DNA of 64,000 nucleotides, taken from positions 62,001-126,000 of the forward strand of contig NZ_CANMRQ010000007.1 in NCBI RefSeq assembly GCF_947500325.1, given 5' to 3'. A program made the position numbers and the translations under genes. Every line of letters starts with the position of its first letter. Positions within the stretch are counted from its first letter, which is position 1. The notes under the pieces were generated by a model. It searched no databases. It was not told the DNA's origin and saw only the letters and a list, made by a program, of their open reading frames with translations. Positions 1 through 64,000 of the stretch are shown one piece after another. Source of the stretch: an uncultured Lacinutrix sp. (GTDB taxonomy: Bacteria > Bacteroidota > Bacteroidia > Flavobacteriales > Flavobacteriaceae).

Positions 1-638
1 AATCCTTTTCCGTTGTCTTCAGCAATTATGTCTAATTGATCTTCTGTAAATACTAAAATAACTTTTAATTTAGTTGCTTTAGCATGTTTAATAGTATTAG
101 AAAAGAATTCTTGAAGAATCCTAAAAAAAACAATTTCCACTTCATGATCTATTACCTGTTCTTCTCCTTTGGTTATTAAAGTAGCTTCAATATATTGAAG
201 TCTATTTAATCTTTCCATTTCTTGATCTACAGCAGTAGTTAAAGATGTGTTTTTTAATGCTTCGGGGTTTATTGCTTTAGATAGTGTTCTTAATTCTTTT
301 AAACCTTTATCTAAAGTTAGTATAACTTCTTTAATATCTGTATCGTTTTGTAATTGTATTTTTGCTAAAGTTATAAGTTGGCCTATATTATCATGTAATT
401 CCCAACTTATATTTCTAAATGTTTCTTCTCTAATTTCAATTTGTGTTTTAGCAATTTCTTGTTCAAATTGCTTTTCAGTTTCTTTTTGTTCAAGTAATAA
501 ACTGTTTTTTCTTCTTTGAAATATTATGAATAGTATAATAATGATAATACATAAAATAACTAATGTTATAATTGCTGCAAGTACAATTTGCCCTTCAGGT
601 GATGTCTTTATTAATATTGCTTGTCCTTTTTGCTGCAT
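1..638 (-). CDS. Sensor histidine kinase, LytS/NarX-like (3' end outside the window)
   Basis: Membrane-bound sensor kinase that should phosphorylate a NarL/LuxR-type response regulator, probably encoded beyond the window edge. Reading from the ATG at 638 there is one N-terminal transmembrane segment (about residues 15-38), a coiled linker rich in Q and E, then a HisKA_3-type phosphoacceptor motif ELHDNIGQ with the histidine at residue 82. The HATPase domain follows, and the N/G1 box EDNGKG is the last thing visible before the edge. There is no extracellular domain, so sensing may depend on a partner. The start overlaps the end of the upstream membrane-protein gene by 28 bases, which points to translational coupling. 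The protein is incomplete at its C-terminus only because of the window border. Confidence 0.85.
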   Translation of the reverse strand, partial: MQQKGQAILIKTSPEGQIVLAAIITLVILCIIIIILFIIFQRRKNSLLLEQKETEKQFEQEIAKTQIEIREETFRNISWELHDNIGQLITLAKIQLQNDTDIKEVILTLDKGLKELRTLSKAINPEALKNTSLTTAVDQEMERLNRLQYIEATLITKGEEQVIDHEVEIVFFRILQEFFSNTIKHAKATKLKVILVFTEDQLDIIAEDNGKG

Positions 639-1279
639 ATAAATCCGGTAATAAAACAAATATTCATAACAATACTTAAAATAAATTCAACTACTAAAAT
701 TTCATTATAGAATGATATATCTTTCCAATAGTAATTTCTAATAATTCTAGTTGATATTTTACCTACAAAATATAATAGAAGTCCTATACTAATCCAAAAT
801 AGTAAATTCTTAGATACATAAAGAACTTTATTTGTATTTAAAATTTCTAAAAAATAGAATACAATACTAATTATGATAAATAAGCCTCCAATTATAAAAG
901 GAATAACCTGTATCTTCAATAAATAATCTCTAAAAAAAATACTATCAATGCCTATACTTATTATATAAGTTATAATAAATCCTACAATCCATAGTTTCTG
1001 TTTTTCATTTTTTATATAGGTTTTAAATAGAAATAATAAGAATGAAAAATTAATAAAATGATATATATTATATATAATAGTATTATTTCTAAGAATATAG
1101 TTCTCAAATAAAAAACGACCTAAAAAACCATTAATAGTTACATACCATAGTACGATTAAAAAGTACTTTAAAAAAGTATGTTTGTATTTATAATAATAAA
1201 TAGAACCTACTATAGCAGTAATAAGTTCTATATATTTAATTGATTTGCCTAAAGATGTAAACGAAATTTCTAATAGCAT
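611..1279 (-). CDS. Polytopic membrane protein next to the sensor kinase
   Basis: I do not recognise a named family. The 222-residue protein is almost entirely hydrophobic, with about six or seven predicted membrane helices separated by short K/R/N-rich loops, and no obvious catalytic motif. Its gene lies directly upstream of the histidine kinase and overlaps it by 28 bases in another frame, so the two are probably made together. Because the kinase has only one membrane segment and no sensor domain, this protein may be its membrane sensor; that is inference from gene order. The start ATG at 1279 is the first one available and is followed at once by hydrophobic sequence. Confidence 0.7.
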   Translation of the reverse strand: MLLEISFTSLGKSIKYIELITAIVGSIYYYKYKHTFLKYFLIVLWYVTINGFLGRFLFENYILRNNTIIYNIYHFINFSFLLFLFKTYIKNEKQKLWIVGFIITYIISIGIDSIFFRDYLLKIQVIPFIIGGLFIIISIVFYFLEILNTNKVLYVSKNLLFWISIGLLLYFVGKISTRIIRNYYWKDISFYNEILVVEFILSIVMNICFITGFICSKKDKQY

Positions 1280-1308
1280 AGGTTGAGGTTTGTTAGTGGA
1301 AACAAAGA

Positions 1309-1986
1309 TTATTCTGGTGGTGGTGCTAAATCACCTTCATTAAGAATAGTTTTTGTTACATCTTCTCTCATTAATTGACTACTTGTAGTATTACTAGATA
1401 TTCCAATTCTTTGTGAATTATTACTATTGTTACTATAGAGACTATAGCGTTCATCTTTTTTATATCTTAACATAAGATCATCTAATATTTTAAACTCCCC
1501 TTTAAGTGGCATATTAGAATTACTAGGTTGTACTTCAAAAGGTAAATGATTCATTATTTCAAATTCTGTATCATTAAAAGCTGTTTTTACAGTAGGTACC
1601 ATAAAAATTGTTTGCTTACCTGGGTGTTCTTCATTAGATTGATTAGGGTAGGCCGCAAAATAAATACGTATTCCAGATACTACTTTTTCAGGATTAGCAG
1701 AATTAATAGCTTCTATGTAATTTATATATGACTTCATTTTTTCTAAACTAAACCACGCAAATTTAGAGTCTCTAAACTCATTATTATTATAACGATCTTT
1801 TAGTATGTCGTCTAATAAATCTATTCTATCTGTTTTATATAACTCTTTAATATTATTAGCACGATCCGATGAAATAAGATGATTTGCAAGTACTTCAGGA
1901 TTAAAAGGTGATATGTGTAAAGATTTACAACAGACTAATAATATAGCTGCAAAAATAACGGTTAATAAAAGGTGTTTTTTTTTCAT
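1309..1986 (-). CDS. Putative lipoprotein of unknown function
   Basis: A 225-residue exported protein of unknown function. I use the ATG at 1986 rather than the TTG at 2013 that would add nine residues. The ATG gives a textbook lipoprotein leader (MKKKH, a hydrophobic stretch, then two cysteines about 20 residues in), and a good promoter -7 box (TAATTTTG read on the minus strand, 2018-2011) overlaps the TTG, which would put the transcript start downstream of it. The mature part is polar, has no motif I recognise, and ends in a Q/S/N-rich tail. It lies 29 bases upstream of the membrane-protein gene, so the three genes may form one operon ending in the kinase. Confidence 0.65.
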   Translation of the reverse strand: MKKKHLLLTVIFAAILLVCCKSLHISPFNPEVLANHLISSDRANNIKELYKTDRIDLLDDILKDRYNNNEFRDSKFAWFSLEKMKSYINYIEAINSANPEKVVSGIRIYFAAYPNQSNEEHPGKQTIFMVPTVKTAFNDTEFEIMNHLPFEVQPSNSNMPLKGEFKILDDLMLRYKKDERYSLYSNNSNNSQRIGISSNTTSSQLMREDVTKTILNEGDLAPPPE

Positions 1987-2010
1987 AATAGAATAATAAT
2001 GGTTGTTTGC

Positions 2011-2018
2011 CAAAATTA
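2011..2018 (-). promoter_or_regulatory. Bacteroidota-type -7 promoter box
   Basis: On the minus strand this reads TAATTTTG, an exact match to the flavobacterial -7 consensus TAnnTTTG. It sits 25 bases upstream of the ATG at 1986. No clear TTG is visible at the -33 position, so the call rests on the -7 box and its spacing. Confidence 0.4.
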
Positions 2019-2224
2019 GTTTAATAGTGAATATGTTAAAAGGGTGTTTTCCCCCTTTATAAAGAGTTTTATCTCTGTATTCGTTAAAAGCATGTAAAAA
2101 GATATATTCTTAAATGTTATGGACTAATTTTTTCGATACTATAATTTAAGCGCGAGAAGTTTTATAAAGTGGTTAGATAAACCTATTATTTAAGTTTTAG
2201 AGAAGTGAAACGGTAGTTATTAAT

Positions 2225-3304
2225 CTAATTTTTTAATGATAATAAATATTCTGCAGCTACAAAAGGAGTCGTCTCGTTATTTTCCACTAGTTCTAACTGT
2301 TTTTGTAGTTCTTTTTTAATATCTATATGATTAAAGAAGTCACTTTTTAATTGCTCTTCAATAGTTTGTAATAACCAAAATTTATTTTGCTCATTACGTT
2401 TAATATTAAAATAGTCATTTTTGGAAGTTAGGGAAATATAATCTGAAATGATGCCCCATATGGTATCTATACCATCTTCTTTAATAGCACTACATGTTGT
2501 AACTTTTGGAGTCCATGTTGATGCTTTTTGTGGGTATAAGTGTAAGGCTCGATTAAATTCAACTTTTGCCAGTTTAGCACGTTTAATATTATCTCCATCT
2601 GCTTTATTAATAGCAATCATGTCTGCCATTTCAATAATACCACGTTTAATACCTTGTAATTCGTCTCCAGCTCCAGCAAGTTTTAATAACAAAAAGAAAT
2701 CTACCATACTATGAACAGCAGTTTCACTTTGACCAACACCAACAGTTTCAATAATAATAGTATTAAATCCAGCAGCTTCACAAAGTATAATCGTTTCTCT
2801 TGTTTTGCGAGCTACACCACCAAGAGAGTCTCCAGAAGCAGAAGGGCGAATAAAAGCATTAGTATTTTTTACTAAATCTTCCATTCTAGTTTTATCTCCA
2901 AGAATACTGCCTTTGGTTAAAGTGCTACTTGGGTCTACAGCTAACACAGCTACTTTTTTACTCGTATTGGTTAAATAACTACCAAAAGCTTCTATAAAAG
3001 TACTTTTTCCAACACCAGGAACACCAGTAATACCTATACGAATTGATTGATTTGCATAAGGTAAACAGGCTTTTATAATAGCATTTGCTTGTTTTAAATG
3101 TTTTGGATTTTTGCTTTCTACTAAAGTGATAGCTTGACTTAGAGCGGTTATATTACCCTTTAAAATATCAGAAACTAAAGCTTCAGCAGTGCGTCTTTTT
3201 TTACGATTTTTTTTAATTCTTGAAATAGAATTAGCATTAGTTATTTCTGGAGGAGAAATACCATCATTTTCTTTCAATGCTGATTTTTTTGAATCTAAAC
3301 TCAA
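2225..3304 (-). CDS. meaB: Methylmalonyl-CoA mutase-associated GTPase MeaB
   Basis: G3E-family P-loop GTPase that loads and protects adenosylcobalamin in methylmalonyl-CoA mutase, linking propionate/odd-chain metabolism to succinyl-CoA. The Walker A motif GVPGVGKS is at residues 94-101, followed by the family sequences AVDPSS, ETVGVGQSE and NKADGD. The 359-residue length fits the family (about 310-360); the first 40 residues are a lysine-rich extension of low conservation. The gene lies 15 bases downstream of the DUF2911 gene on the same strand and is probably co-transcribed with it. The mutase itself is not in the window, but the matching ATP:cobalamin adenosyltransferase is at 16839-17411. 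Also known as ArgK; the old arginine-kinase name is misleading. Confidence 0.93.
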   Translation of the reverse strand: MSLDSKKSALKENDGISPPEITNANSISRIKKNRKKRRTAEALVSDILKGNITALSQAITLVESKNPKHLKQANAIIKACLPYANQSIRIGITGVPGVGKSTFIEAFGSYLTNTSKKVAVLAVDPSSTLTKGSILGDKTRMEDLVKNTNAFIRPSASGDSLGGVARKTRETIILCEAAGFNTIIIETVGVGQSETAVHSMVDFFLLLKLAGAGDELQGIKRGIIEMADMIAINKADGDNIKRAKLAKVEFNRALHLYPQKASTWTPKVTTCSAIKEDGIDTIWGIISDYISLTSKNDYFNIKRNEQNKFWLLQTIEEQLKSDFFNHIDIKKELQKQLELVENNETTPFVAAEYLLSLKN

Positions 3305-3319
3305 AGTCTTTATTATCTA

Positions 3320-3871
3320 TTACTTTAAAGGCACAACAATCTTTGCAAAATCCCAAGCCATTGTTAAAGATAAGTTATCTGTAGAATTATCAAAAGCAAT
3401 AGTAAATTGTTCTACGGGCTTTTTTAAATGTTCAACTGGAGCCGTATAAGTTACAACATCAAAATCTGGCTCACGCATAGGCTTCATGGTCTCATCAACA
3501 CCCCATTTATATTGTTTAGAATTAAACATCACATTCCAAGAAGTATCGTTAGGAATGCTCCATAAAGTATATTTTCCAGCTGGCAAGGAGTCATTTCCTA
3601 TTTTTAACGCTTTATTGGTTTCAAAAGTTGTAGCTTCATTAGCACCAGTTCGCCATACTTTATTAAATGGTACTAAAGCTCCAAATATATCTCGATTTCT
3701 TTTAGAGGGTCTATTGTAAAAAACTTCCAATTCTATATCATCCACTTCAAAAACTACAGTTTTTTTAGGACTTAAAGGCTTATTTAATATGCCTCCATTA
3801 AAATAAGAGTAACAAAATGTGCCAACAGCTGCAAGTAAAAGCACGACTATAAGTCGTTTTAAGAAATTCAT
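3320..3871 (-). CDS. DUF2911 family exported protein
   Basis: Function unknown. The 183-residue protein begins with a single hydrophobic segment (residues 7-27) that acts as signal anchor or signal peptide, so the rest lies outside the cytoplasm. The body carries the DUF2911 hallmark VWRTGANEATTF and, further on, the LPAGKYTLWSIP and WNVMFN segments typical of the family, which is common in Bacteroidota. The gene is the first of a two-gene unit with meaB; I see no functional link between them. The start is the only ATG that precedes the hydrophobic leader. Confidence 0.85.
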   Translation of the reverse strand: MNFLKRLIVVLLLAAVGTFCYSYFNGGILNKPLSPKKTVVFEVDDIELEVFYNRPSKRNRDIFGALVPFNKVWRTGANEATTFETNKALKIGNDSLPAGKYTLWSIPNDTSWNVMFNSKQYKWGVDETMKPMREPDFDVVTYTAPVEHLKKPVEQFTIAFDNSTDNLSLTMAWDFAKIVVPLK

Positions 3872-4041
3872 TTAATAAAAAATTTAAAGGTTAAAGATAC
3901 TTCAAAAAGTGGCTGTTAGTCAATATAAAACGATAATTTATTTACAAATAGTATACCTTTTTTGAAAAAAAAAATAACAATTTTGCAACAGTACGAAATT
4001 TGTGTCGTCTTTATAGAGAACACCAACTAAAAAACCAATAA

Positions 4042-4590
4042 GTGAAAGTAGTTCAATTAGATATTATTGAATTGTGTAAACAAAACAATCGCAAGGCGCA
4101 ATTACAATTGTATAACCAGTATTGCGATGGTATGTACAGTATTGCGAAACGTTTTGTAATCCATACGGCAGAAGCTGAAGATGTAGTACAAGAGTCTTTT
4201 ATTAAGGCCTTTTCTAAACTACATCAATTTAAAGGAGACGTTACTTTTGGAGCTTGGTTAAAACGAATTGTTATTAATAAAAGTATAGACTTCTTAAAAC
4301 TTAAAAAGCAACGCTTAGTTGAGTTAGAAGATGCGCATCTTAAAGTGGTAGATACTTCTAGTGAAAGCAAATGGTTAGTGGACGATACAGTTACTTTAGA
4401 CGAAATTAAAGTAGCTATTAATAGTTTGCCAGATAAATATAAATATGTGTTGATGCTGTTTTTAATTGAGGGTTACGACCATCAAGAAATATCACAGATA
4501 TTAAATATAACAGAGGTAGCATCACGGACACAATTGTCTAGAGGAAAACAAAAATTACAAGAATTACTAAAACATAAACATTATGGCTAA
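4042..4590 (+). CDS. ECF-type RNA polymerase sigma factor
   Basis: Alternative sigma-70 family factor of 182 residues with the two usual domains: region 2 (about residues 10-80, with AEDVVQESFIKAFSKLHQF) that binds the -10 element and core polymerase, and region 4 (about 120-178, with DHQEISQILNI helix-turn-helix) that reads the -35 element. The start is GTG at 4042; no ATG fits before region 2. The stop overlaps the next gene by eight bases. That next protein has one membrane helix, as an anti-sigma factor would, so this pair is likely an envelope-stress type switch. The envelope genes at 5236 and 6759 follow in the same direction and may be its targets. Confidence 0.9.
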   Translation: MKVVQLDIIELCKQNNRKAQLQLYNQYCDGMYSIAKRFVIHTAEAEDVVQESFIKAFSKLHQFKGDVTFGAWLKRIVINKSIDFLKLKKQRLVELEDAHLKVVDTSSESKWLVDDTVTLDEIKVAINSLPDKYKYVLMLFLIEGYDHQEISQILNITEVASRTQLSRGKQKLQELLKHKHYG

Positions 4591-5152
4591 AGATATTAGA
4601 GACTTATTTGAAGCAGATAAAAAAATGTCTGTAGAAAAAATGCCAGAAGGTCATGAGCATCGCTTTCTTAAAAAGTTAGAAGCTGTTAAACCTGAACGCA
4701 AAAAATCAAGATTTAGTTTTATAAATATTGCAGCTAGTATTGTATTGCTTTTAGGATTAAGTTTTGGAGCATTTCAAATTTTTAATACAGATGATCCTTC
4801 TGGAAAAGAAGTTACAGTGACAGAACCAGAAGAGAATGTAAAGACAATGACTTTAGGCGAGATATCTCCAGACCTTAAAAAGGTTGAAGACTATTATTTA
4901 GCTAATATTAATTTAGAGTTATCTAAAATTAAGCTAACACCAGAGAATAAAGAATTGTTTGATGGTTATGTAAATCGCTTAAATGATTTAAAGGCAGAGT
5001 ATCATAGATTATCTGTTGAGTTAGCTAATGAAGGTCCAGATGAACCTACTGTAGATGCTTTAATTAGTAATTTAAAATTGAGATTAAAATTAATGTATCG
5101 TTTAAAAGAACAATTAAAAGATTTGAGTGCAGCAAATTCAGGTCGTATTTAA
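4583..5152 (+). CDS. Probable anti-sigma factor, single-pass membrane protein
   Basis: A 189-residue protein with a cytoplasmic N-terminus of about 44 residues (acidic, then lysine-rich), one membrane helix at residues 45-67, and a periplasmic helical part. The topology and the eight-base overlap with the ECF sigma gene make it the likely regulator of that sigma factor. It lacks a recognisable zinc-binding anti-sigma motif (HxxxCxxC), so if it is an anti-sigma factor it belongs to the non-ZAS kind. The periplasmic part (about 90-185) is predicted to be mainly alpha-helical and rich in Leu, Lys and Glu, consistent with a coiled-coil sensor. Function is inferred from context. Confidence 0.65.
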   Translation: MAKDIRDLFEADKKMSVEKMPEGHEHRFLKKLEAVKPERKKSRFSFINIAASIVLLLGLSFGAFQIFNTDDPSGKEVTVTEPEENVKTMTLGEISPDLKKVEDYYLANINLELSKIKLTPENKELFDGYVNRLNDLKAEYHRLSVELANEGPDEPTVDALISNLKLRLKLMYRLKEQLKDLSAANSGRI

Positions 5153-5235
5153 ACAATCAAAAATCGAACAGTGTATACTGAAAATTGAATTGAGTTTATC
5201 AATGTATTCAGTATCACTTTAAACAATCAAAAGAA

Positions 5236-6711
5236 ATGAAAAATATAAAAATAATAATGTTACTGTTGCTTACAACTTTTAGTGTGGCAGCACAAAACAA
5301 ATTAGAGAAAACCTCTCAAAGTATAAAGGTCAATAGTGATGTAACTATAGATTTAAATACTAGTCATACTAACATTGAAGTAGATACTTGGAGTAAGGAT
5401 TATGTAGAAGTTGAGGCTTATATAGAAGGAAAAAAATTAACACAAGAAGAACTTCAAGACGCTTTAGATGACTGGGATTTAGACGTTAAAGGAACTCGAG
5501 GTAAAGTGAAAATTACATCTAAAGGTTCGCGTGGTGCTTGGTCTAATGATATGAGCCTTAGTATTCTAGATGAAGAATCTGTTGAAGCTTTAGTGAATTT
5601 ACCTACAGATATTAATATGAATTTAGAACCATTATTAGAGAGTTTAACTAGTTTAGAGTCATTAAAAGATTTGCCTGAAGCCTTAGGTGTATTGCGTATT
5701 CCAAAATCTCCAAATGGCAATTATAATATAGACTTTGATTATGATCGCTATCAAAAAGAAGGCGAAAAATATTTAGATTCTTGGAGTAAAAAATACCGTA
5801 AAGAATATGGCGAAGAATATGAAGCAGAAATGCGAGAATGGGCAAAAAGCATCAAGCAATCAGATTTAGATAATTTTGAAAAGCGCATGGAGAACTGGGG
5901 AGAGCAGTTTGGTAAAGATATAGAGAAAGCTTTTGAAGAAGGTTTTGGAAAAGATTTTGAAGAGCGTATGGAAAAGTGGGGAGAAGAGTTTGGAAAGAAT
6001 TTTGAGAAAAATGTGGCGCCGGCTATAGAGAAATGGGGAGAGGAATTTGGAGAAGCATTTGGAGAAAGAATGGAAGAAGCGTTTGGTGATTCTAAATCTA
6101 AAAATAGAAAATCTAAGAATTTTAAGAATTATGATTTAATTAAAACCATAAAAATTAAAATGCCTAAAAAAGCAAAGCTTGAGCTAAATGTTAAGCACGG
6201 TGAGCTAAAAATGGCTTCTGTAATTAGTAACCCTAATGTGACTGTTTCTCATGGCACATTATTAGCAAATACCATTGATGGAAGTGACACTTCCATCAAT
6301 GTTTCTTATTCTAATGCTAAAATTTTAAATTGGAAAGAAGGCGGTTTAAAATTAAATTATGCAGATCAAACAACTATTAAGTCTGCAAAAGATTTAATGC
6401 TAAATGCCATTTCATCAAATATAGATATAGTAACTTTAGGAGGTAATAGTATTATTGATGGTAGTTTTGGTGATTTATATGTTCAAAACATATCAGAGAA
6501 TTTTAATAATTTAAATATAGTTTTAGAAAATAGTGATGCACTTTTAAAACTACCTAATGCCATAGATTATAATCTATACTTTAAAGGTAGTCACTCTAAA
6601 TTTAATAGTGAAAGAGTAAACAACAAGACGATTAAAAATTACCCTAAGAATAATAATAGAAATAGAACTATTATAATTAATGCCAAGTATAGTAATGTGG
6701 TAGCAGAATAA
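5236..6711 (+). CDS. Exported DUF4097-like protein with an acidic repeat insert
   Basis: A 491-residue exported protein; the signal peptide ends near residue 19 (SVAAQ). The N- and C-terminal parts look like the beta-helical, DUF4097-like putative adhesin type common in Bacteroidota: short strands, N/S-rich turns, and segments such as LELNVKHGELKMAS. Between them, about residues 218-285, lies a charged stretch in which a unit like KWGEEFGKNFEK recurs several times and which should form a long amphipathic helix or coiled coil. The gene follows the sigma/anti-sigma pair by 83 bases and is probably part of the same regulon; related genes in other flavobacteria often sit beside sigma or PspC-type regulators. 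Molecular function unknown. Confidence 0.65.
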   Translation: MKNIKIIMLLLLTTFSVAAQNKLEKTSQSIKVNSDVTIDLNTSHTNIEVDTWSKDYVEVEAYIEGKKLTQEELQDALDDWDLDVKGTRGKVKITSKGSRGAWSNDMSLSILDEESVEALVNLPTDINMNLEPLLESLTSLESLKDLPEALGVLRIPKSPNGNYNIDFDYDRYQKEGEKYLDSWSKKYRKEYGEEYEAEMREWAKSIKQSDLDNFEKRMENWGEQFGKDIEKAFEEGFGKDFEERMEKWGEEFGKNFEKNVAPAIEKWGEEFGEAFGERMEEAFGDSKSKNRKSKNFKNYDLIKTIKIKMPKKAKLELNVKHGELKMASVISNPNVTVSHGTLLANTIDGSDTSINVSYSNAKILNWKEGGLKLNYADQTTIKSAKDLMLNAISSNIDIVTLGGNSIIDGSFGDLYVQNISENFNNLNIVLENSDALLKLPNAIDYNLYFKGSHSKFNSERVNNKTIKNYPKNNNRNRTIIINAKYSNVVAE

Positions 6712-6758
6712 GTGAAGATTTAATTGTAATTTAGTGAGTACAATTAATCAATCAAAAA

Positions 6759-8255
6759 ATGAAATCACTTAAACAACTATTTATAGTATGCTTTCTCTTA
6801 GCATGCTTTTTTTCTTGTAAAACAGAACATAAACAAGATATAGAAACTAATCGCTATGCAGAGTTTCTAAATAAACTTCAAAAACAAGGTATTACAACAG
6901 GGAATGTTCTAGTCTATAAAAATGGAAAGGTCGTTTATAAAAATGCTTCAGGTTTAAGAAGTATTAACCCTAAAGATTCCTTAACTCTTGATTCTCAATT
7001 TCGTTTAGCCTCAGTAAGTAAACAGTTTACAGGTATGGCTATTATGAAATTAAAAGAAGCAGGAAAATTAGATTACGATCAAAAAGTAAATAGTATTCTT
7101 CCAAACTTTCCTTATGCAGATATCTCTATAAGACATTTATTATATCATACTTCAGGGTTAACAGATTATGAAAGATTGCTGGCTTACAATTGGAAACCAG
7201 CAGATTCTACTAAAAAATACATTTTGGGGAATGATGAAATTATTAAAGAAATATATAGAGTCAATCCAGAATTAGATTTTAAAACAGGAGAAAAATGGGA
7301 GTATAGTAATACTGGCTATCTGTTTTTAGCATCTATAGTTGAAAAGGTCTCTGGACAGCACTTTAGAACATTTTTAAAAGAGCAAATTTTCGAGCCTTTA
7401 AAGATGAACAACACTGTTTTATATAAATATCAAGAAGCTGAAGATTTAAATATGCCAAACCGTGTTTTTGGATACGAAACAACACTAAATCAATTAGATT
7501 TAAAGCTTAATGACTATAACTTGGTAAATGACGTAAGAGGTGATGGTGGTATTTATTCTACATTAGAGGATTTATATAAATGGAATATGGCACTGGTTAA
7601 TTCTACAATTATTTCAAAAGAGTATTTAGATGAAGCATTCAAACCCGGAAAACTTAACAATGGAGAAGAAACACGTTATGGGTTTGGTTGGTTTATTGAG
7701 TCTAAAAACGAACCTAAAGTCGTATTTCATTCTGGCGGCTGGGTTGGTTTTGGAACCTACTTGTATAATGAACTTGATGATCAAAGCGGGATGATTTTGT
7801 TAACTAATAATTCAAACAACAATCTTCGTGATATTGTTTTTGGTTTAACAAATATTTCTAAAAATAAACCTTATGAAATGCCTAAATTAAAGGCAGAACG
7901 TGTTTTAGCAAAAAAAATACTGAATGAGGATATAGATAAAGGTATTGCTTATTATCATGAAATAAAAACAGATACAACAACATACGAAGTGACTGAAAAT
8001 AATATTAATCAATTAGGGTATTTATTATTACAAAATGGTAATGTAAATGAGTCTATACAAATCTTCAAATTAAATATTGATGAGTACCCAGAATCTGCAA
8101 ATGTATACGATAGTTATGGAGATGCTTTGTTAGAAAAAGGAGATTCTATAAATGCTTTAAGTAATTTTAAGAAGTGTTATGAGATGGATAATACACTAGA
8201 ATATGCATTAGATAAGGCTACAAAATTAGAAGCAATGATTAATAAAAATATATAG
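6759..8255 (+). CDS. Serine hydrolase, beta-lactamase/PBP4* family lipoprotein with TPR tail
   Basis: Class C beta-lactamase-like serine hydrolase. The lipoprotein leader ends at C20 (FFSC). The active-site motifs are all present: SxxK at S85-V-S-K88, YSN at 182-184, and HSGG at 324-327 in the place of the KTG triad. The last 100 residues form at least two tetratricopeptide-like repeats (ending YDSYGDALLEKGD...ALSNFKKCYEMD), an addition often seen in Bacteroidota members of the family. The substrate cannot be deduced: relatives include D-amino peptidases, esterases and penicillin-binding enzymes. It is anchored in the envelope and lies 47 bases after the DUF4097-like gene, 11 bases before the M23 gene. 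Confidence 0.85.
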   Translation: MKSLKQLFIVCFLLACFFSCKTEHKQDIETNRYAEFLNKLQKQGITTGNVLVYKNGKVVYKNASGLRSINPKDSLTLDSQFRLASVSKQFTGMAIMKLKEAGKLDYDQKVNSILPNFPYADISIRHLLYHTSGLTDYERLLAYNWKPADSTKKYILGNDEIIKEIYRVNPELDFKTGEKWEYSNTGYLFLASIVEKVSGQHFRTFLKEQIFEPLKMNNTVLYKYQEAEDLNMPNRVFGYETTLNQLDLKLNDYNLVNDVRGDGGIYSTLEDLYKWNMALVNSTIISKEYLDEAFKPGKLNNGEETRYGFGWFIESKNEPKVVFHSGGWVGFGTYLYNELDDQSGMILLTNNSNNNLRDIVFGLTNISKNKPYEMPKLKAERVLAKKILNEDIDKGIAYYHEIKTDTTTYEVTENNINQLGYLLLQNGNVNESIQIFKLNIDEYPESANVYDSYGDALLEKGDSINALSNFKKCYEMDNTLEYALDKATKLEAMINKNI

Positions 8256-8266
8256 TTGTTATTTTA

Positions 8267-8950
8267 ATGAATAGTTTTAAAGAATTTCTACAATTTCATA
8301 AAGCGCATCCAGTAATTGATGCTTCTATTTCTAGAAGTGATTATATAGCGATCGATTTATCTCAAGCGAATAATGATTTAAAGACCTTTGATATTTCTTC
8401 ATCTAAAGCATGGGAGAAATACATTGTTAATTATTTAAAAAAGCATCAAAAAAAAGTTGCTTTTGGAGGTTATTTAGAAAAGCGAGGCATTTATAATAGA
8501 AGCGATTATTTTAATAATCCTAATCCAGAAACCGAACGCAATATTCATTTAGGTTTAGACTTATGGATTAAAGCTGGAACTAATGTTTTAGCAGCTTATA
8601 ATGGCGAAATACATAGTTTTAAAGATAATACCAACTTTGGGGATTATGGACCTACTATTATTTTGCAGCATAGTATTGGAAATGAACTATTTTATACACT
8701 ATATGGCCATTTGTCTCGTGAATCTTTAATAGGTTTAAACGTAGGAGATAAGATTAAAAAGGGGCAAAGTATAGCGCAATTAGGAACAGCCCAAGTTAAT
8801 GGTGATTATGCACCGCATTTGCATTTTCAAATTATAAAAGATTTACAAGGTAATAATGGAGACTATCCAGGAGTATCTTCTTTACTTGATTTAGAGTTTT
8901 ATAGCGCAAATACTGTAAATCCAGAATTGGTTTTGGAAATAGAAATATAA
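8267..8950 (+). CDS. M23 family metallopeptidase without a signal peptide
   Basis: A 227-residue protein with a LytM/M23 peptidase domain at about residues 85-210. The zinc ligands are visible as H94-x-x-x-D98 (HLGLD) and the second histidine of HLH at 184-186, with a further histidine in YGHLS at 147-150. M23 enzymes usually cut peptidoglycan cross-bridges, but this one starts with a polar, non-hydrophobic N-terminus and has no export signal or membrane helix, so a periplasmic role is uncertain. No upstream in-frame extension would add a signal peptide: the previous gene stops 11 bases before. The residues before the domain (1-80) match no domain I know. Confidence 0.8.
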   Translation: MNSFKEFLQFHKAHPVIDASISRSDYIAIDLSQANNDLKTFDISSSKAWEKYIVNYLKKHQKKVAFGGYLEKRGIYNRSDYFNNPNPETERNIHLGLDLWIKAGTNVLAAYNGEIHSFKDNTNFGDYGPTIILQHSIGNELFYTLYGHLSRESLIGLNVGDKIKKGQSIAQLGTAQVNGDYAPHLHFQIIKDLQGNNGDYPGVSSLLDLEFYSANTVNPELVLEIEI

Positions 8951-9018
8951 TCATAACATTAAAAGTACAATTCCAGAGAAAAAAAGTTTAATATTGCAGC
9001 CAATTTTACACTTGACCT

Positions 9019-11358
9019 ATGAAACATATTTACATTTTCTTATTTGCTTTCTTTTCTTATTCATTTTTAAATGCGCAAACAGTTAATATTCCAGATGTAG
9101 CTTTTAAGGAAATCTTATTAAATGAGAATTGTGTTGATACAAATGGCGATAATGTTGGTGATAGTATTATAGATTTAAATAATGATGGCGAAATACAGGT
9201 GTCTGAAGCAGAGTCTGTTATTAATCTTGTGATTCCAACAAATCAATATAATAATACATCTACTGGAGTAGTCTCATATATCGCCGATATGACAGGAATA
9301 GAAGGTTTTTCTAACATTCAAAAATTGTTTATTGATAGCCCTTCTATTACTAATTCAGGAACTTTTGCGTTAGATTTAGGTATTAATAATATAAATTTAG
9401 AAGAGATTACAATTAGTAATTTACCAGGTTTAAGCGATTTAAATTTAGGGAGTAAACCTAATCTTACCAATTTTGATATTTATAATACATTAGAGTTAAA
9501 TAATATTGATGTTAGTAATTGTCAGAATTTAAACGCTTTATATCTAGGAATGACAAGTTTGTCATCTATTGATATAACTCAAAATGTTAATTTGGTTAGT
9601 TTTGGGACAGAGATGTATTTTGGATCTAATATTGATTTTTCACAGAATATTAATTTAGAATCAATAAGCTTTGGATATTCAGGAATTACAGCTATTGATT
9701 TAAGTAATAATATAAATTTAACCTCTTTTAGTGGTATAGGGTTTGATAATATTACTGAGTTGGATTTTTCAAATAACCCAAACTTAGTGACTTTAAATTG
9801 CTACCAAGGATTTATGTTAGAGTCTATCAATTTAAAAAACCGAACAGCAATAACAAACCTTGATTTTTCAAATTGTGATATGCTTAATTCTGTATGTGTA
9901 GATAATAATGAATTTGATTTAGTTTCGAATTTAATTACTCAATATGGTTATACAAATTGTTCTATTACAAATTATTGTACTTTAAATCCGGCAGGGACAA
10001 ATTACATTGTTGAAGGTTCTAGTACTCTGGATTCTAATAATAATGGATGTGGAGATGCTACAGATGTAGGTTATAATAATTTAAAGTTGAATATTTCTAA
10101 TGGAACATATAATAGTACTCTTTTTGCAAATAATTCAGGCGATTATGAATTACATTTATTAGATGGCCTAAATACTATTACTGCAGAGTTACCTAATTCA
10201 GATTATTATAATATTTCTCCATCAAACGTTTCTGTTGATTTCCCAACAGACGCTAGTCCATTTAATTTGGACTTTTGCATTAGTCCAAATATTACTATTA
10301 TAGATACAGAAATATATGTAATACCAATTACAGAAGCGCGTCCTGGTTTTGATGCCATTTACAGAGTTATATATAAAAATGTGGGTAATACTGTAGTCTC
10401 AGGCTCTGTAGAATTTAATTATAATAGCGATTTTGTCAATTATGTTTCATCTAGTATTGCTGTTGACCAACAAATAGCCAATACATTGGTATGGGATTAT
10501 ATTGATTTACAACCATTAGAGCAAAGAGAGATTCTTGTTACCATGAACCTTAATACACCAACAGATATAGATTTTCCATTAAATGATGGAGATATTTTAA
10601 GCTATAGTGCTATCGTAAACCCTATTCCTGATGATGAAACTCCATTTAATAATACACACTCTATAAGACAAGACGTTGTTAATTCTTTCGATCCTAATGA
10701 TAAAAGATGTTTAGAAGGAAATGAAATAGAATTAGATAAAGTAGGAGAGTATCTACATTATATGATTCGTTTTGAGAATACAGGAACTGCTAGTGCTGTT
10801 AATATAGTTGTAAAAGATATAATAGATGAAACTAAGTTTGATATGGCATCTTTTATTCCTCTACATGCTAGCCATAATTTTGTAACAAGAATTCAAAACA
10901 ATAATGAGGTTGAATTTATTTTTGAAAACATTAACCTTCCTTTTGATGACGCTAGTAATGATGGTTATGTGGTTTTTAAAATAAAAACACATAATACTCT
11001 TGTAGTAGGAGATACATTTAGTAATGAAGCAGAGATTTATTTCGATTTTAACTTTCCTATTATTACTAATAATGAAACTGTAACAGTAGTTACAAATAAC
11101 TTAAGTGTTGAAGAGTTTGAATATCCAAATGTTTCTATTTATCCTAACCCAGTTAAAGAAGTGTTTTTTGTAAATACAAATTCAAAAGTAAATACTGTTT
11201 TAGTTTACAATATTAATGGGCAAATAGTTAAAGAAATAAAGCTTCTTGATCATGCTATAGAAAATAAAGTAGAAGTGAGTGATTTAGCTAAAGGGATCTA
11301 TTTTGTGAAATTAAATACTGATAAAGGTGAATTTATTAAGAAGCTTATCAAACTTTAA
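9019..11358 (+). CDS. Secreted leucine-rich-repeat protein with type IX sorting domain
   Basis: A 779-residue surface or secreted protein of unknown ligand. In order: signal peptide (1-19, ending LNAQ); an EF-hand-like segment with DLNNDGEIQVSEAE near residue 60; a Bacteroidota-type LRR region (about 90-310) with recurring units such as IDLSNNINLTSF; a small beta domain (about 345-415); two DUF11/DUF7619-like Ig-type modules (about 425-690) with the family marker SFDPNDK; and a C-terminal type A T9SS sorting domain beginning at SIYPNPVKEV (about residue 705) and ending in KGEFIKKLIKL. The T9SS signal means export across the outer membrane and probable attachment. The gene stands alone and converges on the minus-strand pair that follows. 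Confidence 0.85.
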   Translation: MKHIYIFLFAFFSYSFLNAQTVNIPDVAFKEILLNENCVDTNGDNVGDSIIDLNNDGEIQVSEAESVINLVIPTNQYNNTSTGVVSYIADMTGIEGFSNIQKLFIDSPSITNSGTFALDLGINNINLEEITISNLPGLSDLNLGSKPNLTNFDIYNTLELNNIDVSNCQNLNALYLGMTSLSSIDITQNVNLVSFGTEMYFGSNIDFSQNINLESISFGYSGITAIDLSNNINLTSFSGIGFDNITELDFSNNPNLVTLNCYQGFMLESINLKNRTAITNLDFSNCDMLNSVCVDNNEFDLVSNLITQYGYTNCSITNYCTLNPAGTNYIVEGSSTLDSNNNGCGDATDVGYNNLKLNISNGTYNSTLFANNSGDYELHLLDGLNTITAELPNSDYYNISPSNVSVDFPTDASPFNLDFCISPNITIIDTEIYVIPITEARPGFDAIYRVIYKNVGNTVVSGSVEFNYNSDFVNYVSSSIAVDQQIANTLVWDYIDLQPLEQREILVTMNLNTPTDIDFPLNDGDILSYSAIVNPIPDDETPFNNTHSIRQDVVNSFDPNDKRCLEGNEIELDKVGEYLHYMIRFENTGTASAVNIVVKDIIDETKFDMASFIPLHASHNFVTRIQNNNEVEFIFENINLPFDDASNDGYVVFKIKTHNTLVVGDTFSNEAEIYFDFNFPIITNNETVTVVTNNLSVEEFEYPNVSIYPNPVKEVFFVNTNSKVNTVLVYNINGQIVKEIKLLDHAIENKVEVSDLAKGIYFVKLNTDKGEFIKKLIKL

Positions 11359-11396
11359 TTTTTAATTGATTTTTAAAGTTGAAATTAAAACCGTTT

Positions 11397-12239
11397 TTAA
11401 ATATTTGTTTTTTCCAGTAAATAAAAATGTTCATTCAAGATCATATCCTTTTCAAGTTTTACTTGATGATTGTATGTTTTAGAAAGAGTAAAATAATCTT
11501 GATGATCAATTAATTTATAATGCGGTCTTTGTTTGTAGTAATCGTTTTCTATTGTTTGGTAATTGTCTTCATGCAATTCAGGCATCTTATCTCCCATGAA
11601 ATTCAATAATCGTTTGAAGGCAACAGTATCTTTAAGTGATTTTTGAAACGAAACACTACCAATAAAACCTTTTTTGTTTTGAATGGTTTCAAAAAGTTGA
11701 AATAGTGTATTTGTTTCTGTTCTATTTAAAAAAAATAGAACTCCTTCAATAAGTATAAACGAGGTTTTGTTTTTTGTTATAGTATTAATTTTAGACAATA
11801 AACTTTGTACATAATCTTTACTGAAATCAACACCTATAAAATGAATATTACGATTAGGTAATACGTTTTCATTTTGCCAATACTCGATTTTATTTTTCTT
11901 ATAATCTACTATTTCAGGTTTGTCTATTTCTATATTAATTAATGTTTTATCTAATAGAAAAGGGTACATGCTAAAACCAGAACCAAAATTTATTAGTACT
12001 TCAATTTTACTGCTACTTATTAACTCTTTTATTTTGTCGAGAAAATACCTGTTTCTTAAACAATGTGTGTAGACTTCTTCTGTAGATACGCTATTAAGAT
12101 ATATGTCACTTAATTCTTTACTTCTAGCATTACACCATAGTTTGGCATAAACATCGTGACTTAGGTTTTCGTTTATGGAACGAAAAGTTGACGTTACAAA
12201 TGCGGTTTCGTGTACTTTTATGTTTTTTTTATTATTCAC
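11397..12239 (-). CDS. Class I SAM-dependent methyltransferase, LCMT/PPM-TCMP type
   Basis: A 280-residue methyltransferase resembling the leucine carboxyl methyltransferase / TcmP family. The N-terminal region has the family pattern (TAFVTSTFRS, then YAKLWCNARS), and the SAM-binding motif I equivalent is INFGSGFSMYPFLLD at about residues 100-115, followed by NIEIDKPEIVDYK where the acidic residue binds the SAM ribose. The FILIEGVLFFL strand at about 160-170 is the usual motif III-like segment. The substrate is unknown; relatives methylate carboxyl or hydroxyl groups of small molecules. The gene is 13 bases downstream of a small membrane-protein gene and probably co-transcribed with it. Confidence 0.8.
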   Translation of the reverse strand: MNNKKNIKVHETAFVTSTFRSINENLSHDVYAKLWCNARSKELSDIYLNSVSTEEVYTHCLRNRYFLDKIKELISSSKIEVLINFGSGFSMYPFLLDKTLINIEIDKPEIVDYKKNKIEYWQNENVLPNRNIHFIGVDFSKDYVQSLLSKINTITKNKTSFILIEGVLFFLNRTETNTLFQLFETIQNKKGFIGSVSFQKSLKDTVAFKRLLNFMGDKMPELHEDNYQTIENDYYKQRPHYKLIDHQDYFTLSKTYNHQVKLEKDMILNEHFYLLEKTNI

Positions 12240-12252
12240 ATTAAAGCATTAA

Positions 12253-12660
12253 TTAGTCAAATACAAAACGTTGGGCTAAAGACTTTCCAAAAAAGAAACC
12301 AGCAATTACTAGTATAGCATCGGCTACAATAAACCACAGGTCTTTTGGTAGCATAAAAATTGTTGCCGCTGTAGCTAAAATCAGCAATACACCAACAATG
12401 TAGGCCGGTATCATGCTTGTTTTAGATATAAATCCTGCTACAGCCATACCAGCAAGTATACCCATAAAATGACCTATCACTACAAAGGTTTTAGAGCCTA
12501 CAGGTATTTTATTCATATTACTTTTTAGCCAGTCCATATTTGTGGGGTCTGAACCTTCTGGTAAGGGAAATAGATTATGACCAATAAGTGTTTCAAAAAT
12601 ATAAACAACTAGTGATGCTACTATAAAGCCGGCTATTGTTGCAAGAATGTTTTTAAGCAT
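12253..12660 (-). CDS. Small four-helix membrane protein
   Basis: A 135-residue hydrophobic protein with four predicted membrane helices (about residues 5-25, 60-82, 88-106 and 111-128) and a short soluble loop containing GHNLFPLPEGSDPTN after the first. I recognise it only as a type of small membrane protein frequent in flavobacterial genomes; no function is assigned. Glycine-rich helix faces (GHFMGILAGMAVAGF) suggest tight helix packing. It leads the two-gene unit with the methyltransferase. Confidence 0.65.
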   Translation of the reverse strand: MLKNILATIAGFIVASLVVYIFETLIGHNLFPLPEGSDPTNMDWLKSNMNKIPVGSKTFVVIGHFMGILAGMAVAGFISKTSMIPAYIVGVLLILATAATIFMLPKDLWFIVADAILVIAGFFFGKSLAQRFVFD

Positions 12661-12770
12661 AATAATAAGAGTTAGTTATTACTTAAAATTACGAAAAAGT
12701 TTTGTCATTCTTATAAATAGGAGATCAGTCTTACTATTACGCTTATGAAATTAAAATTAAAACAGTTTAA

Positions 12771-12810
12771 AAATAAAAACCTCGAAACTAATTAGCTTCG
12801 AGATTTTTAT
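12771..12810 (-). terminator. Intrinsic terminator after secA (probably bidirectional)
   Basis: An inverted repeat with arms CTCGAA (12781-12786) and TTCGAG (12797-12802) is flanked by an A-run on the left and a T-run on the right, so it can act on either strand. Read on the minus strand it lies 38 bases downstream of the secA stop codon at 12848. Confidence 0.7.
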
Positions 12811-12847
12811 TTTTAATTATTAAGATTTCTATCTTTAAGAAATGAAA

Positions 12848-15800
12848 TTATTCGTTAACCATAACCCATTCGCCTTTAGCGATTAAAGGTTCTGCTTGTT
12901 TGTATTTTACGGTTTTGTTTTCTCCGCTCATAACATGTTTTATAGTCACACGATCATTACGCCCAATTTTTGGTTGGTCACGTACAATAGTCTCAACTAC
13001 TTGTGGTTGACGTTGTGTATTACCAGCAGCTCTATTTTGAGCAGAACGTTCGTCTAAATTAGGAATCTCGTCTTTTTGAGTTTGTAAATTGTCTTTCTTT
13101 TTTACTTCTCTAGCTTCACTAATAGAGTTTGTGTTTTCAGTTGGTAATTCACCTTTAAATAAGAATGATATAACATCTTTATTCACTTGGTCTATCATGC
13201 CTTTAAACAATTCGAAAGCTTCAAATTTATAAATTAATAAAGGGTCTTTTTGTTCATGAACCGCTAACTGTACAGATTGCTTTAACTCATCCATTTTTCG
13301 TAAATGCGTTTTCCAAGCATCATCAATAATAGCTAGAGTAATATTCTTTTCAAAGTCATTTACTAACTCTTTTCCTTGAGATTCGTATGCTTTTTCAAGA
13401 TCTGTAACTACTTGTAATGTTTTTACTCCATCTGTAAATGGCACTACTATACGTTTGTACTTATCACCTTGAGTTTCATATACATCTTTAATTACAGGAA
13501 AAGCAACTTCTGCATTACGTTCCATTTTCGCTTTGTAATAGTCAAAAGCTCCATTATAAATACGTTTAGCTAATTCTGTAGCCGATAACTTATTAAACTC
13601 TTCTTCAGACACAGGAGATGCCATAGAGAAGTAACGAATTAATTCGAATTCAAAATTCTTGTAATCGTTAGCGCCTTTATTTGTTTCAGCAATACCTTCA
13701 GAAGTATCAAATATCATATTCGCTAAATCTACACGTAAACGTTCTCCAAATAAAGCATGGTGACGACGTTTGTATACAACTTCACGTTGCGAGTTCATAA
13801 CATCATCATATTCTAATAAACGCTTACGTACACCAAAGTTATTTTCTTCAACTTTTTTCTGTGCACGTTCAATAGACTTAGAAATCATAGAATGTTGGAT
13901 AACTTCACCTTCTTTTAAGCCCATTCTATCCATCATTTTGGCAATACGCTCACTACCAAATAAACGCATTAAGTTATCTTCTAAAGACACGTAAAACTGT
14001 GAGCTTCCTGGATCTCCTTGACGACCAGCACGACCACGTAATTGTCTGTCTACACGACGTGAATCGTGACGTTCTGTACCAACAATGGCTAAACCTCCAG
14101 CTTCTTTAATTTTGTCTATTAACTTAATATCTGTACCACGACCTGCCATGTTTGTGGCAATTGTTACTTGCCCTGGTTGTCCAGCTTCGGCAACAATATC
14201 TGCTTCTTTTTTGTGCAGTTTTGCATTTAATACATTGTGAGGTACTTTTCTAATGCTTAACATTTTTCCAAGTAACTCTGATATTTCAACATTAGTAGTA
14301 CCAATTAATACTGGACGACCTTGTTGAGATAATTTTGTTACTTCGTCTATAACAGCATTGTATTTTTCACGCTTTGTTTTGTATACTAAATCTTCTCTAT
14401 CATGACGAGCAATTGGTCTGTTAGTAGGAATTTCTACAACATCTAACTCATAGATTTCCCAAAATTCTCCAGCTTCTGTTACCGCTGTACCTGTCATACC
14501 AGATAATTTGCGATACATTCTAAAGTAATTTTGAAGTGTTACTGTTGCAAATGTTTGCGTTGCATCTTCAATCTTTACGTTTTCTTTAGCTTCAATCGCT
14601 TGGTGTAAACCATCACTATAACGACGACCATCCATAATACGACCAGTTTGTTCATCTACAATCATAACCTTGTTGTCCATAACAACATATTGATTGTCTT
14701 TTTCGAATAAAGCGTATGCTTTTAATAACTGGTTAAGTGTATGTATACGTTCAGATTTTACACCAAACTCTCTAAATAAATCTTCTTTTAAATTAGCCTC
14801 TTCTTCTGGAGATAAACCTTGAGATTCAATTTTTGCGATCTCAATACCAATTTCAGGCATTACGAAAAAGTCAGGGTTGTCTTTTCCAGACAGATATTCA
14901 ATACCTTTATCTGTTAACTCAATTTGATTGTTTTTTTCCTCAATAACATAGTATAACTCAGCATCAACCTTTGGCATTTCACGGTTGTTATCTGCCATGT
15001 AAGTGTTTTCCGTTTTTTGAAGTAATAACTTAATACCTTCTTCGCTTAAAAATTTAATTAAAGCTTTATTCTTTGGAATACCTCTATATACTCTTAATAA
15101 TTGAAAGCCACCTTCTTTAGTATCTCCAGCTGCAATTAATTTTTTAGCTTCTACTAAAGTTTGCGTTAGTTGTTTACGTTGTACAGCAACAATATTTTCT
15201 ACTTGTGGCTTTAATTCTGTAAACTCATGAACATCTCCTTTTGGAATTGGTCCTGAAATAATTAATGGTGTTCTAGCATCATCAACTAATACAGAATCTA
15301 CTTCATCTACAATAGAGTAGTGGTGCGGACGTTGTACTAAATCGTCTGGTGAATTGGCCATGTTATCACGTAAATAATCGAAACCAAATTCGTTATTTGT
15401 ACCGTATGTAATATCAGAATTATATGCTTTTCTACGACCTTCAGAGTTAGGTTTATGATTATCAATACAATCGATTGTCATACCATGGAATTGGAAAATA
15501 GGAGCCATCCATGCCATATCACGTTTTGCTAAGTAATCATTTACCGTTACTAAATGCACACCTTTTTCGGCTAAAGCATTTAAATAAACCGGTAATGTTG
15601 CTACTAAAGTTTTTCCTTCTCCTGTTTGCATTTCTGCAATTTTCCCTTCATGTAATGCAACGCCACCAATAAGCTGTACATCATAGTGAATCATGTCCCA
15701 AGTAATAGCTTTTCCTGCTGCATCCCAAGAGTTCGACCATGTTGCTTTATCTCCATCTAGTGTTACATAATCTCCCATACCAGAAACTTCCCTATCATAA

Positions 15801-16204
15801 GGACTAGCTGTAACTGTAATTTCTGTATTGTTTGTAAAACGTTTTGCAGTTTCTTTTACAACAGCAAATGCTTCAGGCAAAATAGTATTTAAAGTTTTCT
15901 CAACAGCTTCGTATGATTCGTCTTCGATCTTATCAACTTCTTGATAAATATCTTCACGTCTATCAATATCATCTGTAGCTTCTGCTTCTTCTAGAAGTGA
16001 TGCTTTACGTTCATTAAATGGTTTACGTGTTTCTGCAATAATAGCTTTGAATTCTATTGTTTTTGCTCTAAGTTCATCATGTGATAAAGCTTCTAAAGCG
16101 GCTTCAAAGGTTTTAATTTTATCTACTAAAGGACTTATGGCTTTAACATCTTGTTTCGATTTGTCGCCAACAAATACTTTTAGTATTGAATCTAAAAAAC
16201 TCAT
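12848..16204 (-). CDS. secA: Preprotein translocase ATPase subunit SecA
   Basis: The motor ATPase that drives unfolded proteins through SecYEG. At 1118 residues it has the long form typical of Bacteroidota. Visible elements include Walker A QTGEGKT at 193-199, the DEAD-like box VDEVDS, the helicase motif TNMAGRGTDIKL, and the QLRGRAGRQGDPG motif VI. Compared with E. coli SecA (901 residues), there is an insertion of about 100 residues after the DEVDS motif and a long, polar C-terminal linker. The tail ends in a basic segment with no CxCx8C zinc-binding motif, as usual in this phylum. It stands alone between two terminators, and the 5' leader contains two small hairpins. Confidence 0.97.
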   Translation of the reverse strand: MSFLDSILKVFVGDKSKQDVKAISPLVDKIKTFEAALEALSHDELRAKTIEFKAIIAETRKPFNERKASLLEEAEATDDIDRREDIYQEVDKIEDESYEAVEKTLNTILPEAFAVVKETAKRFTNNTEITVTASPYDREVSGMGDYVTLDGDKATWSNSWDAAGKAITWDMIHYDVQLIGGVALHEGKIAEMQTGEGKTLVATLPVYLNALAEKGVHLVTVNDYLAKRDMAWMAPIFQFHGMTIDCIDNHKPNSEGRRKAYNSDITYGTNNEFGFDYLRDNMANSPDDLVQRPHHYSIVDEVDSVLVDDARTPLIISGPIPKGDVHEFTELKPQVENIVAVQRKQLTQTLVEAKKLIAAGDTKEGGFQLLRVYRGIPKNKALIKFLSEEGIKLLLQKTENTYMADNNREMPKVDAELYYVIEEKNNQIELTDKGIEYLSGKDNPDFFVMPEIGIEIAKIESQGLSPEEEANLKEDLFREFGVKSERIHTLNQLLKAYALFEKDNQYVVMDNKVMIVDEQTGRIMDGRRYSDGLHQAIEAKENVKIEDATQTFATVTLQNYFRMYRKLSGMTGTAVTEAGEFWEIYELDVVEIPTNRPIARHDREDLVYKTKREKYNAVIDEVTKLSQQGRPVLIGTTNVEISELLGKMLSIRKVPHNVLNAKLHKKEADIVAEAGQPGQVTIATNMAGRGTDIKLIDKIKEAGGLAIVGTERHDSRRVDRQLRGRAGRQGDPGSSQFYVSLEDNLMRLFGSERIAKMMDRMGLKEGEVIQHSMISKSIERAQKKVEENNFGVRKRLLEYDDVMNSQREVVYKRRHHALFGERLRVDLANMIFDTSEGIAETNKGANDYKNFEFELIRYFSMASPVSEEEFNKLSATELAKRIYNGAFDYYKAKMERNAEVAFPVIKDVYETQGDKYKRIVVPFTDGVKTLQVVTDLEKAYESQGKELVNDFEKNITLAIIDDAWKTHLRKMDELKQSVQLAVHEQKDPLLIYKFEAFELFKGMIDQVNKDVISFLFKGELPTENTNSISEAREVKKKDNLQTQKDEIPNLDERSAQNRAAGNTQRQPQVVETIVRDQPKIGRNDRVTIKHVMSGENKTVKYKQAEPLIAKGEWVMVNE

Positions 16205-16374
16205 AGTTTTATGTTTTATTTTCGATTGTTTCGTTAAGACTGCGCTAAACGTAACATTTATTTTAATTTCTGGTTATGTAAGACAGCTGCTATATTGAGC
16301 AGTCTATGAATGGCCCTTTTTTTAAGGGCTTAAATATACGTTTTGTTACTGTGCTTTTCTAAAAATTGAAGCAC

Positions 16375-16402
16375 AAAAAAAGTCTCAATTTGAGACTTTT
16401 TC
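16375..16402 (-). terminator. Intrinsic terminator after the DUF2795 gene
   Basis: Arms AGTCTC (16381-16386) and GAGACT (16392-16397) around a five-base loop, with an A-run before and a T-run after, allow termination on both strands. On the minus strand it follows the DUF2795 stop codon by 38 bases and separates that gene from secA. Confidence 0.75.
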
Positions 16403-16439
16403 TTTGTTTTTTTATTCAAGCGTTAAAATAACGTTTGTA

Positions 16440-16661
16440 TTAATATTCGTCCTCATTCCAGAGGTAATCTTCATCTGTTGGGTAATCCGGCCAGATTTCT
16501 TCGATAGAATCGTAAGAATCGCCTTCATCTTCAATGGCTTGCAAGTTTTCTACAACTTCCAATGGCGCTCCAGTTCTAATCGCGTAATCTATAAGCTCGT
16601 CTTTTGTTGCCGGCCAAGGTGCATCACTTAAATAAGATGCTAATTCTAATGTCCAATACAT
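16440..16661 (-). CDS. DUF2795 family small acidic protein
   Basis: A 73-residue, strongly acidic protein found in many Bacteroidota with nearly the same sequence. The first 45 residues form the DUF2795 domain (ELASYLSDAPWPATKDELIDYA, helix-turn-helix-like in outline), followed by a tail rich in D, E and W (IEEIWPDYPTDEDYLWNEDEY region). Function unknown; the small size and DNA-mimic-like charge would fit a regulator or an adaptor, but this is inference. It has a strong promoter (16685-16714) and its own terminator (16375-16402), so it is a monocistronic and probably highly expressed gene. Confidence 0.88.
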   Translation of the reverse strand: MYWTLELASYLSDAPWPATKDELIDYAIRTGAPLEVVENLQAIEDEGDSYDSIEEIWPDYPTDEDYLWNEDEY

Positions 16662-16684
16662 TTCTTAATAGGTTTATTTTTTTG

Positions 16685-16714
16685 CAAAAATAATTTTTTA
16701 GTTTAAATAGTCAA
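16685..16714 (-). promoter_or_regulatory. Bacteroidota promoter for the DUF2795 gene
   Basis: On the minus strand a TTG (-33 element, 16714-16712) is followed after 19 bases by TATTTTTG (16692-16685), an exact TAnnTTTG -7 box. The predicted transcript start would lie about 15-20 bases upstream of the ATG at 16661. Confidence 0.6.
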
Positions 16715-16838
16715 GAAAAAAGTGAATTATTTTCAATAATAAAAAAGAACGTCGTTTTTCACTGAAACTATTTGATTGTAAATCTTTTGCAGTGTTAATG
16801 TAATCACAGTGTCTTTAAAATGCTTAATTTGTCTAGCC

Positions 16839-17411
16839 TTAATGCTTCTCAGGAATCCATTTTACTTCATCTGCTTGTAAGTCAAATGTCAACTTTCGTG
16901 CCAACACAAAAAGATAGTCAGAAAGACGGTTTAAATAAGTAAGTGCTTCTGGTAAAAAAGGTTCTAAATCATTTAAAGCAGAAGCTAAACGTTCGGCACG
17001 ACGGCAAACACAACGCGCTACGTGACAGAATGACACCGTTTGATGTCCGCCAGGTAAAACAAAATGAGTCATTGGAGGTAAAGCTTCATTCATACTATCC
17101 ATCTCGTGTTCTAATAACTCAATGTCATTTAAAGAGATTTTATTAATGTTTAGACGCTCTTTTCCATTTTTAAGAACCATTTTTTCTGGATCTGTAGCTA
17201 GAATTGCACCAACAGTAAATAATTTATTTTGAATAGTAATTAAAATAGATTTGTATTGTTCGTCAATGTCTTGGTCACGAATAAGACCTATGTATGAGTT
17301 TAATTCGTCAACCGTACCGTAACTATCTATTCGAATATGGTGTTTAGGAACTCGTGTACCTCCAAATAAAGCAGTTGTGCCTTTATCTCCAGTTTTAGTA
17401 TATACTTTCAT
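16839..17411 (-). CDS. ATP:cob(I)alamin adenosyltransferase, PduO type
   Basis: Transfers the adenosyl group of ATP to cob(I)alamin, making adenosylcobalamin for enzymes such as methylmalonyl-CoA mutase. I start it at the ATG at 17411, giving the family N-terminus MKVYTKTGDKGTTALFGG (ATP-binding); the upstream TTG at 17447 adds twelve residues with no family counterpart. Other hallmarks are RIDSYGTVDELNS, the VCRRAERL segment near residue 145, and LNRLSDYLFVLAR near the C-terminus. The 190-residue length is normal. It is the third gene of a minus-strand unit behind the ABC-F and methyltransferase genes, and it complements meaB at 2225-3304. Confidence 0.92.
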   Translation of the reverse strand: MKVYTKTGDKGTTALFGGTRVPKHHIRIDSYGTVDELNSYIGLIRDQDIDEQYKSILITIQNKLFTVGAILATDPEKMVLKNGKERLNINKISLNDIELLEHEMDSMNEALPPMTHFVLPGGHQTVSFCHVARCVCRRAERLASALNDLEPFLPEALTYLNRLSDYLFVLARKLTFDLQADEVKWIPEKH

Positions 17412-17510
17412 AGTTACGAAGTTAAAAGTAAAATAGGGAAAAGGCAAAAGGTTTATAAAAAAGCTTATCTAACTTTATTATTTCCATGTTTTAAGTTATA
17501 TCCATACAGG

Positions 17511-18284
17511 TTATGCCCTAATAGTAAAATGCTCTTTAGCCTGTTCTTTTCTAAAAAAGACAATGCCCCAAAAAAAAGTATCTATGGTTACAGTTACTTT
17601 TGGGTGTTGTTTTATAACTTCCCATGCTTCTGTCATGCCTTTACTCCAGTAGATGTCATCAAAAATAAAAATAGAGTTATTAGAAGCAGTAGGTAATAAT
17701 GTTTCAAAATAATTTAGTGTAGCTTCTTTTTGATGATTGCCATCAAAATAAATTAAATCGTAAGTATTGGTTGTTAATTTTTGAATAACTTCCTCAAAAT
17801 TACCAGTTAAAAGTGTAGTGTTTTTTATTCCGAATTGCTTAAACTTATTTTTAGTAAACTCAGAAATATTAGGGCAGCCTTCAATAGTTGTGATTCTGTT
17901 TTTTGTATTGCCAAGATGGATCGCTTGAGTAGCAATACCAAGTGATGTCCCTAATTCTAGGCTATTATTAAATTGAAAATAATGTGATAACCTATAAAGT
18001 AAACGAGTTTCTTTTTTTGATGCACCAACCTTTTTTACCATTCTAGAAACACTACGTTCGTTTGTTTTAAAAACACGACTGCCAGAACCTAAATCTGTAA
18101 CTGAAATGGTTTTGTTTATGGAGAGTAAATGATTTTTATATTCTTTTAATAACGAATAGGTGCTATATCTTTTTTTATCGTAGAAGCATTTTGTAATTAA
18201 ATCATAAATAAAAGGTGAGTGAACCCCATGTTGATTGGTAGATTTTATTAAGAATTTAAAATAAGATAAAATAATGTAAAGCAT
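17511..18284 (-). CDS. Class I SAM-dependent O-methyltransferase-like protein
   Basis: A 257-residue Rossmann-fold methyltransferase of the Methyltransf_24/O-methyltransferase kind. The SAM-binding motif I is ELGTSLGIATQAIH at about residues 98-111, the acidic motif II is ITTIEGCP, and YDLIYFDGNH is the usual motif IV with an aspartate pair. The N-terminal HGVHSPFIYDL segment is typical of flavobacterial homologues, which are annotated only as methyltransferases. Its ATG overlaps the stop of the ABC-F gene by one base (TAATG), so translation is coupled. Substrate unknown. Confidence 0.82.
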   Translation of the reverse strand: MLYIILSYFKFLIKSTNQHGVHSPFIYDLITKCFYDKKRYSTYSLLKEYKNHLLSINKTISVTDLGSGSRVFKTNERSVSRMVKKVGASKKETRLLYRLSHYFQFNNSLELGTSLGIATQAIHLGNTKNRITTIEGCPNISEFTKNKFKQFGIKNTTLLTGNFEEVIQKLTTNTYDLIYFDGNHQKEATLNYFETLLPTASNNSIFIFDDIYWSKGMTEAWEVIKQHPKVTVTIDTFFWGIVFFRKEQAKEHFTIRA

Positions 18285-20146
18285 TATTCTTCCATTTTTT
18301 CTGTAAGTTCAAACCAACGCATCTCTTTTTCATCTATAGAGTCAATAATAACTTGTAATTTATTTGAAAGTGTGTTAATTTCATCTGGAGATAAGTCTGG
18401 GTTTAAAAACTCTTTTTCTAGTTCTGTTTTATCAAATTCTAAAGACTTGATTTTGCTTTCAAGATTTTTATACTCTTTTTGCTCATTGTAAGAGAGTTTT
18501 ACATTACTATCTTTTTTCCAGTTTTTCTTTTCTTTTTTACCCTCAGTAGCTTCAGATATAACAGGTTTACTATCATCATATATTCTAAAATCACTATAGT
18601 TTCCAGGGAAATCTTCAATAATACCTTCACCTCTAAATACAAATAAGTGATCTACAATTTTATCCATAAAATAACGATCGTGAGAGACTACTAATAGACA
18701 ACCTGGAAAGTCTAACAAGAAGTTTTCTAGTACGTTTAAGGTTACAATATCTAAATCGTTTGTAGGTTCATCTAGAATTAAAAAATTAGGATTCTGTATT
18801 AACACTGTACATAGATACAACCGTTTGCGTTCTCCGCCGCTTAGTTTTTCTACAAAATCGTATTGTTTTTTTCTATCGAATAAAAAACGTTCTAATAATT
18901 GCTGCGCACTAATTTGCCTTCCTTTTTTTAGAGGAATATAATCCCCAAACTCACGAACAACATCTATAACTTTTTGCTCGGGTTTTGGAGTAATACCACT
19001 TTGAGTATAATAGCCGAACTTAACGGTTTCTCCAACTACAATTTTACCAGAATCGGGTTGCGCTGTTTGTGTTAATATGTTTAAGAATGTTGATTTTCCA
19101 GTTCCATTTTTTCCAATAATACCAGCACGCTCGCCTTTTTGGAACATATAGTCAAACTTATCTAAAATAACTTTGTCCTTATAGGCTTTAGATACCTTTT
19201 TGAGTTCTAATATCTTACTGCCTAAACGTTCCATGTTAAGTTCTAGTTGTACCTCATGATCTTTACGACGTTGATGCGCACGGTGTTTTATATCTGCAAA
19301 ATCATCAATTCTAGATTTAGATTTTGTTGTACGCGCTTTAGGCTGACGACGCATCCAAGTAAGCTCTTTTTTATAAAGTTGTTTGGCTTTTCCTGTTTCT
19401 GTAGCTTCTTGTTCTATTCTAGCTTCTTTTTTCTCTAGATAGTATGAATAATTGCCTTTGTAATTATATAATTTACCATGGTCGAGCTCTATAATTTCAT
19501 TGCAAACACGTTCTAAAAAGTAACGATCATGCGTTACCATAAATAAGGTAATATGCTCTTTTGCAAAAAACTCTTCAAGCCATTCAATCATTTCTAGATC
19601 TAAATGGTTAGTTGGTTCGTCTAGAATTAATAAATCTGGTTTATTTATTAAAGCATTAGCTAGAGATAGTCGTTTTTTTTGCCCACCAGACATGCTACTT
19701 ACCTTTTGTTGTAAGTTCTCTAGTTTTAATTTAAATAAGATTTGTTTGTATTGTGTTTCAAAATCCCATGCATTATGAATATCCATTTGTTCAAATGCAT
19801 TTTGGTATGCTTCTGTATCTTCTGGGTTTAATAGTGCATTTTCATAATTTCTAATCACTTCAAGAATAGGATTGTCACTACTAAAAATGGTTGCTTCTAC
19901 TGTTAAATCACTATCTAAATAGGGTTCTTGAGGAAGAAAGGAAACCTTGATGTTTTTTCTAAAAATTATTTGACCTGTATCTGGTTCGTCAGTTTTGGCT
20001 AGTATATTTAAAATAGATGTTTTTCCTGTACCGTTTTTTGCAACAAAAGCTACTTTTTGGTCTTTGTGGATACTAAACGAAATATTTTCAAAAAGTGTAA
20101 GCTCTCCGTAGGATTTCGATATGTTTTCAACGTTTAAATAATTCAA
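18284..20146 (-). CDS. ABC-F family ATPase, Uup-like
   Basis: Soluble protein with two ABC ATPase domains and no membrane segments, as in the ABC-F family that acts on ribosomes. Walker A motifs are AKNGTGKT (36-43) and GKNGTGKS in the second half; signatures are MSGGQKKRLSLA and LSGGERKRLYLC; Walker B motifs are LLILDEPTNHLD and FLILDEPTNDLD. The linker between the domains contains a KARTTKSKSR-type basic stretch, and the C-terminal 65 residues form a coiled coil, which together resemble Uup rather than EttA. Length 620 is normal. First gene of the unit with the methyltransferase and adenosyltransferase; its start faces the polysaccharide promoter across a 214-base divergent region. Confidence 0.9.
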   Translation of the reverse strand: MNYLNVENISKSYGELTLFENISFSIHKDQKVAFVAKNGTGKTSILNILAKTDEPDTGQIIFRKNIKVSFLPQEPYLDSDLTVEATIFSSDNPILEVIRNYENALLNPEDTEAYQNAFEQMDIHNAWDFETQYKQILFKLKLENLQQKVSSMSGGQKKRLSLANALINKPDLLILDEPTNHLDLEMIEWLEEFFAKEHITLFMVTHDRYFLERVCNEIIELDHGKLYNYKGNYSYYLEKKEARIEQEATETGKAKQLYKKELTWMRRQPKARTTKSKSRIDDFADIKHRAHQRRKDHEVQLELNMERLGSKILELKKVSKAYKDKVILDKFDYMFQKGERAGIIGKNGTGKSTFLNILTQTAQPDSGKIVVGETVKFGYYTQSGITPKPEQKVIDVVREFGDYIPLKKGRQISAQQLLERFLFDRKKQYDFVEKLSGGERKRLYLCTVLIQNPNFLILDEPTNDLDIVTLNVLENFLLDFPGCLLVVSHDRYFMDKIVDHLFVFRGEGIIEDFPGNYSDFRIYDDSKPVISEATEGKKEKKNWKKDSNVKLSYNEQKEYKNLESKIKSLEFDKTELEKEFLNPDLSPDEINTLSNKLQVIIDSIDEKEMRWFELTEKMEE

Positions 20147-20162
20147 GGTCTATTTTTGATAC

Positions 20163-20202
20163 AAATAACGTATAAAAAACTAAAAAATCTGATAAAAATT
20201 TA
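20163..20202. repeat. 40-bp imperfect direct repeat, copy 1
   Basis: This A-rich segment beginning AAATAACG matches the segment at 20272-20311 at about 36 of 40 positions. It lies just upstream of the ABC-F start and overlaps the sequence GTTATTTG on the minus strand, a weak match to a -7 box. The two copies are offset by 109 bases. Confidence 0.75.
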
Positions 20203-20271
20203 CTTCTTCATATTTAGATATGGGTTTAGATTTAGAAATTTTATAAAACTTTGTTTATTCATCATTTTTAT

Positions 20272-20311
20272 AAATAACGGATAAAAAACCAAAAAATCCG
20301 ATAAAAGTTTT
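20272..20311. repeat. 40-bp imperfect direct repeat, copy 2, with inverted repeat
   Basis: Second copy of the repeat. Here the four changed bases create a perfect inverted repeat CGGAT-N13-ATCCG, and GATAAAA occurs twice with a 20-base offset (20280 and 20300), about two helical turns. The copy ends about 20 bases before the -7 box at 20331 and therefore covers the likely -33 region of the polysaccharide promoter. It looks like a regulator binding site. Confidence 0.7.
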
Positions 20312-20330
20312 ATTATTCACGATGAAAAGC

Positions 20331-20338
20331 TATATTTG
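20331..20338 (+). promoter_or_regulatory. -7 promoter box of the polysaccharide gene run
   Basis: TATATTTG matches the flavobacterial -7 consensus TAnnTTTG exactly and lies 22 bases before the ATG at 20361. No good TTG is present at -33; a T-run at about 20307-20312 is the nearest. A weak -33 would fit a promoter that needs an activator at the adjacent repeat. Confidence 0.55.
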
Positions 20339-20360
20339 CTACTAATCAAAGTACTTAGAA

Positions 20361-21158
20361 ATGAATAAATTTATAGTAGCTATTACTATAGTATTTAGTG
20401 TATTATCTACATCTTGTATTACTAATAAAGATGTAGTATATCTTCAAGATAAAGGCACTGTTACTGATAATGCTTTATTATTGAAAGAGCTAGCAAAGCC
20501 TTACAGAGTTCAGATTAACGATATTTTAAGTATAGATATAAAATCTACCGATTCTGAATTGGCAAAGCTAGTAGAGATATTTCAACCTACAGAAAAAGGA
20601 AGTGCAGGAGGTCAAGAAGGATTGTATTATAGTGGATTTACTGTCGATTTACATGGTAATATAAAATTTCCAATATTAGGAGATATTAATGTATTAGGTT
20701 TTACCACTGATGAGATTGTTGAAAAAGTAAGGCAGTCATTACTAAAGAATTATTTAAAAGATATTTCTCAAATTTTTGTAACTGTAAAATTAGCAGGATT
20801 GAGATATACAGTCTCTGGAGAAGTTAATGGAACAGGTGTTTTAACACTGTATCAAGATAGAGTAAATATTATAGAGGCTTTGGCAAATGCAGGAGATATA
20901 AAAGATACTGGTGATAGAACAGATGTTATGGTGATACGTCAATATCCGCAAGGACAAAAAATACACCATATAGATTTAACAGATATGGCAGCTATGCAAT
21001 CACCATATTATTATATTCAACCTAATGATATGATTTTAGTTAAACCTTTAAAACGTAAAGCTTTAGGTGCTGGGCAAACAGCAACACAAACATTTACTAC
21101 TATTGCATCTATTTTCTCTGTAATAGTCTCAACCTACTTTTTAGCAAGAAACCTATAA
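20361..21158 (+). CDS. Polysaccharide export outer-membrane lipoprotein, Wza type
   Basis: Outer-membrane channel component for export of the surface polysaccharide. The 265-residue protein starts with a lipoprotein leader ending at C19 (STSC). The Poly_export domain (about 50-150) begins YRVQINDILSIDIKS, and one SLBB domain follows (about 150-235, YTVSGEVNGTGVLTLY). A C-terminal hydrophobic segment (about 243-262) is the membrane anchor usual in Bacteroidota Wza proteins. It is the first gene of the 41-kb run, 12 bases ahead of the Wzc gene, and follows a good promoter. Confidence 0.92.
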   Translation: MNKFIVAITIVFSVLSTSCITNKDVVYLQDKGTVTDNALLLKELAKPYRVQINDILSIDIKSTDSELAKLVEIFQPTEKGSAGGQEGLYYSGFTVDLHGNIKFPILGDINVLGFTTDEIVEKVRQSLLKNYLKDISQIFVTVKLAGLRYTVSGEVNGTGVLTLYQDRVNIIEALANAGDIKDTGDRTDVMVIRQYPQGQKIHHIDLTDMAAMQSPYYYIQPNDMILVKPLKRKALGAGQTATQTFTTIASIFSVIVSTYFLARNL

Positions 21159-21170
21159 AAGTGATTATTT

Positions 21171-23645
21171 ATGAATGATGAATTTGAACTTTTAGAGTCG
21201 CAATCTCAAACACAATCTCCGTTTGATCTTAAGGCATTTTTAATACGCGCTTTAAGTTATTGGAAGTGGTTTGTTTTATGTATTGGTCTCGGTATTTTTA
21301 TTGTTTATCAACAAAATATTAGAAAACAACAGTCTTATAGATTAGGGACTCAAATTTCTATAGAAGATGATAAAAACCCTTTGTTTACTTCTAATACAAG
21401 CTTAACTTTTAATTGGGGAGGCGTTTCTGGAAAAGTACAAACTATCATGACGACTTTAAAGTCTAGATCTAATCATGAAAAAGTGGTTGATAGCTTACAA
21501 TTCTATATTCATTACTTAAAACAAGCTCGTTTTAGAAAAGATGATATATATAAAGCAGCTCCATTTGTAGTAGAATTAACTCCTAATACTTTTCAAGCCT
21601 TAAATGTGCCTTTTAAAATTACTTTTCTTGATGAAAATAATTTTGAGCTACAAACAAATTTTGAGCTCAATACATTAAGAACTCAAAACTTTGATACAAA
21701 AGAAAGAGAAGCTATTGCGGTTACAATTGGAGAGAAAAAGTATAAGTATAAATTAGGTGATACTATTGATTTGCCATTTGTAAAAGGGATTTTATTTCCT
21801 CGACCTAAACGTAAAATACTACCTAATGATGAATATTTTATTCAGTTTAGTGACTTTGATGCCGTTGTAGCTCAATACAAAGGGAAATTACGTATTAATA
21901 ACCCAACGAGTTCTTCTATACTTAATTTAAGTATGAGTGATTTTAATACTTATAAGATTGTAGATTATTTAAATAAAACAGTAGAAGTATTACGTAAAGA
22001 TGAATTAGATAGAAAAAACCAATTTGTTACTAATACCATTGCATTTATTGATAAGCAATTGGCATTAGAAAAAGAAAAACTGACTTCTAGAGCAGATTCA
22101 TTAAATCGCTACAGAGAGAAAAATAAAATTTTTAATTTAAATGAAGAAAGCCTTCAAATAAATGCAAAATTATCTGAATTTGAAGAAGAACGAGATGGTA
22201 TAAATAGAAAACTAGCCTATTATAAGAGTTTAAAAAACTATTTAGAAACTAGTAATACGTTTACCAAATTACCAGCACCTTCAATTGCAGGTATAGATGA
22301 TAGTAATATTTTAAATAATATTTCGAAAATAAATGCACTATCCGTTCAAAAGTCTAAGTATGAATCTACAGTAAGAAGTGATGCCTCAATTTTTACAGAT
22401 TTAAATAATCAAATTGATGGTTTAAAGTCGGTATTATTAGAAAACATTAGTTCTGCTACTGGAGGATTACGTAGAGAATTAAACCTTGTAAATGGAAGAA
22501 TAGGGCAAAGTAATAGTAAAATAAGAAAACTGCCGAAAGACCAACAAGAGTTACTAACAATACAAAGGCAATATAGTTTAAGTGAGGAAACCTATAATTT
22601 ATTTTTAGCTAAGAGAAGTGAAGCAGATATATTAAAATCGGCTAACGTAAGTGATATTTTAGTAATAGACACAGCTAAAGATACAGGTGCTATACCAATA
22701 GATTTAAAATTAAGTGCACGTTACATATTTGCTTTTTTAGGTGGTTTTATAATTCCGTTATTAGTTGCCTTTTTGGTAACCTTTTTTGATAATAAATTAC
22801 ATAACCCTCAAAGTCTTGAGAAATTATCGAAAATACCTCTGTTAGGTGTTGTTGGAAAGAACAATACCAAAAATAATTTAGCAGTACATCTAAAACCAAA
22901 GTCTACAGTTGCAGAAGCTTTTAGAGCGATTAGAGCGAGTTTACAATATATTTATAAAAAACATGGCGCAGAAGGTACAAAGACTGTAATGGTTACTTCA
23001 TCTGTTAGTGGAGAAGGAAAAACATTTTGTTCCATAAATATAGCTACTGTATTTGCCTTAAGTGGTAAGAAAACGGTGCTTGTAGGATTAGATTTAAGAA
23101 AGCCTAAAATATTTGATGATTTTGAAGTTAAAAACGATTTAGGAGCTGTAAATTATTTGATAGGGCAAAAATCTGTAGATGAGATTGTTCAAGAAACCCA
23201 AATTGAAAACTTAGATTTAATATTATCAGGACCAATACCTCCAAATCCATCAGAATTATTGATTGGAGAACAGATGGATAGTTTTATAGCTCAGTTAAAA
23301 GAAAAGTACGATTATATTATTTTAGATACACCACCAATAGGTCTAGTATCTGATGCTTTAGAACTAGTAGAGTATGTTGATGCTTCATTATATGTGGTAA
23401 GACAAGATTATACTAAAAAAGGGATGTTAACGCTTATTAACGATAAATATAAACGCGGAGAAATAAAAAACTTAAGTTTTATTTACAACTTTTATAATCA
23501 GAAGGGTAAATATGGTTATGGCTACGGTTATGGCTACGGTTACGGTTATGGTTATGGTACATACGGTAATGGTTACCATGAAAATGAAGAAAGAAAAAAA
23601 GGAGTATTTAGTCGTTTAACATCGTTGTTTAAAAAGAAAAAATAA
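21171..23645 (+). CDS. Polysaccharide co-polymerase / tyrosine autokinase, Wzc type
   Basis: Inner-membrane chain-length regulator and BY-kinase. Two membrane helices (about 30-47 and 518-538) bracket a periplasmic Wzz/GNVR region of about 470 residues with coiled coils. The cytoplasmic kinase has Walker A SVSGEGKT (611-618), Walker A' VLVGLDLRKP (636-645) and Walker B YIILDTPP (about 715-722). The tail contains eight YG dipeptides in a row from residue 781 plus two more tyrosines, the cluster that neighbouring subunits phosphorylate. Cycles of phosphorylation control polymer length in Wzy-dependent systems. Length 824 is normal for Bacteroidota. The export lipoprotein is upstream, the epimerase five bases downstream. 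Confidence 0.93.
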   Translation: MNDEFELLESQSQTQSPFDLKAFLIRALSYWKWFVLCIGLGIFIVYQQNIRKQQSYRLGTQISIEDDKNPLFTSNTSLTFNWGGVSGKVQTIMTTLKSRSNHEKVVDSLQFYIHYLKQARFRKDDIYKAAPFVVELTPNTFQALNVPFKITFLDENNFELQTNFELNTLRTQNFDTKEREAIAVTIGEKKYKYKLGDTIDLPFVKGILFPRPKRKILPNDEYFIQFSDFDAVVAQYKGKLRINNPTSSSILNLSMSDFNTYKIVDYLNKTVEVLRKDELDRKNQFVTNTIAFIDKQLALEKEKLTSRADSLNRYREKNKIFNLNEESLQINAKLSEFEEERDGINRKLAYYKSLKNYLETSNTFTKLPAPSIAGIDDSNILNNISKINALSVQKSKYESTVRSDASIFTDLNNQIDGLKSVLLENISSATGGLRRELNLVNGRIGQSNSKIRKLPKDQQELLTIQRQYSLSEETYNLFLAKRSEADILKSANVSDILVIDTAKDTGAIPIDLKLSARYIFAFLGGFIIPLLVAFLVTFFDNKLHNPQSLEKLSKIPLLGVVGKNNTKNNLAVHLKPKSTVAEAFRAIRASLQYIYKKHGAEGTKTVMVTSSVSGEGKTFCSINIATVFALSGKKTVLVGLDLRKPKIFDDFEVKNDLGAVNYLIGQKSVDEIVQETQIENLDLILSGPIPPNPSELLIGEQMDSFIAQLKEKYDYIILDTPPIGLVSDALELVEYVDASLYVVRQDYTKKGMLTLINDKYKRGEIKNLSFIYNFYNQKGKYGYGYGYGYGYGYGYGTYGNGYHENEERKKGVFSRLTSLFKKKK
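23511..23558 (+). repeat. Hexanucleotide repeat coding for eight Tyr-Gly units
   Basis: Eight copies of the unit TAYGGY (Y = C or T) stand in a row in the Wzc tail. Unit length six keeps the frame, so gain or loss of copies would only change the number of tyrosines. Third-base variation between copies lowers the slippage rate but shows that the array has persisted. Confidence 0.85.
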
Positions 23646-23650
23646 ATTTA

Positions 23651-24640
23651 GTGAGTAGTATTTATCATAAAGAAGATTTATCAAAATTACAATTTTTAGT
23701 TACCGGAGGCGCTGGGTTTATTGGGTCTAATATTGTAGACTATTTATTAAAGCATAACGCAAAAAAAGTACGTGTATTAGATGATTTATCTAATGGATAT
23801 ATGGCAAACATAGACGCTTTTATGAACTTGCCTAATTTTGAGTTTATAAAAGGAGATATTCGAGATATAGAAACTTGTAGGTTAGCTATGGAAGGCATAG
23901 ATTATGTTAGTCATCAAGCTGCATTAGGATCGGTACCAAGATCAATTAATGATCCTGCAACTTCTAATGCCGTAAATGTATCAGGGTTTTTAAATATGCT
24001 TATTGCTTTAAAAGAAAGTAATACTGTTAAACGTATGGTATATGCAGCATCTAGTTCTACTTATGGAGATAGTAAAAGTTTGCCAAAAATTGAAGATGAA
24101 ATAGGGAAGCCTTTATCTCCTTATGCGGTTACTAAGTATGTAAATGAGTTATATGCAGATGTTTTTGGTAAAACCTATGGCACAGATGTTATTGGTTTGC
24201 GTTATTTTAATGTTTTTGGGCCAAAGCAAAGTCCTAATGGAGCTTATGCAGCAGTAATTCCTTTATTTATGCAAGCTATTATAGATAACAAGCCAGCAAA
24301 AATAAATGGAGATGGTGAGCAAACAAGAGATTTTACCTATGTAGATAATGCTGTTCAAGCTAATATTCGTGGTTTCTTTGCATCTTCAGAAGCACAAAAT
24401 GAAGTGTTTAATGTAGCTTGTAACGATCGTATTAGTGTTAATCAATTATGGAATATGCTTAATGCTTCTGCAGGGAAAAATATAAAAGCGAATCATGGGC
24501 CAAGTCGTTTGGGAGATGTTAGAGATTCTCTAGCAGATATAACTAAAGCTAAGAACTTATTAGGTTACGAACCGCAATACAATACAAAAGAAGGATTAGT
24601 AAAAACGTGGAATTATTTTAAAACACACACTGTTGAGTAA
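23651..24640 (+). CDS. UDP-N-acetylglucosamine 4-epimerase-like SDR enzyme (WbpP type)
   Basis: Extended short-chain dehydrogenase of 329 residues. The NAD-binding motif GGAGFIG is at 19-25, the catalytic serine region AASSSTYGD at 133-140, and the YxxxK pair at Y158/K162. The segment QAALGSVPRSINDP is characteristic of the WbpP/TviC-like C4-epimerases acting on UDP-GlcNAc or its uronic acid, so the product is likely UDP-GalNAc(A). It would supply a precursor for the polysaccharide. The start is GTG at 23651; the stop overlaps the Wzm start by eight bases. Confidence 0.85.
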   Translation: MSSIYHKEDLSKLQFLVTGGAGFIGSNIVDYLLKHNAKKVRVLDDLSNGYMANIDAFMNLPNFEFIKGDIRDIETCRLAMEGIDYVSHQAALGSVPRSINDPATSNAVNVSGFLNMLIALKESNTVKRMVYAASSSTYGDSKSLPKIEDEIGKPLSPYAVTKYVNELYADVFGKTYGTDVIGLRYFNVFGPKQSPNGAYAAVIPLFMQAIIDNKPAKINGDGEQTRDFTYVDNAVQANIRGFFASSEAQNEVFNVACNDRISVNQLWNMLNASAGKNIKANHGPSRLGDVRDSLADITKAKNLLGYEPQYNTKEGLVKTWNYFKTHTVE

Positions 24641-25511
24641 AGCTAAAACATCACAAGACTGGTTATATACTATTTCTCCTAAAAAGAAGGCAATAGACCT
24701 AAATTTTAAAGAAATATGGCGTTATCGTGACCTACTGTTTTTATTTGTAAAGCGAGATGTTATTACGCAATACAAACAGACCATATTAGGCCCTTTATGG
24801 TATTTTATACAACCTTTATTTACTAGTGTTATATTTACGCTTATTTTTAATAATCTAGCAGCAATACCAACAGGAGAAGGTATTCCTGCATTTTTATTTA
24901 ATCTAGCTGGTATAACATCTTGGAACTATTTTAGTGCCTGTTTAACTGGTACCAGTAATACCTTTACTGCAAATCAAGGAATTTTTGGAAAAGTTTATTT
25001 TCCAAGAGTAATTACACCATTATCAGTTGTGTTTTCAAATCTTTTAAAGTTTGGAATTCAATTATTAGTATTTATATGCTTTTACATTTACTTTGTTTTT
25101 TTTACAGACAAAGCGTCTAATGCTGTGCCTCAAATTGCTATTTTATACCTCCCAATTCTCATTGCTTTTATGGGTTTATTTGGTTTAGGTTTTGGGATGA
25201 CAATTTCTTCTATGACTACAAAGTATAGAGATCTTAGTTTTCTAGTAGGTTTTGGTGTGCAGTTATTAATGTATGGTTCTGCAGTAATGTATCCTTTGTC
25301 TTATTTTAAAGAAAAAGTGCCAGAATACGCATGGTTAGTAGAATATAACCCAATGACCACAATTATAGAGCTATTTAGATATATGACTTTAGGAATTGGT
25401 GAATTTTCTCTTTCTAAATTTTTATATGCTGGTAGTGTTAGTATTGTGTTTTTTTTAGTAGGGCTGATTATATTTAATAAAACAGAAAAAACTTTTATAG
25501 ATACCGTTTAG
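24633..25511 (+). CDS. Polysaccharide ABC transporter permease, Wzm type
   Basis: ABC-2 family permease that moves undecaprenyl-linked polysaccharide across the inner membrane. The 292-residue protein has six membrane helices and the family segment VKRDVITQYKQTILGPLW near residue 36, just before the first helix. The last part NPMTTIIELFRYMTLG is also characteristic. The start is TTG at 24633, which overlaps the end of the epimerase gene by eight bases and is the only start upstream of the conserved region. It pairs with the ATPase gene that follows after one base. Confidence 0.92.
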   Translation: MSKAKTSQDWLYTISPKKKAIDLNFKEIWRYRDLLFLFVKRDVITQYKQTILGPLWYFIQPLFTSVIFTLIFNNLAAIPTGEGIPAFLFNLAGITSWNYFSACLTGTSNTFTANQGIFGKVYFPRVITPLSVVFSNLLKFGIQLLVFICFYIYFVFFTDKASNAVPQIAILYLPILIAFMGLFGLGFGMTISSMTTKYRDLSFLVGFGVQLLMYGSAVMYPLSYFKEKVPEYAWLVEYNPMTTIIELFRYMTLGIGEFSLSKFLYAGSVSIVFFLVGLIIFNKTEKTFIDTV

Positions 25512-25512
25512 T

Positions 25513-26793
25513 ATGAAAGAGCAAGACATTATCTTAAAAGCAGAAAACATTTCTAAACAATACCGTTTGGGATTGGTAGGAACAGGAACCATTAGTCACG
25601 ATTTAAACAGATGGTGGTCGCAAATACGAGGAAAAGGAGATCCTTATTTAAAAGTAGGAGAAACTAACGATCGTAGTTCAAAAGGAAACTCTCAATATGT
25701 TTGGGCATTAAAAGATATTAATTTTGAAGTTAAACGTGGCGAAGTATTAGGCATTATAGGAAAAAATGGAGCAGGTAAATCTACACTATTAAAAATTTTA
25801 TCTAAAGTTACAGGTCCAACTACTGGAGAAATTAAAACCAAAGGCCGTATCGCTTCTTTATTAGAAGTGGGTACTGGATTTCATGGAGAAATGACTGGAC
25901 GAGAAAATGTGTATTTAAATGGTGCCATTTTAGGAATGACCAAAAAAGAAATCAAAACTAAAATTAGTGAGATAATTGAGTTCTCTGGTTGTGAACGTTA
26001 TATAGATACACCAGTAAAACGATACAGTTCTGGTATGAAAGTGCGTTTAGCATTTGCAGTTGCTGCGTTTTTAGAACCAGAAATTTTAGTCGTTGATGAA
26101 GTATTGGCTGTAGGTGATGCAGAGTTTCAAAAGAAGGCGATTGGAAAAATGCAGGATATTAGTAGTGGAGAAGGTAGAACAGTTTTGTTTGTGAGTCATA
26201 ATATGGCTTCAGTAGAAAAATTATGTACCAGAGGAATATTATTAGTAAATGGTTCTATTGCTTTTGAAGGAAATGTAGAAGACACAATCTCATACTATAG
26301 AAAACAAGTATCTACAGATATAAATAAATTTGGGTTTTCTAATAGAGATAGAGCAGGTAAAGAAGTTAGTTTTACTGATTTTAATATTTTAAATCAAAGA
26401 AATGAAATTACGGAAAGAATCTTAATTGATGAATCCACTAAATTTCAAATAAAAGTAGAGAGTAAAGTAGATATAAAAATAACAACTAGAATTACTGTTT
26501 TTGATCAAAATGAAACACGAATTTTTGCTTTTGATTCTAAAAACACATCTACTTATTTTAATATAGAAAAAGGAGAGAATACATTAGAATGTCTATTACC
26601 AAATGGTTTAGAAATTAAACCTGGAGAATATTATATAAATATATCGATTAGATCTTTAGATAAATTACTAGATCATATTGTAAAAGTTTCTGAAATAATA
26701 ATTGAACCAACAGATTATTTTAATTCTGGAAGATTGGTTACATCAGATATTCCTTTGGTCTTAAAGAAAAATCAATGGATTTTTTCAAATTAA
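25513..26793 (+). CDS. Polysaccharide ABC transporter ATPase, Wzt type with C-terminal domain
   Basis: ATPase of the Wzm/Wzt exporter. Walker A GKNGAGKS is at 83-90, the signature YSSGMKVRLA at 171-180, and Walker B ILVVDE at 191-196. The N-terminal domain is longer than in simple ATPases (an insert at about 23-65). After residue 270 a beta-rich domain of about 150 residues corresponds to the Wzt C-terminal carbohydrate-binding domain. In E. coli O8/O9a that domain recognises the capped non-reducing end of the finished chain, so its presence implies that a capping enzyme should exist; the next gene is a candidate. Confidence 0.92.
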   Translation: MKEQDIILKAENISKQYRLGLVGTGTISHDLNRWWSQIRGKGDPYLKVGETNDRSSKGNSQYVWALKDINFEVKRGEVLGIIGKNGAGKSTLLKILSKVTGPTTGEIKTKGRIASLLEVGTGFHGEMTGRENVYLNGAILGMTKKEIKTKISEIIEFSGCERYIDTPVKRYSSGMKVRLAFAVAAFLEPEILVVDEVLAVGDAEFQKKAIGKMQDISSGEGRTVLFVSHNMASVEKLCTRGILLVNGSIAFEGNVEDTISYYRKQVSTDINKFGFSNRDRAGKEVSFTDFNILNQRNEITERILIDESTKFQIKVESKVDIKITTRITVFDQNETRIFAFDSKNTSTYFNIEKGENTLECLLPNGLEIKPGEYYINISIRSLDKLLDHIVKVSEIIIEPTDYFNSGRLVTSDIPLVLKKNQWIFSN

Positions 26794-26794
26794 T

Positions 26795-28690
26795 ATGGAA
26801 ACACCTCTAATTCATACACTAATAATCTGGTCTAAAGGGAATTCACATGTAGATCATATTCTTAAAGATATTGGAGACTCTTTTCAAATATTAAATATTT
26901 TTAACTTCTCATGGAAGGATGATCTGTTTTATGAAAATTTAAAACGATTTTATTCTCATTCGCAAAAAGATAAAAATGAAGCCGAATACAATTATATAAT
27001 TAAAAATAAAATAGAGCATTGTGGCTCAGGTGATTTTACATTAATAATATTTGAAGATTTAAATCCGAAATTTGAAAATAGAAAAACATCTAATGGAGTT
27101 AATAATGTAAATGTAAACGTATTTGATAAAAAAAGAGATTATAGATTGTTAACTGGTGGAGGACATAAAATCCATGCATCTGATAATTATTTTGAGTCTA
27201 ATAAGGATCTAGTTTTATTATTAGATACTACATTAGATAATTATAGAAATAAATACGAATCTTCACCTAATATAATAAATAGAAGTAATAACATTTTGGG
27301 AGTTCCTTTTTGGAGTTCAATTAATGAATTGTTTTTTGTTCTTAATAACAGTCTTGAGTATGTAGTATTAAGGAATTTTGAATGTTTGCCCAATGATTAT
27401 CATATAGATGGTCATGGAGATATAGACCTTTTAGTAGAAGATTATAATTATGCAAAGTATATTACTGGTGCATTAGATGTGTTTCCTGAAAAAGAACATA
27501 GAGTTTATCATTATATAGATATTAAAGGAGAAAAAGTTCCATTTGATTTTAGATATTTAGGAGATAATTATTATGATAAAAAATGGCAATTAGATATTCT
27601 TAATAATAAAGTGTTTTCTGAGAAAGGTTTTTATAAACCAAATAAAATAAATCATTTTTATAGTCTTTTATACCATGCATATATACACAAAAAAGAAGTG
27701 TCTATAGATTATAGAGATATATTATCAGAATATGCAGAAAAAATATTTATTCCCTTTAACTCAAAAACGAAAGTTACTGATGCAATAGGTTTATTGTCAG
27801 ATTTTATGAAAGAAAAGTTATATAACTTCTCTTTACCTAAAGATTTGAGTGTTACTTTTAATAAAAGTAATGTTGAGGTAAATAATATTAATCTTAAAGA
27901 TAATGAGAAATTAATCTCTTCATCTTCTTCCAGAACTATAGATCGTAGTTTTTTATCGGAAGTATATGAGAGTAATAATAAAATATTAAAGATAGCAGCT
28001 AAACCCATAGCTGAGAATGAGTATTTGTTCTTAAATAAACTAAGGGATTATAATTTTTTTCCTAAAACGTATTCATTTAATAATTTTGGTGAGTATGATA
28101 AAGTTGAAATAGAAAAAATTGAAGGACTTGGATTTGATAAAATAACAGAAATACCTATATCTTATTGGAATAATAAAAATGTTTTAAATCTAATTAAAGA
28201 TTCTACTTTAATTTTAGTTTCTCTATTAAAGTCTAATACAAAGCATCGAGATATAAAGCCTAATAATATTATTTTAAACAAGAGAGATGGGACATATAAA
28301 ATGTTTTTAATTGATTTTGGTTGGGCAGAAAATATTAATGACAATAAAGAATCAATCACACCTTTAAGGTTGGGATCTAATTTTAAATATATAGGAAACG
28401 GTTTTAGTGATGCTTATTCAATGGGGAAAACTTTGAAATTTGCATTTGGTAAATTAAAAATTGCTAAATATTTCATAGATGAGTTTTTAAGTATAAAACC
28501 AGAAGATTACCAAGACAAAGTTTTAATAGAAAAAAGATTTAATTTAATATTAGAAAAGTTGGATGTTGAACTATCTAAAGCATCAGGTTTTAGTTTAGAT
28601 CTTTTAAAATGGAAACTAAAAGCTTCAATAGGAGAGAAACAAAAAAAACAATTAATCAAGCTTTTAAAAAAGGCTAAACTGTTAAGGTGA
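26795..28690 (+). CDS. Three-part protein: unassigned N-terminal module, nucleotidyltransferase-like motif, protein-kinase-like domain
   Basis: I do not know a named family for this 631-residue soluble protein. Residues 1-160 form an alpha/beta module with the motif TGGGHKIHASDN (120-131). Residues 175-300 contain HGDIDLLV (207-214) and, later, VPFDFRYLG (248-256), which resembles the GD-x-D metal site of polymerase-beta-type nucleotidyltransferases. Residues 385-600 are kinase-like: an ILKIAAKP segment (397-404) that could hold the ATP lysine, the catalytic loop HRDIKPNN (484-491) and DFG (507-509), so all key residues are present. It directly follows Wzt by one base. By analogy with WbdD, a kinase-containing chain terminator, it may phosphorylate or cap the polymer; alternatively it may act on a precursor sugar. 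Confidence 0.6.
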   Translation: METPLIHTLIIWSKGNSHVDHILKDIGDSFQILNIFNFSWKDDLFYENLKRFYSHSQKDKNEAEYNYIIKNKIEHCGSGDFTLIIFEDLNPKFENRKTSNGVNNVNVNVFDKKRDYRLLTGGGHKIHASDNYFESNKDLVLLLDTTLDNYRNKYESSPNIINRSNNILGVPFWSSINELFFVLNNSLEYVVLRNFECLPNDYHIDGHGDIDLLVEDYNYAKYITGALDVFPEKEHRVYHYIDIKGEKVPFDFRYLGDNYYDKKWQLDILNNKVFSEKGFYKPNKINHFYSLLYHAYIHKKEVSIDYRDILSEYAEKIFIPFNSKTKVTDAIGLLSDFMKEKLYNFSLPKDLSVTFNKSNVEVNNINLKDNEKLISSSSSRTIDRSFLSEVYESNNKILKIAAKPIAENEYLFLNKLRDYNFFPKTYSFNNFGEYDKVEIEKIEGLGFDKITEIPISYWNNKNVLNLIKDSTLILVSLLKSNTKHRDIKPNNIILNKRDGTYKMFLIDFGWAENINDNKESITPLRLGSNFKYIGNGFSDAYSMGKTLKFAFGKLKIAKYFIDEFLSIKPEDYQDKVLIEKRFNLILEKLDVELSKASGFSLDLLKWKLKASIGEKQKKQLIKLLKKAKLLR

Positions 28691-28693
28691 AAG

Positions 28694-29608
28694 ATGAGTT
28701 ATACAGCAGTAATAATAGTGACTTACAATGGAGAACAATGGATTAGAAAATGTCTAAATTCCGTTATCGATTCTACAATCAAGTCTCATATTATAGTTGT
28801 GGATAATAAATCTACAGATGGTACTTTGTCAATTATAAAAAATAATTTTAAAGATGTTGTTTTAATTGAAAATGAAGAAAATTTTGGTTTTGGTAAAGCA
28901 AATAATATTGGGATTGAAAAAGGATTGGTTTTAGGAGCAGAGTATTTTCTTTTATTAAATCAAGATGCTTATTTACAAAAAGAGACTCTTGAAAATTTAG
29001 TTTCTAAAATGAAGAAAAATGAATCTCAAGGTATTATTAGCCCAGTTCATTTAGATGGAAGTGGAGAGCAATTAGATATTTATTTTCAATCTTATATAGC
29101 GCCGTCAAACTGTAAAAATTTATATTCTGATGTCTTCTTAAAGAAACAATTAAAAACGCTTTATACGGTAGATTTTATAAATGCTGCTATTTGGTTACTT
29201 TCTAAGCAAACAATAAAAAAAGTTGGCGGTTTTAATCCTTATTTTTTTCATTATGCTGAGGATAACGATTATATAAATAGATGTAAATATAAAGGTTTGC
29301 AAGTCTCAGTAGATCCTAATTCGTATGCTTATCATGATAGGCTGCAAAAAAAACGAATGGTGACAAGTAATGTTTTAAATAATGTTCGCGATGTGAAGCT
29401 TATGAATCCAAATAATAATATAGATGCATCTAAAATGCTAAATCTAACTTTTAAGAAGCTTGTAAAGTCACTTTTAACGTTCAACAAATCAAGTTTTAAA
29501 AATGATTTTAAATATTTAAAGAAAACGTATAAAAACAAGAAGCAAATAAGAGAGATTATAAAACAAGTTAAAAATGATGATTACGCATTTTTAAATTATA
29601 ACGAATGA
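28694..29608 (+). CDS. Glycosyltransferase family 2, rhamnosyltransferase-like
   Basis: GT-A fold transferase of 304 residues. The N-terminus has VVDNKSTDGT (35-44), NFGFGKANNIGI (63-74) and a LLNQDAY metal-binding motif (87-93) in place of the more usual DxD; FHYAEDNDYINRCKYKG is the acceptor-side segment. This combination is typical of the WbbL-like rhamnosyl/mannosyltransferase subgroup that uses dTDP- or GDP-6-deoxysugars, which would agree with the GDP-6-deoxyhexose genes downstream; the exact sugar cannot be read from sequence. No membrane helices. The last four bases overlap the next gene (ATGA). Confidence 0.85.
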   Translation: MSYTAVIIVTYNGEQWIRKCLNSVIDSTIKSHIIVVDNKSTDGTLSIIKNNFKDVVLIENEENFGFGKANNIGIEKGLVLGAEYFLLLNQDAYLQKETLENLVSKMKKNESQGIISPVHLDGSGEQLDIYFQSYIAPSNCKNLYSDVFLKKQLKTLYTVDFINAAIWLLSKQTIKKVGGFNPYFFHYAEDNDYINRCKYKGLQVSVDPNSYAYHDRLQKKRMVTSNVLNNVRDVKLMNPNNNIDASKMLNLTFKKLVKSLLTFNKSSFKNDFKYLKKTYKNKKQIREIIKQVKNDDYAFLNYNE

Positions 29609-30429
29609 TTTTGAATAAAAACAAACTACTTGCAGTATTAGTAAATTATGGAGATGAGCAACTTAACTATTTGGCAGAGGTTGTTTCTGGTTTAAAAAGT
29701 TTTAAACATTACGATGTTACTGTAATTGTACAAAGTAATATAACTTTAAATATAGAAGGTATAGATACAGTTAATGTAATAACATTGGAAGACTACCAAT
29801 TATTACCATTAACATGTAGAAAAGTGATTTGGGATAATAGAGACGATTATGATGTTTTTCTCTTTGGTGAAAACGACCATTTGTTTCTTGAAAGCCATAT
29901 CGATAAACATTTAGAATACGAGAAAATTCTTCCAGAAAATAGAATTACAGGTTTAATACAGTTTGAAGAAAACGAAAAAGGACGCTATTATCCAGGATAC
30001 CATCATCATTACGATTGGAAATACAATACTGTAGAAGAGTATAATGGTTTAAAATTTGCACATTTTTCTAATACACACCAAGCAACCTTTATTTTATCTA
30101 AAGCACAATTACATAAAATTGGTGAACGATTTAATTTTAATAACTTAGTTAAAGATCCATCATTATCATTTATGGATAAAGTTCTAAATAAATTAAAGAA
30201 AGTAATGCAGAAACCTTTAAAGCATCCTAATACTTATAGTGTGAAATGTAAGGTTAATACAGATGTTTATGATTATGGAGGAATGAAAAAACTAATATGT
30301 ATATCTGAGTTTGAAGACAATTTAATTCATCATTTACCAAATATATATATAGATGGATTAAAAGGTAGAAACAAATTTAGATCTCATGAAGATAGAATGA
30401 GTAATGCGTTAAAAAAGTTACTAAATTAA
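29605..30429 (+). CDS. Putative GT-A-like glycosyltransferase, unassigned
   Basis: A 274-residue soluble protein that I cannot place in a numbered family. The N-terminal half has the beta-alpha order of a GT-A fold (LLAVLVNYGDEQLNYLAEVV, then a strand VTVIVQS), and FLFGENDHLFLE at about residues 93-104 sits where the metal-binding DxD normally lies. The second half contains a histidine-rich GYHHHYDW (132-139) and a conserved-looking SNTHQATFILSK. Its place between GT2 genes with a four-base overlap upstream and five bases downstream supports a role in the same glycan. The lack of a classical DxD leaves open an inactive or accessory role. Confidence 0.55.
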   Translation: MILNKNKLLAVLVNYGDEQLNYLAEVVSGLKSFKHYDVTVIVQSNITLNIEGIDTVNVITLEDYQLLPLTCRKVIWDNRDDYDVFLFGENDHLFLESHIDKHLEYEKILPENRITGLIQFEENEKGRYYPGYHHHYDWKYNTVEEYNGLKFAHFSNTHQATFILSKAQLHKIGERFNFNNLVKDPSLSFMDKVLNKLKKVMQKPLKHPNTYSVKCKVNTDVYDYGGMKKLICISEFEDNLIHHLPNIYIDGLKGRNKFRSHEDRMSNALKKLLN

Positions 30430-30434
30430 TTATT

Positions 30435-31259
30435 GTGGTTTCATTAGTAATCTTATCGAATACAAACAGCAGCATTATTTATAATATGAATGTAGAGTGT
30501 CTAAATTCATTTGTAAAAAGTGCCAAGCTTGCTAATAAACCATTTGAAATTATTCTTGTTGAAAGTAGTAATGAAGCAGATTATACATACAATGAAGACG
30601 TTAAAGTTTTAAAGCCTAATACCGTTTTTAATTTTCACAAGTTTGCCAATATAGGTTTAAGAGCTGCAAAAGGAGACTATTTTATTTTTAGTAATAATGA
30701 TGTAGTTTTTGATAAAAACTGTTTGGTAGAATTTTTTAAAGTTATTAATAATAACAAAAATATTAAGTCTTTTTCTCCATACGATGCACGTTCAAATAAA
30801 TTACCAAAAGCGAAAATAAATACAGAATCACATATCTTAGGTTTCGAAATACAGAAACATATAACAGGTTGGTGTATAGTGATGCATAAAGACGTCTATA
30901 AAATAATAAAAGAATTAGATGAACGATTTGATTTTTATTATGCCGATAACGATTATGCGATGCAACTACAAAAATATAATATTAAACACGCACTAGTTAC
31001 AAAAGCTTATGTGGAACATTTAGAAGCACAGAGCACATTAAAAGACGTTGTTGAAACTAATTTTAAACTTCCTGAAAATACGCCTAAATATATTATTGAA
31101 GAGCAATGGACTTGGGTTTTAAGTAATGAAAAAATGATTAATGGTTTAATTGCTTTTCATAAAAAATGGGGAAGTAGAAAGTTAATTAAAATGAAGTTGT
31201 TTTTAGCTAAAAACTGCTCTAATTTAGGACTAGGGTATTTAAATAGATATATAGTATAG
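30435..31259 (+). CDS. Glycosyltransferase family 2
   Basis: A 274-residue GT-A enzyme starting at GTG 30435. The nucleotide-binding region is EIILVESSNEAD (39-50), the metal site is SNNDVVF (86-92), and the acceptor region has HITGWCIVMHKDV followed by DFYYADNDYAMQL, the ED-like pair replaced by ADND. The order and spacing match GT2 inverting enzymes. Substrate unknown. No membrane helix. Confidence 0.8.
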   Translation: MVSLVILSNTNSSIIYNMNVECLNSFVKSAKLANKPFEIILVESSNEADYTYNEDVKVLKPNTVFNFHKFANIGLRAAKGDYFIFSNNDVVFDKNCLVEFFKVINNNKNIKSFSPYDARSNKLPKAKINTESHILGFEIQKHITGWCIVMHKDVYKIIKELDERFDFYYADNDYAMQLQKYNIKHALVTKAYVEHLEAQSTLKDVVETNFKLPENTPKYIIEEQWTWVLSNEKMINGLIAFHKKWGSRKLIKMKLFLAKNCSNLGLGYLNRYIV

Positions 31260-31265
31260 TCGCAT

Positions 31266-32306
31266 ATGAGAAATGGTGAAAATATAGTTAGAGATAAACT
31301 TGTTGAGGTTAGTAAATCTTCACACAGGGTTATTATTCCTGTTTATATACCTAATGAAGAAGGCTATTATAAAGATGCCTATAAGGTTTTTGAAATTTGC
31401 GTAAGCTCTATATTAAAAACAAGTAACTCTCCAGTAAAAATATCTATAATTAGTAATGGTAGTAGTGATGCAATTAATACAAAAATCGCATCATTTTGTA
31501 ATACTAATGCTATAGACGAACTCATTATTACAACATCTAAAATTGGTAAAATTAATAGTATTCTTAAATGTTTAAGGCATAGTAAAGAACGCTTAATAAC
31601 TATTACAGATGCAGATGTATTATTTCTAAATAATTGGGAACAAGCAATAGTAGATGTGTTTAATGCCTTTCCAAAAGCAGGTATGGTAAGTCCTGTGCCA
31701 ATGTATAGAACCCAATTGCGTTTAACATCTAATATTTGGCTGCGTTATTTTTTCTCTAATACATTAAAATTTAGACCAGTAAAAAACCCAGAAGCACTAG
31801 AGCGTTTTGCGAAAAGTGTAGGATGGCCAAATTTATCTAATAAGATGAAAGATGTTGCTTTAACGCTAAAGTCTAAAAGTAATATTATTGCTTATGTAGG
31901 AAATTCACATTTTGTTGGAACCTATAAAAATGAAGTTTTTAAACAATTACCCAAAGAAGATTCATTATACAAATTAGGAGGCAATAGTGAGTTTTTATAT
32001 CTGGATGAGCCTGTATTAAAAGTTGGTGGCTACCGTTTAGCAACGTATAATAATTATGCCTATCACTTAGGGAACAAATTAGAAGATTGGGCCGAAGAGA
32101 CTTTTAAAACATTAGAAGACTCTAAAAAAGAGTATAATGATTACGATATAATACCAAAATTATCATCCAGTTCAATTAGTTATTTTATATCCGAAAAAAT
32201 ATTTAAAAAGTTATTTTATATAAAATCATTTAAACGTTTTGCATACAAACGTAAAGGACTTAATAAAGAACAATTGCACAATTTTACTAATAGTGATTTT
32301 TTATAA
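31266..32306 (+). CDS. Glycosyltransferase family 2
   Basis: A 346-residue GT-A enzyme. The first strand is RVIIPVYIPN (21-30), the nucleotide site ISIISNGSSDA, and the metal site TDADVLF (114-120). A C-terminal extension of about 100 residues after the GT core contains aromatic and basic residues that could associate with the membrane surface. It is six bases after the previous GT gene and two bases before the acyltransferase gene. Substrate unknown. Confidence 0.8.
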   Translation: MRNGENIVRDKLVEVSKSSHRVIIPVYIPNEEGYYKDAYKVFEICVSSILKTSNSPVKISIISNGSSDAINTKIASFCNTNAIDELIITTSKIGKINSILKCLRHSKERLITITDADVLFLNNWEQAIVDVFNAFPKAGMVSPVPMYRTQLRLTSNIWLRYFFSNTLKFRPVKNPEALERFAKSVGWPNLSNKMKDVALTLKSKSNIIAYVGNSHFVGTYKNEVFKQLPKEDSLYKLGGNSEFLYLDEPVLKVGGYRLATYNNYAYHLGNKLEDWAEETFKTLEDSKKEYNDYDIIPKLSSSSISYFISEKIFKKLFYIKSFKRFAYKRKGLNKEQLHNFTNSDFL

Positions 32307-32308
32307 TT

Positions 32309-33361
32309 TTGAGATTAGAACAGCTTACTTTTACTAGGTTTTTAGCAGCAATATCGATTGTTATATTTCATTATGGACAAAATATTTTTTTATTTAATAA
32401 TGAGTATGTGTCCTTTATTTTCGAACAAGCTAATTTTGGAGTAAGTTACTTCTTTATCTTATCTGGTTTTGTAATGATTATTGCATACTACAATAAGAAA
32501 TCTGTAGGTTTTTTTCAGTTTATTAAAAATAGATTAGCGAGAATATATCCACTTTATTTGTTGGCTATTATTATGGTTTTAGTAATAAACCGTTTTAGAA
32601 TTGAAGACTACCAAGAGTTATTATTAAATATAACAATGCTACAAACTTGGATGCCCTTAAAAGCATTAACTGTAAATCCGCCAGGTTGGTCTCTATCTGT
32701 AGAACTAATTTTTTATATAATGTTCCCTTTTTTATTCAATAAAATTTATAAAAGTATAGAGACTAAAAAGTTAGCTATTAGTCTTATTGCGTTTTGGCTA
32801 GTAAGTCAAGTTATATTCTATTTAATAATTAGTGAGATAGTAATGGTGCCTAATTTAACAGTAAAGACGGCATTATATCATCCATTACTTCATTTAAACG
32901 AATTTTTAATAGGGAACTTGGCAGGATTATGGTTCATGAAAAATTATAAAACCTATAAAGGGAATTATTTAAAAGCGATTTTTGTCTTTATAATTGCGTT
33001 TTTATTATTATTAAAATTTAATAACGGTTTAATATACCATAACGGTTTACTGGCGTTGGTTTTTACACCAATAATTGTACTTTTATCTCTGTCCAAATCT
33101 AAATTTGTTAACTTTCTATCAAATAAACAATTTGTGTTTTTAGGTGAAATAAGTTTTGGTATTTACATTCTACAATTTCCAGTATGGTTGTTTTTATCAG
33201 ATTTTAGAATGAAAAATTATTTAGGACTTATAAAAGGAGAAGATGATTTGATTTTGTTCCTAATTAGAATAGTAGTCTTAATTGTAATGTCTGCAATAAG
33301 TTTTAAGTATTTTGAAACACCAATTAGAACATATATAAAAACCAGATTCGTAAAAAATTAA
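32309..33361 (+). CDS. Acyltransferase family 3 membrane protein
   Basis: Integral-membrane acyltransferase that transfers an acetyl or longer acyl group to a sugar hydroxyl. The 350-residue protein has about ten membrane helices. The family signature begins at the N-terminus: RLEQLTFTRFLAA then IVIFHYG with the catalytic-type histidine near residue 21, and later the ILSGFVMIIAYYNK and RLARIYPLYLLA segments. The start is TTG at 32309, the only one upstream of the conserved start of the domain. It probably O-acetylates the repeat unit on the cytoplasmic or periplasmic face. There is no fused SGNH domain. Confidence 0.88.
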   Translation: MRLEQLTFTRFLAAISIVIFHYGQNIFLFNNEYVSFIFEQANFGVSYFFILSGFVMIIAYYNKKSVGFFQFIKNRLARIYPLYLLAIIMVLVINRFRIEDYQELLLNITMLQTWMPLKALTVNPPGWSLSVELIFYIMFPFLFNKIYKSIETKKLAISLIAFWLVSQVIFYLIISEIVMVPNLTVKTALYHPLLHLNEFLIGNLAGLWFMKNYKTYKGNYLKAIFVFIIAFLLLLKFNNGLIYHNGLLALVFTPIIVLLSLSKSKFVNFLSNKQFVFLGEISFGIYILQFPVWLFLSDFRMKNYLGLIKGEDDLILFLIRIVVLIVMSAISFKYFETPIRTYIKTRFVKN

Positions 33362-33392
33362 AGAATTATAGATCTAGATCACACTGTAAAGA

Positions 33393-34082
33393 ATGAAAGT
33401 GTTAATTAAGAAAATTATTAAGAGAATTAAATTTAATCTAAAGTCTAAAAACGAAAGATTAAAGATTGAGCAGGATAATATACAGTACCAACGTTGTATA
33501 CCATGGTTTGAAGCAGATGGAGATAATACATTGCGTTTAAATTATCCGTTAGATAAAGACTCAGTAGTTTTTGATTTAGGTGGCTATAAAGGTGAATTTG
33601 CTACAGATATATATAATACATATGAATCTACTATTTATGTTTTTGAGCCTATCCTTTCTTTTTATAATATTATAAAAAACAAGTTTGTAAATAACAGTAA
33701 AGTAAAACCATTTCAATACGGATTGGCAGGAGAAGATCATCAAATGCAAATAAGTTTGACAGATAATTCGTCTTCAGTATATATAAAATCGAAAGACACA
33801 GAGACAATTAAACTTAAATCTATTGTGAATTTTATTAAAGCTAATGCAATTCAGCATATAGATTTAATAAAAATAAATATAGAAGGTGGAGAATACGACG
33901 TTTTAGAGTCTTTAATTGAAAATAGTATGCTAACGTACTTTACAGATATCCAAATTCAGTTTCATGATTTTATAATTCCCAATGCAAAAGAAAGAATGCA
34001 AAGTATTCAAAAAGAACTAGCAAAAACTCACAAACTAACATATCAATATGAGTTTGTTTGGGAAAATTGGACTTTAAAATAA
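33393..34082 (+). CDS. FkbM family methyltransferase
   Basis: SAM-dependent O-methyltransferase of 229 residues. Motif I is VFDLGGYKGEFATDIY (about 58-73), the ribose-binding acidic residue is in YVFEPILSF, and DLIKINIEGGEYDVLESL (about 157-174) is the FkbM hallmark with its IxIEG core. FkbM enzymes often methylate sugars; here it may methylate one residue of the polymer or its terminus. The 31-base gap before it is one of the larger ones in this part of the run. Substrate unknown. Confidence 0.88.
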   Translation: MKVLIKKIIKRIKFNLKSKNERLKIEQDNIQYQRCIPWFEADGDNTLRLNYPLDKDSVVFDLGGYKGEFATDIYNTYESTIYVFEPILSFYNIIKNKFVNNSKVKPFQYGLAGEDHQMQISLTDNSSSVYIKSKDTETIKLKSIVNFIKANAIQHIDLIKINIEGGEYDVLESLIENSMLTYFTDIQIQFHDFIIPNAKERMQSIQKELAKTHKLTYQYEFVWENWTLK

Positions 34083-34087
34083 TAATA

Positions 34088-34909
34088 GTGATAGTTGTAA
34101 AATTAATAGGAGGATTAGGAAATCAGATGTTTCAGTATGCAGCAGCTAAAGCATTAGCTTTGGAGAAAAAGCAAAAGCTGTACATAGATACTAGTGCATT
34201 TAAAAATTATGATTTACATGCCTATGGATTACATCATTTTAATATTAAAGAAAAAGAATATAAACAAAAAGGTAAGTGGTATAGAAAGGTTAAAAACAAA
34301 CTAAATTTAGTTACTAATTATAAAGAAGCATCGTTTAGGTTTAACCCTGAATTGTCCAAAATAAAAACAAAAGACACTTTTTTAGATGGTTATTTTCAAT
34401 CTGAAGACTATTTTTTAAATCATAGAACGACGCTTTTAGAAGATTTTAAAATTACATCTAAATTAAAAAAAGAAACAAAGGCATTACTTAATGATATAAG
34501 TAAAACGAATGCCGTTTCAATTCATATTAGACGAGGCGATTTTTTGCAACACGATGTACATAATACTTCAAAAGAGGACTATTATAAAGCGGCAATGCAA
34601 TGTATTGAAGATAAAATAGAGCAACCTACTTATTACTTGTTTTCAGATGATATAGAATGGGTTAGAAATAATTTCAAAACAAATTATAAAGCTGTTTTTG
34701 TAGATTTTAATGATGCTTCAACTGGTTTTGAAGATTTAAAATTAATGTCGCATTGCCAACATAATATTGTTGCTAATAGTAGCTTTAGTTGGTGGTCTGC
34801 TTGGTTAAATACAAACCTAGATAAAATAGTAATTGCTCCAGAGCAATGGTTTAATGGTGATCAATACGATTATACAGATGTTGTGCCTAAAAGCTGGATA
34901 AAGATATAA
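34088..34909 (+). CDS. Alpha-1,2-fucosyltransferase family (GT11), possibly colitosyltransferase
   Basis: GT11 enzyme that transfers L-fucose or a close analogue from the GDP-sugar. I choose GTG at 34088, which gives the classical N-terminus IVVKLIGGLGNQMFQYA (GGLGNQMFQYA at 8-18) and avoids a 25-base overlap that the upstream ATG at 34058 would need. The donor-binding HIRRGDF is at 146-152, and NSSFSWWSAW at 230-239 is the third family motif. Length 273 is normal. The cluster appears to make GDP-colitose, and the E. coli O55 colitosyltransferase is, as I recall, also a GT11 member, so the donor may be GDP-colitose rather than GDP-fucose. Confidence 0.9.
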   Translation: MIVVKLIGGLGNQMFQYAAAKALALEKKQKLYIDTSAFKNYDLHAYGLHHFNIKEKEYKQKGKWYRKVKNKLNLVTNYKEASFRFNPELSKIKTKDTFLDGYFQSEDYFLNHRTTLLEDFKITSKLKKETKALLNDISKTNAVSIHIRRGDFLQHDVHNTSKEDYYKAAMQCIEDKIEQPTYYLFSDDIEWVRNNFKTNYKAVFVDFNDASTGFEDLKLMSHCQHNIVANSSFSWWSAWLNTNLDKIVIAPEQWFNGDQYDYTDVVPKSWIKI

Positions 34910-34911
34910 CT

Positions 34912-35931
34912 ATGGCTAATCAACCACTTATAACAGTCTTAATACCTACATATAATTGCGAATTATATGTAAAAGAAGCTGTACAAAGTATTTTAGATCA
35001 GACGTATTCTAATTTTGAGTGCATTATTATAGATGATTGTAGTACAGATAAAACAATTGAGATTTTAAAATCTTTTAATGATAATAGAATAAAACTTATT
35101 GAGAAGCCTAAGAATTCAGGTTATACTAATAGTTTAAATTATGGCTTAACCATAGCAAAAGGTAAATATATAGCCAGAATGGATGGTGATGATATAAGCT
35201 TACCTACAAGATTTGAAAAACAAGTAGCTATATTTGAAACGAACCCAAAATTGGTAGTTTGTGGTTCTATTTTTCAAATTATAGATTCAGACCAAGTTAT
35301 TTATAACCCAGAATCTCATCAAGAGATTACATTAGCGATGTTAAAAGACTCAGCAATTGGCCATCCAACAGCTATGTTAAGAGCGTCTACTTTAAAAGAA
35401 CATAATATAAATTACGATGTATCTAAAGAACCTGCCGAGGATTATGATCTTTGGGTAAGATTGCTAGAATTTGGAGAGTTTTATAATATTCAAGAACTGC
35501 TATTTTTATATCGCGTTCACGAAGGACAAGTATCAATAACAAAAAAAGAAAAGCAAAGAACAAAAGCAAGTGAGTCGCGTTTTAAAATGCTATCATACTT
35601 TAACGTACCATTAAGTGAATTACAGAAAGAAGCCTATATAAACTTGTTCTCTTATACTAATAAAGTAAAGCCAGAAGATGTTTTTCAGTTTCTAGGTTTA
35701 AGAGATGCTGTTAATAGTTCTCTTTCTAATTTTATAGATAAACGTGAAGTACGTGTATTATTAAAAGAATATGAAAAAGCTGCTGTAAGACAATGTTTTT
35801 TAGGTGCAAAAACATATAATTTAAAACTATACTTTGATTATGTTAAATTAAAACGAAAATTAGAATATCGTTTAAATAGTGTAGATGAAGCAAAATTATT
35901 AATTAAATCTATATTGCATAAAAGCTACTAA
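34912..35931 (+). CDS. Glycosyltransferase family 2
   Basis: Canonical GT2 of 339 residues: ITVLIPTYNCELYV (7-20), IIIDDCSTDKT (38-48), DGDD metal site at 91-94, and AEDYDLWVRL as acceptor-side ED motif. A C-terminal region of about 120 residues is helical with no recognised domain. Its stop codon shares one base with the start of the next GT2. Donor and acceptor unknown. Confidence 0.88.
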   Translation: MANQPLITVLIPTYNCELYVKEAVQSILDQTYSNFECIIIDDCSTDKTIEILKSFNDNRIKLIEKPKNSGYTNSLNYGLTIAKGKYIARMDGDDISLPTRFEKQVAIFETNPKLVVCGSIFQIIDSDQVIYNPESHQEITLAMLKDSAIGHPTAMLRASTLKEHNINYDVSKEPAEDYDLWVRLLEFGEFYNIQELLFLYRVHEGQVSITKKEKQRTKASESRFKMLSYFNVPLSELQKEAYINLFSYTNKVKPEDVFQFLGLRDAVNSSLSNFIDKREVRVLLKEYEKAAVRQCFLGAKTYNLKLYFDYVKLKRKLEYRLNSVDEAKLLIKSILHKSY

Positions 35932-36875
35932 TGATTTCTATTATTATTCCCATATACAATCGCGAAACTTTAATAAAGGAAACAATCCAATCTATTAAAG
36001 CACAAACCTATACTAACTGGGAATGTATAATTGTAGATGATGGTAGTACTGATAATACAGTAAGCTATACAAAACAGTTAATAGAAGGCGATTTGCGGTT
36101 TCAATTACATCAGCGACCAGTAGAAATAACTAAAGGACCAAGTGCATGTAGAAACTATGCTTTTAAAATAGTTAAAGGAGATTATATTCAGTTTTTTGAT
36201 AGTGATGATATCATGCATCCAGAGCATTTACAACTTAAAAAGAACAACATTAAAAACAATGATTTAGTAGTTTGTAAGTTGAAAGACTTTTCAGGTGATT
36301 TTAAAGGATTTGATTTTTATGAGTCATCACCTGATATTGCTATGCCTGATAATAGTTTTGAAGCCTTTGTAACTGGTGAGTTTCCTATGATGATGGTAGC
36401 TCCGTTGTGGAAGAAGCAAGCATTACAACACTATATGCCAATTCGCGAAGATTTACATATTCTTGAAGACCATGAACTGTATGCAAGAGCACTTTCAGAA
36501 GAAAAAAGTATAGCCGTTGTAAATAACGATTTAATATACTATCGTATAGGCTCTTCTTCATCTACTAATTCGTTTTATACCAATGTAGAATATGGTTTAG
36601 CGTCTTATATTGAAGCAAAAAAAACAGTATTAAAACTATCAAACACAGAAACAATAAAATTAGCAGTTTTAAAAATGACATTGGGTTTTTTTAGACAAGC
36701 ATTAGCCGAGCGTAATTTTAAAGCAGCTAGTACATGTTTAAATTTTATAAAAGAACAGGAATTATGTTATAGTTTTAATTTGAAAATGAAATGTTTTCGT
36801 ATTCATTTTTTTTATGCCGTTTTTAAAGTAGTTAAAAAAGGAGATACGAAATTTAAACCGCTTTTTAAATTGTAA
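35931..36875 (+). CDS. Glycosyltransferase family 2
   Basis: Canonical GT2 of 314 residues: ISIIIPIYNRETLI (2-15), CIIVDDGSTDNT (32-43), SACRNYA (71-77), and DSDD metal site at 90-93; EDHELYARAL is the acceptor-side motif. The C-terminal 80 residues are helical. The ATG overlaps the preceding stop by one base, so the two GT2 proteins are probably made in equal amounts and may act in sequence. It is one base ahead of the GT4 gene. Confidence 0.88.
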   Translation: MISIIIPIYNRETLIKETIQSIKAQTYTNWECIIVDDGSTDNTVSYTKQLIEGDLRFQLHQRPVEITKGPSACRNYAFKIVKGDYIQFFDSDDIMHPEHLQLKKNNIKNNDLVVCKLKDFSGDFKGFDFYESSPDIAMPDNSFEAFVTGEFPMMMVAPLWKKQALQHYMPIREDLHILEDHELYARALSEEKSIAVVNNDLIYYRIGSSSSTNSFYTNVEYGLASYIEAKKTVLKLSNTETIKLAVLKMTLGFFRQALAERNFKAASTCLNFIKEQELCYSFNLKMKCFRIHFFYAVFKVVKKGDTKFKPLFKL

Positions 36876-36876
36876 T

Positions 36877-38022
36877 ATGAAAATAGTAATGGTTGCTATA
36901 CCAAATCATCATTTTTTTCAATGGGTAAACCAGTTGAAAGATTCTGGATATGAGGTCTTTTGGTTTGATGTAACAGATGGCGGTCCAAAGTCAAATAAAA
37001 TAGATTGGGTAACTCAATTAAAAGGCTGGAAATTAAAATGGGATTTTCCAATGCGTTCTCGCTTAAAAAAAGGTGTGCCCAAATTGTATGAAAGTATCCA
37101 AAAAATAAATGAACAGCCAATTGATGTGGTCTTTAAAAAAGTGCTTGATGATATTAAACCAGATATAGTACATTGTTTTGAGATGCAATTAACAGGTTTG
37201 CCAATATTGTCTGTTATGCAAGACAACAAAGTGCCATTTATATATTCTTCTTGGGGAAGTGATCTATTTTACTTTGAAGAAAAAGGACTATCTAAACAAG
37301 ACGTTAAAACCTTTTTTAATCGCACTAATTATTTAATTACAGATTGTAAACGTGACTATATAATAGCTAAAAATAATGGTTATGTAAATGAGTATTTAGG
37401 AGTGTTTCCTGGTAATGGAGGCATTACAATTGACAATTCAAAAATAGAGAGTCATAGTAAAAGAACTATTATTTTAATAAAAGGCTATGAAGATGGTGTT
37501 GGTAAAGCCTCAGTTATATTAAAAGCTTTAGAGTTAGTTTCAAAAGCACTTTTAAAAGATAAAGAGATTATTATTTATAGTGCAGATACTATTTTAGAAA
37601 GTCAAATTAAAAACTCTAAGATTTTATCTAGCTTGTCAATAAAAATGCATTCTAGATATGAATTTATTCCTAATGCTAAACTTTTAGAATTAATGGGTAA
37701 TAGTTGTGTTCATATTGCAAATAGTCTATCAGATGGTATGCCTAATGCACTTCTTGAAGCCATGAGTATGGGAGCATTTCCTATTCAGTCTAATCCAGGG
37801 AAAGTTACCGAAGAAGTTATTACACATAATAAAAATGGTTTGCTTATTACAAACCCTTTAGATGAAAAAGAGATTGCTAGTTGTATTACAACCGCAATTA
37901 ATAATAAAGAATTAAGAGTAAAGGCTCAAGATTTCAATATTAATTTTATAGAAAACTATTATAATCGTATTACATTGCAACCTAAAATTAAAGAGTTATA
38001 TAAAAACGTTCAAAAACACTAA
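36877..38022 (+). CDS. Glycosyltransferase family 4
   Basis: GT-B fold retaining transferase of 381 residues. The N-terminal domain contains DIVHCFEMQLTGLPIL and YSSWGSDLFYF, the usual acceptor-side segments; the C-terminal domain has the EX7E-type donor motif in DGMPNALLEAMSMGAFPIQS (286-305). The N-terminal strand MKIVMVAIPNHHFF lacks the glycine-rich loop seen in many GT4 proteins, so the sugar acceptor side may differ. Sugar unknown. Confidence 0.85.
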   Translation: MKIVMVAIPNHHFFQWVNQLKDSGYEVFWFDVTDGGPKSNKIDWVTQLKGWKLKWDFPMRSRLKKGVPKLYESIQKINEQPIDVVFKKVLDDIKPDIVHCFEMQLTGLPILSVMQDNKVPFIYSSWGSDLFYFEEKGLSKQDVKTFFNRTNYLITDCKRDYIIAKNNGYVNEYLGVFPGNGGITIDNSKIESHSKRTIILIKGYEDGVGKASVILKALELVSKALLKDKEIIIYSADTILESQIKNSKILSSLSIKMHSRYEFIPNAKLLELMGNSCVHIANSLSDGMPNALLEAMSMGAFPIQSNPGKVTEEVITHNKNGLLITNPLDEKEIASCITTAINNKELRVKAQDFNINFIENYYNRITLQPKIKELYKNVQKH

Positions 38023-38028
38023 CTACTA

Positions 38029-38907
38029 ATGAAAATTTCGTTTTTAATTGTAACTAAAAATAGACCAGATGACTTGAGGTTGACGCTGAGTAAACTCAAG
38101 TTATTAATTAATACATCATTGCATGAAGTATTGGTGTTTATTGACGGTTGTAAAGCAACAGAAGCTATTATTTCAGATTTTAGTTGGGTACATTGGACAG
38201 TCTCAAAACAAAGTGTAAGTGCGTCTCCTGCTCGTAACACATTGTATAAAAAAGCAAAAGGAGCTATTTTTATTGGTTTAGATGATGATGCGCATCCTAT
38301 AAGTGAAAATTTTATAGAAACTGTAGAAACTACTTTTAAAGAAAACTCAAAATTAGGAGTTATTGCTTTTCAAGAAGTAAGAGGTTTGTTTTCGTCAGAT
38401 AAAGAGGCTTTAAAACAATCTATATCAGGAGAGAATTACTTTTCGAATGATTTTGTAGGTTGTGGTTTTGCTATAGCTAAAGAAGTTTATAACGCTACAA
38501 ACGGCTTTCCTGTATGGATAGATATATATGGAGAAGAACCAGCAGTAGCGATTGAAGTTTTAGATCTAGGATACGATATTTTGTATAGTTATGATATTAA
38601 AGTAAATCATAGAGTGGATGTAGAAAAAAGAAAAAAACAAGGACGTAATTATTTTAGGTTTGAAAGGCAATTAAAGAATTCTATTCGACTATATCTAGTA
38701 TATTACCCTAAGCCTCTATTTAAAATTGCAAAACTATTATTTCATAATTTTAAAAAATATGCTATAAGCGATTGGAAATATTTTAAGTCATTTATTAGTG
38801 TGTTTTTTACAACACTTTTTAAATTACCATATATACTAAATTATAGAAAACCTGTTAAGTCATCAACTATTGTCAAAAAGGAGACAATAAAATCTTTAAA
38901 GTACTAG
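38029..38907 (+). CDS. Glycosyltransferase family 2
   Basis: A 292-residue GT-A enzyme: ISFLIVTKNRPDDL (3-16), VSASPARNTLYKKA (63-76), and the metal site LDDDAHP (84-90). EEPAVAIEVLDLGY carries the acceptor-side acidic residues. The last 90 residues are basic and aromatic, likely an amphipathic membrane-binding tail. It is the last GT before the MBOAT/SGNH/GDP-sugar block. Substrate unknown. Confidence 0.85.
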   Translation: MKISFLIVTKNRPDDLRLTLSKLKLLINTSLHEVLVFIDGCKATEAIISDFSWVHWTVSKQSVSASPARNTLYKKAKGAIFIGLDDDAHPISENFIETVETTFKENSKLGVIAFQEVRGLFSSDKEALKQSISGENYFSNDFVGCGFAIAKEVYNATNGFPVWIDIYGEEPAVAIEVLDLGYDILYSYDIKVNHRVDVEKRKKQGRNYFRFERQLKNSIRLYLVYYPKPLFKIAKLLFHNFKKYAISDWKYFKSFISVFFTTLFKLPYILNYRKPVKSSTIVKKETIKSLKY

Positions 38908-38910
38908 ATT

Positions 38911-40347
38911 ATGTTTTTTAACTCCCTAGATTTCGCGGTTTTTCTTCCTGTAGTATTTATACTATACTGGTTTGTTACGCAACGACATTTAAAATTACAA
39001 AATGCATTACTTGTTGCCGCGAGTTATGTTTTTTACGGTTGGTGGGATTGGCGGTTTTTATCTTTAATTATTTTTAGTTCTATAGTAGATTATCTTATTG
39101 GTATTGAGTTAAATAAGGAAGGAAGGCAATCTAAACGAAAAGGCTTGTTATGGATAAGTATCCTTGTAAATTTAGGCTTTTTAGGCTTTTTTAAATATTA
39201 TAATTTCTTTGTAGATAATTTTGTTGAAGCGTTTTCATTTTTTGGAAGTAAAATTCAACCTAATACTTTAGATATTATTCTGCCAGTAGGCATAAGTTTT
39301 TATACATTTCAAACATTAAGTTATACTATAGATGTTTACAAACGTAAGTTAGAACCAACTCAAGATTTTGTATCATTTTTAGCTTTTGTAAGTTTCTTTC
39401 CACAATTGGTAGCAGGTCCAATTGAACGGGCAACAAATCTACTGCCGCAATTTTATAAAACAAGAACGTTTCACTATTCTAAAGCAATAGATGGTTGTAG
39501 ACAAATACTTTGGGGTTTATTTAAAAAAGTTGTAATTGCAGATCAATGTGCTATTTATGCTAATCTTATATTCAATAACTCTAGCGATTACTCTGGGAGT
39601 ACATTAGTGATGGGAGCTATTTTCTTTACATTTCAAATTTATGGAGATTTTTCAGGATATTCAGACATAGCTATTGGTACCTCTAGATTATTTGGATTTG
39701 ATTTAAAACAAAATTTTGCTTTTCCATATTTCTCAAGAGATATAGCCGAGTTTTGGAGACGTTGGCATATTTCCTTATCTACTTGGTTTAGAGATTATTT
39801 ATATATTCCTTTAGGAGGTAGCCGTGGAGGAATTTTAATGAAAATAAGAAACACATTTATTATTTTTATTGTAAGCGGGTTTTGGCATGGCGCAAACTGG
39901 ACTTTTATTGTTTGGGGACTTTTAAATGCCTTGTATTTTATGCCATTATTACTAACCAAAAACAATAGGAATAATATAGAAATTGTTGCAGTTAATAAAT
40001 TACTACCTTCTTTAAAAGACTGTATTGCAATGTTAGTGACATTTAGTATAACTGTTTTTGCATGGATATTTTTTAGGGCAGAATCTATAACACATGCAAT
40101 AAGTTATATAAGAAATATATTTTCATCCACATTCCTTGAAATACCTATAGTAAGGCCAACTTACCTTATTGTATTTTTATTTTTATTCATGTGCATTGAA
40201 TGGTTGGGAAGAAAAAATAAACATGCTTTAGAAACATTGTTATTAAAAAAAGGAAAGATTATAAAATGGGGGTTTTATATAATCCTTATCATTTGTATTT
40301 GGATGCTTAGTGGAGAAGAACAAGAATTTATATACTTTCAATTTTAA
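38911..40347 (+). CDS. MBOAT family O-acyltransferase, AlgI-like
   Basis: Membrane-bound O-acyltransferase of 478 residues with about ten to twelve helices. The family residues are clear: RRWHISLSTWFRDY (283-296) with H286 and the catalytic-type H326 in GFWHGANW (324-331). AlgI-type enzymes pass an acyl group (usually acetyl) across the membrane to a partner that places it on the polymer. The partner is probably the SGNH-like protein that starts on the very next base. This differs from the stand-alone acyltransferase-3 at 32309, so the polymer may carry two acyl modifications. Confidence 0.92.
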   Translation: MFFNSLDFAVFLPVVFILYWFVTQRHLKLQNALLVAASYVFYGWWDWRFLSLIIFSSIVDYLIGIELNKEGRQSKRKGLLWISILVNLGFLGFFKYYNFFVDNFVEAFSFFGSKIQPNTLDIILPVGISFYTFQTLSYTIDVYKRKLEPTQDFVSFLAFVSFFPQLVAGPIERATNLLPQFYKTRTFHYSKAIDGCRQILWGLFKKVVIADQCAIYANLIFNNSSDYSGSTLVMGAIFFTFQIYGDFSGYSDIAIGTSRLFGFDLKQNFAFPYFSRDIAEFWRRWHISLSTWFRDYLYIPLGGSRGGILMKIRNTFIIFIVSGFWHGANWTFIVWGLLNALYFMPLLLTKNNRNNIEIVAVNKLLPSLKDCIAMLVTFSITVFAWIFFRAESITHAISYIRNIFSSTFLEIPIVRPTYLIVFLFLFMCIEWLGRKNKHALETLLLKKGKIIKWGFYIILIICIWMLSGEEQEFIYFQF

Positions 40348-41253
40348 ATGAGACATTTTTTATTACAAATCATTCTTTTTGCTACTATTTTTTTTATAAT
40401 AGATAAAGCTTTTTACTTTTTCATAGATAGAGCTCCAAATAGAGAACATGATAAGCGTTTAGAGTATGTTCTTGAAGGGAAAATAAATAAAGACATAATT
40501 ATTATTGGCTCTTCTAGAGGAGCGCGTAGTATTTCTGCCGAGAAATTAGAACATGAAACAAAATTAAAAACATATAATTTATCTTATATCGCTTCAAACA
40601 TACAATTTCAAGAGTTTGTTTTAAAAACGCTTTTAAAGTATAATAAGGCACCTAAAAAACTTATTTTAGTTATTGATGGTGTACCTGAATTTGAACCGAT
40701 TGGAAATTTATACTATAGAATAGATAAACTTTTACCTCTAAAGAAATATACATATATACACGACGAACTAATCAATAAAGGCGAAAAAAATATTTTGTCT
40801 AAAATATTCTGTATAGGAAGAATCAGTATTAGCGATTTTAAATTACAACCTAAAAAAGCATCTGTTTTAGAGAAAACAAGTTTACATGGAAGTCAATTAC
40901 TTCCTGTAGAAACAAAACCTAATTTAAAATATAATAAAGAGATTATAGAGTACGATAGTAGTAATGAAAATCAAGAAAAGTTAGAAGCATTTAGAAAAAT
41001 ACAACATTTATGTAAAGTTAATGATATTGAATTATATTATGCTTTTCCTCCTAATTATTATAGTTTTAGTAATTCTTTTTATAATCGATTTTTAAAACTA
41101 GTTAATGACCAAACTAAAATTATAGTGTATGATACGCTAGATAATAGGTATAAGGAGAAAAAATATTTTAGAGATGAATCTCATTTAAATAAGCTTGGAG
41201 CAGAGATTTTTACATCAGAAATAAGTGATTTTATCAACCAAAACAAGGAATAA
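40348..41253 (+). CDS. SGNH-like membrane-anchored protein, probable acyl-transfer partner of the MBOAT
   Basis: A 301-residue protein with one N-terminal membrane helix (about 4-26) and a periplasmic domain. The domain begins with [13 protein letters not shown], giving a candidate nucleophile serine at 55 or 56, and ends with DESHLNKLG, giving the Asp-His pair D276/H279; these are SGNH-hydrolase landmarks. Its ATG follows the MBOAT stop with no gap, which is the arrangement of AlgI/AlgJ/AlgX-like acetylation pairs. Family assignment is by motif pattern only; overall similarity to AlgX was not tested. Confidence 0.7.
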
Positions 41254-42317
41254 TGAAAATAGCATTAGTAACAGGGATAAACGGTCAAGATGGATCATAT
41301 TTAGCAGAATTGTTGCTGGATAAAGGTTACGAAGTACATGGTATTATTAGAAGGAGTTCTACGTTTAATACAGAACGTATAGAGCATTTGTATATAGATA
41401 CATTATTAAAAGATTTGCATAAGAAGCAGAATATTAAATTGCATTATGGAGATATGACAGATGCTACTAATCTTATTCGATTGGTTCAAGAAATTCAACC
41501 AGATGAGATTTATAATTTAGCAGCACAATCTCATGTAAAAGTATCGTTCGATATGCCAGAATATACAGCAGAGACAGATGGTATTGGTACATTAAAGTTA
41601 TTAGAAGCTGTACGCATCTGTAATTTAACGAACAAAACAAGAATTTATCAAGCATCAACTTCAGAGTTGTATGGTAAAGTTCAAGAAACACCTCAAACAG
41701 AAACGACTCCTTTTTATCCACGTTCACCTTATGGCGTAGCAAAACTATATGCTTTTTGGATAACTAAAAATTACCGAGAATCTTATGGAATGTACGCCGT
41801 AAATGGTATTCTGTTTAACCACGAATCTGAAAGACGCGGAGAAACGTTTGTAACTAGAAAAATAACATTAGCAGCAGCACGAATTGCACATGGTATTCAA
41901 GATAAACTATATTTAGGTAATCTTGGAGCAAAAAGAGATTGGGGTTATGCTAAAGATTATGTAGAGTGTATGTGGCTTATGTTACAGCAAGAAATACCAG
42001 AAGATTATGTTATTGGTACTGGAGAACAACATACAGTAAGGGAGTTTTGTGAGTTAGCTTTTGCCGAGGCTGGAATTAAACTAAAATGGGAAGGTAATAA
42101 TGAAAATGAAAAAGGGATTTGTTCAAAAACGGGTAGAATACTTATTGAGATAGATCCAAATTACTATCGTTTAGCAGAAGTCGAAACCTTATTAGGAAAC
42201 CCTGCAAAAGCAAAGAAAAATCTAGGATGGAACCCAAATAAAACCTCTTTTGAAGGATTAGTGAAAATAATGATGGAACATGATTTAAAACATGTATTAA
42301 AGTTTAATAGTAAATAA
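41253..42317 (+). CDS. gmd: GDP-mannose 4,6-dehydratase
   Basis: Converts GDP-D-mannose into GDP-4-keto-6-deoxy-D-mannose with NADP. The Rossmann motif is [11 protein letters not shown] (7-17); the catalytic residues are in STSELYG (135-141) and Y160-x-x-x-K164. The sequence [13 protein letters not shown] (33-45) and [17 protein letters not shown] are hallmarks of Gmd. Length 354 is normal. It shares one base with the stop of the SGNH gene and is followed by a reductase/epimerase and a ColD-like dehydratase, which act on its product. Confidence 0.95.
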
Positions 42318-42322
42318 AATCT

Positions 42323-43243
42323 ATGACTATTTTTTTAACTGGAGGTAATGGAATGGTGGGTAGGAATATCTTGGATTATAATCAAGAGACTCATACTATT
42401 ATAGCTCCTAATCGTAAAGCGCTTAATCTTGAAGATTTTTTAGCTGTAGATAATTATATAAAAACCCACCAACCAGATATTATTATTCATGCAGCAGGAT
42501 TAGTAGGAGGTATTCAGGATAATATAGCGCATCCGGTTAATTTTCTTATAAAGAATTTAGATATAGGTAGAAACATAATAATGGCAGCAAAAAAGAATAA
42601 AGTAAAACGCTTTATTAATTTATCAAGCTCTTGTATGTATCCTAGAGAAGCAATAAATCCGTTACAAGAAAGTTTAATTCTTAAAGGCGAATTAGAACCT
42701 ACCAATGAAGGCTATGCTTTAGCGAAAATAGTAACAACACGATTATGTGAATATATTAATAAAGAAGATCGTTTTTTTAGCTATAAAACTGTTATTCCAT
42801 GTAATTTGTATGGTAAATATGATAAGTTTTCTCCAAAACATTCACATATGTTACCAGCTGTTATCAGAAAAATTCATGAAGCTAAAATTCATAAAAATAA
42901 AACAATCTCTATTTGGGGAGATGGAGAAGCCAGAAGAGAGTTTATGTATGCACAAGACTTAGCCGATTTTATTTTTTATGCGATTACTAATTTTGAAAGC
43001 ATGCCACAAAATATAAACGTTGGATTAGGAAAAGATTATACAATTAATGAGTATTATAACACAATAGCTAAAAGCATAGGTTTTGAAGGTGAGTTTATTC
43101 ACGATTTATCCAAACCAGTAGGCATGAAACAAAAACTTATAGATGATACAAAGTTAAAAGCCTTTGGTTGGTCTCCAAAAATTAGTTTGGAAGAAGGTAT
43201 TAAATTAACATACGATTATTACATAAATACGGTTACAAAATGA
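42323..43243 (+). CDS. GDP-L-fucose/GDP-L-colitose synthase-like epimerase-reductase
   Basis: Extended SDR of the Fcl family (306 residues): GGNGMVG (7-13), LSSSCMYPREA (100-110) with serine 103 and cysteine 104, and Y131-x-x-x-K135 in YALAK; HSH (173-175) may supply the epimerase histidine. Fcl does a C3/C5 epimerisation and C4 reduction to make GDP-L-fucose. ColC, a homologue, epimerises C5 and reduces C4 to make GDP-L-colitose. Because the next gene is ColD-like, ColC is the better guess, but the two cannot be separated by motif alone. Four bases of overlap with the next gene support a joint pathway. Confidence 0.8.
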   Translation: MTIFLTGGNGMVGRNILDYNQETHTIIAPNRKALNLEDFLAVDNYIKTHQPDIIIHAAGLVGGIQDNIAHPVNFLIKNLDIGRNIIMAAKKNKVKRFINLSSSCMYPREAINPLQESLILKGELEPTNEGYALAKIVTTRLCEYINKEDRFFSYKTVIPCNLYGKYDKFSPKHSHMLPAVIRKIHEAKIHKNKTISIWGDGEARREFMYAQDLADFIFYAITNFESMPQNINVGLGKDYTINEYYNTIAKSIGFEGEFIHDLSKPVGMKQKLIDDTKLKAFGWSPKISLEEGIKLTYDYYINTVTK

Positions 43244-44397
43244 AATATCCATTAGCTACATCAACATGGGATGATAAAGAAATTGAAGCTATAAATAAGG
43301 TTATAGCTAGCGATATGTATACCATGGGGAAACATGTAAAGCAATTTGAAAATGAATTTGCAGCTTTTGTTGGCGCAAGACATTGTGTAATGGTTAATTC
43401 TGGATCTTCGGCTAATTTATTGGCTGTGGCAGCCTTATTTTATACAAAAGCACCAAAATTAAAACGAGGCGATGAGGTTATTGTACCCGCAGTATCATGG
43501 TCTACAACGTATTATCCATTATATCAATACGGTTTAAAATTAAAGTTTGTAGATGTCGATTTACAAACACTTAATTTCGATCTAGAACAATTAGAACAGG
43601 CAGTAACAGATAAGACAAAAATGATTTTTGCTGTAAATCTTTTAGGAAATCCTAATGATTTTGATGCTATTACTACTATTATTGGTGATAAAGATATTTT
43701 GTTGCTAGAAGACAATTGTGAGTCTATGGGAGCCGAATATAAAGGGAAGCAAACAGGTACATTTGGTATTATGGGAACATTTTCTACTTTTTTCTCTCAC
43801 CATATGGCAACAATGGAAGGAGGTTTAATTGCTACAGATGATGAAGAATTGTATCATGTACTTATTAGTTTAAGAGCGCATGGTTGGACAAGACATTTGC
43901 CAAAAGAAAATCAAGTATCTAATAAAAGTGATGATTGGTTTACAGAATCTTTTCGTTTTGTTTTACCTGGTTATAATGTAAGACCTGTAGAAATGAGTGG
44001 GGCAATAGGAGTAGAGCAACTAAAAAAACTACCGAGCTTTTTAAAACATAGAAGAGCTAATGCAGAGTACTTTGTTAACCTATTTAAAGATCACAAAGAG
44101 TATTATATTCAAAAAAATATAGATAATAGTAGTTGGTTTGGTTTTAGTTTAATTATTAAACCAGAATCGAATATTAAACGTACAGAAGTAGTTAAGAAAT
44201 TGACTAAGCATAATATAGATTGTAGACCAATAGTTACAGGAGATTTTACCAAAAATGAAGTATTAAAGTATTTTGATTATGAAGTTTTTGGAGAAATGAA
44301 GAATGCTAAATATTTAGATGAACATGGATTGTTTGTTGGAAATCACCAAATTTCACTCAAGAGTGAAATAGATTATCTTTTCAAAACCTTATCTTAA
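43240..44397 (+). CDS. colD: GDP-4-keto-6-deoxy-D-mannose 3-dehydratase (ColD-like)
   Basis: PLP enzyme of the DegT/DnrJ/EryC1/StrS fold that removes the C3 hydroxyl of GDP-4-keto-6-deoxymannose, using glutamate to regenerate PMP. The usual PLP-binding lysine is replaced by histidine: FSTFFSHHMATMEGG puts H188 where aminotransferases have Lys, the same residue and number as in E. coli O55 ColD. The first 60 residues (YPLATSTWDD, then MYTMGKHVKQFE, then NSGSSANL) also read like ColD, and 385 residues matches its size. With Gmd and the Fcl/ColC-like protein it makes a full GDP-colitose route. A CDP-sugar RfbH-type activity shares the histidine but usually has a longer N-terminus. Confidence 0.85.
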   Translation: MKYPLATSTWDDKEIEAINKVIASDMYTMGKHVKQFENEFAAFVGARHCVMVNSGSSANLLAVAALFYTKAPKLKRGDEVIVPAVSWSTTYYPLYQYGLKLKFVDVDLQTLNFDLEQLEQAVTDKTKMIFAVNLLGNPNDFDAITTIIGDKDILLLEDNCESMGAEYKGKQTGTFGIMGTFSTFFSHHMATMEGGLIATDDEELYHVLISLRAHGWTRHLPKENQVSNKSDDWFTESFRFVLPGYNVRPVEMSGAIGVEQLKKLPSFLKHRRANAEYFVNLFKDHKEYYIQKNIDNSSWFGFSLIIKPESNIKRTEVVKKLTKHNIDCRPIVTGDFTKNEVLKYFDYEVFGEMKNAKYLDEHGLFVGNHQISLKSEIDYLFKTLS

Positions 44398-44483
44398 GTT
44401 ACCTTTTATCCTAATTTTTGTAGCTTTCGTCCGAAAAAAGTGTATTTTAGCGGAAATAAACCTAAACCAAAACCTTCAAATTA

Positions 44484-45638
44484 ATGAAAAGCATAGGCTT
44501 TATTCCATTACGTAAAGGATCTAAAGGAATTCCAAATAAAAATAAACGTAAAATGGTTGGAAGGCCATTATTTACGTGGGTTTTAGGAGAAGCTATATTT
44601 TCTAACTTAGATGAAATTATAGTATATACAGATGATCAAGATATTATTAGTTTTATTGATAAGGAATACAAATGGACTACTAAGGTGAAAGCGGTTCTTA
44701 GAAGTGCTGAAAGTGCAAGCGATACAGCTTCAACGGAGTTTGCTATGCTTGAGTATTGTGAGTCTATTAATTATAATTTTGAAACGTTTTGCTTGTTACA
44801 AGCAACGTCTCCATTTACAAAAAGAGAGAATATTAATGACTGTTTGTCTGCTATACAAGGACAATACGATTCTGCATTAACGGTAGTTAATACACATCGG
44901 TTTTTATGGAATGAAAATGGAACTCCTATAAATTATAATCCTCATGAGAGACCAAGACGTCAAGATTTTGATGGTTTATTAATTGAAAATGGTGCAGTTT
45001 ATACAACAACTAAAGTTGCATTACAGAAATATAAAAATAGAATAGGAAAGAAAACAGCAGTTGTGAAGATGCCAGAAGACTCGCTATTAGAAATTGATAC
45101 AGAAATGGATTGGATTGCTGTAGAACAATTACTAATAGAACGTCAAAAAAGAGCAAAAACATCTGCGAAAATCACACATGTAGTTTTAGATGTAGATGGA
45201 GTGTTTACAGATGGTACAATTACTTATACTAAAGATGGAGAGCATACAAAACAGTTTGATATGCGTGATGGTATGGGATTAGAGATATTGCGTCAATTTG
45301 ATGTGAATGTAATGGTAATGACATCAGAAAACTCAGAGTTGGTTGCTAAGCGCATGCAAAAACTAAAAATAGAAAATGTATATTTAGGAGTAAAGGATAA
45401 ATACAGTTTACTACAGAATATATTAAAAGACAATAAACTTTCAATAAACAATTTTGCTTACCTAGGTGATGATGTTAATGATCTAACAAATATTTGCAGT
45501 GTAGGTTGGTCTATAGCCCCAAATAATGCTACAGATGTTGTAAAACAACATGCAGATATTGTATTGTCTAAACCTTCAGGAGCTGGAGCGATAAGAGAAG
45601 CCTGCCAGTTTATAATGAATTATAATAAAAGATTTTAA
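44484..45638 (+). CDS. CMP-nonulosonate synthetase fused to a KdsC-like 9-phosphatase
   Basis: Two enzymes in one 384-residue chain. Residues 1-222 are a NeuA-type cytidylyltransferase: IPLRKGSKGIPNKN (7-20) is the CTP-binding motif and LLQATSPFTKREN (104-116) is conserved. Residues 228-384 are a HAD phosphatase of the tetrameric C0 kind: DVDGVFTDG (236-244) with D236/D238, FDMRDGMGL (258-266) and GDDVND (328-333). The fusion suggests the pathway passes through a 9-phosphate (NeuNAc-9-P or KDN-9-P) that is dephosphorylated and activated by the same protein. Vertebrate CMAS has the same domain order. A gap of 86 bases, the largest in the run, precedes it. Confidence 0.85.
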   Translation: MKSIGFIPLRKGSKGIPNKNKRKMVGRPLFTWVLGEAIFSNLDEIIVYTDDQDIISFIDKEYKWTTKVKAVLRSAESASDTASTEFAMLEYCESINYNFETFCLLQATSPFTKRENINDCLSAIQGQYDSALTVVNTHRFLWNENGTPINYNPHERPRRQDFDGLLIENGAVYTTTKVALQKYKNRIGKKTAVVKMPEDSLLEIDTEMDWIAVEQLLIERQKRAKTSAKITHVVLDVDGVFTDGTITYTKDGEHTKQFDMRDGMGLEILRQFDVNVMVMTSENSELVAKRMQKLKIENVYLGVKDKYSLLQNILKDNKLSINNFAYLGDDVNDLTNICSVGWSIAPNNATDVVKQHADIVLSKPSGAGAIREACQFIMNYNKRF

Positions 45639-45644
45639 AAGCAT

Positions 45645-46520
45645 ATGAATACCTATAAAAAACCATACGTTATTGCCGAAATAGGATGCAATCATAAAGG
45701 AGAAATGGAACTCGCTAAAGAGTTAATAAAAGTGGCAAAAATCTTTTGTAATGTAGATGCAGTAAAGTTTCAAAAAAGAAATAATAAAGAATTATTAACC
45801 GAAGAACAGTATAATAATCCGCACCCAAACCCAATTAATTCTTATGGAGATACTTATGGAGCACATAGAGAGTTTTTAGAATTTGATGTGGAGCAACATG
45901 CCGAATTAAAAGCATATTGTGAAGAAATAGGTATTACCTATTCAACATCTGTATGGGATGTAACATCTGCTAAAGAAATAGCTTCTTTAAACCCCGAGTT
46001 TATAAAGATTCCGTCTGCATGTAATAATAATGTTGCAATGCTAGAATGGTTATGTGAGAATTATAAAGGAGAGTTGCATATTTCTACAGGTATGACAACT
46101 AAAGATGAGATAGACGAGTTGGTAAAACTCTTCAAAAAACATAATAGAAATAAAGATTTAGTATTATATAATTGTACTTCTGGATATCCAGTACCGTTTA
46201 ATGATGTTTGCTTATTAGATATAAATTTATTGTTAGATAAATATAAAGACGAAGTTAAACATATAGGTTTCTCTGGTCATCATTTAGGTATTGCTGTAGA
46301 TGTAGCTGCTTATACTTTAGGCGCTAATATTGTTGAGCGTCATTATACTATTGATAGAACCTGGAAAGGAACAGATCACGCAGCATCATTAGAACCAATG
46401 GGATTGCGTAAGTTATCTCGCGATTTAAGAGCTGTACACCAAGCATTAGCATTTAAGAGTCAAGATATTTTGCCAATAGAGCAAGTGCAACGTGATAAAT
46501 TAAAAAACCAAAAAGGATAA
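45645..46520 (+). CDS. NeuB-family nonulosonate (-phosphate) synthase, short form
   Basis: Condenses phosphoenolpyruvate with a six-carbon aldose (ManNAc, ManNAc-6-P or Man-6-P). The TIM-barrel features of NeuB are present: AEIGCNHKGE (11-20), VDAVKFQKRN (37-46), IKIPSAC, HISTGMTT, YNCTSGYP and GFSGHHLG, and ERHYTIDRTWKGTDHAASLEP near the end. At 291 residues it stops after the barrel and lacks the C-terminal SAF (antifreeze-like) domain of about 60 residues found in most NeuB proteins. No NeuC-type epimerase is encoded nearby, so an aldose phosphate such as Man-6-P is possible, which would give KDN-9-P. The N-acetyl versus KDN choice is not readable. Confidence 0.85.
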   Translation: MNTYKKPYVIAEIGCNHKGEMELAKELIKVAKIFCNVDAVKFQKRNNKELLTEEQYNNPHPNPINSYGDTYGAHREFLEFDVEQHAELKAYCEEIGITYSTSVWDVTSAKEIASLNPEFIKIPSACNNNVAMLEWLCENYKGELHISTGMTTKDEIDELVKLFKKHNRNKDLVLYNCTSGYPVPFNDVCLLDINLLLDKYKDEVKHIGFSGHHLGIAVDVAAYTLGANIVERHYTIDRTWKGTDHAASLEPMGLRKLSRDLRAVHQALAFKSQDILPIEQVQRDKLKNQKG

Positions 46521-46529
46521 TTTTTCTAG

Positions 46530-47924
46530 ATGAAGAAAAAAGTATTCGTTTTTTTTCCAGACGGCGTAGGCTTACGAAATTTTGCATTTACCAATTTTAA
46601 AACTATTGGAGAGCAAATGGGTTTTGATATCACCTATTGGAACAATACTATATTTTCATTAAAAGACAATTTAGGTTTTAATGAAGTAACTATAGAAGAT
46701 CATACTGCTCATAAATTATTACCAATCTATTCAAGAGCAAGAAAAAGAGCCGAATTAAATGTATCGAGAGATAAGTTTAATGATCCGGTATATCCAACCT
46801 ATAAGTTTCCGTTTAATTATAAAGGCGTAAAAAATGTTATAAGAAGTTTGTATGCTAAGTGGTTAATAGGATTATATTCTTCAGAACAAGGAATAGTAAA
46901 ACTTAGACAAAAGATTAATACTTTAGAGCGTTCAACTTCAAAATATAAGTACTGTAAAGCACAATTAGAAGCCCATAAACCTGATTTAATATTCTGTACT
47001 ACTCAGCGTGCTACACAATCTATTAGTGCTCTTTTAGCAGCAAAAGACTTAGGGATACCAACAGTAGCATTTGTGTATTCATGGGACAATGTGCCTAAAG
47101 CGATGCAAGTAGTAGAAAGCGATTATTATTTTGTGTGGAGTGATTTAATGAAAAATGAAGTGCTTAAATATTATCCTTTTGTAAAAGAGGAGCAAGTTTT
47201 TGTTACAGGAACACCACAGTTTGAACCTCATTTTGATGATAATTTGAAACAATCGCGGGAAGATTTTTTTAAAGAACATAATTTAGATGTAAACAAAAAG
47301 TATATCTGCTACTCTGGTGATGATGAAACGACATCACCTTTAGATCAATATTACCTTGAGGATTTAGCCAATGCTGTTAGAAGTTTAAATAGTAAAGGCG
47401 AAAATTTAGGTATTATTTATAGAAAGTGTCCTGTAGATTTTACACCAAGGTATGATGCAGTAATTGAGGCTAATAAAGATATTATTGAAGTGTTAGATCC
47501 AATATGGAAACAAGTAGGCGATCAATGGAATCAAATATTACCGGCAAAAGAAGACTTTAAAGAGTTGTATAATGTTTGCGAGCATAGTGAATTTGTTACT
47601 AATGTATGTTCTTCTACTGTTTTTGATTTTGTGGCCCATAAAAAGCCTTGTATTTATTATAACTATGAGCAACCACAGCTAAAAAAAGGTATAAGAGATA
47701 TTGGGCAGAACTATAAATACGTTCATTTTAGATCTATGCCAAGTAGTGAAGCAGCTGTTTTTTGTACAGATAAAAAGGATTTAGAAAGTATTGTTAAAAA
47801 TATTTTGGATGGAAAAACATCTAATGTTAAAGATGGTCTAGAATGGTTTGAAATTGTTGCAGGAAAACACCCAACAGAAGCTTCTAGACATATTTGGGAA
47901 AGTATAAATAGTGTTCTTAATTAA
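46530..47924 (+). CDS. Putative GT-B fold glycosyltransferase, unassigned
   Basis: A 464-residue soluble protein with a two-domain GT-B look: an N-terminal domain opening VFVFFPDGVGLRNFAF, a middle VAFVYSWDNVPKAMQ followed by YYFVWSDLMKNEVLKYYP, and a C-terminal donor half with SEFVTNVCSSTVFDFVAHKKPCIYYN, which resembles the donor site of CDP-glycerol or UDP-GlcNAc-2-epimerase-like enzymes. I do not recognise a CAZy family. It comes nine bases after the NeuB gene, so it may be the transferase for the CMP-nonulosonate; that is inference from position only. Confidence 0.6.
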   Translation: MKKKVFVFFPDGVGLRNFAFTNFKTIGEQMGFDITYWNNTIFSLKDNLGFNEVTIEDHTAHKLLPIYSRARKRAELNVSRDKFNDPVYPTYKFPFNYKGVKNVIRSLYAKWLIGLYSSEQGIVKLRQKINTLERSTSKYKYCKAQLEAHKPDLIFCTTQRATQSISALLAAKDLGIPTVAFVYSWDNVPKAMQVVESDYYFVWSDLMKNEVLKYYPFVKEEQVFVTGTPQFEPHFDDNLKQSREDFFKEHNLDVNKKYICYSGDDETTSPLDQYYLEDLANAVRSLNSKGENLGIIYRKCPVDFTPRYDAVIEANKDIIEVLDPIWKQVGDQWNQILPAKEDFKELYNVCEHSEFVTNVCSSTVFDFVAHKKPCIYYNYEQPQLKKGIRDIGQNYKYVHFRSMPSSEAAVFCTDKKDLESIVKNILDGKTSNVKDGLEWFEIVAGKHPTEASRHIWESINSVLN

Positions 47925-47993
47925 TAACAAATAGTTTTAAGAATAAAGAGAAACATTGTTTAAATTTATTTTTTTGAGCAAAAACAACTCATT

Positions 47994-48953
47994 TTGAATA
48001 CATTCATTAAAAAGGTAATTAAGTTTGTTTTATTGGTAACAGTAGTTTTTTCTACGTTGCATATTACATTAGATTATTTCTTTAAAAATGGTAAGTTTTG
48101 CAATAACACATGGAGTGAGATTTTTAAGGCAAACTTAGATGTAGATATTGCTGTAATAGGAAACTCTAGAGCAGAAGTCCATTACAATCCTGAAATTATT
48201 AGTAGCATTACTGGATTAAAATGTTATAATCTTGGTTTAAGCGGTACACCAATTAATATTTATGATATTAGATGGAAGAGTTATATAAATAGAAATAAGT
48301 TACCTAAAATATTAATAATAGATTTGGATTATAATTTTTTAGGAGAAGGAAAAGGTATTTACGAGAAGTTTCAATATTTACCTTATGTTAATGAAATAGA
48401 ATACCAACATATAGCGCAAAGAGTAGATAAAGATTTTAATTTAGACCAATATCTTCCTTTATATAAATATCAAGGAGAGCAAGGAGCCGTTTTTAGTAAA
48501 TTAAAATCCTTTTTTTATAAAGATTGTAAAGAAAGTGAAAATGGATATAAGGTTAAAAATAAGTCTTGGAATGAAAATGAATGGAATATTTTTAAAGCTA
48601 AAAGGATGAATGAAGTTGCTAATAGCGATACATTTTACGACTTGTATAAGAAAGGTCATTTGAAACTTAACGAGATTTTAGATTTCTGCAAACAGAATAA
48701 GATAAAAACATATTTAGTTTGGTCTCCTCAATATTTCGAAGTACATAAATTTAAAGAAAATCAAAGGCAGTATGTCGATAGTTTAATAAATAACATAGCA
48801 AGTAATTATGACATAGACTATCTCAATTTTTCAAGAGATAGCTTAGTCTATAATAAATCAAATTTTTATAATCATTCTCATTTAAATTATAAAGGTGCAA
48901 AATTATTTTCAAAATCGATAGCAGCTCATATTAAAAATAAAGCAAGTTTATAG
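47994..48953 (+). CDS. Second SGNH-like membrane-anchored protein
   Basis: A 319-residue protein with one N-terminal helix (about 8-28) and a periplasmic domain of SGNH type: VIGNSRAEVHYNP near residue 55-67 with the nucleophile serine in GNSR, and NHSHLNYKGA near 294-303. In this C-terminal motif the first residue of the usual DxxH is asparagine (N294) while H297 is kept. The start is TTG at 47994. Relatives in polysaccharide clusters act as acyltransferases with a membrane partner; whether it shares the MBOAT at 38911 or works alone is open. A gap of 69 bases precedes it. Confidence 0.6.
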   Translation: MNTFIKKVIKFVLLVTVVFSTLHITLDYFFKNGKFCNNTWSEIFKANLDVDIAVIGNSRAEVHYNPEIISSITGLKCYNLGLSGTPINIYDIRWKSYINRNKLPKILIIDLDYNFLGEGKGIYEKFQYLPYVNEIEYQHIAQRVDKDFNLDQYLPLYKYQGEQGAVFSKLKSFFYKDCKESENGYKVKNKSWNENEWNIFKAKRMNEVANSDTFYDLYKKGHLKLNEILDFCKQNKIKTYLVWSPQYFEVHKFKENQRQYVDSLINNIASNYDIDYLNFSRDSLVYNKSNFYNHSHLNYKGAKLFSKSIAAHIKNKASL

Positions 48954-48958
48954 TCAAT

Positions 48959-50110
48959 ATGCATATAGCATTTCTAACCTCAGAATATCCTCACGCTAAA
49001 GTAGCAAATGCTGCAGGTATAGCGACGAGTATTAAGAATTTAGCAATAGCATTAGTAAAAAAAGACATTGCAGTTACTGTGTTTGTTTACCATCAAAATA
49101 CTAATGAAATTTTCGAAGATCAAGGTGTAGCTATACATTTAATAGAAAAAAAGAAATATTCACTTTTTACTTGGTATCAATATAGAAAACACCTTCAGAA
49201 CTATATAAATAAAGTCATTAAACAGAATAATATTCAACTCATAGAAGCACCAGATTGGACAGGTATAACCGCTTTCATGAGATTTAAAGTGCCGTTAGTT
49301 ATTCGGTTTCATGGTAGTGATGCTTATTTCTGCAAGTTAGATAATAGAAAACAAAAATTTAAAAATTTTGTTTTCGAAAAAACAGCTTTAAAAAGTGCAG
49401 TAGCTTACATTGCTCCAACAACTTTTGCAGGTCAAGAAACTGCAAAAATATTTGGATTAAATCGAGATAAGATAAAAACCATTCACTATGGTTTACAGTT
49501 AGAGCGATTTGAGAATAAATCGCCTTCTAGTTATAATGAAAAAACACTACTTTATATAGGGACAATAATTCGTAAAAAAGGCGTACTAGAATTAGCTTCA
49601 ATTTTTAATAAAATAATTGAGCAAGAACCAGCAACTCAGTTAAAACTTATTGGAGGAGATGCACCAGACATTAAAACTGGAAATAAATCTACTTATCAAT
49701 TAATGAGTGATTCCTTTTCTGAAGCAGCAAAAAAGAATGTTACTTATTTAGGTAAAATACCATATGCCGAAGTGCAAACACATATTAAACAAGCACACGT
49801 TTGTGCTTTTCCGTCATTTGCAGAAACTTTAGGTATGGTAACTATAGAGTCAATGGCATTGCAGAAACCAGTGGTTAATACAAATATTGGTTGGGCACAA
49901 GAGTTAATAGATGATGAGGTTAATGGTTATTTGGTACATCCAAAAGATATAGAAACGTATAGCTCAAGAATTCTCCAGTTATTTAATAGTAAAGACTTAT
50001 GTGTTACTATAGGAAAAGCTGCCCAAAAGAAAGTTATGTCTACTTTTGATATTGTAAAGCAGGCAGATATTAATATTGCATATTATCATAACATTATAGA
50101 AAAGTCATAA
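48959..50110 (+). CDS. Glycosyltransferase family 4
   Basis: GT-B retaining transferase of 383 residues. N-terminal HIAFLTSEYPHAKVANAAGI includes the glycine/alanine-rich loop; VIRFHGSDAYFC and YIAPTTFAGQETAKIFG lie before the hinge, TIHYGLQLERF opens the second domain, and SFAETLGMVTIESMALQKPV carries the EX7E donor motif. This is the standard GT4 layout. The sugar transferred is unknown. Confidence 0.9.
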   Translation: MHIAFLTSEYPHAKVANAAGIATSIKNLAIALVKKDIAVTVFVYHQNTNEIFEDQGVAIHLIEKKKYSLFTWYQYRKHLQNYINKVIKQNNIQLIEAPDWTGITAFMRFKVPLVIRFHGSDAYFCKLDNRKQKFKNFVFEKTALKSAVAYIAPTTFAGQETAKIFGLNRDKIKTIHYGLQLERFENKSPSSYNEKTLLYIGTIIRKKGVLELASIFNKIIEQEPATQLKLIGGDAPDIKTGNKSTYQLMSDSFSEAAKKNVTYLGKIPYAEVQTHIKQAHVCAFPSFAETLGMVTIESMALQKPVVNTNIGWAQELIDDEVNGYLVHPKDIETYSSRILQLFNSKDLCVTIGKAAQKKVMSTFDIVKQADINIAYYHNIIEKS

Positions 50111-50114
50111 CCGT

Positions 50115-51074
50115 TTGAGCTTTAAAAAAAATATACGAAAAGTACTTAGTAAGAAAGCTAAACAACTCAAGTTGATACAATTTCATACTAAACAACTTAG
50201 TTTGAAAAGGTATCAAAGAAAACGTATTATAGTATGTTTTAATGGTGTTTTACCACATGGAGGATTAGTTGATAGGTTAAAAGGAATAGTATCGTATTAT
50301 GAGATAGCGAAATGCTTAGATTATGATTTTTATATACAATTCGATGATCCTTTTAGTTTAGATGTTTTTTTAGAATCCAATGTCTTAGATTGGAAAATTA
50401 AGAGGAAAGAAGTACAGTATCATCCTACTAAAACAAAGATTATTTACACTGTAAATAATTTTAATATCAATCCATTAGATAGCATAAAGAAATCGAATGC
50501 AGAAACCTTTTTAATATACGCTAATATTGATTATCTAAAAATATTGCATCCAAATGAAGCTTCTGCGTTTTTAGAAGAAAAATGGAAAACTAATTTTAAT
50601 GAATTATTTAAAAAATCTAAGCTTTTAGAATCAAAACTTAAAGGAATAGAAAAAGATAAATATATTTGTTTCCATACAAGATTCACTACATTAATGGGAG
50701 ATTTTGTTGATACTACATCGTTGATTTTAAATAATACAGAAAAAGACAAATTGATAAATCAACTTCAAAAAGAAATACAAGTAATAACAGAATCATCAAA
50801 TCATAAATGTTACGCGTTTTCAGATAGTATTCATTTTTTAAATACTATTAAAGCAAAAGAAGATATAAACTTAGTTAAAGGAAATCCTTTTCATATGGAC
50901 AATTTTAAGAATGATGATAACTTAGAAGGACATTTAAAAACAGTATTAGACTTCTTTATGATTTCTGAAAGTGAAAAAGTTTATTTTTTAAAAATTGGAA
51001 AAATGTACCATAGTAGCTTTAGTAAATATGCCGCTATAATTGGAGGTAAGCCATTTGAAATTATTACAGATTAG
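50115..51074 (+). CDS. Putative fucosyltransferase-like GT-B glycosyltransferase
   Basis: A 319-residue protein starting at TTG 50115. It has an early basic segment, then VCFNGVLPHGGLVDRLKGIVSYYEIAK, a pattern seen at the N-terminus of fucosyltransferases of the GT11/GT23/GT65-type GT-B group. CFHTRFTTLMGD near residue 182 may be the arginine-containing donor motif (compare HxRxGD), AFSDSIHFLN is the usual following strand, and KMYHSSFSKYAAIIGG near the end matches the SxFS-x-A donor loop. The family is not certain. A second 6-deoxyhexosyl (or colitosyl) transferase would fit the GDP-sugar genes. Confidence 0.55.
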   Translation: MSFKKNIRKVLSKKAKQLKLIQFHTKQLSLKRYQRKRIIVCFNGVLPHGGLVDRLKGIVSYYEIAKCLDYDFYIQFDDPFSLDVFLESNVLDWKIKRKEVQYHPTKTKIIYTVNNFNINPLDSIKKSNAETFLIYANIDYLKILHPNEASAFLEEKWKTNFNELFKKSKLLESKLKGIEKDKYICFHTRFTTLMGDFVDTTSLILNNTEKDKLINQLQKEIQVITESSNHKCYAFSDSIHFLNTIKAKEDINLVKGNPFHMDNFKNDDNLEGHLKTVLDFFMISESEKVYFLKIGKMYHSSFSKYAAIIGGKPFEIITD

Positions 51075-51075
51075 T

Positions 51076-52620
51076 ATGATTATTTTAGTTCATAATGGAA
51101 AAACAGTTACTTCAGTTTTAAATGAAGTATTGCAGCCAATAGCTGGTTTTGAATTAAATAACTCTATCGTAAAATTATTAAAAATAATAGCTAAAAAAGA
51201 GACAAATAGGTTGGTAGTTTGGTGTCATGATAGATTACTAGATTCATTAAATATCGAAGCATTTAGTTCTATTTTTCATCATGAAAGTCTATTAGTGAGT
51301 TTTAATACAAATACAGATCATTATTTACCAAAGCAAATAGGTTATATAGAGCGTAGTTTCTTTTTAAAAGTTAACAAAAAAGTATGCTATCCAACTTGGT
51401 TAATGAGTAGCCATGTAGGTGGTATTAATACTACAATACTTAATGATATAAATGTACCATTAAATAATAATGTTCCTTTTGATTACTTTTTAAATTCGTT
51501 AGCTAAAAATAATATGGTAGAAGGATTATTTTGCTACTCAGAACCAAAGTTGTTAAAAGCCAATCATGAATTAAAAATAAATACTCCGAAAGCTTCTAAA
51601 CAGATGTTGTTTAAATTTGTAAAACAGCATTATAAGTGGGTTTGGGTTTTTTTATTAGCATGGAATTATGCTGTTTTCGAAAGGAAGATATCGGTTTATA
51701 ATATTATTATATCTCTATTTTACAAAAGACTTAACTCAAATTTTAATTTAGAAAAAGTAGCTGTAAACTCTTCAAAAAATGTATTACAAGAGAAGTCTAT
51801 TGATGTTATTATTCCTACCATAGGAAGAAAAAAACACTTGTATAATGTACTTAAAGATTTAGCTCATCAAACACATTTACCTAAAAATGTCATTATAGTA
51901 GAACAAAACCCTAAGCCAAATTCTATTTCAGAGTTAGAATATTTAAATTCTGAAGTATGGCCATTTAATATCAAGCATGAGTTTACACAGCAACCGGGAG
52001 TTTGTAATGCTAGAAACATAGCTCTATTAAAAATAGAAAGTGAATGGGCATTTTTAGCAGACGATGATATTAGATTTAATACTACCTTTTTTGAAGAGTC
52101 ATTTAATGATATTAAAACATACGGTATTAAGATATTAAATTACTTATGTTTACAACCAGAGCAAGAACAAACCTATTTTAAGATACATCAAACTACTGTA
52201 TTTGGGTCTGGTTCAAGCTTAGTAAAGTCAGAACTATTGGAAAACATTAAATTTAATATGGCATACGAATTTGGGTTTGGAGAAGATTCAGATTTTGGTA
52301 TGCAATTAAGAAATAAAGGTGAAGATGTAATCTTTACGCCTAACCTTAAAATTACACATTTAAAAGCACCATTTGGTGGTTATAGAACCAAAGTAAAACA
52401 CCTTTGGGAGGAAGAAGAAGTCCAGCCAAAACCATCGCCAACAGTGCAATTGTTATATCAAACCTATTTTACAAAGCAACAAATGCTGGGCTACAAATTG
52501 TTGCTGTTTTTAAGGCAATTAAAAGGAAGTGGATTAAAAAATCCAGTAGCATATGCTAAATACTTTAAAAAACAATGGCAACAAAGTGTACTTTGGTGTC
52601 AAAAAATAAAGAAAGAATAA
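51076..52620 (+). CDS. Glycosyltransferase family 2 with an unassigned N-terminal domain
   Basis: I start at ATG 51076, two bases after the previous stop, rather than TTG 51040, which overlaps the previous gene by 35 bases. The resulting protein has 514 residues. Residues 1-240 form a domain with no motif I know (it opens MIILVHNGKTVTSVL and later has SSHVGGINTTILND, resembling an inactive GT-A half). Residues 243-500 are a GT2 core: IDVIIPTIGRKKHLYNVL, VEQNPKPN, ADDDIRF metal site with DDD at 329-331, and FGFGEDSDFGMQL. It may carry two catalytic or binding functions. Confidence 0.75.
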   Translation: MIILVHNGKTVTSVLNEVLQPIAGFELNNSIVKLLKIIAKKETNRLVVWCHDRLLDSLNIEAFSSIFHHESLLVSFNTNTDHYLPKQIGYIERSFFLKVNKKVCYPTWLMSSHVGGINTTILNDINVPLNNNVPFDYFLNSLAKNNMVEGLFCYSEPKLLKANHELKINTPKASKQMLFKFVKQHYKWVWVFLLAWNYAVFERKISVYNIIISLFYKRLNSNFNLEKVAVNSSKNVLQEKSIDVIIPTIGRKKHLYNVLKDLAHQTHLPKNVIIVEQNPKPNSISELEYLNSEVWPFNIKHEFTQQPGVCNARNIALLKIESEWAFLADDDIRFNTTFFEESFNDIKTYGIKILNYLCLQPEQEQTYFKIHQTTVFGSGSSLVKSELLENIKFNMAYEFGFGEDSDFGMQLRNKGEDVIFTPNLKITHLKAPFGGYRTKVKHLWEEEEVQPKPSPTVQLLYQTYFTKQQMLGYKLLLFLRQLKGSGLKNPVAYAKYFKKQWQQSVLWCQKIKKE

Positions 52621-53661
52621 GTGCTTAAATTGTATACAAATACCCAGTTTTTAAGTGAAACGCATCGACGAGAAGTGTTTCCTTTGTTGTTTGATATGCA
52701 TTTTAAACAAAATGAATTGCTCTTAAAGTATTATAGTTTAGTTGATACTATTGAAACTTGTGATATAGTTGTCTTCCCTATAGATTATAGTGCGTTTTTA
52801 AAGCATAGGGAAGCACTTAATGTCTTAACTAAAGCGGCAAAAAACAATAATAAACCAATATGGATATATACGGCAGGAGATTTCGGGTTTACTAATTATA
52901 TAGCAAATAGCTATACTTTTCGACTAGGTGGTTTCCATAGTAAATTAACCGATAAGAGTTTTATCCTACCCTCTTTTATAAATGATCCTTATCTTACACA
53001 AATACCAAATGGATTTTCTGTTATAGAAAAGGAAGAAAAACCTACTATAGGTTTTGTAGGCCATGCACAATCTGGCATTCAAAAATGGATTAAAGAAAAG
53101 GTTAGTTATTATAAAATTAAAGTAAAGCGTTATTTAGGAGAACTAGTAGCAGATAAACAACCTTTTTACCCATCAAGTATAAAAAGAGCATTTTATTTGT
53201 TTCTTTTAGCAAGTGATAAACGACTAATTACCAATTTTATTTTGCGTAATAATTATAGGGCTGGTGTTAGTCAAGAAATTGAAAAGAAAAAATCCACAAC
53301 CGAATTTTACGATAACATTTTTAATACTGGCTATACCTTTTGTAGTCGAGGAGTTGGTAATTTTTCTGTCCGTTTTTATGAAACCTTGGCTATGGGGCGC
53401 ATTCCTATTTTGCTTAATACAGATTGCAGGTTGCCTTTAGACTTTATTATTGATTGGAATAAACACTGTATTATTATAGAAGAAAATGAGGTGAGAAATA
53501 TGCCAGAAATAATTACAAAATTCCATAATAGTTTATCTGTTGATGATTTTACGGCAATGCAATCTAATAATCGTAAACTTTGGGAAACAAAATTAATAAG
53601 ACATAACTATTTTGTTGTGATTCATGATACATTCATTAAAAAAATAAATGCTAATGGATAA
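52621..53661 (+). CDS. Exostosin-like (GT47) glycosyltransferase
   Basis: A 346-residue GT-B enzyme starting at GTG 52621. The C-terminal donor half has the exostosin-family segment FCSRGVGNFSVRFYETLAMG at about residues 240-259, followed by RIPILLNTDCRLPLD. GT47 enzymes in eukaryotes make heparan and plant wall glycans; bacterial members occur in polysaccharide clusters. The N-terminal half is divergent, with IVVFPIDYSAFL and IWIYTAGDFGF. Retaining or inverting outcome and donor sugar cannot be read. It follows the preceding stop directly and overlaps the next gene by 14 bases. Confidence 0.75.
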   Translation: MLKLYTNTQFLSETHRREVFPLLFDMHFKQNELLLKYYSLVDTIETCDIVVFPIDYSAFLKHREALNVLTKAAKNNNKPIWIYTAGDFGFTNYIANSYTFRLGGFHSKLTDKSFILPSFINDPYLTQIPNGFSVIEKEEKPTIGFVGHAQSGIQKWIKEKVSYYKIKVKRYLGELVADKQPFYPSSIKRAFYLFLLASDKRLITNFILRNNYRAGVSQEIEKKKSTTEFYDNIFNTGYTFCSRGVGNFSVRFYETLAMGRIPILLNTDCRLPLDFIIDWNKHCIIIEENEVRNMPEIITKFHNSLSVDDFTAMQSNNRKLWETKLIRHNYFVVIHDTFIKKINANG

Positions 53662-54658
53662 GGCTTTTACATTGATAATTTGTACTTACATGAGGCCAAA
53701 AGCTGTACTTAAGCTTTTAAAGTCTGTTGAGAAACAAACGCTTTATCCAAATGAAATACTAATTATCGACGGTTCTACTAATAATGAAACTGAAGTTATT
53801 TTAAATGAAAATAGGTTTAAGAAATTAAAGTATTACAAAGTAGACCAAACTAATCGAGGATTAACTAAACAACGTAATTTCGGCATTAGTAAAGTAATTG
53901 AAACTTCAGAAATAATCTGTTTTTTAGATGATGATGTCGTTTTAGAAAAAGAATATTTTAAAGCACTTATTTCAACATATAAAATAAAACCAGATGCTAT
54001 AGCAATTGGTGGCTATATTACTAATGAAGTTGTATGGAATAAAGCTTCTAGTGAGAGTAATAAATTAAATTTTTATTTTGACGGATGGAAACGAAATGAA
54101 CCATCTAGGTTTAGATTAAGAAAAAGAGTTGGGTTGCAACCTGATACAGAACCTGGCTTTTTACCAACATTTTCACACGGACGCTCAGTAAGTTTTTTAC
54201 CACCTTCTGGAAAAATATACCAAGTAGAACAAATTATGGGAGGCGTCTCAAGTTATAAAAGAGAAGTATTTAATAAATTCTCTTTTTCTACTTATTTTGA
54301 AGGTTATGGTCTATATGAAGATGCCGACTTTTCCTTAAGATTAGCAAAAGTAAGTAATCTTTATATAAATACTAATGCAAGACTAGCGCACTATCACGAT
54401 GGTTCTGGAAGACCAAATAGATATAACTATGGAAAAATGGTAGTAAGAAATGGATGGTACGTTTGGCGAGTAAAGTATTCTAATCCCAATTTTAAAGCTA
54501 GATTTAAATGGCATGCTACAGCATTTTTATTGACTATAATTCGTTTTTCTAATGTACTAACAAGTAAAAATAAAAAGGAAGCATTAACCGAAAGTTTTGG
54601 TAGAACCGTAGGATGGTTATCTTTATTCTTTAATGCTCCTAAAATTAATATATATTAA
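53648..54658 (+). CDS. Glycosyltransferase family 2
   Basis: A 336-residue GT-A enzyme: [14 protein letters not shown] (8-21), [14 protein letters not shown] (36-49), LDDDVV metal site (93-98), and [10 protein letters not shown] as acceptor-side motif. There are two possible ATG starts, at 53648 and 53654; both overlap the GT47 gene. A basic, hydrophobic C-terminal segment (about 275-330) may bind the membrane. Substrate unknown. Confidence 0.87.
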
Positions 54659-54663
54659 CGCTG

Positions 54664-55380
54664 ATGATTTCTAAACTTTCTATAATAATCCCTGCATATA
54701 ATGAAGCCTTAACGATACATTTAATTTTAAATAAGATTATAGATGTTAATTTAATAGGCAGTATTAAAAAGGAAATAATTATTATTAATGATTATAGTAG
54801 TGATGATACTAAAACTGTTGTAGATAATTATATTAATACTCATGGAGAAGAAGATATAAAACTCATTTCTCAAGATAAAAACTATGGAAAAGGAGCTGCT
54901 ATTCATAGAGGCATTAAAGAGGCTACAGGTGACCTAATTATAATACAAGATGCCGATTTAGAATATAACCCAAATGAGTATAATGATTTGCTTAAACCAA
55001 TATTAGATGGATTTGCAGATGTTGTTTATGGTAGCCGATTTAAAGGAGGACATCCACATAGAGTATTGTTTTTTTGGCATAGTTTAGGAAATAAATTCTT
55101 AACGTTTATTAGTAATATGATGACTAATATGAATTTTACAGATATGGAAACATGCTATAAATTATTTAGAGCAGAACATCTAAAATCTTTAAAATTAAAG
55201 GAAAAACGTTTTGGATTTGAACCAGAAGTAACTGCCAAAATATCTCGAATAAAAAATATAAGAGCTTATGAAGTTGGTATAAGTTATTATGGAAGAACTT
55301 ATGCAGAAGGAAAAAAAATTGGATGGAAAGATGGAGTTCGAGCTATTTATTGCATTTTAAAATATAAATTTTTAAAATAA
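54664..55380 (+). CDS. Dolichol-phosphate-mannose synthase-like GT2
   Basis: A 238-residue GT2 with the compact DPMS form: [14 protein letters not shown] (5-18), INDYSSDDT (41-49), [18 protein letters not shown] (73-90), and the QDADLEYNP metal site (95-103); [11 protein letters not shown] and [13 protein letters not shown] complete the pattern. Such enzymes charge a polyprenyl phosphate with a single sugar for use outside the membrane, or act directly on lipid-linked intermediates. No membrane helices. A polyprenyl-P-sugar product could donate to a periplasmic transferase, but none is obvious here. Confidence 0.88.
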
Positions 55381-55401
55381 CTTAAGGTTTCAAAACTCAG
55401 T

Positions 55402-56523
55402 ATGAAGTTTTTAATCATTTCACATGTAGGACATAAACAAAAAGGTAGCCAATGGTTTGCCTACGCGCCATATGTACGTGAAATGAACATGTGGTTAAAT
55501 CATGTAAGTGAAGTTGAAATAGTAGCTCCCAAAATAACAGATACTATTTCTCCAATAGATATAGCATATAAAGGAAATAAAATAAAACTAACTCAAGTAC
55601 CTTCTATTGCTTTTGTAAATCCTAAAAAGGCAATAATGTCATTATTTAATTTGCCTATAATATTATTTAATTTAATAAATGCATGCCGTCGTGCAGATCA
55701 TATACATTTGCGATGTCCAGGGAATATTGGCTTACTTGGATGTATTATTCAAATTTTTTTTCCAAAGAAAATAAAGACAGCAAAATATGCAGGAAATTGG
55801 GATCCTAAAGCAAAACAACCTTTAAGTTATAACTTCCAAAAATGGTTGTTATCTAATACATTACTTACCAGGAATATGCAGGTTTTAGTTTATGGTGAAT
55901 GGGAAAAACAAACCAAAAACATAAAACCTTTTTTTACAGCAACTTATAAGCAATCAGAAATAGTATCTATAGAAAATAGAGATTATTCAACTGTTTTAAA
56001 TTTTGTTTTTATTGGGAGTTTAGTAGAAGGTAAGCGTCCATTGCTAACAGTCAAAATTATTCAAAGACTAATAGATGAAGGTATTATAGTAAATTTAGAT
56101 ATGTATGGAGATGGTGTTTTAAAAAACGATTTGGAGCAGTACATTCTTAGTAATAACTTATCTAAATTTGTAAAACTGCACGGAAACCAATCTAAAGAAG
56201 TTATACAAGACGCTATAAAAAAAGCACATTTTTCTATCTTGCCATCTAAGTCAGAAGGTTGGCCAAAAGCCATTGCAGAAGCTATGTTTTTTGGAGCAAT
56301 ACCAATAGTTACTAAAATCTCATGTGTTCCTTATATGTTAAATAATGGACAACGAGGATTATTAATAGAACCTAATTTAGAGAAAGCAGTTATTGAAATT
56401 GTAAATGCCTTAGAGAATAATGAAGAATTAAAAAATAAATCTCAAGCTGCTAAAGACTGGTCGCAACTTTATACTCTAGATTTGTTTGAAAACGAAATAG
56501 CTAAACTTATTAAAAATAATTAA
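55402..56523 (+). CDS. Glycosyltransferase family 4
   Basis: A 373-residue GT-B enzyme. LIISHVGHKQKGSQWFAYAPYV opens the N-terminal domain, HIHLRCPGNIGLLG is the acceptor-side loop, LNFVFIGSLVEGKRPLL opens the donor domain, and PSKSEGWPKAIAEAMFFGAI holds the EX7E motif. A 21-base spacer precedes it. Similar proteins act in flavobacterial capsule or EPS loci. Substrate unknown. Confidence 0.88.
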   Translation: MKFLIISHVGHKQKGSQWFAYAPYVREMNMWLNHVSEVEIVAPKITDTISPIDIAYKGNKIKLTQVPSIAFVNPKKAIMSLFNLPIILFNLINACRRADHIHLRCPGNIGLLGCIIQIFFPKKIKTAKYAGNWDPKAKQPLSYNFQKWLLSNTLLTRNMQVLVYGEWEKQTKNIKPFFTATYKQSEIVSIENRDYSTVLNFVFIGSLVEGKRPLLTVKIIQRLIDEGIIVNLDMYGDGVLKNDLEQYILSNNLSKFVKLHGNQSKEVIQDAIKKAHFSILPSKSEGWPKAIAEAMFFGAIPIVTKISCVPYMLNNGQRGLLIEPNLEKAVIEIVNALENNEELKNKSQAAKDWSQLYTLDLFENEIAKLIKNN

Positions 56524-56529
56524 AACTTA

Positions 56530-57609
56530 GTGCGAGTACTACAATTAATAGATTCTTTACATGCAGGAGGCGCAGAACGTGTAGCTGTAAGCTTAGCTAA
56601 TACTTTAGTTAATAAAGTTGAAAAATCGTATCTATGTGTTACTCGTGAAGAAGGTTTGCTAAAAGAAACTATAGTTGATGAAGTTGGTTATCTATACCTT
56701 AATAAAAAATCAACATTAGATTTTAAAGCTATTAAAAGTCTAAGTAAGTTTATTAAAACTCAAGAAATACATATAATTCATGCGCATTCTAGTTCTTTTT
56801 TTATTGCTTCTATTATGAGAATGTTAAATAGTAAATTGAAGATTGTATGGCATGATCACTATGGGAAAAGTGAATTTTTAGAAGAAAGACCAAAAAGTGT
56901 TTTACGATTTTGTTCTCGTTTTTTTAATCATGTATTTAGCGTAAATATCATATTAAAAGTTTGGGCAGAGCAAGTTTTAAAGGCCAAAACAGTTAGTTAT
57001 TTACCTAATTTCGCAGTAAAAAGTGAAACAGAGAACATTACAGATTTAAAGGGCGAATCTGGCAAACGCATAGTATGTTTGGCAAACTTAAGAAAACAGA
57101 AAGACCACCATAATTTATTAATTGCTTTTAAAGAAATAAAAGAAAAATATCCGCGTTGGACATTGCATTTGGTTGGTAAGGATTTTAAAGATGAATATTC
57201 TCAATCTCTATATAGCTTTATAAAAAAAGAAAACTTAAATAATCATGTACATGTTTATGGTAGTTGTCCAGATACTTTTGCTATTTTAAAGCAAAGTACC
57301 ATTGGAGTTCTATCTTCATCTTCAGAAGGATTGCCTATAGCATTATTAGAATACGGTTTAGCAGGGTTACCTGTAATTGTTACTAATGTTGGAGAGTGCA
57401 ATCAGGTACTTTTACAAGGAGCACTAGGGCAAATAGTACCTTCAAAAAATGTAGATTTGATGTACAATGCTATTATTAAGTATATTGAAGATCCTAATTA
57501 TAGAGAGCAACATGCAAAGGCATTTAAGCAACATATAAACGATAATTACTCAGCTAATCATACTGTTGAAAAAGTAAAACAAACCTATTTAGAAATTTTA
57601 AATTACTAA
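56530..57609 (+). CDS. Glycosyltransferase family 4
   Basis: A 359-residue GT-B enzyme starting at GTG 56530. RVLQLIDSLHAGGAERVAVS is the typical GT4 N-terminus with the AGGAER loop; IIHAHSSSFFIASIM and WHDHYGKSEFLEERP follow; the donor site is SSSEGLPIALLEYGLAGLPV with the EX7E glutamates. This subgroup often includes galactosyl, glucosyl or GlcNAc transferases. It shares one base with the start of the Wzy-like gene. Confidence 0.9.
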   Translation: MRVLQLIDSLHAGGAERVAVSLANTLVNKVEKSYLCVTREEGLLKETIVDEVGYLYLNKKSTLDFKAIKSLSKFIKTQEIHIIHAHSSSFFIASIMRMLNSKLKIVWHDHYGKSEFLEERPKSVLRFCSRFFNHVFSVNIILKVWAEQVLKAKTVSYLPNFAVKSETENITDLKGESGKRIVCLANLRKQKDHHNLLIAFKEIKEKYPRWTLHLVGKDFKDEYSQSLYSFIKKENLNNHVHVYGSCPDTFAILKQSTIGVLSSSSEGLPIALLEYGLAGLPVIVTNVGECNQVLLQGALGQIVPSKNVDLMYNAIIKYIEDPNYREQHAKAFKQHINDNYSANHTVEKVKQTYLEILNY

Positions 57610-58967
57610 TGAGTTTATTTAAAGATATAAAATTAATTGGTTTCCATATTGCGATTGCAATAGCTGTTTATACAGTACCAGTAATTTCTAATCTTTATCT
57701 AATAGGTATTTTTATAACCTTTTTTTTTAGAATAATTAGAGTAAAGGAAAAAGAGCGTACGTTAGAAATATTATTAGCTTGTGGTTATGTTGTTGGTGCA
57801 GAAGTGTTTATTAGAATGACTGGAGGTAGTATTTTATATGAAGCTTCTAAGTACATGGTTATTTTCTTTTGCCTAACTGGAGTCATCACTATAAGAATCT
57901 CTCAAAATAGTTTTATATACATACTTTACTTGTTATTACTTATACCAGGTATTTTTGTTGCCGGATTAAACTTAGGCGCAAATACGGTTATTAGAAAGGC
58001 AATAGCATTCAATTTAAGTGGTCCAGTATGTCTAGGTATTGTAGCTATATTTTGTTATCGTAAAGCGATTAGTTATTCTAATTTTCATAAGTTATTATAT
58101 TATATAACATTGCCACTTATATCAACAACAACTTATTTGTTTTTATATAACCCTAGTGTAAAAGAAGTTATTAATAGTACAGGATCTAATTTTGCAACCT
58201 CTGGAGGTTTTGGACCCAATCAAGTAGCAACTGTTCTAGGAATAGCAATGTTTGTTTTTACTGTTAGGTTTTTTACTAAATCACCATATAAATTATATAA
58301 CCTTATTAATATCGTTTTGTTGGGGGTTATTTCTTTTAGGGCTATTGTTACATTTAGTCGTGGAGGTGTTTTTGTAGCATTTATAATGATAGCTTCATTT
58401 TTATTTTATTACTATAAAAAATCTAATAAAAAGAATAAAAAACGAACCCTTTATTTAGTAGCTTTATTTGTTGTGTTTGGAGGGTTTGTATGGGCGATTT
58501 CTTCTGCAGAAACGAGTGGTTTTATTGATAAACGCTATAATAATGAAGATGCTTTAGGGCGAGAGAAAAAAGATATTTCTACAGGTAGAGGAGATTTAAT
58601 TTCCTTTGAATTAAATGAGTTTTTAGAAAACCCAATTTTCGGAATTGGAGTAGGTAAGGTAAAAGAAATAAGGTTAGAGGAAACAGGCATTGAAGCAGCT
58701 TCTCATAACGAAATGAGTAGAATATTATCAGAGCATGGTATATTTGGTCTCTTTGCTTTTAGTATTTTGTTTATCACGCCTTTGTTTTTAAGAATTAAAA
58801 ATAGATCTAATATATTTTTCTATTCATTTTTTCTATTTTGGTTCCTAACTATTAACCATTCTTCAATGCGTATAGCTGCACCAGCATTTATTTATGGACT
58901 AAGTTTACTAAATATTATTTATGAAAAACCTATTGTACATAGGAAACAAATTATCGAAAACAGGTAA
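57609..58967 (+). CDS. O-antigen ligase/polymerase family membrane protein (Wzy/WaaL type)
   Basis: A 452-residue protein with about twelve membrane helices and one large periplasmic loop at about residues 290-380. That loop contains STGRGDLISFELNEF and ends with SHNEMSRILSEHGIFGLF, the conserved segment of the Wzy_C/O-antigen ligase family. Such proteins either polymerise repeat units (Wzy) or ligate the chain to lipid A core (WaaL), and sequence alone does not separate the two. The presence of the Wzm/Wzt exporter would fit a ligase; the Wza/Wzc pair would fit a polymerase. It shares one base with the upstream GT4 and overlaps the downstream GT4 by 47 bases. Confidence 0.82.
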   Translation: MSLFKDIKLIGFHIAIAIAVYTVPVISNLYLIGIFITFFFRIIRVKEKERTLEILLACGYVVGAEVFIRMTGGSILYEASKYMVIFFCLTGVITIRISQNSFIYILYLLLLIPGIFVAGLNLGANTVIRKAIAFNLSGPVCLGIVAIFCYRKAISYSNFHKLLYYITLPLISTTTYLFLYNPSVKEVINSTGSNFATSGGFGPNQVATVLGIAMFVFTVRFFTKSPYKLYNLINIVLLGVISFRAIVTFSRGGVFVAFIMIASFLFYYYKKSNKKNKKRTLYLVALFVVFGGFVWAISSAETSGFIDKRYNNEDALGREKKDISTGRGDLISFELNEFLENPIFGIGVGKVKEIRLEETGIEAASHNEMSRILSEHGIFGLFAFSILFITPLFLRIKNRSNIFFYSFFLFWFLTINHSSMRIAAPAFIYGLSLLNIIYEKPIVHRKQIIENR

Positions 58968-59931
58968 AACAGTTACCACTATTGAAACTTTGAGTGCTAA
59001 TTTTGTGGCTGAAGGTTTTAAAGTTAAATCAGTATCTAGTATAGCTAATAAATGGTTTAGGTTTTTAGATATGTTGTTCGCTGTTATTAGGTATTCAAAA
59101 TGGGCAGATTATGTACTTATAGACACTTATAGTACTCAAAATTTTTATTATGCATATGCTACAAGTCAATTGTGTCGTTTTTTCAAATTAAAATATTTAC
59201 CAATATTACATGGAGGAAATTTACCAAAACGATTAGAAAATAGTCCTAAATTTAGCCAAGCTATTTTTAAAAATGCCTATATAAATATAGCGCCTTCAAA
59301 GTATACTCAAGACGCTTTTAAAAATCAAAATATTAATAATGTTTCTGTTATTCCTAATAGTATAATATTAAAAAATTATACTTTTAAACCTCGCGAAATA
59401 AATACGGTAAAATTACTTTGGGTACGGTCGTTTTCTAAATTATACAATCCTAAATTAGCTATTGATATTTTAAATAAACTTAAACATAGTAATATTGAAA
59501 GTGAACTTTGTATGGTTGGCCCAGATAACGATGGAAGTTTAGAAGAAACAAAACAATATGCAGAAGAGTTAAAACTTGATGTGAACTTTACAGGAAGATT
59601 GTCTAAAAAAGAATGGATTGATTTGTCTAAAAAGTCTAATGTTTTTATTAATACTACTAATTTTGATAATATGCCTGTGAGTGTTATAGAAACTATGGCA
59701 TTAGGGTTACCTGTAGTGTCCACAAATGTTGGTGGGTTGCCGTATTTAATTAATAATAATGTTAACGGAGTAATGGTACCTGCTAATGATGCAGATGCTT
59801 TTGTAGAAGCGATTTTAAACTTAAAAAATAACACTAAAGTAACTACAGAGATGATAAAAAATGCTAGAAAAACAGCAGAACAGTTTCAATGGCATACAGT
59901 AAAAGAGAAATGGAAAAATACATTGTCGTAA
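58921..59931 (+). CDS. Glycosyltransferase family 4
   Basis: A 336-residue GT-B enzyme. NLLYIGNKLSKTGKTVTTIE gives the N-terminal glycine loop, YLPILHGGNLPKRLE and IAPSKYTQDAF are acceptor-side segments, and FDNMPVSVIETMALGLPVV holds the donor EX7E motif. The ATG lies inside the Wzy-like gene (47-base overlap), which shows tight coupling. The segment corresponds well with flavobacterial GT4 proteins placed just before the initiating transferase. Confidence 0.9.
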   Translation: MKNLLYIGNKLSKTGKTVTTIETLSANFVAEGFKVKSVSSIANKWFRFLDMLFAVIRYSKWADYVLIDTYSTQNFYYAYATSQLCRFFKLKYLPILHGGNLPKRLENSPKFSQAIFKNAYINIAPSKYTQDAFKNQNINNVSVIPNSIILKNYTFKPREINTVKLLWVRSFSKLYNPKLAIDILNKLKHSNIESELCMVGPDNDGSLEETKQYAEELKLDVNFTGRLSKKEWIDLSKKSNVFINTTNFDNMPVSVIETMALGLPVVSTNVGGLPYLINNNVNGVMVPANDADAFVEAILNLKNNTKVTTEMIKNARKTAEQFQWHTVKEKWKNTLS

Positions 59932-59990
59932 AATTTGTTGTATTAGCTCTTTTACTTACTATCTTTACAATTGCTATTATATCTAATTAA
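59910..59990 (+). CDS. 26-residue membrane mini-ORF before the initiating transferase
   Basis: An ATG at 59910, inside the last 22 bases of the GT4 gene, opens a 26-codon frame encoding a short charged start (MEKY) followed by one hydrophobic helix (VVKFVVLALLLTIFTIAII) and SN. Its stop codon overlaps the next ATG by one base (TAATG). Overlap on both sides is the same coupling pattern used by the real genes around it. It may be a small membrane protein, or simply a translational relay for the next gene. Confidence 0.45.
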   Translation: MEKYIVVKFVVLALLLTIFTIAIISN

Positions 59991-61381
59991 TGAATAAGAG
60001 TAGTATTCACTTTGAAATTTCAGAACGTAAAGTACTATTACGTATTTTCGACTTACTTTTTGTAGGTTTTGCTTTATATGGCTTAAGTCATGTCCCCGGA
60101 TTCGATTATTTTACTATAAATGAGTATAATTGGAGATGGCTTATTGTGCTCGCCATTTATATAATGGGTTTTGGTACTATTTTCGAATTATACGATTTAC
60201 AGAAATCTAGTAAAATGGAATCCGTTACAGGAACAGTGATTGTTACTAGTTCTGTTACTGTATTGTTTTACTTGTTAACTCCTTGGTTTACGCCTTCTTT
60301 ACCAGAAAATCGTCTGCAAATTGTTTACTTTTTTCTTGCTATTACTTTGGCTTTGTTACTATGGAGATTGGCTTATATTAATTTTGTTTCTTCTGCTAGA
60401 TTTTATAAAAAAGTTTTGTTAGTTGGAGAGACTTCTAATATAGAAAATATAGTAGATGCTTTTAAAAAAGCAGATCCAAACTATAAAATTATTGGATTTA
60501 TTAATTGTGAAACTAAAAAACAAGATGCTATAAAGTTTAAAGGTGTTCCTGAATATAGACCTGAAGATATTCATAGCATAATTGCTGAGGAAAATATTTC
60601 TGAAGTAGTTATAGCTACTTATAATTCTGAAACAATTACATCAAGTATTTATACCGATTTAATTCATTTATTAGAAAAAGGATTTCCTATTAGAGAATAT
60701 ACGCAAGTATATGAAGATATGACCTATCGGGTGCCTGTTCAATTTGTAGGAAAAGATTTTTATAAATATTTTCCATTTAGCCGGAATAATAAAAACAAGT
60801 TGTTTTTAGCTTATAGGCGTATTTTTGATATTTTAATCTCTCTTACGGGCTTATTGTTTGGAATCTTATTTTTACCATTTATATTAATTGGAAACCTAAT
60901 TGGTAATCGCGGACCATTATTTTATACGCAAGAACGTGTTGGTATGAATGGAAAACTTTTTGGTATTTATAAATTTAGAACCATGGTTACAGATGCTGAA
61001 GCAAATGGTGCCGTTTGGGCTAAAAAGAATGATTCTCGTATCACAGTTTTTGGAAAGTTTTTAAGAACAAGCAGATTAGACGAAATACCTCAATTTATAA
61101 ATATTTTAAAAGGAGATATGAGTACTATTGGTCCAAGACCAGAAAGACCTATGTTTGTTAGTGAGCTCTCACAAGTAATCCCTTTTTATGAAACTAGGCA
61201 TATAGTAAAACCAGGGCTTACAGGTTGGGCACAAGTAAAAGCGCGTTACGGAGCCAGTATTGATGATAGTTTAGTGAAATTACAATATGACTTATATTAT
61301 ATTAAACACCGTAGTTTTATACTAGATTTTAATATTATTATAAAAACGTTAAGCACAGTTATTTTCTTTCGAGGACAATAA
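59990..61381 (+). CDS. Undecaprenyl-phosphate glycosyl-1-phosphate transferase, WcaJ/PHPT type
   Basis: Starts the repeat unit by putting the first sugar phosphate on undecaprenyl phosphate. The 463-residue protein has four N-terminal membrane helices (about 12-120), a Rossmann-like CoA-binding-fold domain (about 135-230, KKVLLVGETSNIENIV), another hydrophobic segment (about 282-303), and the catalytic bacterial-sugar-transferase domain: FGIYKFRTMVTDAE, SRLDEIPQFINILKGDMS, and IGPRPERP, then KPGLTGWAQVKARYG. The sugar is likely glucose, galactose or a HexNAc derivative. It is the last gene of the run and stops five bases before the opposite-strand stop of the next gene. Confidence 0.93.
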   Translation: MNKSSIHFEISERKVLLRIFDLLFVGFALYGLSHVPGFDYFTINEYNWRWLIVLAIYIMGFGTIFELYDLQKSSKMESVTGTVIVTSSVTVLFYLLTPWFTPSLPENRLQIVYFFLAITLALLLWRLAYINFVSSARFYKKVLLVGETSNIENIVDAFKKADPNYKIIGFINCETKKQDAIKFKGVPEYRPEDIHSIIAEENISEVVIATYNSETITSSIYTDLIHLLEKGFPIREYTQVYEDMTYRVPVQFVGKDFYKYFPFSRNNKNKLFLAYRRIFDILISLTGLLFGILFLPFILIGNLIGNRGPLFYTQERVGMNGKLFGIYKFRTMVTDAEANGAVWAKKNDSRITVFGKFLRTSRLDEIPQFINILKGDMSTIGPRPERPMFVSELSQVIPFYETRHIVKPGLTGWAQVKARYGASIDDSLVKLQYDLYYIKHRSFILDFNIIIKTLSTVIFFRGQ

Positions 61382-61386
61382 TAAGT

Positions 61387-62556
61387 TTATTGCGCTTGAG
61401 ATTTATAAAATTTAATTAAATAAACATAACGAACTATAAGTGCAACTGCCAATGGAAATAAGGCAGGAGCAAAGCGTTGTACACCAACAATCCAATGAAG
61501 AGCCATTAAGCAAAGCATAATAATTAGCAATTTTATAAATTTAATAAACCAACGTTTAGCAATGGTTTTGTAAGCTTGGGATATTACTATTAAGCTAAAA
61601 GGGAAAGCCCATAGTAAATTATAATTAAAAGCAGTGGCTGTATGATCTGTAGCAAACCAAAGTAAAAGAATAAAAACACCAATAACTCCAGTTATTAAAA
61701 AGATTGAAACGTCTAACCATTTAGAACGTTTTTCTTTTTTGTTATCCTTATAAGTCACCCATAAAATAAATAAACCAACTAGACCTAAAATAAATATAGG
61801 ACTCATAAGGAAATTTCCTTTTTTATAAGATTCAGTTGGAGTATAAATTACCTTAGATTTTTTAACTAAAGGTGTATCTGTTCCTTTAAATTTTGCTTTT
61901 TCAAAAAATTGAAAAACATTTTCAGGAAGAAACATATACTCTCTAGGTTCTGCTTTTTTATCAATAACAGAGCCTAAAGCGATATCTATTCCTAAACTTC
62001 CCCAAGAATTCCAATTTAAATTATTTTGTATTAGTGTTCTAAATGTTTCAGCCTTGTACACATCAGGATTAATGTATTCAATATTACTATTTAAAACACT
62101 TTCAGAAACATCTCGCATTTTTGTGGCACAATTATCATAAAAGAAATCATAGAGATAAGCTCTGTTTTCAGGTTTGTTATTGTTTACTAAATACCTATAT
62201 AACTCACGCTTTTGATTTTCGTTTAAATTAAGTACTTGTTCTTTAATACTTCGGTTTTGTCTTTTATAAGAAAGAATAACGTCTTTACTTCTAGACTTAC
62301 CCATTAAATACTTTAGTTTTCCTCTTGCAAAATTTGTGTAAAAATTGGGGTCCTCAAAATTATACCTTCCGTAGTCATATATTACATCAATATAGTCGTT
62401 TTTTACTCTAAATCCATTATGTCCAAAAGCATCATTTAAAGAGTTTCCTGGTCCAATAGTAATAATACTAATCTCTGTGTTTTGAGATGTTGTAGAAATT
62501 TGAGAAAAAGAAATGTAGCTAAAAAGAAAAGTTAGCGAGAGTATAAAATGTTTCAT
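61387..62556 (-). CDS. DUF4105/Lnb-type membrane protein
   Basis: A 389-residue protein with a signal peptide (1-19), a periplasmic domain (about 25-230) of the DUF4105 family, now named the Lnb N-terminal periplasmic domain after a lipoprotein N-acyltransferase, and five or so C-terminal membrane helices (about 250-380). The periplasmic domain shows the expected IITIGPGNSLNDAFGHNGFRV and YDFFYDNCATKMRD segments. In this family the activity would be N-acylation of lipoproteins, but not all members have been tested. It follows the PorV-like gene by 16 bases on the minus strand. Confidence 0.8.
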   Translation of the reverse strand: MKHFILSLTFLFSYISFSQISTTSQNTEISIITIGPGNSLNDAFGHNGFRVKNDYIDVIYDYGRYNFEDPNFYTNFARGKLKYLMGKSRSKDVILSYKRQNRSIKEQVLNLNENQKRELYRYLVNNNKPENRAYLYDFFYDNCATKMRDVSESVLNSNIEYINPDVYKAETFRTLIQNNLNWNSWGSLGIDIALGSVIDKKAEPREYMFLPENVFQFFEKAKFKGTDTPLVKKSKVIYTPTESYKKGNFLMSPIFILGLVGLFILWVTYKDNKKEKRSKWLDVSIFLITGVIGVFILLLWFATDHTATAFNYNLLWAFPFSLIVISQAYKTIAKRWFIKFIKLLIIMLCLMALHWIVGVQRFAPALFPLAVALIVRYVYLIKFYKSQAQ

Positions 62557-62572
62557 GGATACTTAAAAAAAT

Positions 62573-63646
62573 CTATCTAAAGATACTTAAATCTAATTTC
62601 ACAGAAAACACATTAGAATATAAAGCGACACTTTGATCTCCAATATCTGTAAAGGCATAATCTACATGTATTCCTTTGTATTTAAAGCCAACACCTAAGC
62701 TTGGTTGAAATGTTAAGTTTTCGCTGGTATCGTCTATTTGGAGTTCATTTTGAAAATTACCAACGCCTCCACGTAAATATATCATGTCTATATAGCCAAA
62801 TTCAAAACCAAATGCAGGGTTAATACTGGCAAATGAAGTTGAAAAAATATCATTGTTTTCTTCAAAGCGAATATTTAAATCTAATTCGGCACGTAATGAA
62901 TAATCATAATGAAATATATAGCTTTTAGAAATTCCTATTTGTAATTTTGGTATTGTTATTTCGGTACTCTCAGGAATTTCTTGGTTTTGCCCATCAATTG
63001 CATCTTGTATTCTTGCTAATGCTTCATCATCATAACTCCATGAATTATAAGTAGTCGTAATATCACGAGCCATAATACCAAATTTCCAGTTCTTTCGTGC
63101 TTCAAATTGAATGGCAGCATCTAATCCAAAACCCCAAGAATTTGCAAAATCCCCTATAACACGTCTTATTACTTTAGCATTTATTCCATAACTAAAACCT
63201 TGAACAGGTAAACGTCTAGAATAAGATAAAGTTACACCATAATCTGCTGTAGAAAAAGAGCTTACACGATCGTAATTAACAGCACCTTGATCATCTATAA
63301 GTTGAGTAGTATCTAAAATGTCGTCAACAGCAAAACGTATTACAGATATACCTAAAGCACTTCGGTCATCAATTGGCTTTGCAAAAGCTAAGTAATCATA
63401 ATTTGCAATGTTTGCAAAATAACTAGAATGCATTAAAGCCAATTGGCTATCTTCTAAATTAACTAATCCAGCAGGATTCCAGTAGCCTGCATTAACATCA
63501 TTAGTATTTGCAGTAACTGCATTACTCATACCCAATGCAGCAGCATCAACACCAATATTCATAAATTCATTAGAATATTTAGTTTGTCCATAAAGTGTCA
63601 ATGACACTGTCACTATAACTAGTGTAAAAAGAGATTTCAATCGCAA
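62573..63646 (-). CDS. PorV/PorQ family outer-membrane protein
   Basis: A 357-residue beta-barrel protein with a signal peptide (1-20, ending LYGQ). The N-terminal SNEFMNIGVDAAALGMSNAV, then VNAGYWNPAGLVNL, is the family signature shared by the T9SS proteins PorV and PorQ. The rest alternates short polar turns and amphipathic strands, ending with an aromatic-rich C-terminal strand. It may be a PorV-like shuttle or an unrelated barrel of the same family. It heads the two-gene minus-strand unit with the DUF4105/Lnb gene. Confidence 0.85.
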   Translation of the reverse strand: MRLKSLFTLVIVTVSLTLYGQTKYSNEFMNIGVDAAALGMSNAVTANTNDVNAGYWNPAGLVNLEDSQLALMHSSYFANIANYDYLAFAKPIDDRSALGISVIRFAVDDILDTTQLIDDQGAVNYDRVSSFSTADYGVTLSYSRRLPVQGFSYGINAKVIRRVIGDFANSWGFGLDAAIQFEARKNWKFGIMARDITTTYNSWSYDDEALARIQDAIDGQNQEIPESTEITIPKLQIGISKSYIFHYDYSLRAELDLNIRFEENNDIFSTSFASINPAFGFEFGYIDMIYLRGGVGNFQNELQIDDTSENLTFQPSLGVGFKYKGIHVDYAFTDIGDQSVALYSNVFSVKLDLSIFR

Positions 63647-63761
63647 ATTTTTTACAAAGATGGTACAATTTTTCTATATATTAAACTTCAAATTAAATAG
63701 TATATTGTATTATCCTTTTTTTAGACGTAAATACTTTCCTATTTTTACAAAAAACTAACCA

Positions 63762-64000
63762 ATGCAAATAAAAAGTTTTATACCAAATTTTGTAACGCTT
63801 CTAAATCTTTTATCTGGAAGTATTGCAGTATTATTTGCTGTTCAAAATCATTTTGTTACAGCAGCTTTGTTTGTTTTTCTAGGTATCTTTTTTGATTTTT
63901 TTGATGGGCTTTTGGCTCGTAAGTTGAATGTGCAGAGTGCTTTAGGTGTACAGTTGGATTCTTTAGCAGATATGGTTACAAGTGGATTAGTGCCTGGTAT
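63762..64000 (+). CDS. pssA: CDP-diacylglycerol--serine O-phosphatidyltransferase (5' part)
   Basis: Makes phosphatidylserine, precursor of phosphatidylethanolamine. The first 79 codons are in the window: MQIKSFIPNFVTLLNLLSG is the usual N-terminus, and the CDP-alcohol phosphotransferase motif DG-x2-AR-x8-G-x3-D-x3-D is complete (DGLLARKL onwards, ending LDSLAD). The following MVTSGLVPG matches PssA rather than PgsA. The gene continues beyond the window. Confidence 0.92.
   Translation, partial: MQIKSFIPNFVTLLNLLSGSIAVLFAVQNHFVTAALFVFLGIFFDFFDGLLARKLNVQSALGVQLDSLADMVTSGLVPG

Follow-up and report, generated by a model that had tools for sequence, protein, structure and literature searches.

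A three-module protein encoded beside a cap-reading Wzt probably adds a phosphate-based mark to a surface sugar chain

Methyl, methyl-phosphate or Kdo caps have been described that end a polysaccharide chain and license its export via a domain of Wzt (PMC9445017; PMC3482155), and the protein WbdD is described as phosphorylating the chain end (PMC3482155). The stretch of DNA analysed here, a window of 64,000 nucleotides from an uncultured Lacinutrix species, raises the question of what is done by an unusual protein encoded directly after a Wzt of this kind. The window holds a single long polysaccharide locus, with an export protein at 20361 at one end and a sugar-phosphate transferase at 61381 at the other (most gene labels were assigned by eye, some by Pfam). 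On its forward strand, to which the window features written below with two dots also belong, the ABC-2 type export permease Wzm (24633..25511; PF01061, 9.2e-18) is followed by the ABC ATPase Wzt (25513..26793; PF00005, 4.5e-23), which carries a C-terminal carbohydrate-binding domain at residues 283-396 (Wzt_C, PF14524, 6.1e-8). The Wzt stop lies at 26793, and after a gap of one base an open reading frame with an ATG start (26795..28690) encodes a protein of 631 amino acids. The original prediction saw in this protein an unassigned module, a nucleotidyltransferase-like motif and a kinase-like domain, and proposed that it caps the chain; the one-base gap and the C-terminal domain of the neighbouring Wzt, on which it also relied, are both confirmed.

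The next gene in the same run encodes a GT2 glycosyltransferase (28694..29608; PF00535, 4.2e-24); glycosyltransferases come after the three-module gene. Further along is an FkbM methyltransferase (33393..34082; PF05050, 1.6e-9), again as predicted, which in the original prediction was a candidate to act together with the protein. A locus from another genus of the same bacterial family (L008) shows Wzm, Wzt, a gap of one base, a homologue with 54% identity, counterparts of the window genes at 30435 and 31266, and FkbM (ORF 6505-7191, likeness judged by eye). No counterparts of the window genes at 28694, 29605 and 32309 were seen in that locus. Elsewhere in the window, a reading by eye places at 44484-46520 a fusion of a CMP-sugar synthetase with a HAD phosphatase and a NeuB-like synthase. 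This suggests that the window polymer contains a nonulosonic acid; a CMP-linked donor would be available in the cell.

An AlphaFold2 model of the whole protein, made from an alignment of 69 rows, has a mean pLDDT of 93.2 (L021, with masked N, was left out of the structure alignments). Residues 377-600 (27923..28594) adopt a protein-kinase fold. When the full model was searched with Foldseek, all 50 of the matches listed were kinase-fold entries, the best being TTBK1 (1.2e-9), and among these matches the fold is nearest to that of the casein kinase/TTBK group, which belongs to the eukaryotic protein kinases. Pfam names nothing but kinase on the protein, with PF17667 at 1.3e-6 (above its cut-off) and PF00069 at 1.7e-5 (below its cut-off); a third match, at 0.068, was set aside as chance level. 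A profile built from 21 kinases matches protein kinases, the best at 3.6e-19. The motifs HRDIKPNN (residues 484-491, 28244..28267) and DFG (residues 507-509, 28313..28321) are intact in the window protein. In a set of 34 kinases that includes the window protein and leaves out L036, L042 and L048, the HRD aspartate and the loop asparagine are kept in all 34, the DFG aspartate in 33, and the strand-3 lysine in 32 of the 33 with letters at that position. The predicted kinase domain, placed at residues 385-600 and read from its intact motifs, is therefore borne out by both fold and conservation.

The module at the other end of the protein contains TGGGHKIHASDN at residues 120-131, and had been left without an assignment. 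Residues 1-365 were modelled separately (pLDDT 95.4) and compared with the PDB using Foldseek. Among the best 50 of 357 matches (E up to 10), 48 were named NDK, NME or NM23, the remaining two being chains of axonemal assemblies. These best 50 have a best E of 6.3e-4 with only two at E <= 0.001, probabilities of 0.98-1.00 and target TM up to 0.65. Seven residues, H127 (codon 27173..27175), R117, N106, Y53, W12, W40 and E134, are identical in all 70 aligned rows, window included, and K113 is identical in 69. A comparison by hhalign gave a weak alignment (P 0.019, reversed control 0.56) that puts H127 on the histidine of the NDK motif HGSD; the NDK profile used was narrow because all 25 of its sequences come from close relatives. 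Pfam found no NDK in the window protein, and PF00334 appeared in one of 50 members scanned (0.021). The position of the NDK lysine after strand 1 is W12 in 70 of 70 rows, and K14 is present in 24 of 70. We take W12 to stand where nucleoside diphosphate kinases have their phosphate-binding lysine, and the tyrosine and arginine positions of the module presumably correspond to NDK residues. The module thus resembles nucleoside diphosphate kinase in fold and in its histidine motif, and differs in a sequence likeness that is barely detectable and in the tryptophan at the lysine position. The conservation of H127, R117, N106, Y53 and E134 indicates that the module noticed in the original prediction is not a chance feature, and an NDK fold at residues 1-152 (26795..27250) is its likely identity, as judged from the model.

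Between the two lies a module (residues 166-362, 27290..27880) with the motif GDIDLLV at residues 208-214 (GDID, 27416..27427). D211 and the third acid D251 (27545..27547) are identical in all 70 rows and D209 in 68 of 70, window included, so that a DhDh motif with its third acid is present and the likeness to a nucleotidyltransferase (NTase) metal site is not fortuitous. Profile comparison with NTP_transf_5 (PF14907), using usable sequence from 8 of 20 NTP_transf_5 loci, gave P=3.6e-5 (prob. 71%) over 117 columns with GDID in register, compared with P=0.42 for the reversed control. In the Pfam scan PF14907 was weak in 3 of 50 members (best E 0.028) and significant in none of the 50; neither it nor any other NTase was found in the window protein. 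In the structure comparison made with residues 1-365, which include this module, the best 50 matches were of NDK type. The middle module resembles in sequence the uncharacterised family NTP_transf_5, and is the least secure of the three module assignments. We know of no NDK or kinase partner in the NTP_transf_5 family. The protein ends in basic helices (residues 601-631, 28595..28687, from the secondary structure of the model), which may possibly contact the membrane.

The closeness of the kinase fold to the casein kinase/TTBK group, among the matches listed, could mean that the kinase has a protein substrate, such as Wzc, Wzt or a glycosyltransferase, with the NDK and NTase-like parts serving as sensors; the protein would then be a regulator and not a glycan enzyme. 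We consider this improbable. WbdD is a glycan kinase whose fold is likewise described as eukaryote-like (PMC3482155), all or nearly all aligned rows keep the residues of the NTase and NDK motifs, unlike those of a mere sensor, and relatives are fused to glycosyltransferases and methyltransferases.

WbdD of E. coli O9a is described as a cytoplasmic protein with a kinase fold that works in a Wzm/Wzt pathway with a carbohydrate-binding domain on its Wzt (PMC3482155). The window protein shares with this type of terminator a kinase with catalytic loop and DFG motif, and a Wzt with a C-terminal domain next door. It differs from WbdD in having NDK-fold and NTase-like modules, which WbdD lacks, and in having neither a methyltransferase nor a visible coiled coil. 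No methyltransferase was matched in the 631-residue protein, as the original prediction had it, and the NDK-like, NTase-like and kinase modules account for the model. Read from the model, the longest helix has 21 residues and no coiled-coil ruler is visible. No WbdD chain was among the matches listed in the kinase-fold and profile searches. Since methyltransferase and coiled coil are two defining features of WbdD and both were looked for without success, we do not file the three-module protein as a WbdD.

The Klebsiella terminators that have been described carry a coiled coil (PMC11231755). Among them ORF6-N of K. pneumoniae O7 is described as combining a methyltransferase, an unusual kinase, a CBM, a coiled coil and a GT2 (PMC11231755). 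It is comparable in that a kinase not belonging to the classical families terminates the chain by phosphorylation (PMC11231755), and in its fusion to a glycosyltransferase, as in the relatives L022, L023 and L073. It differs in its methyl-phosphate chemistry, where the window protein has no methyltransferase, and its description in that source includes no NDK or NTase-like module (PMC11231755). The Lcin_0519 family of the Legionella pan-kinome is a predicted kinase-methyltransferase beside Wzm/Wzt with a proposed role in LPS decoration; its kinase is of another type, without helix alpha-C, and the account of it consulted mentions no NDK or NTase-like module (PMC9758233).

The modules of the protein recur in many phyla. 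A scan of a contig collection with the single protein found none, and a six-row alignment used as query found 79 loci in the collection of 84,980 species (best 80 of 84 relatives; three of the 79 loci repeat genomes of the order set). Among 299 genomes from the bacterial family three (G000, G171 and G078) have the NDK-NTase part; there are 3 further carriers among 296 genomes of the order and, besides G000, 4 distant carriers among 395 genomes of the phylum. Record titles of the relatives include Bacteroidota, Firmicutes, Proteobacteria, Planctomycetes and others. A plasmid collection gave four matches, all kinase-only, and a phage collection none; the kinase-only matches G169, G237, G082 and G145 are not counted as members. 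Duplicate, kinase-only or weak loci (L001-L007, L010-L018, L025, L059, L069 and L090) were dropped, leaving 85, and these became 81 because in L067, L072, L091 and L093 no NTase-like gene remained once overlapping ORFs had been resolved.

The NDK-NTase part has no significant name in Pfam (50 members), NCBIfam (window protein, no match above cut-off) or PHROGs (two proteins), and the family profile, run against PDB sequences, had no matches at E 5. The best E in the 50-member Pfam scan, 0.0005 for a Csx1 HEPN model in one member, was taken as chance. Among the open-licence papers listed in literature searches we found none naming the three-module combination.

A kinase or kinase-like partner is fused to the NDK-NTase part, or lies at most two genes away, in 62 of the 81 loci, 20 of them by motif only. 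The kinase is in the same chain in 27 loci and in a gene within two genes, on either strand, in 15. A protein with methyltransferase, kinase-like and coiled-coil parts takes this place in a further 20, in the same chain in nine and within two genes in 11. No partner was found in 19 loci, although in two of these (the gene next to that of L021, and L024) there is a weak kinase match which escaped the profile. The modules are separate genes in L092 and L086 (L066 and L086 may be frameshift-split), they occur in another order in L024 and in the viral L168 (read by eye), and in L022, L023 and L073 they are parts of very large proteins with glycosyltransferase domains. Since the modules stay together through fusion, splitting and reordering, they very likely work together.

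Ten contigs classed as viral carry relatives. By eye, the same modules are present in three of these from IMG/VR (46-184 kb): L165 (4250-5786) has a kinase gene followed by an NDK-NTase gene, L168 (4809-6380) has kinase then NDK-NTase in one ORF, and L174 (4794-6159) has a kinase gene followed by an NTase-like gene. The flanks of these three, which are the viral contigs that were read, showed no Wzm or Wzt.

NTase and kinase folds are common in toxin and anti-phage systems, and the kinase part of the window protein (residues 404-522) matches PD-T4-6 models in PADLOC, the best at 1e-11. The protein could thus belong to a nucleotidyltransferase-kinase toxin or anti-phage system that stands in a polysaccharide locus by chance. 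This is very unlikely: the PADLOC matches among those listed cover the kinase only, no model matched the NDK-NTase protein of L034, and glycosyltransferase, exporter and flippase neighbours recur in many phyla. That the protein modifies an envelope glycan at all we hold with good confidence.

One of these neighbours is Wzt. It is present in the DNA covered in 25 of the 81 loci, and the family gene is its direct neighbour in 22 of the 25. Random placement within the same loci gave 4.0 adjacent genes on expectation and at most 12 in 10,000 rounds. The 22 loci comprise six of the ten members of a Bacteroidota group, 13 of a clostridial group, two Campylobacterales and L070; because the 13 clostridial loci are one clade, the 22 do not represent as many independent events. 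Wzt adjacency needs at least six changes on a quickly made tree of the family, which has 67 inner branches, 24 of them weak. Wzt_C is found in 23 of 24 Wzt proteins scanned from family loci, 21 of the 24 being direct neighbours (the Wzt of L027, L066 and L079 are not, and that of L052, which is in pieces, was left out). In the bacterial family of the window Wzt_C is found in 70 of 199 genomes, and of these 70 just G000 and G171 encode the three-module protein, which is a rare occupant of the slot after wzt.

As a control we took the best-scoring 30 of 72 Wzt_C places from the same bacterial family (L135-L164; G000 and G171 rank below these). The next gene was taken to be the longest ORF on the strand of wzt that starts close to where wzt ends; in some cases the end of the locus truncates it. 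The 30 places showed no NDK-like, NTase-like or kinase module within about 1.5 kb. The next gene matched Sulfotransfer_1 in six, Sulfotransfer_3 in six, FkbM in six, Methyltransf_24 in four, hexapeptide in three, radical SAM in two and pyruvyl transferase in one (Pfam; the families overlap, and the counts cover 25 of 38 families). A DegT aminotransferase, an epimerase and an O-antigen-ligase-like protein were also found. The slot after wzt is therefore often, though not always, occupied by a glycan-modifying enzyme, and the gene directly 3' of wzt in this bacterial family is possibly a general terminator slot. The genes after a Wzt_C-bearing wzt in this set are very diverse, sulfo-, methyl- and acyltransferases being frequent. 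Direct adjacency far above expectation, the near-constant Wzt_C and the enzymes of the control slot together support a glycan-modifying, possibly chain-capping role.

The partners of some relatives are terminator-like. In Campylobacterales and Clostridia the NDK-NTase part comes directly after wzt, and is fused to, or lies at most two genes before, a methyltransferase with kinase-like and coiled-coil parts (the methyltransferase by Pfam, the other two by eye). This parts list is that of WbdD and Klebsiella O7 ORF6 as described (PMC3482155, PMC11231755). Clostridial examples following the NDK-NTase gene include L046 12119-13846, L047 2520-4184 and L042 11872-12846, with kinase-like motifs D..F.N and DQEW; related parts are also found in Campylobacterales. 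A PDB search with the methyltransferase partner gave, among the matches listed, methyltransferases over the methyltransferase part, except for one potassium-uptake protein. The clostridial protein looks like a further terminator family.

Compared with the window, in four of five comparisons Wzt_C is 22-37% identical and the kinase 25-36%, and the NDK and NTase modules are 44-55% identical. Kinase and reader domain diverge to a like degree, five comparisons being too few to judge if they do so in step. Wzt_C being so divergent between loci with the enzyme, it is not evident that they have a single cap in common.

Most loci that contain Wzt have the homologue beside a Wzt with a C-terminal domain. 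This does not extend to the family as a whole, and homologues common in loci without Wzm/Wzt, which would have told against the original prediction, are in part what is found: 56 of the 81 loci show no Wzt in the DNA covered, several of the contigs being short. A Wzx flippase is the direct neighbour in 11 loci (L009, L024, L037, L043, L050, L062, L075, L078, L096, L097 and L099; cluster 40, to which L009, L024 and L097 owe the label, was named by eye), and the Wzx pathway is not known to need a cap. L021 and L032 lie among GT9 and LPS-kinase-like genes in LPS-core-like loci (labels by eye), with one weak Pfam match to a Kdo kinase in L021 (0.0034). Of the ten members of the clade to which the window belongs, L027 has its Wzt eight genes away, L040 has only Wzm, and L028 and L032 have neither. 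In G078 the Wzt_C gene is far from the NDK-NTase gene in the genome. Both contexts can coexist in one organism, since a single MAG (UBA1903) has two members: in L026 all three modules are in one protein, encoded between Wzm and Wzt, and in L097 the protein has two modules and its neighbour is a Wzx-like gene, labelled by eye. We make no claim on dTDP-rhamnose, because the RmlD label (cluster 6) is impure and includes the window GT2 at 28694. In L009 the NDK-NTase gene adjoins a gene for a 171-residue protein (8501-9016) that matches PF01982, the CTP-dependent riboflavin kinase family, at 4.9e-5, just under the cut-off; this locus also has sulfotransferase and, by eye, sulfate-activation genes.

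These contexts bear on the second main reading, in which a phosphate-linked group is placed at a non-terminal site, as a linker, a decoration of core or repeat unit, or a priming step, in the manner of LicD-type enzymes, and adjacency to Wzt reflects nothing more than assembly at the exporter. The capsule assembled with CpsC is ABC-exported. Neighbouring Wzx genes, LPS-core-like loci and viral-classed contigs all fit such a decoration, and CpsC, of the LicD family and NTase fold, is described as a glycerol-phosphate transferase of capsule assembly (PMC11666461). Against it, in loci that have a Wzt the family strongly prefers the position immediately after this cap reader, it is fused to or paired with terminator-like methyltransferase proteins, and LicD is matched by no member in the scan of 50 (PF04991 is not one of the 19 families that gave matches at E up to 0.1). 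We regard this reading as a real possibility, clearly below an even chance.

The original proposal of chain capping thus survives in part. The kinase fold, the place beside Wzt, the Wzt_C domain and the terminator-like partners argue for it; the 56 loci without Wzt, the Wzx, LPS-core-like and viral contexts and the lack of a visible coiled-coil ruler argue against a dedicated cap. We propose that the three-module protein probably adds a phosphate-based mark to a surface sugar chain. That in the window locus this is a chain-end mark which licenses export we suggest tentatively, at not far short of an even chance.

What computation shows is the folds of the two end modules, the conserved catalytic residues, the three modules occurring together and the position beside a cap-reading Wzt; we infer the glycan substrate, the chain-end site, the donor and the order of steps in the following scheme. 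The protein would be an enzyme of the cytoplasm that modifies glycans and combines three folds for handling phosphate, one NDK-like, one like NTases of the polymerase-beta type and one of protein-kinase fold. The kinase-fold domain would phosphorylate a sugar hydroxyl of the lipid-linked glycan. The NTase-like and NDK-like domains would bind or process a nucleotide or nucleotide-linked donor, and may extend the phosphate made by the kinase to a phosphodiester-type cap. LicD, CpsC and FKRP are described as using an NTase fold to transfer a phosphorylated group to a glycan, with a CDP-linked compound as donor (PMC11666461), which makes such an extension step chemically plausible; the three-module protein adds to these an NDK fold and a kinase. 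The C-terminal domain of the adjacent Wzt would then read the cap before export. In loci with Wzt the phosphate mark would be an end mark, and elsewhere a decoration.

In its boldest form, this describes a new kind of glycan-capping enzyme. The invariant histidine of the NDK fold would act as a phospho-enzyme or nucleotide handler, the NTase fold would carry out nucleotidyl or phospho-alkyl transfer, and the kinase would prepare the sugar phosphate. The product would be a mark of phosphodiester or nucleotide type on lipid-linked glycans. Wzt would read it in some pathways, in others it would serve as a decoration, and some large viruses would carry it. We think this full version rather unlikely.

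The novelty would lie in a glycan-phosphorylating enzyme of export loci that is set apart from WbdD and whose NDK-NTase part has no significant family name. If the proposal is correct, export licensing of surface polysaccharides would gain a chemistry beyond the methyl, methyl-phosphate and Kdo caps described (PMC9445017), and an NDK fold would have been taken up for glycan chemistry in a widespread enzyme family. With relatives in Bacteroidota, Firmicutes, Proteobacteria, Planctomycetes and other groups, one solved example would annotate many loci. It would also become possible to test if the terminator is generally encoded by the gene that directly follows a cap-reading Wzt.
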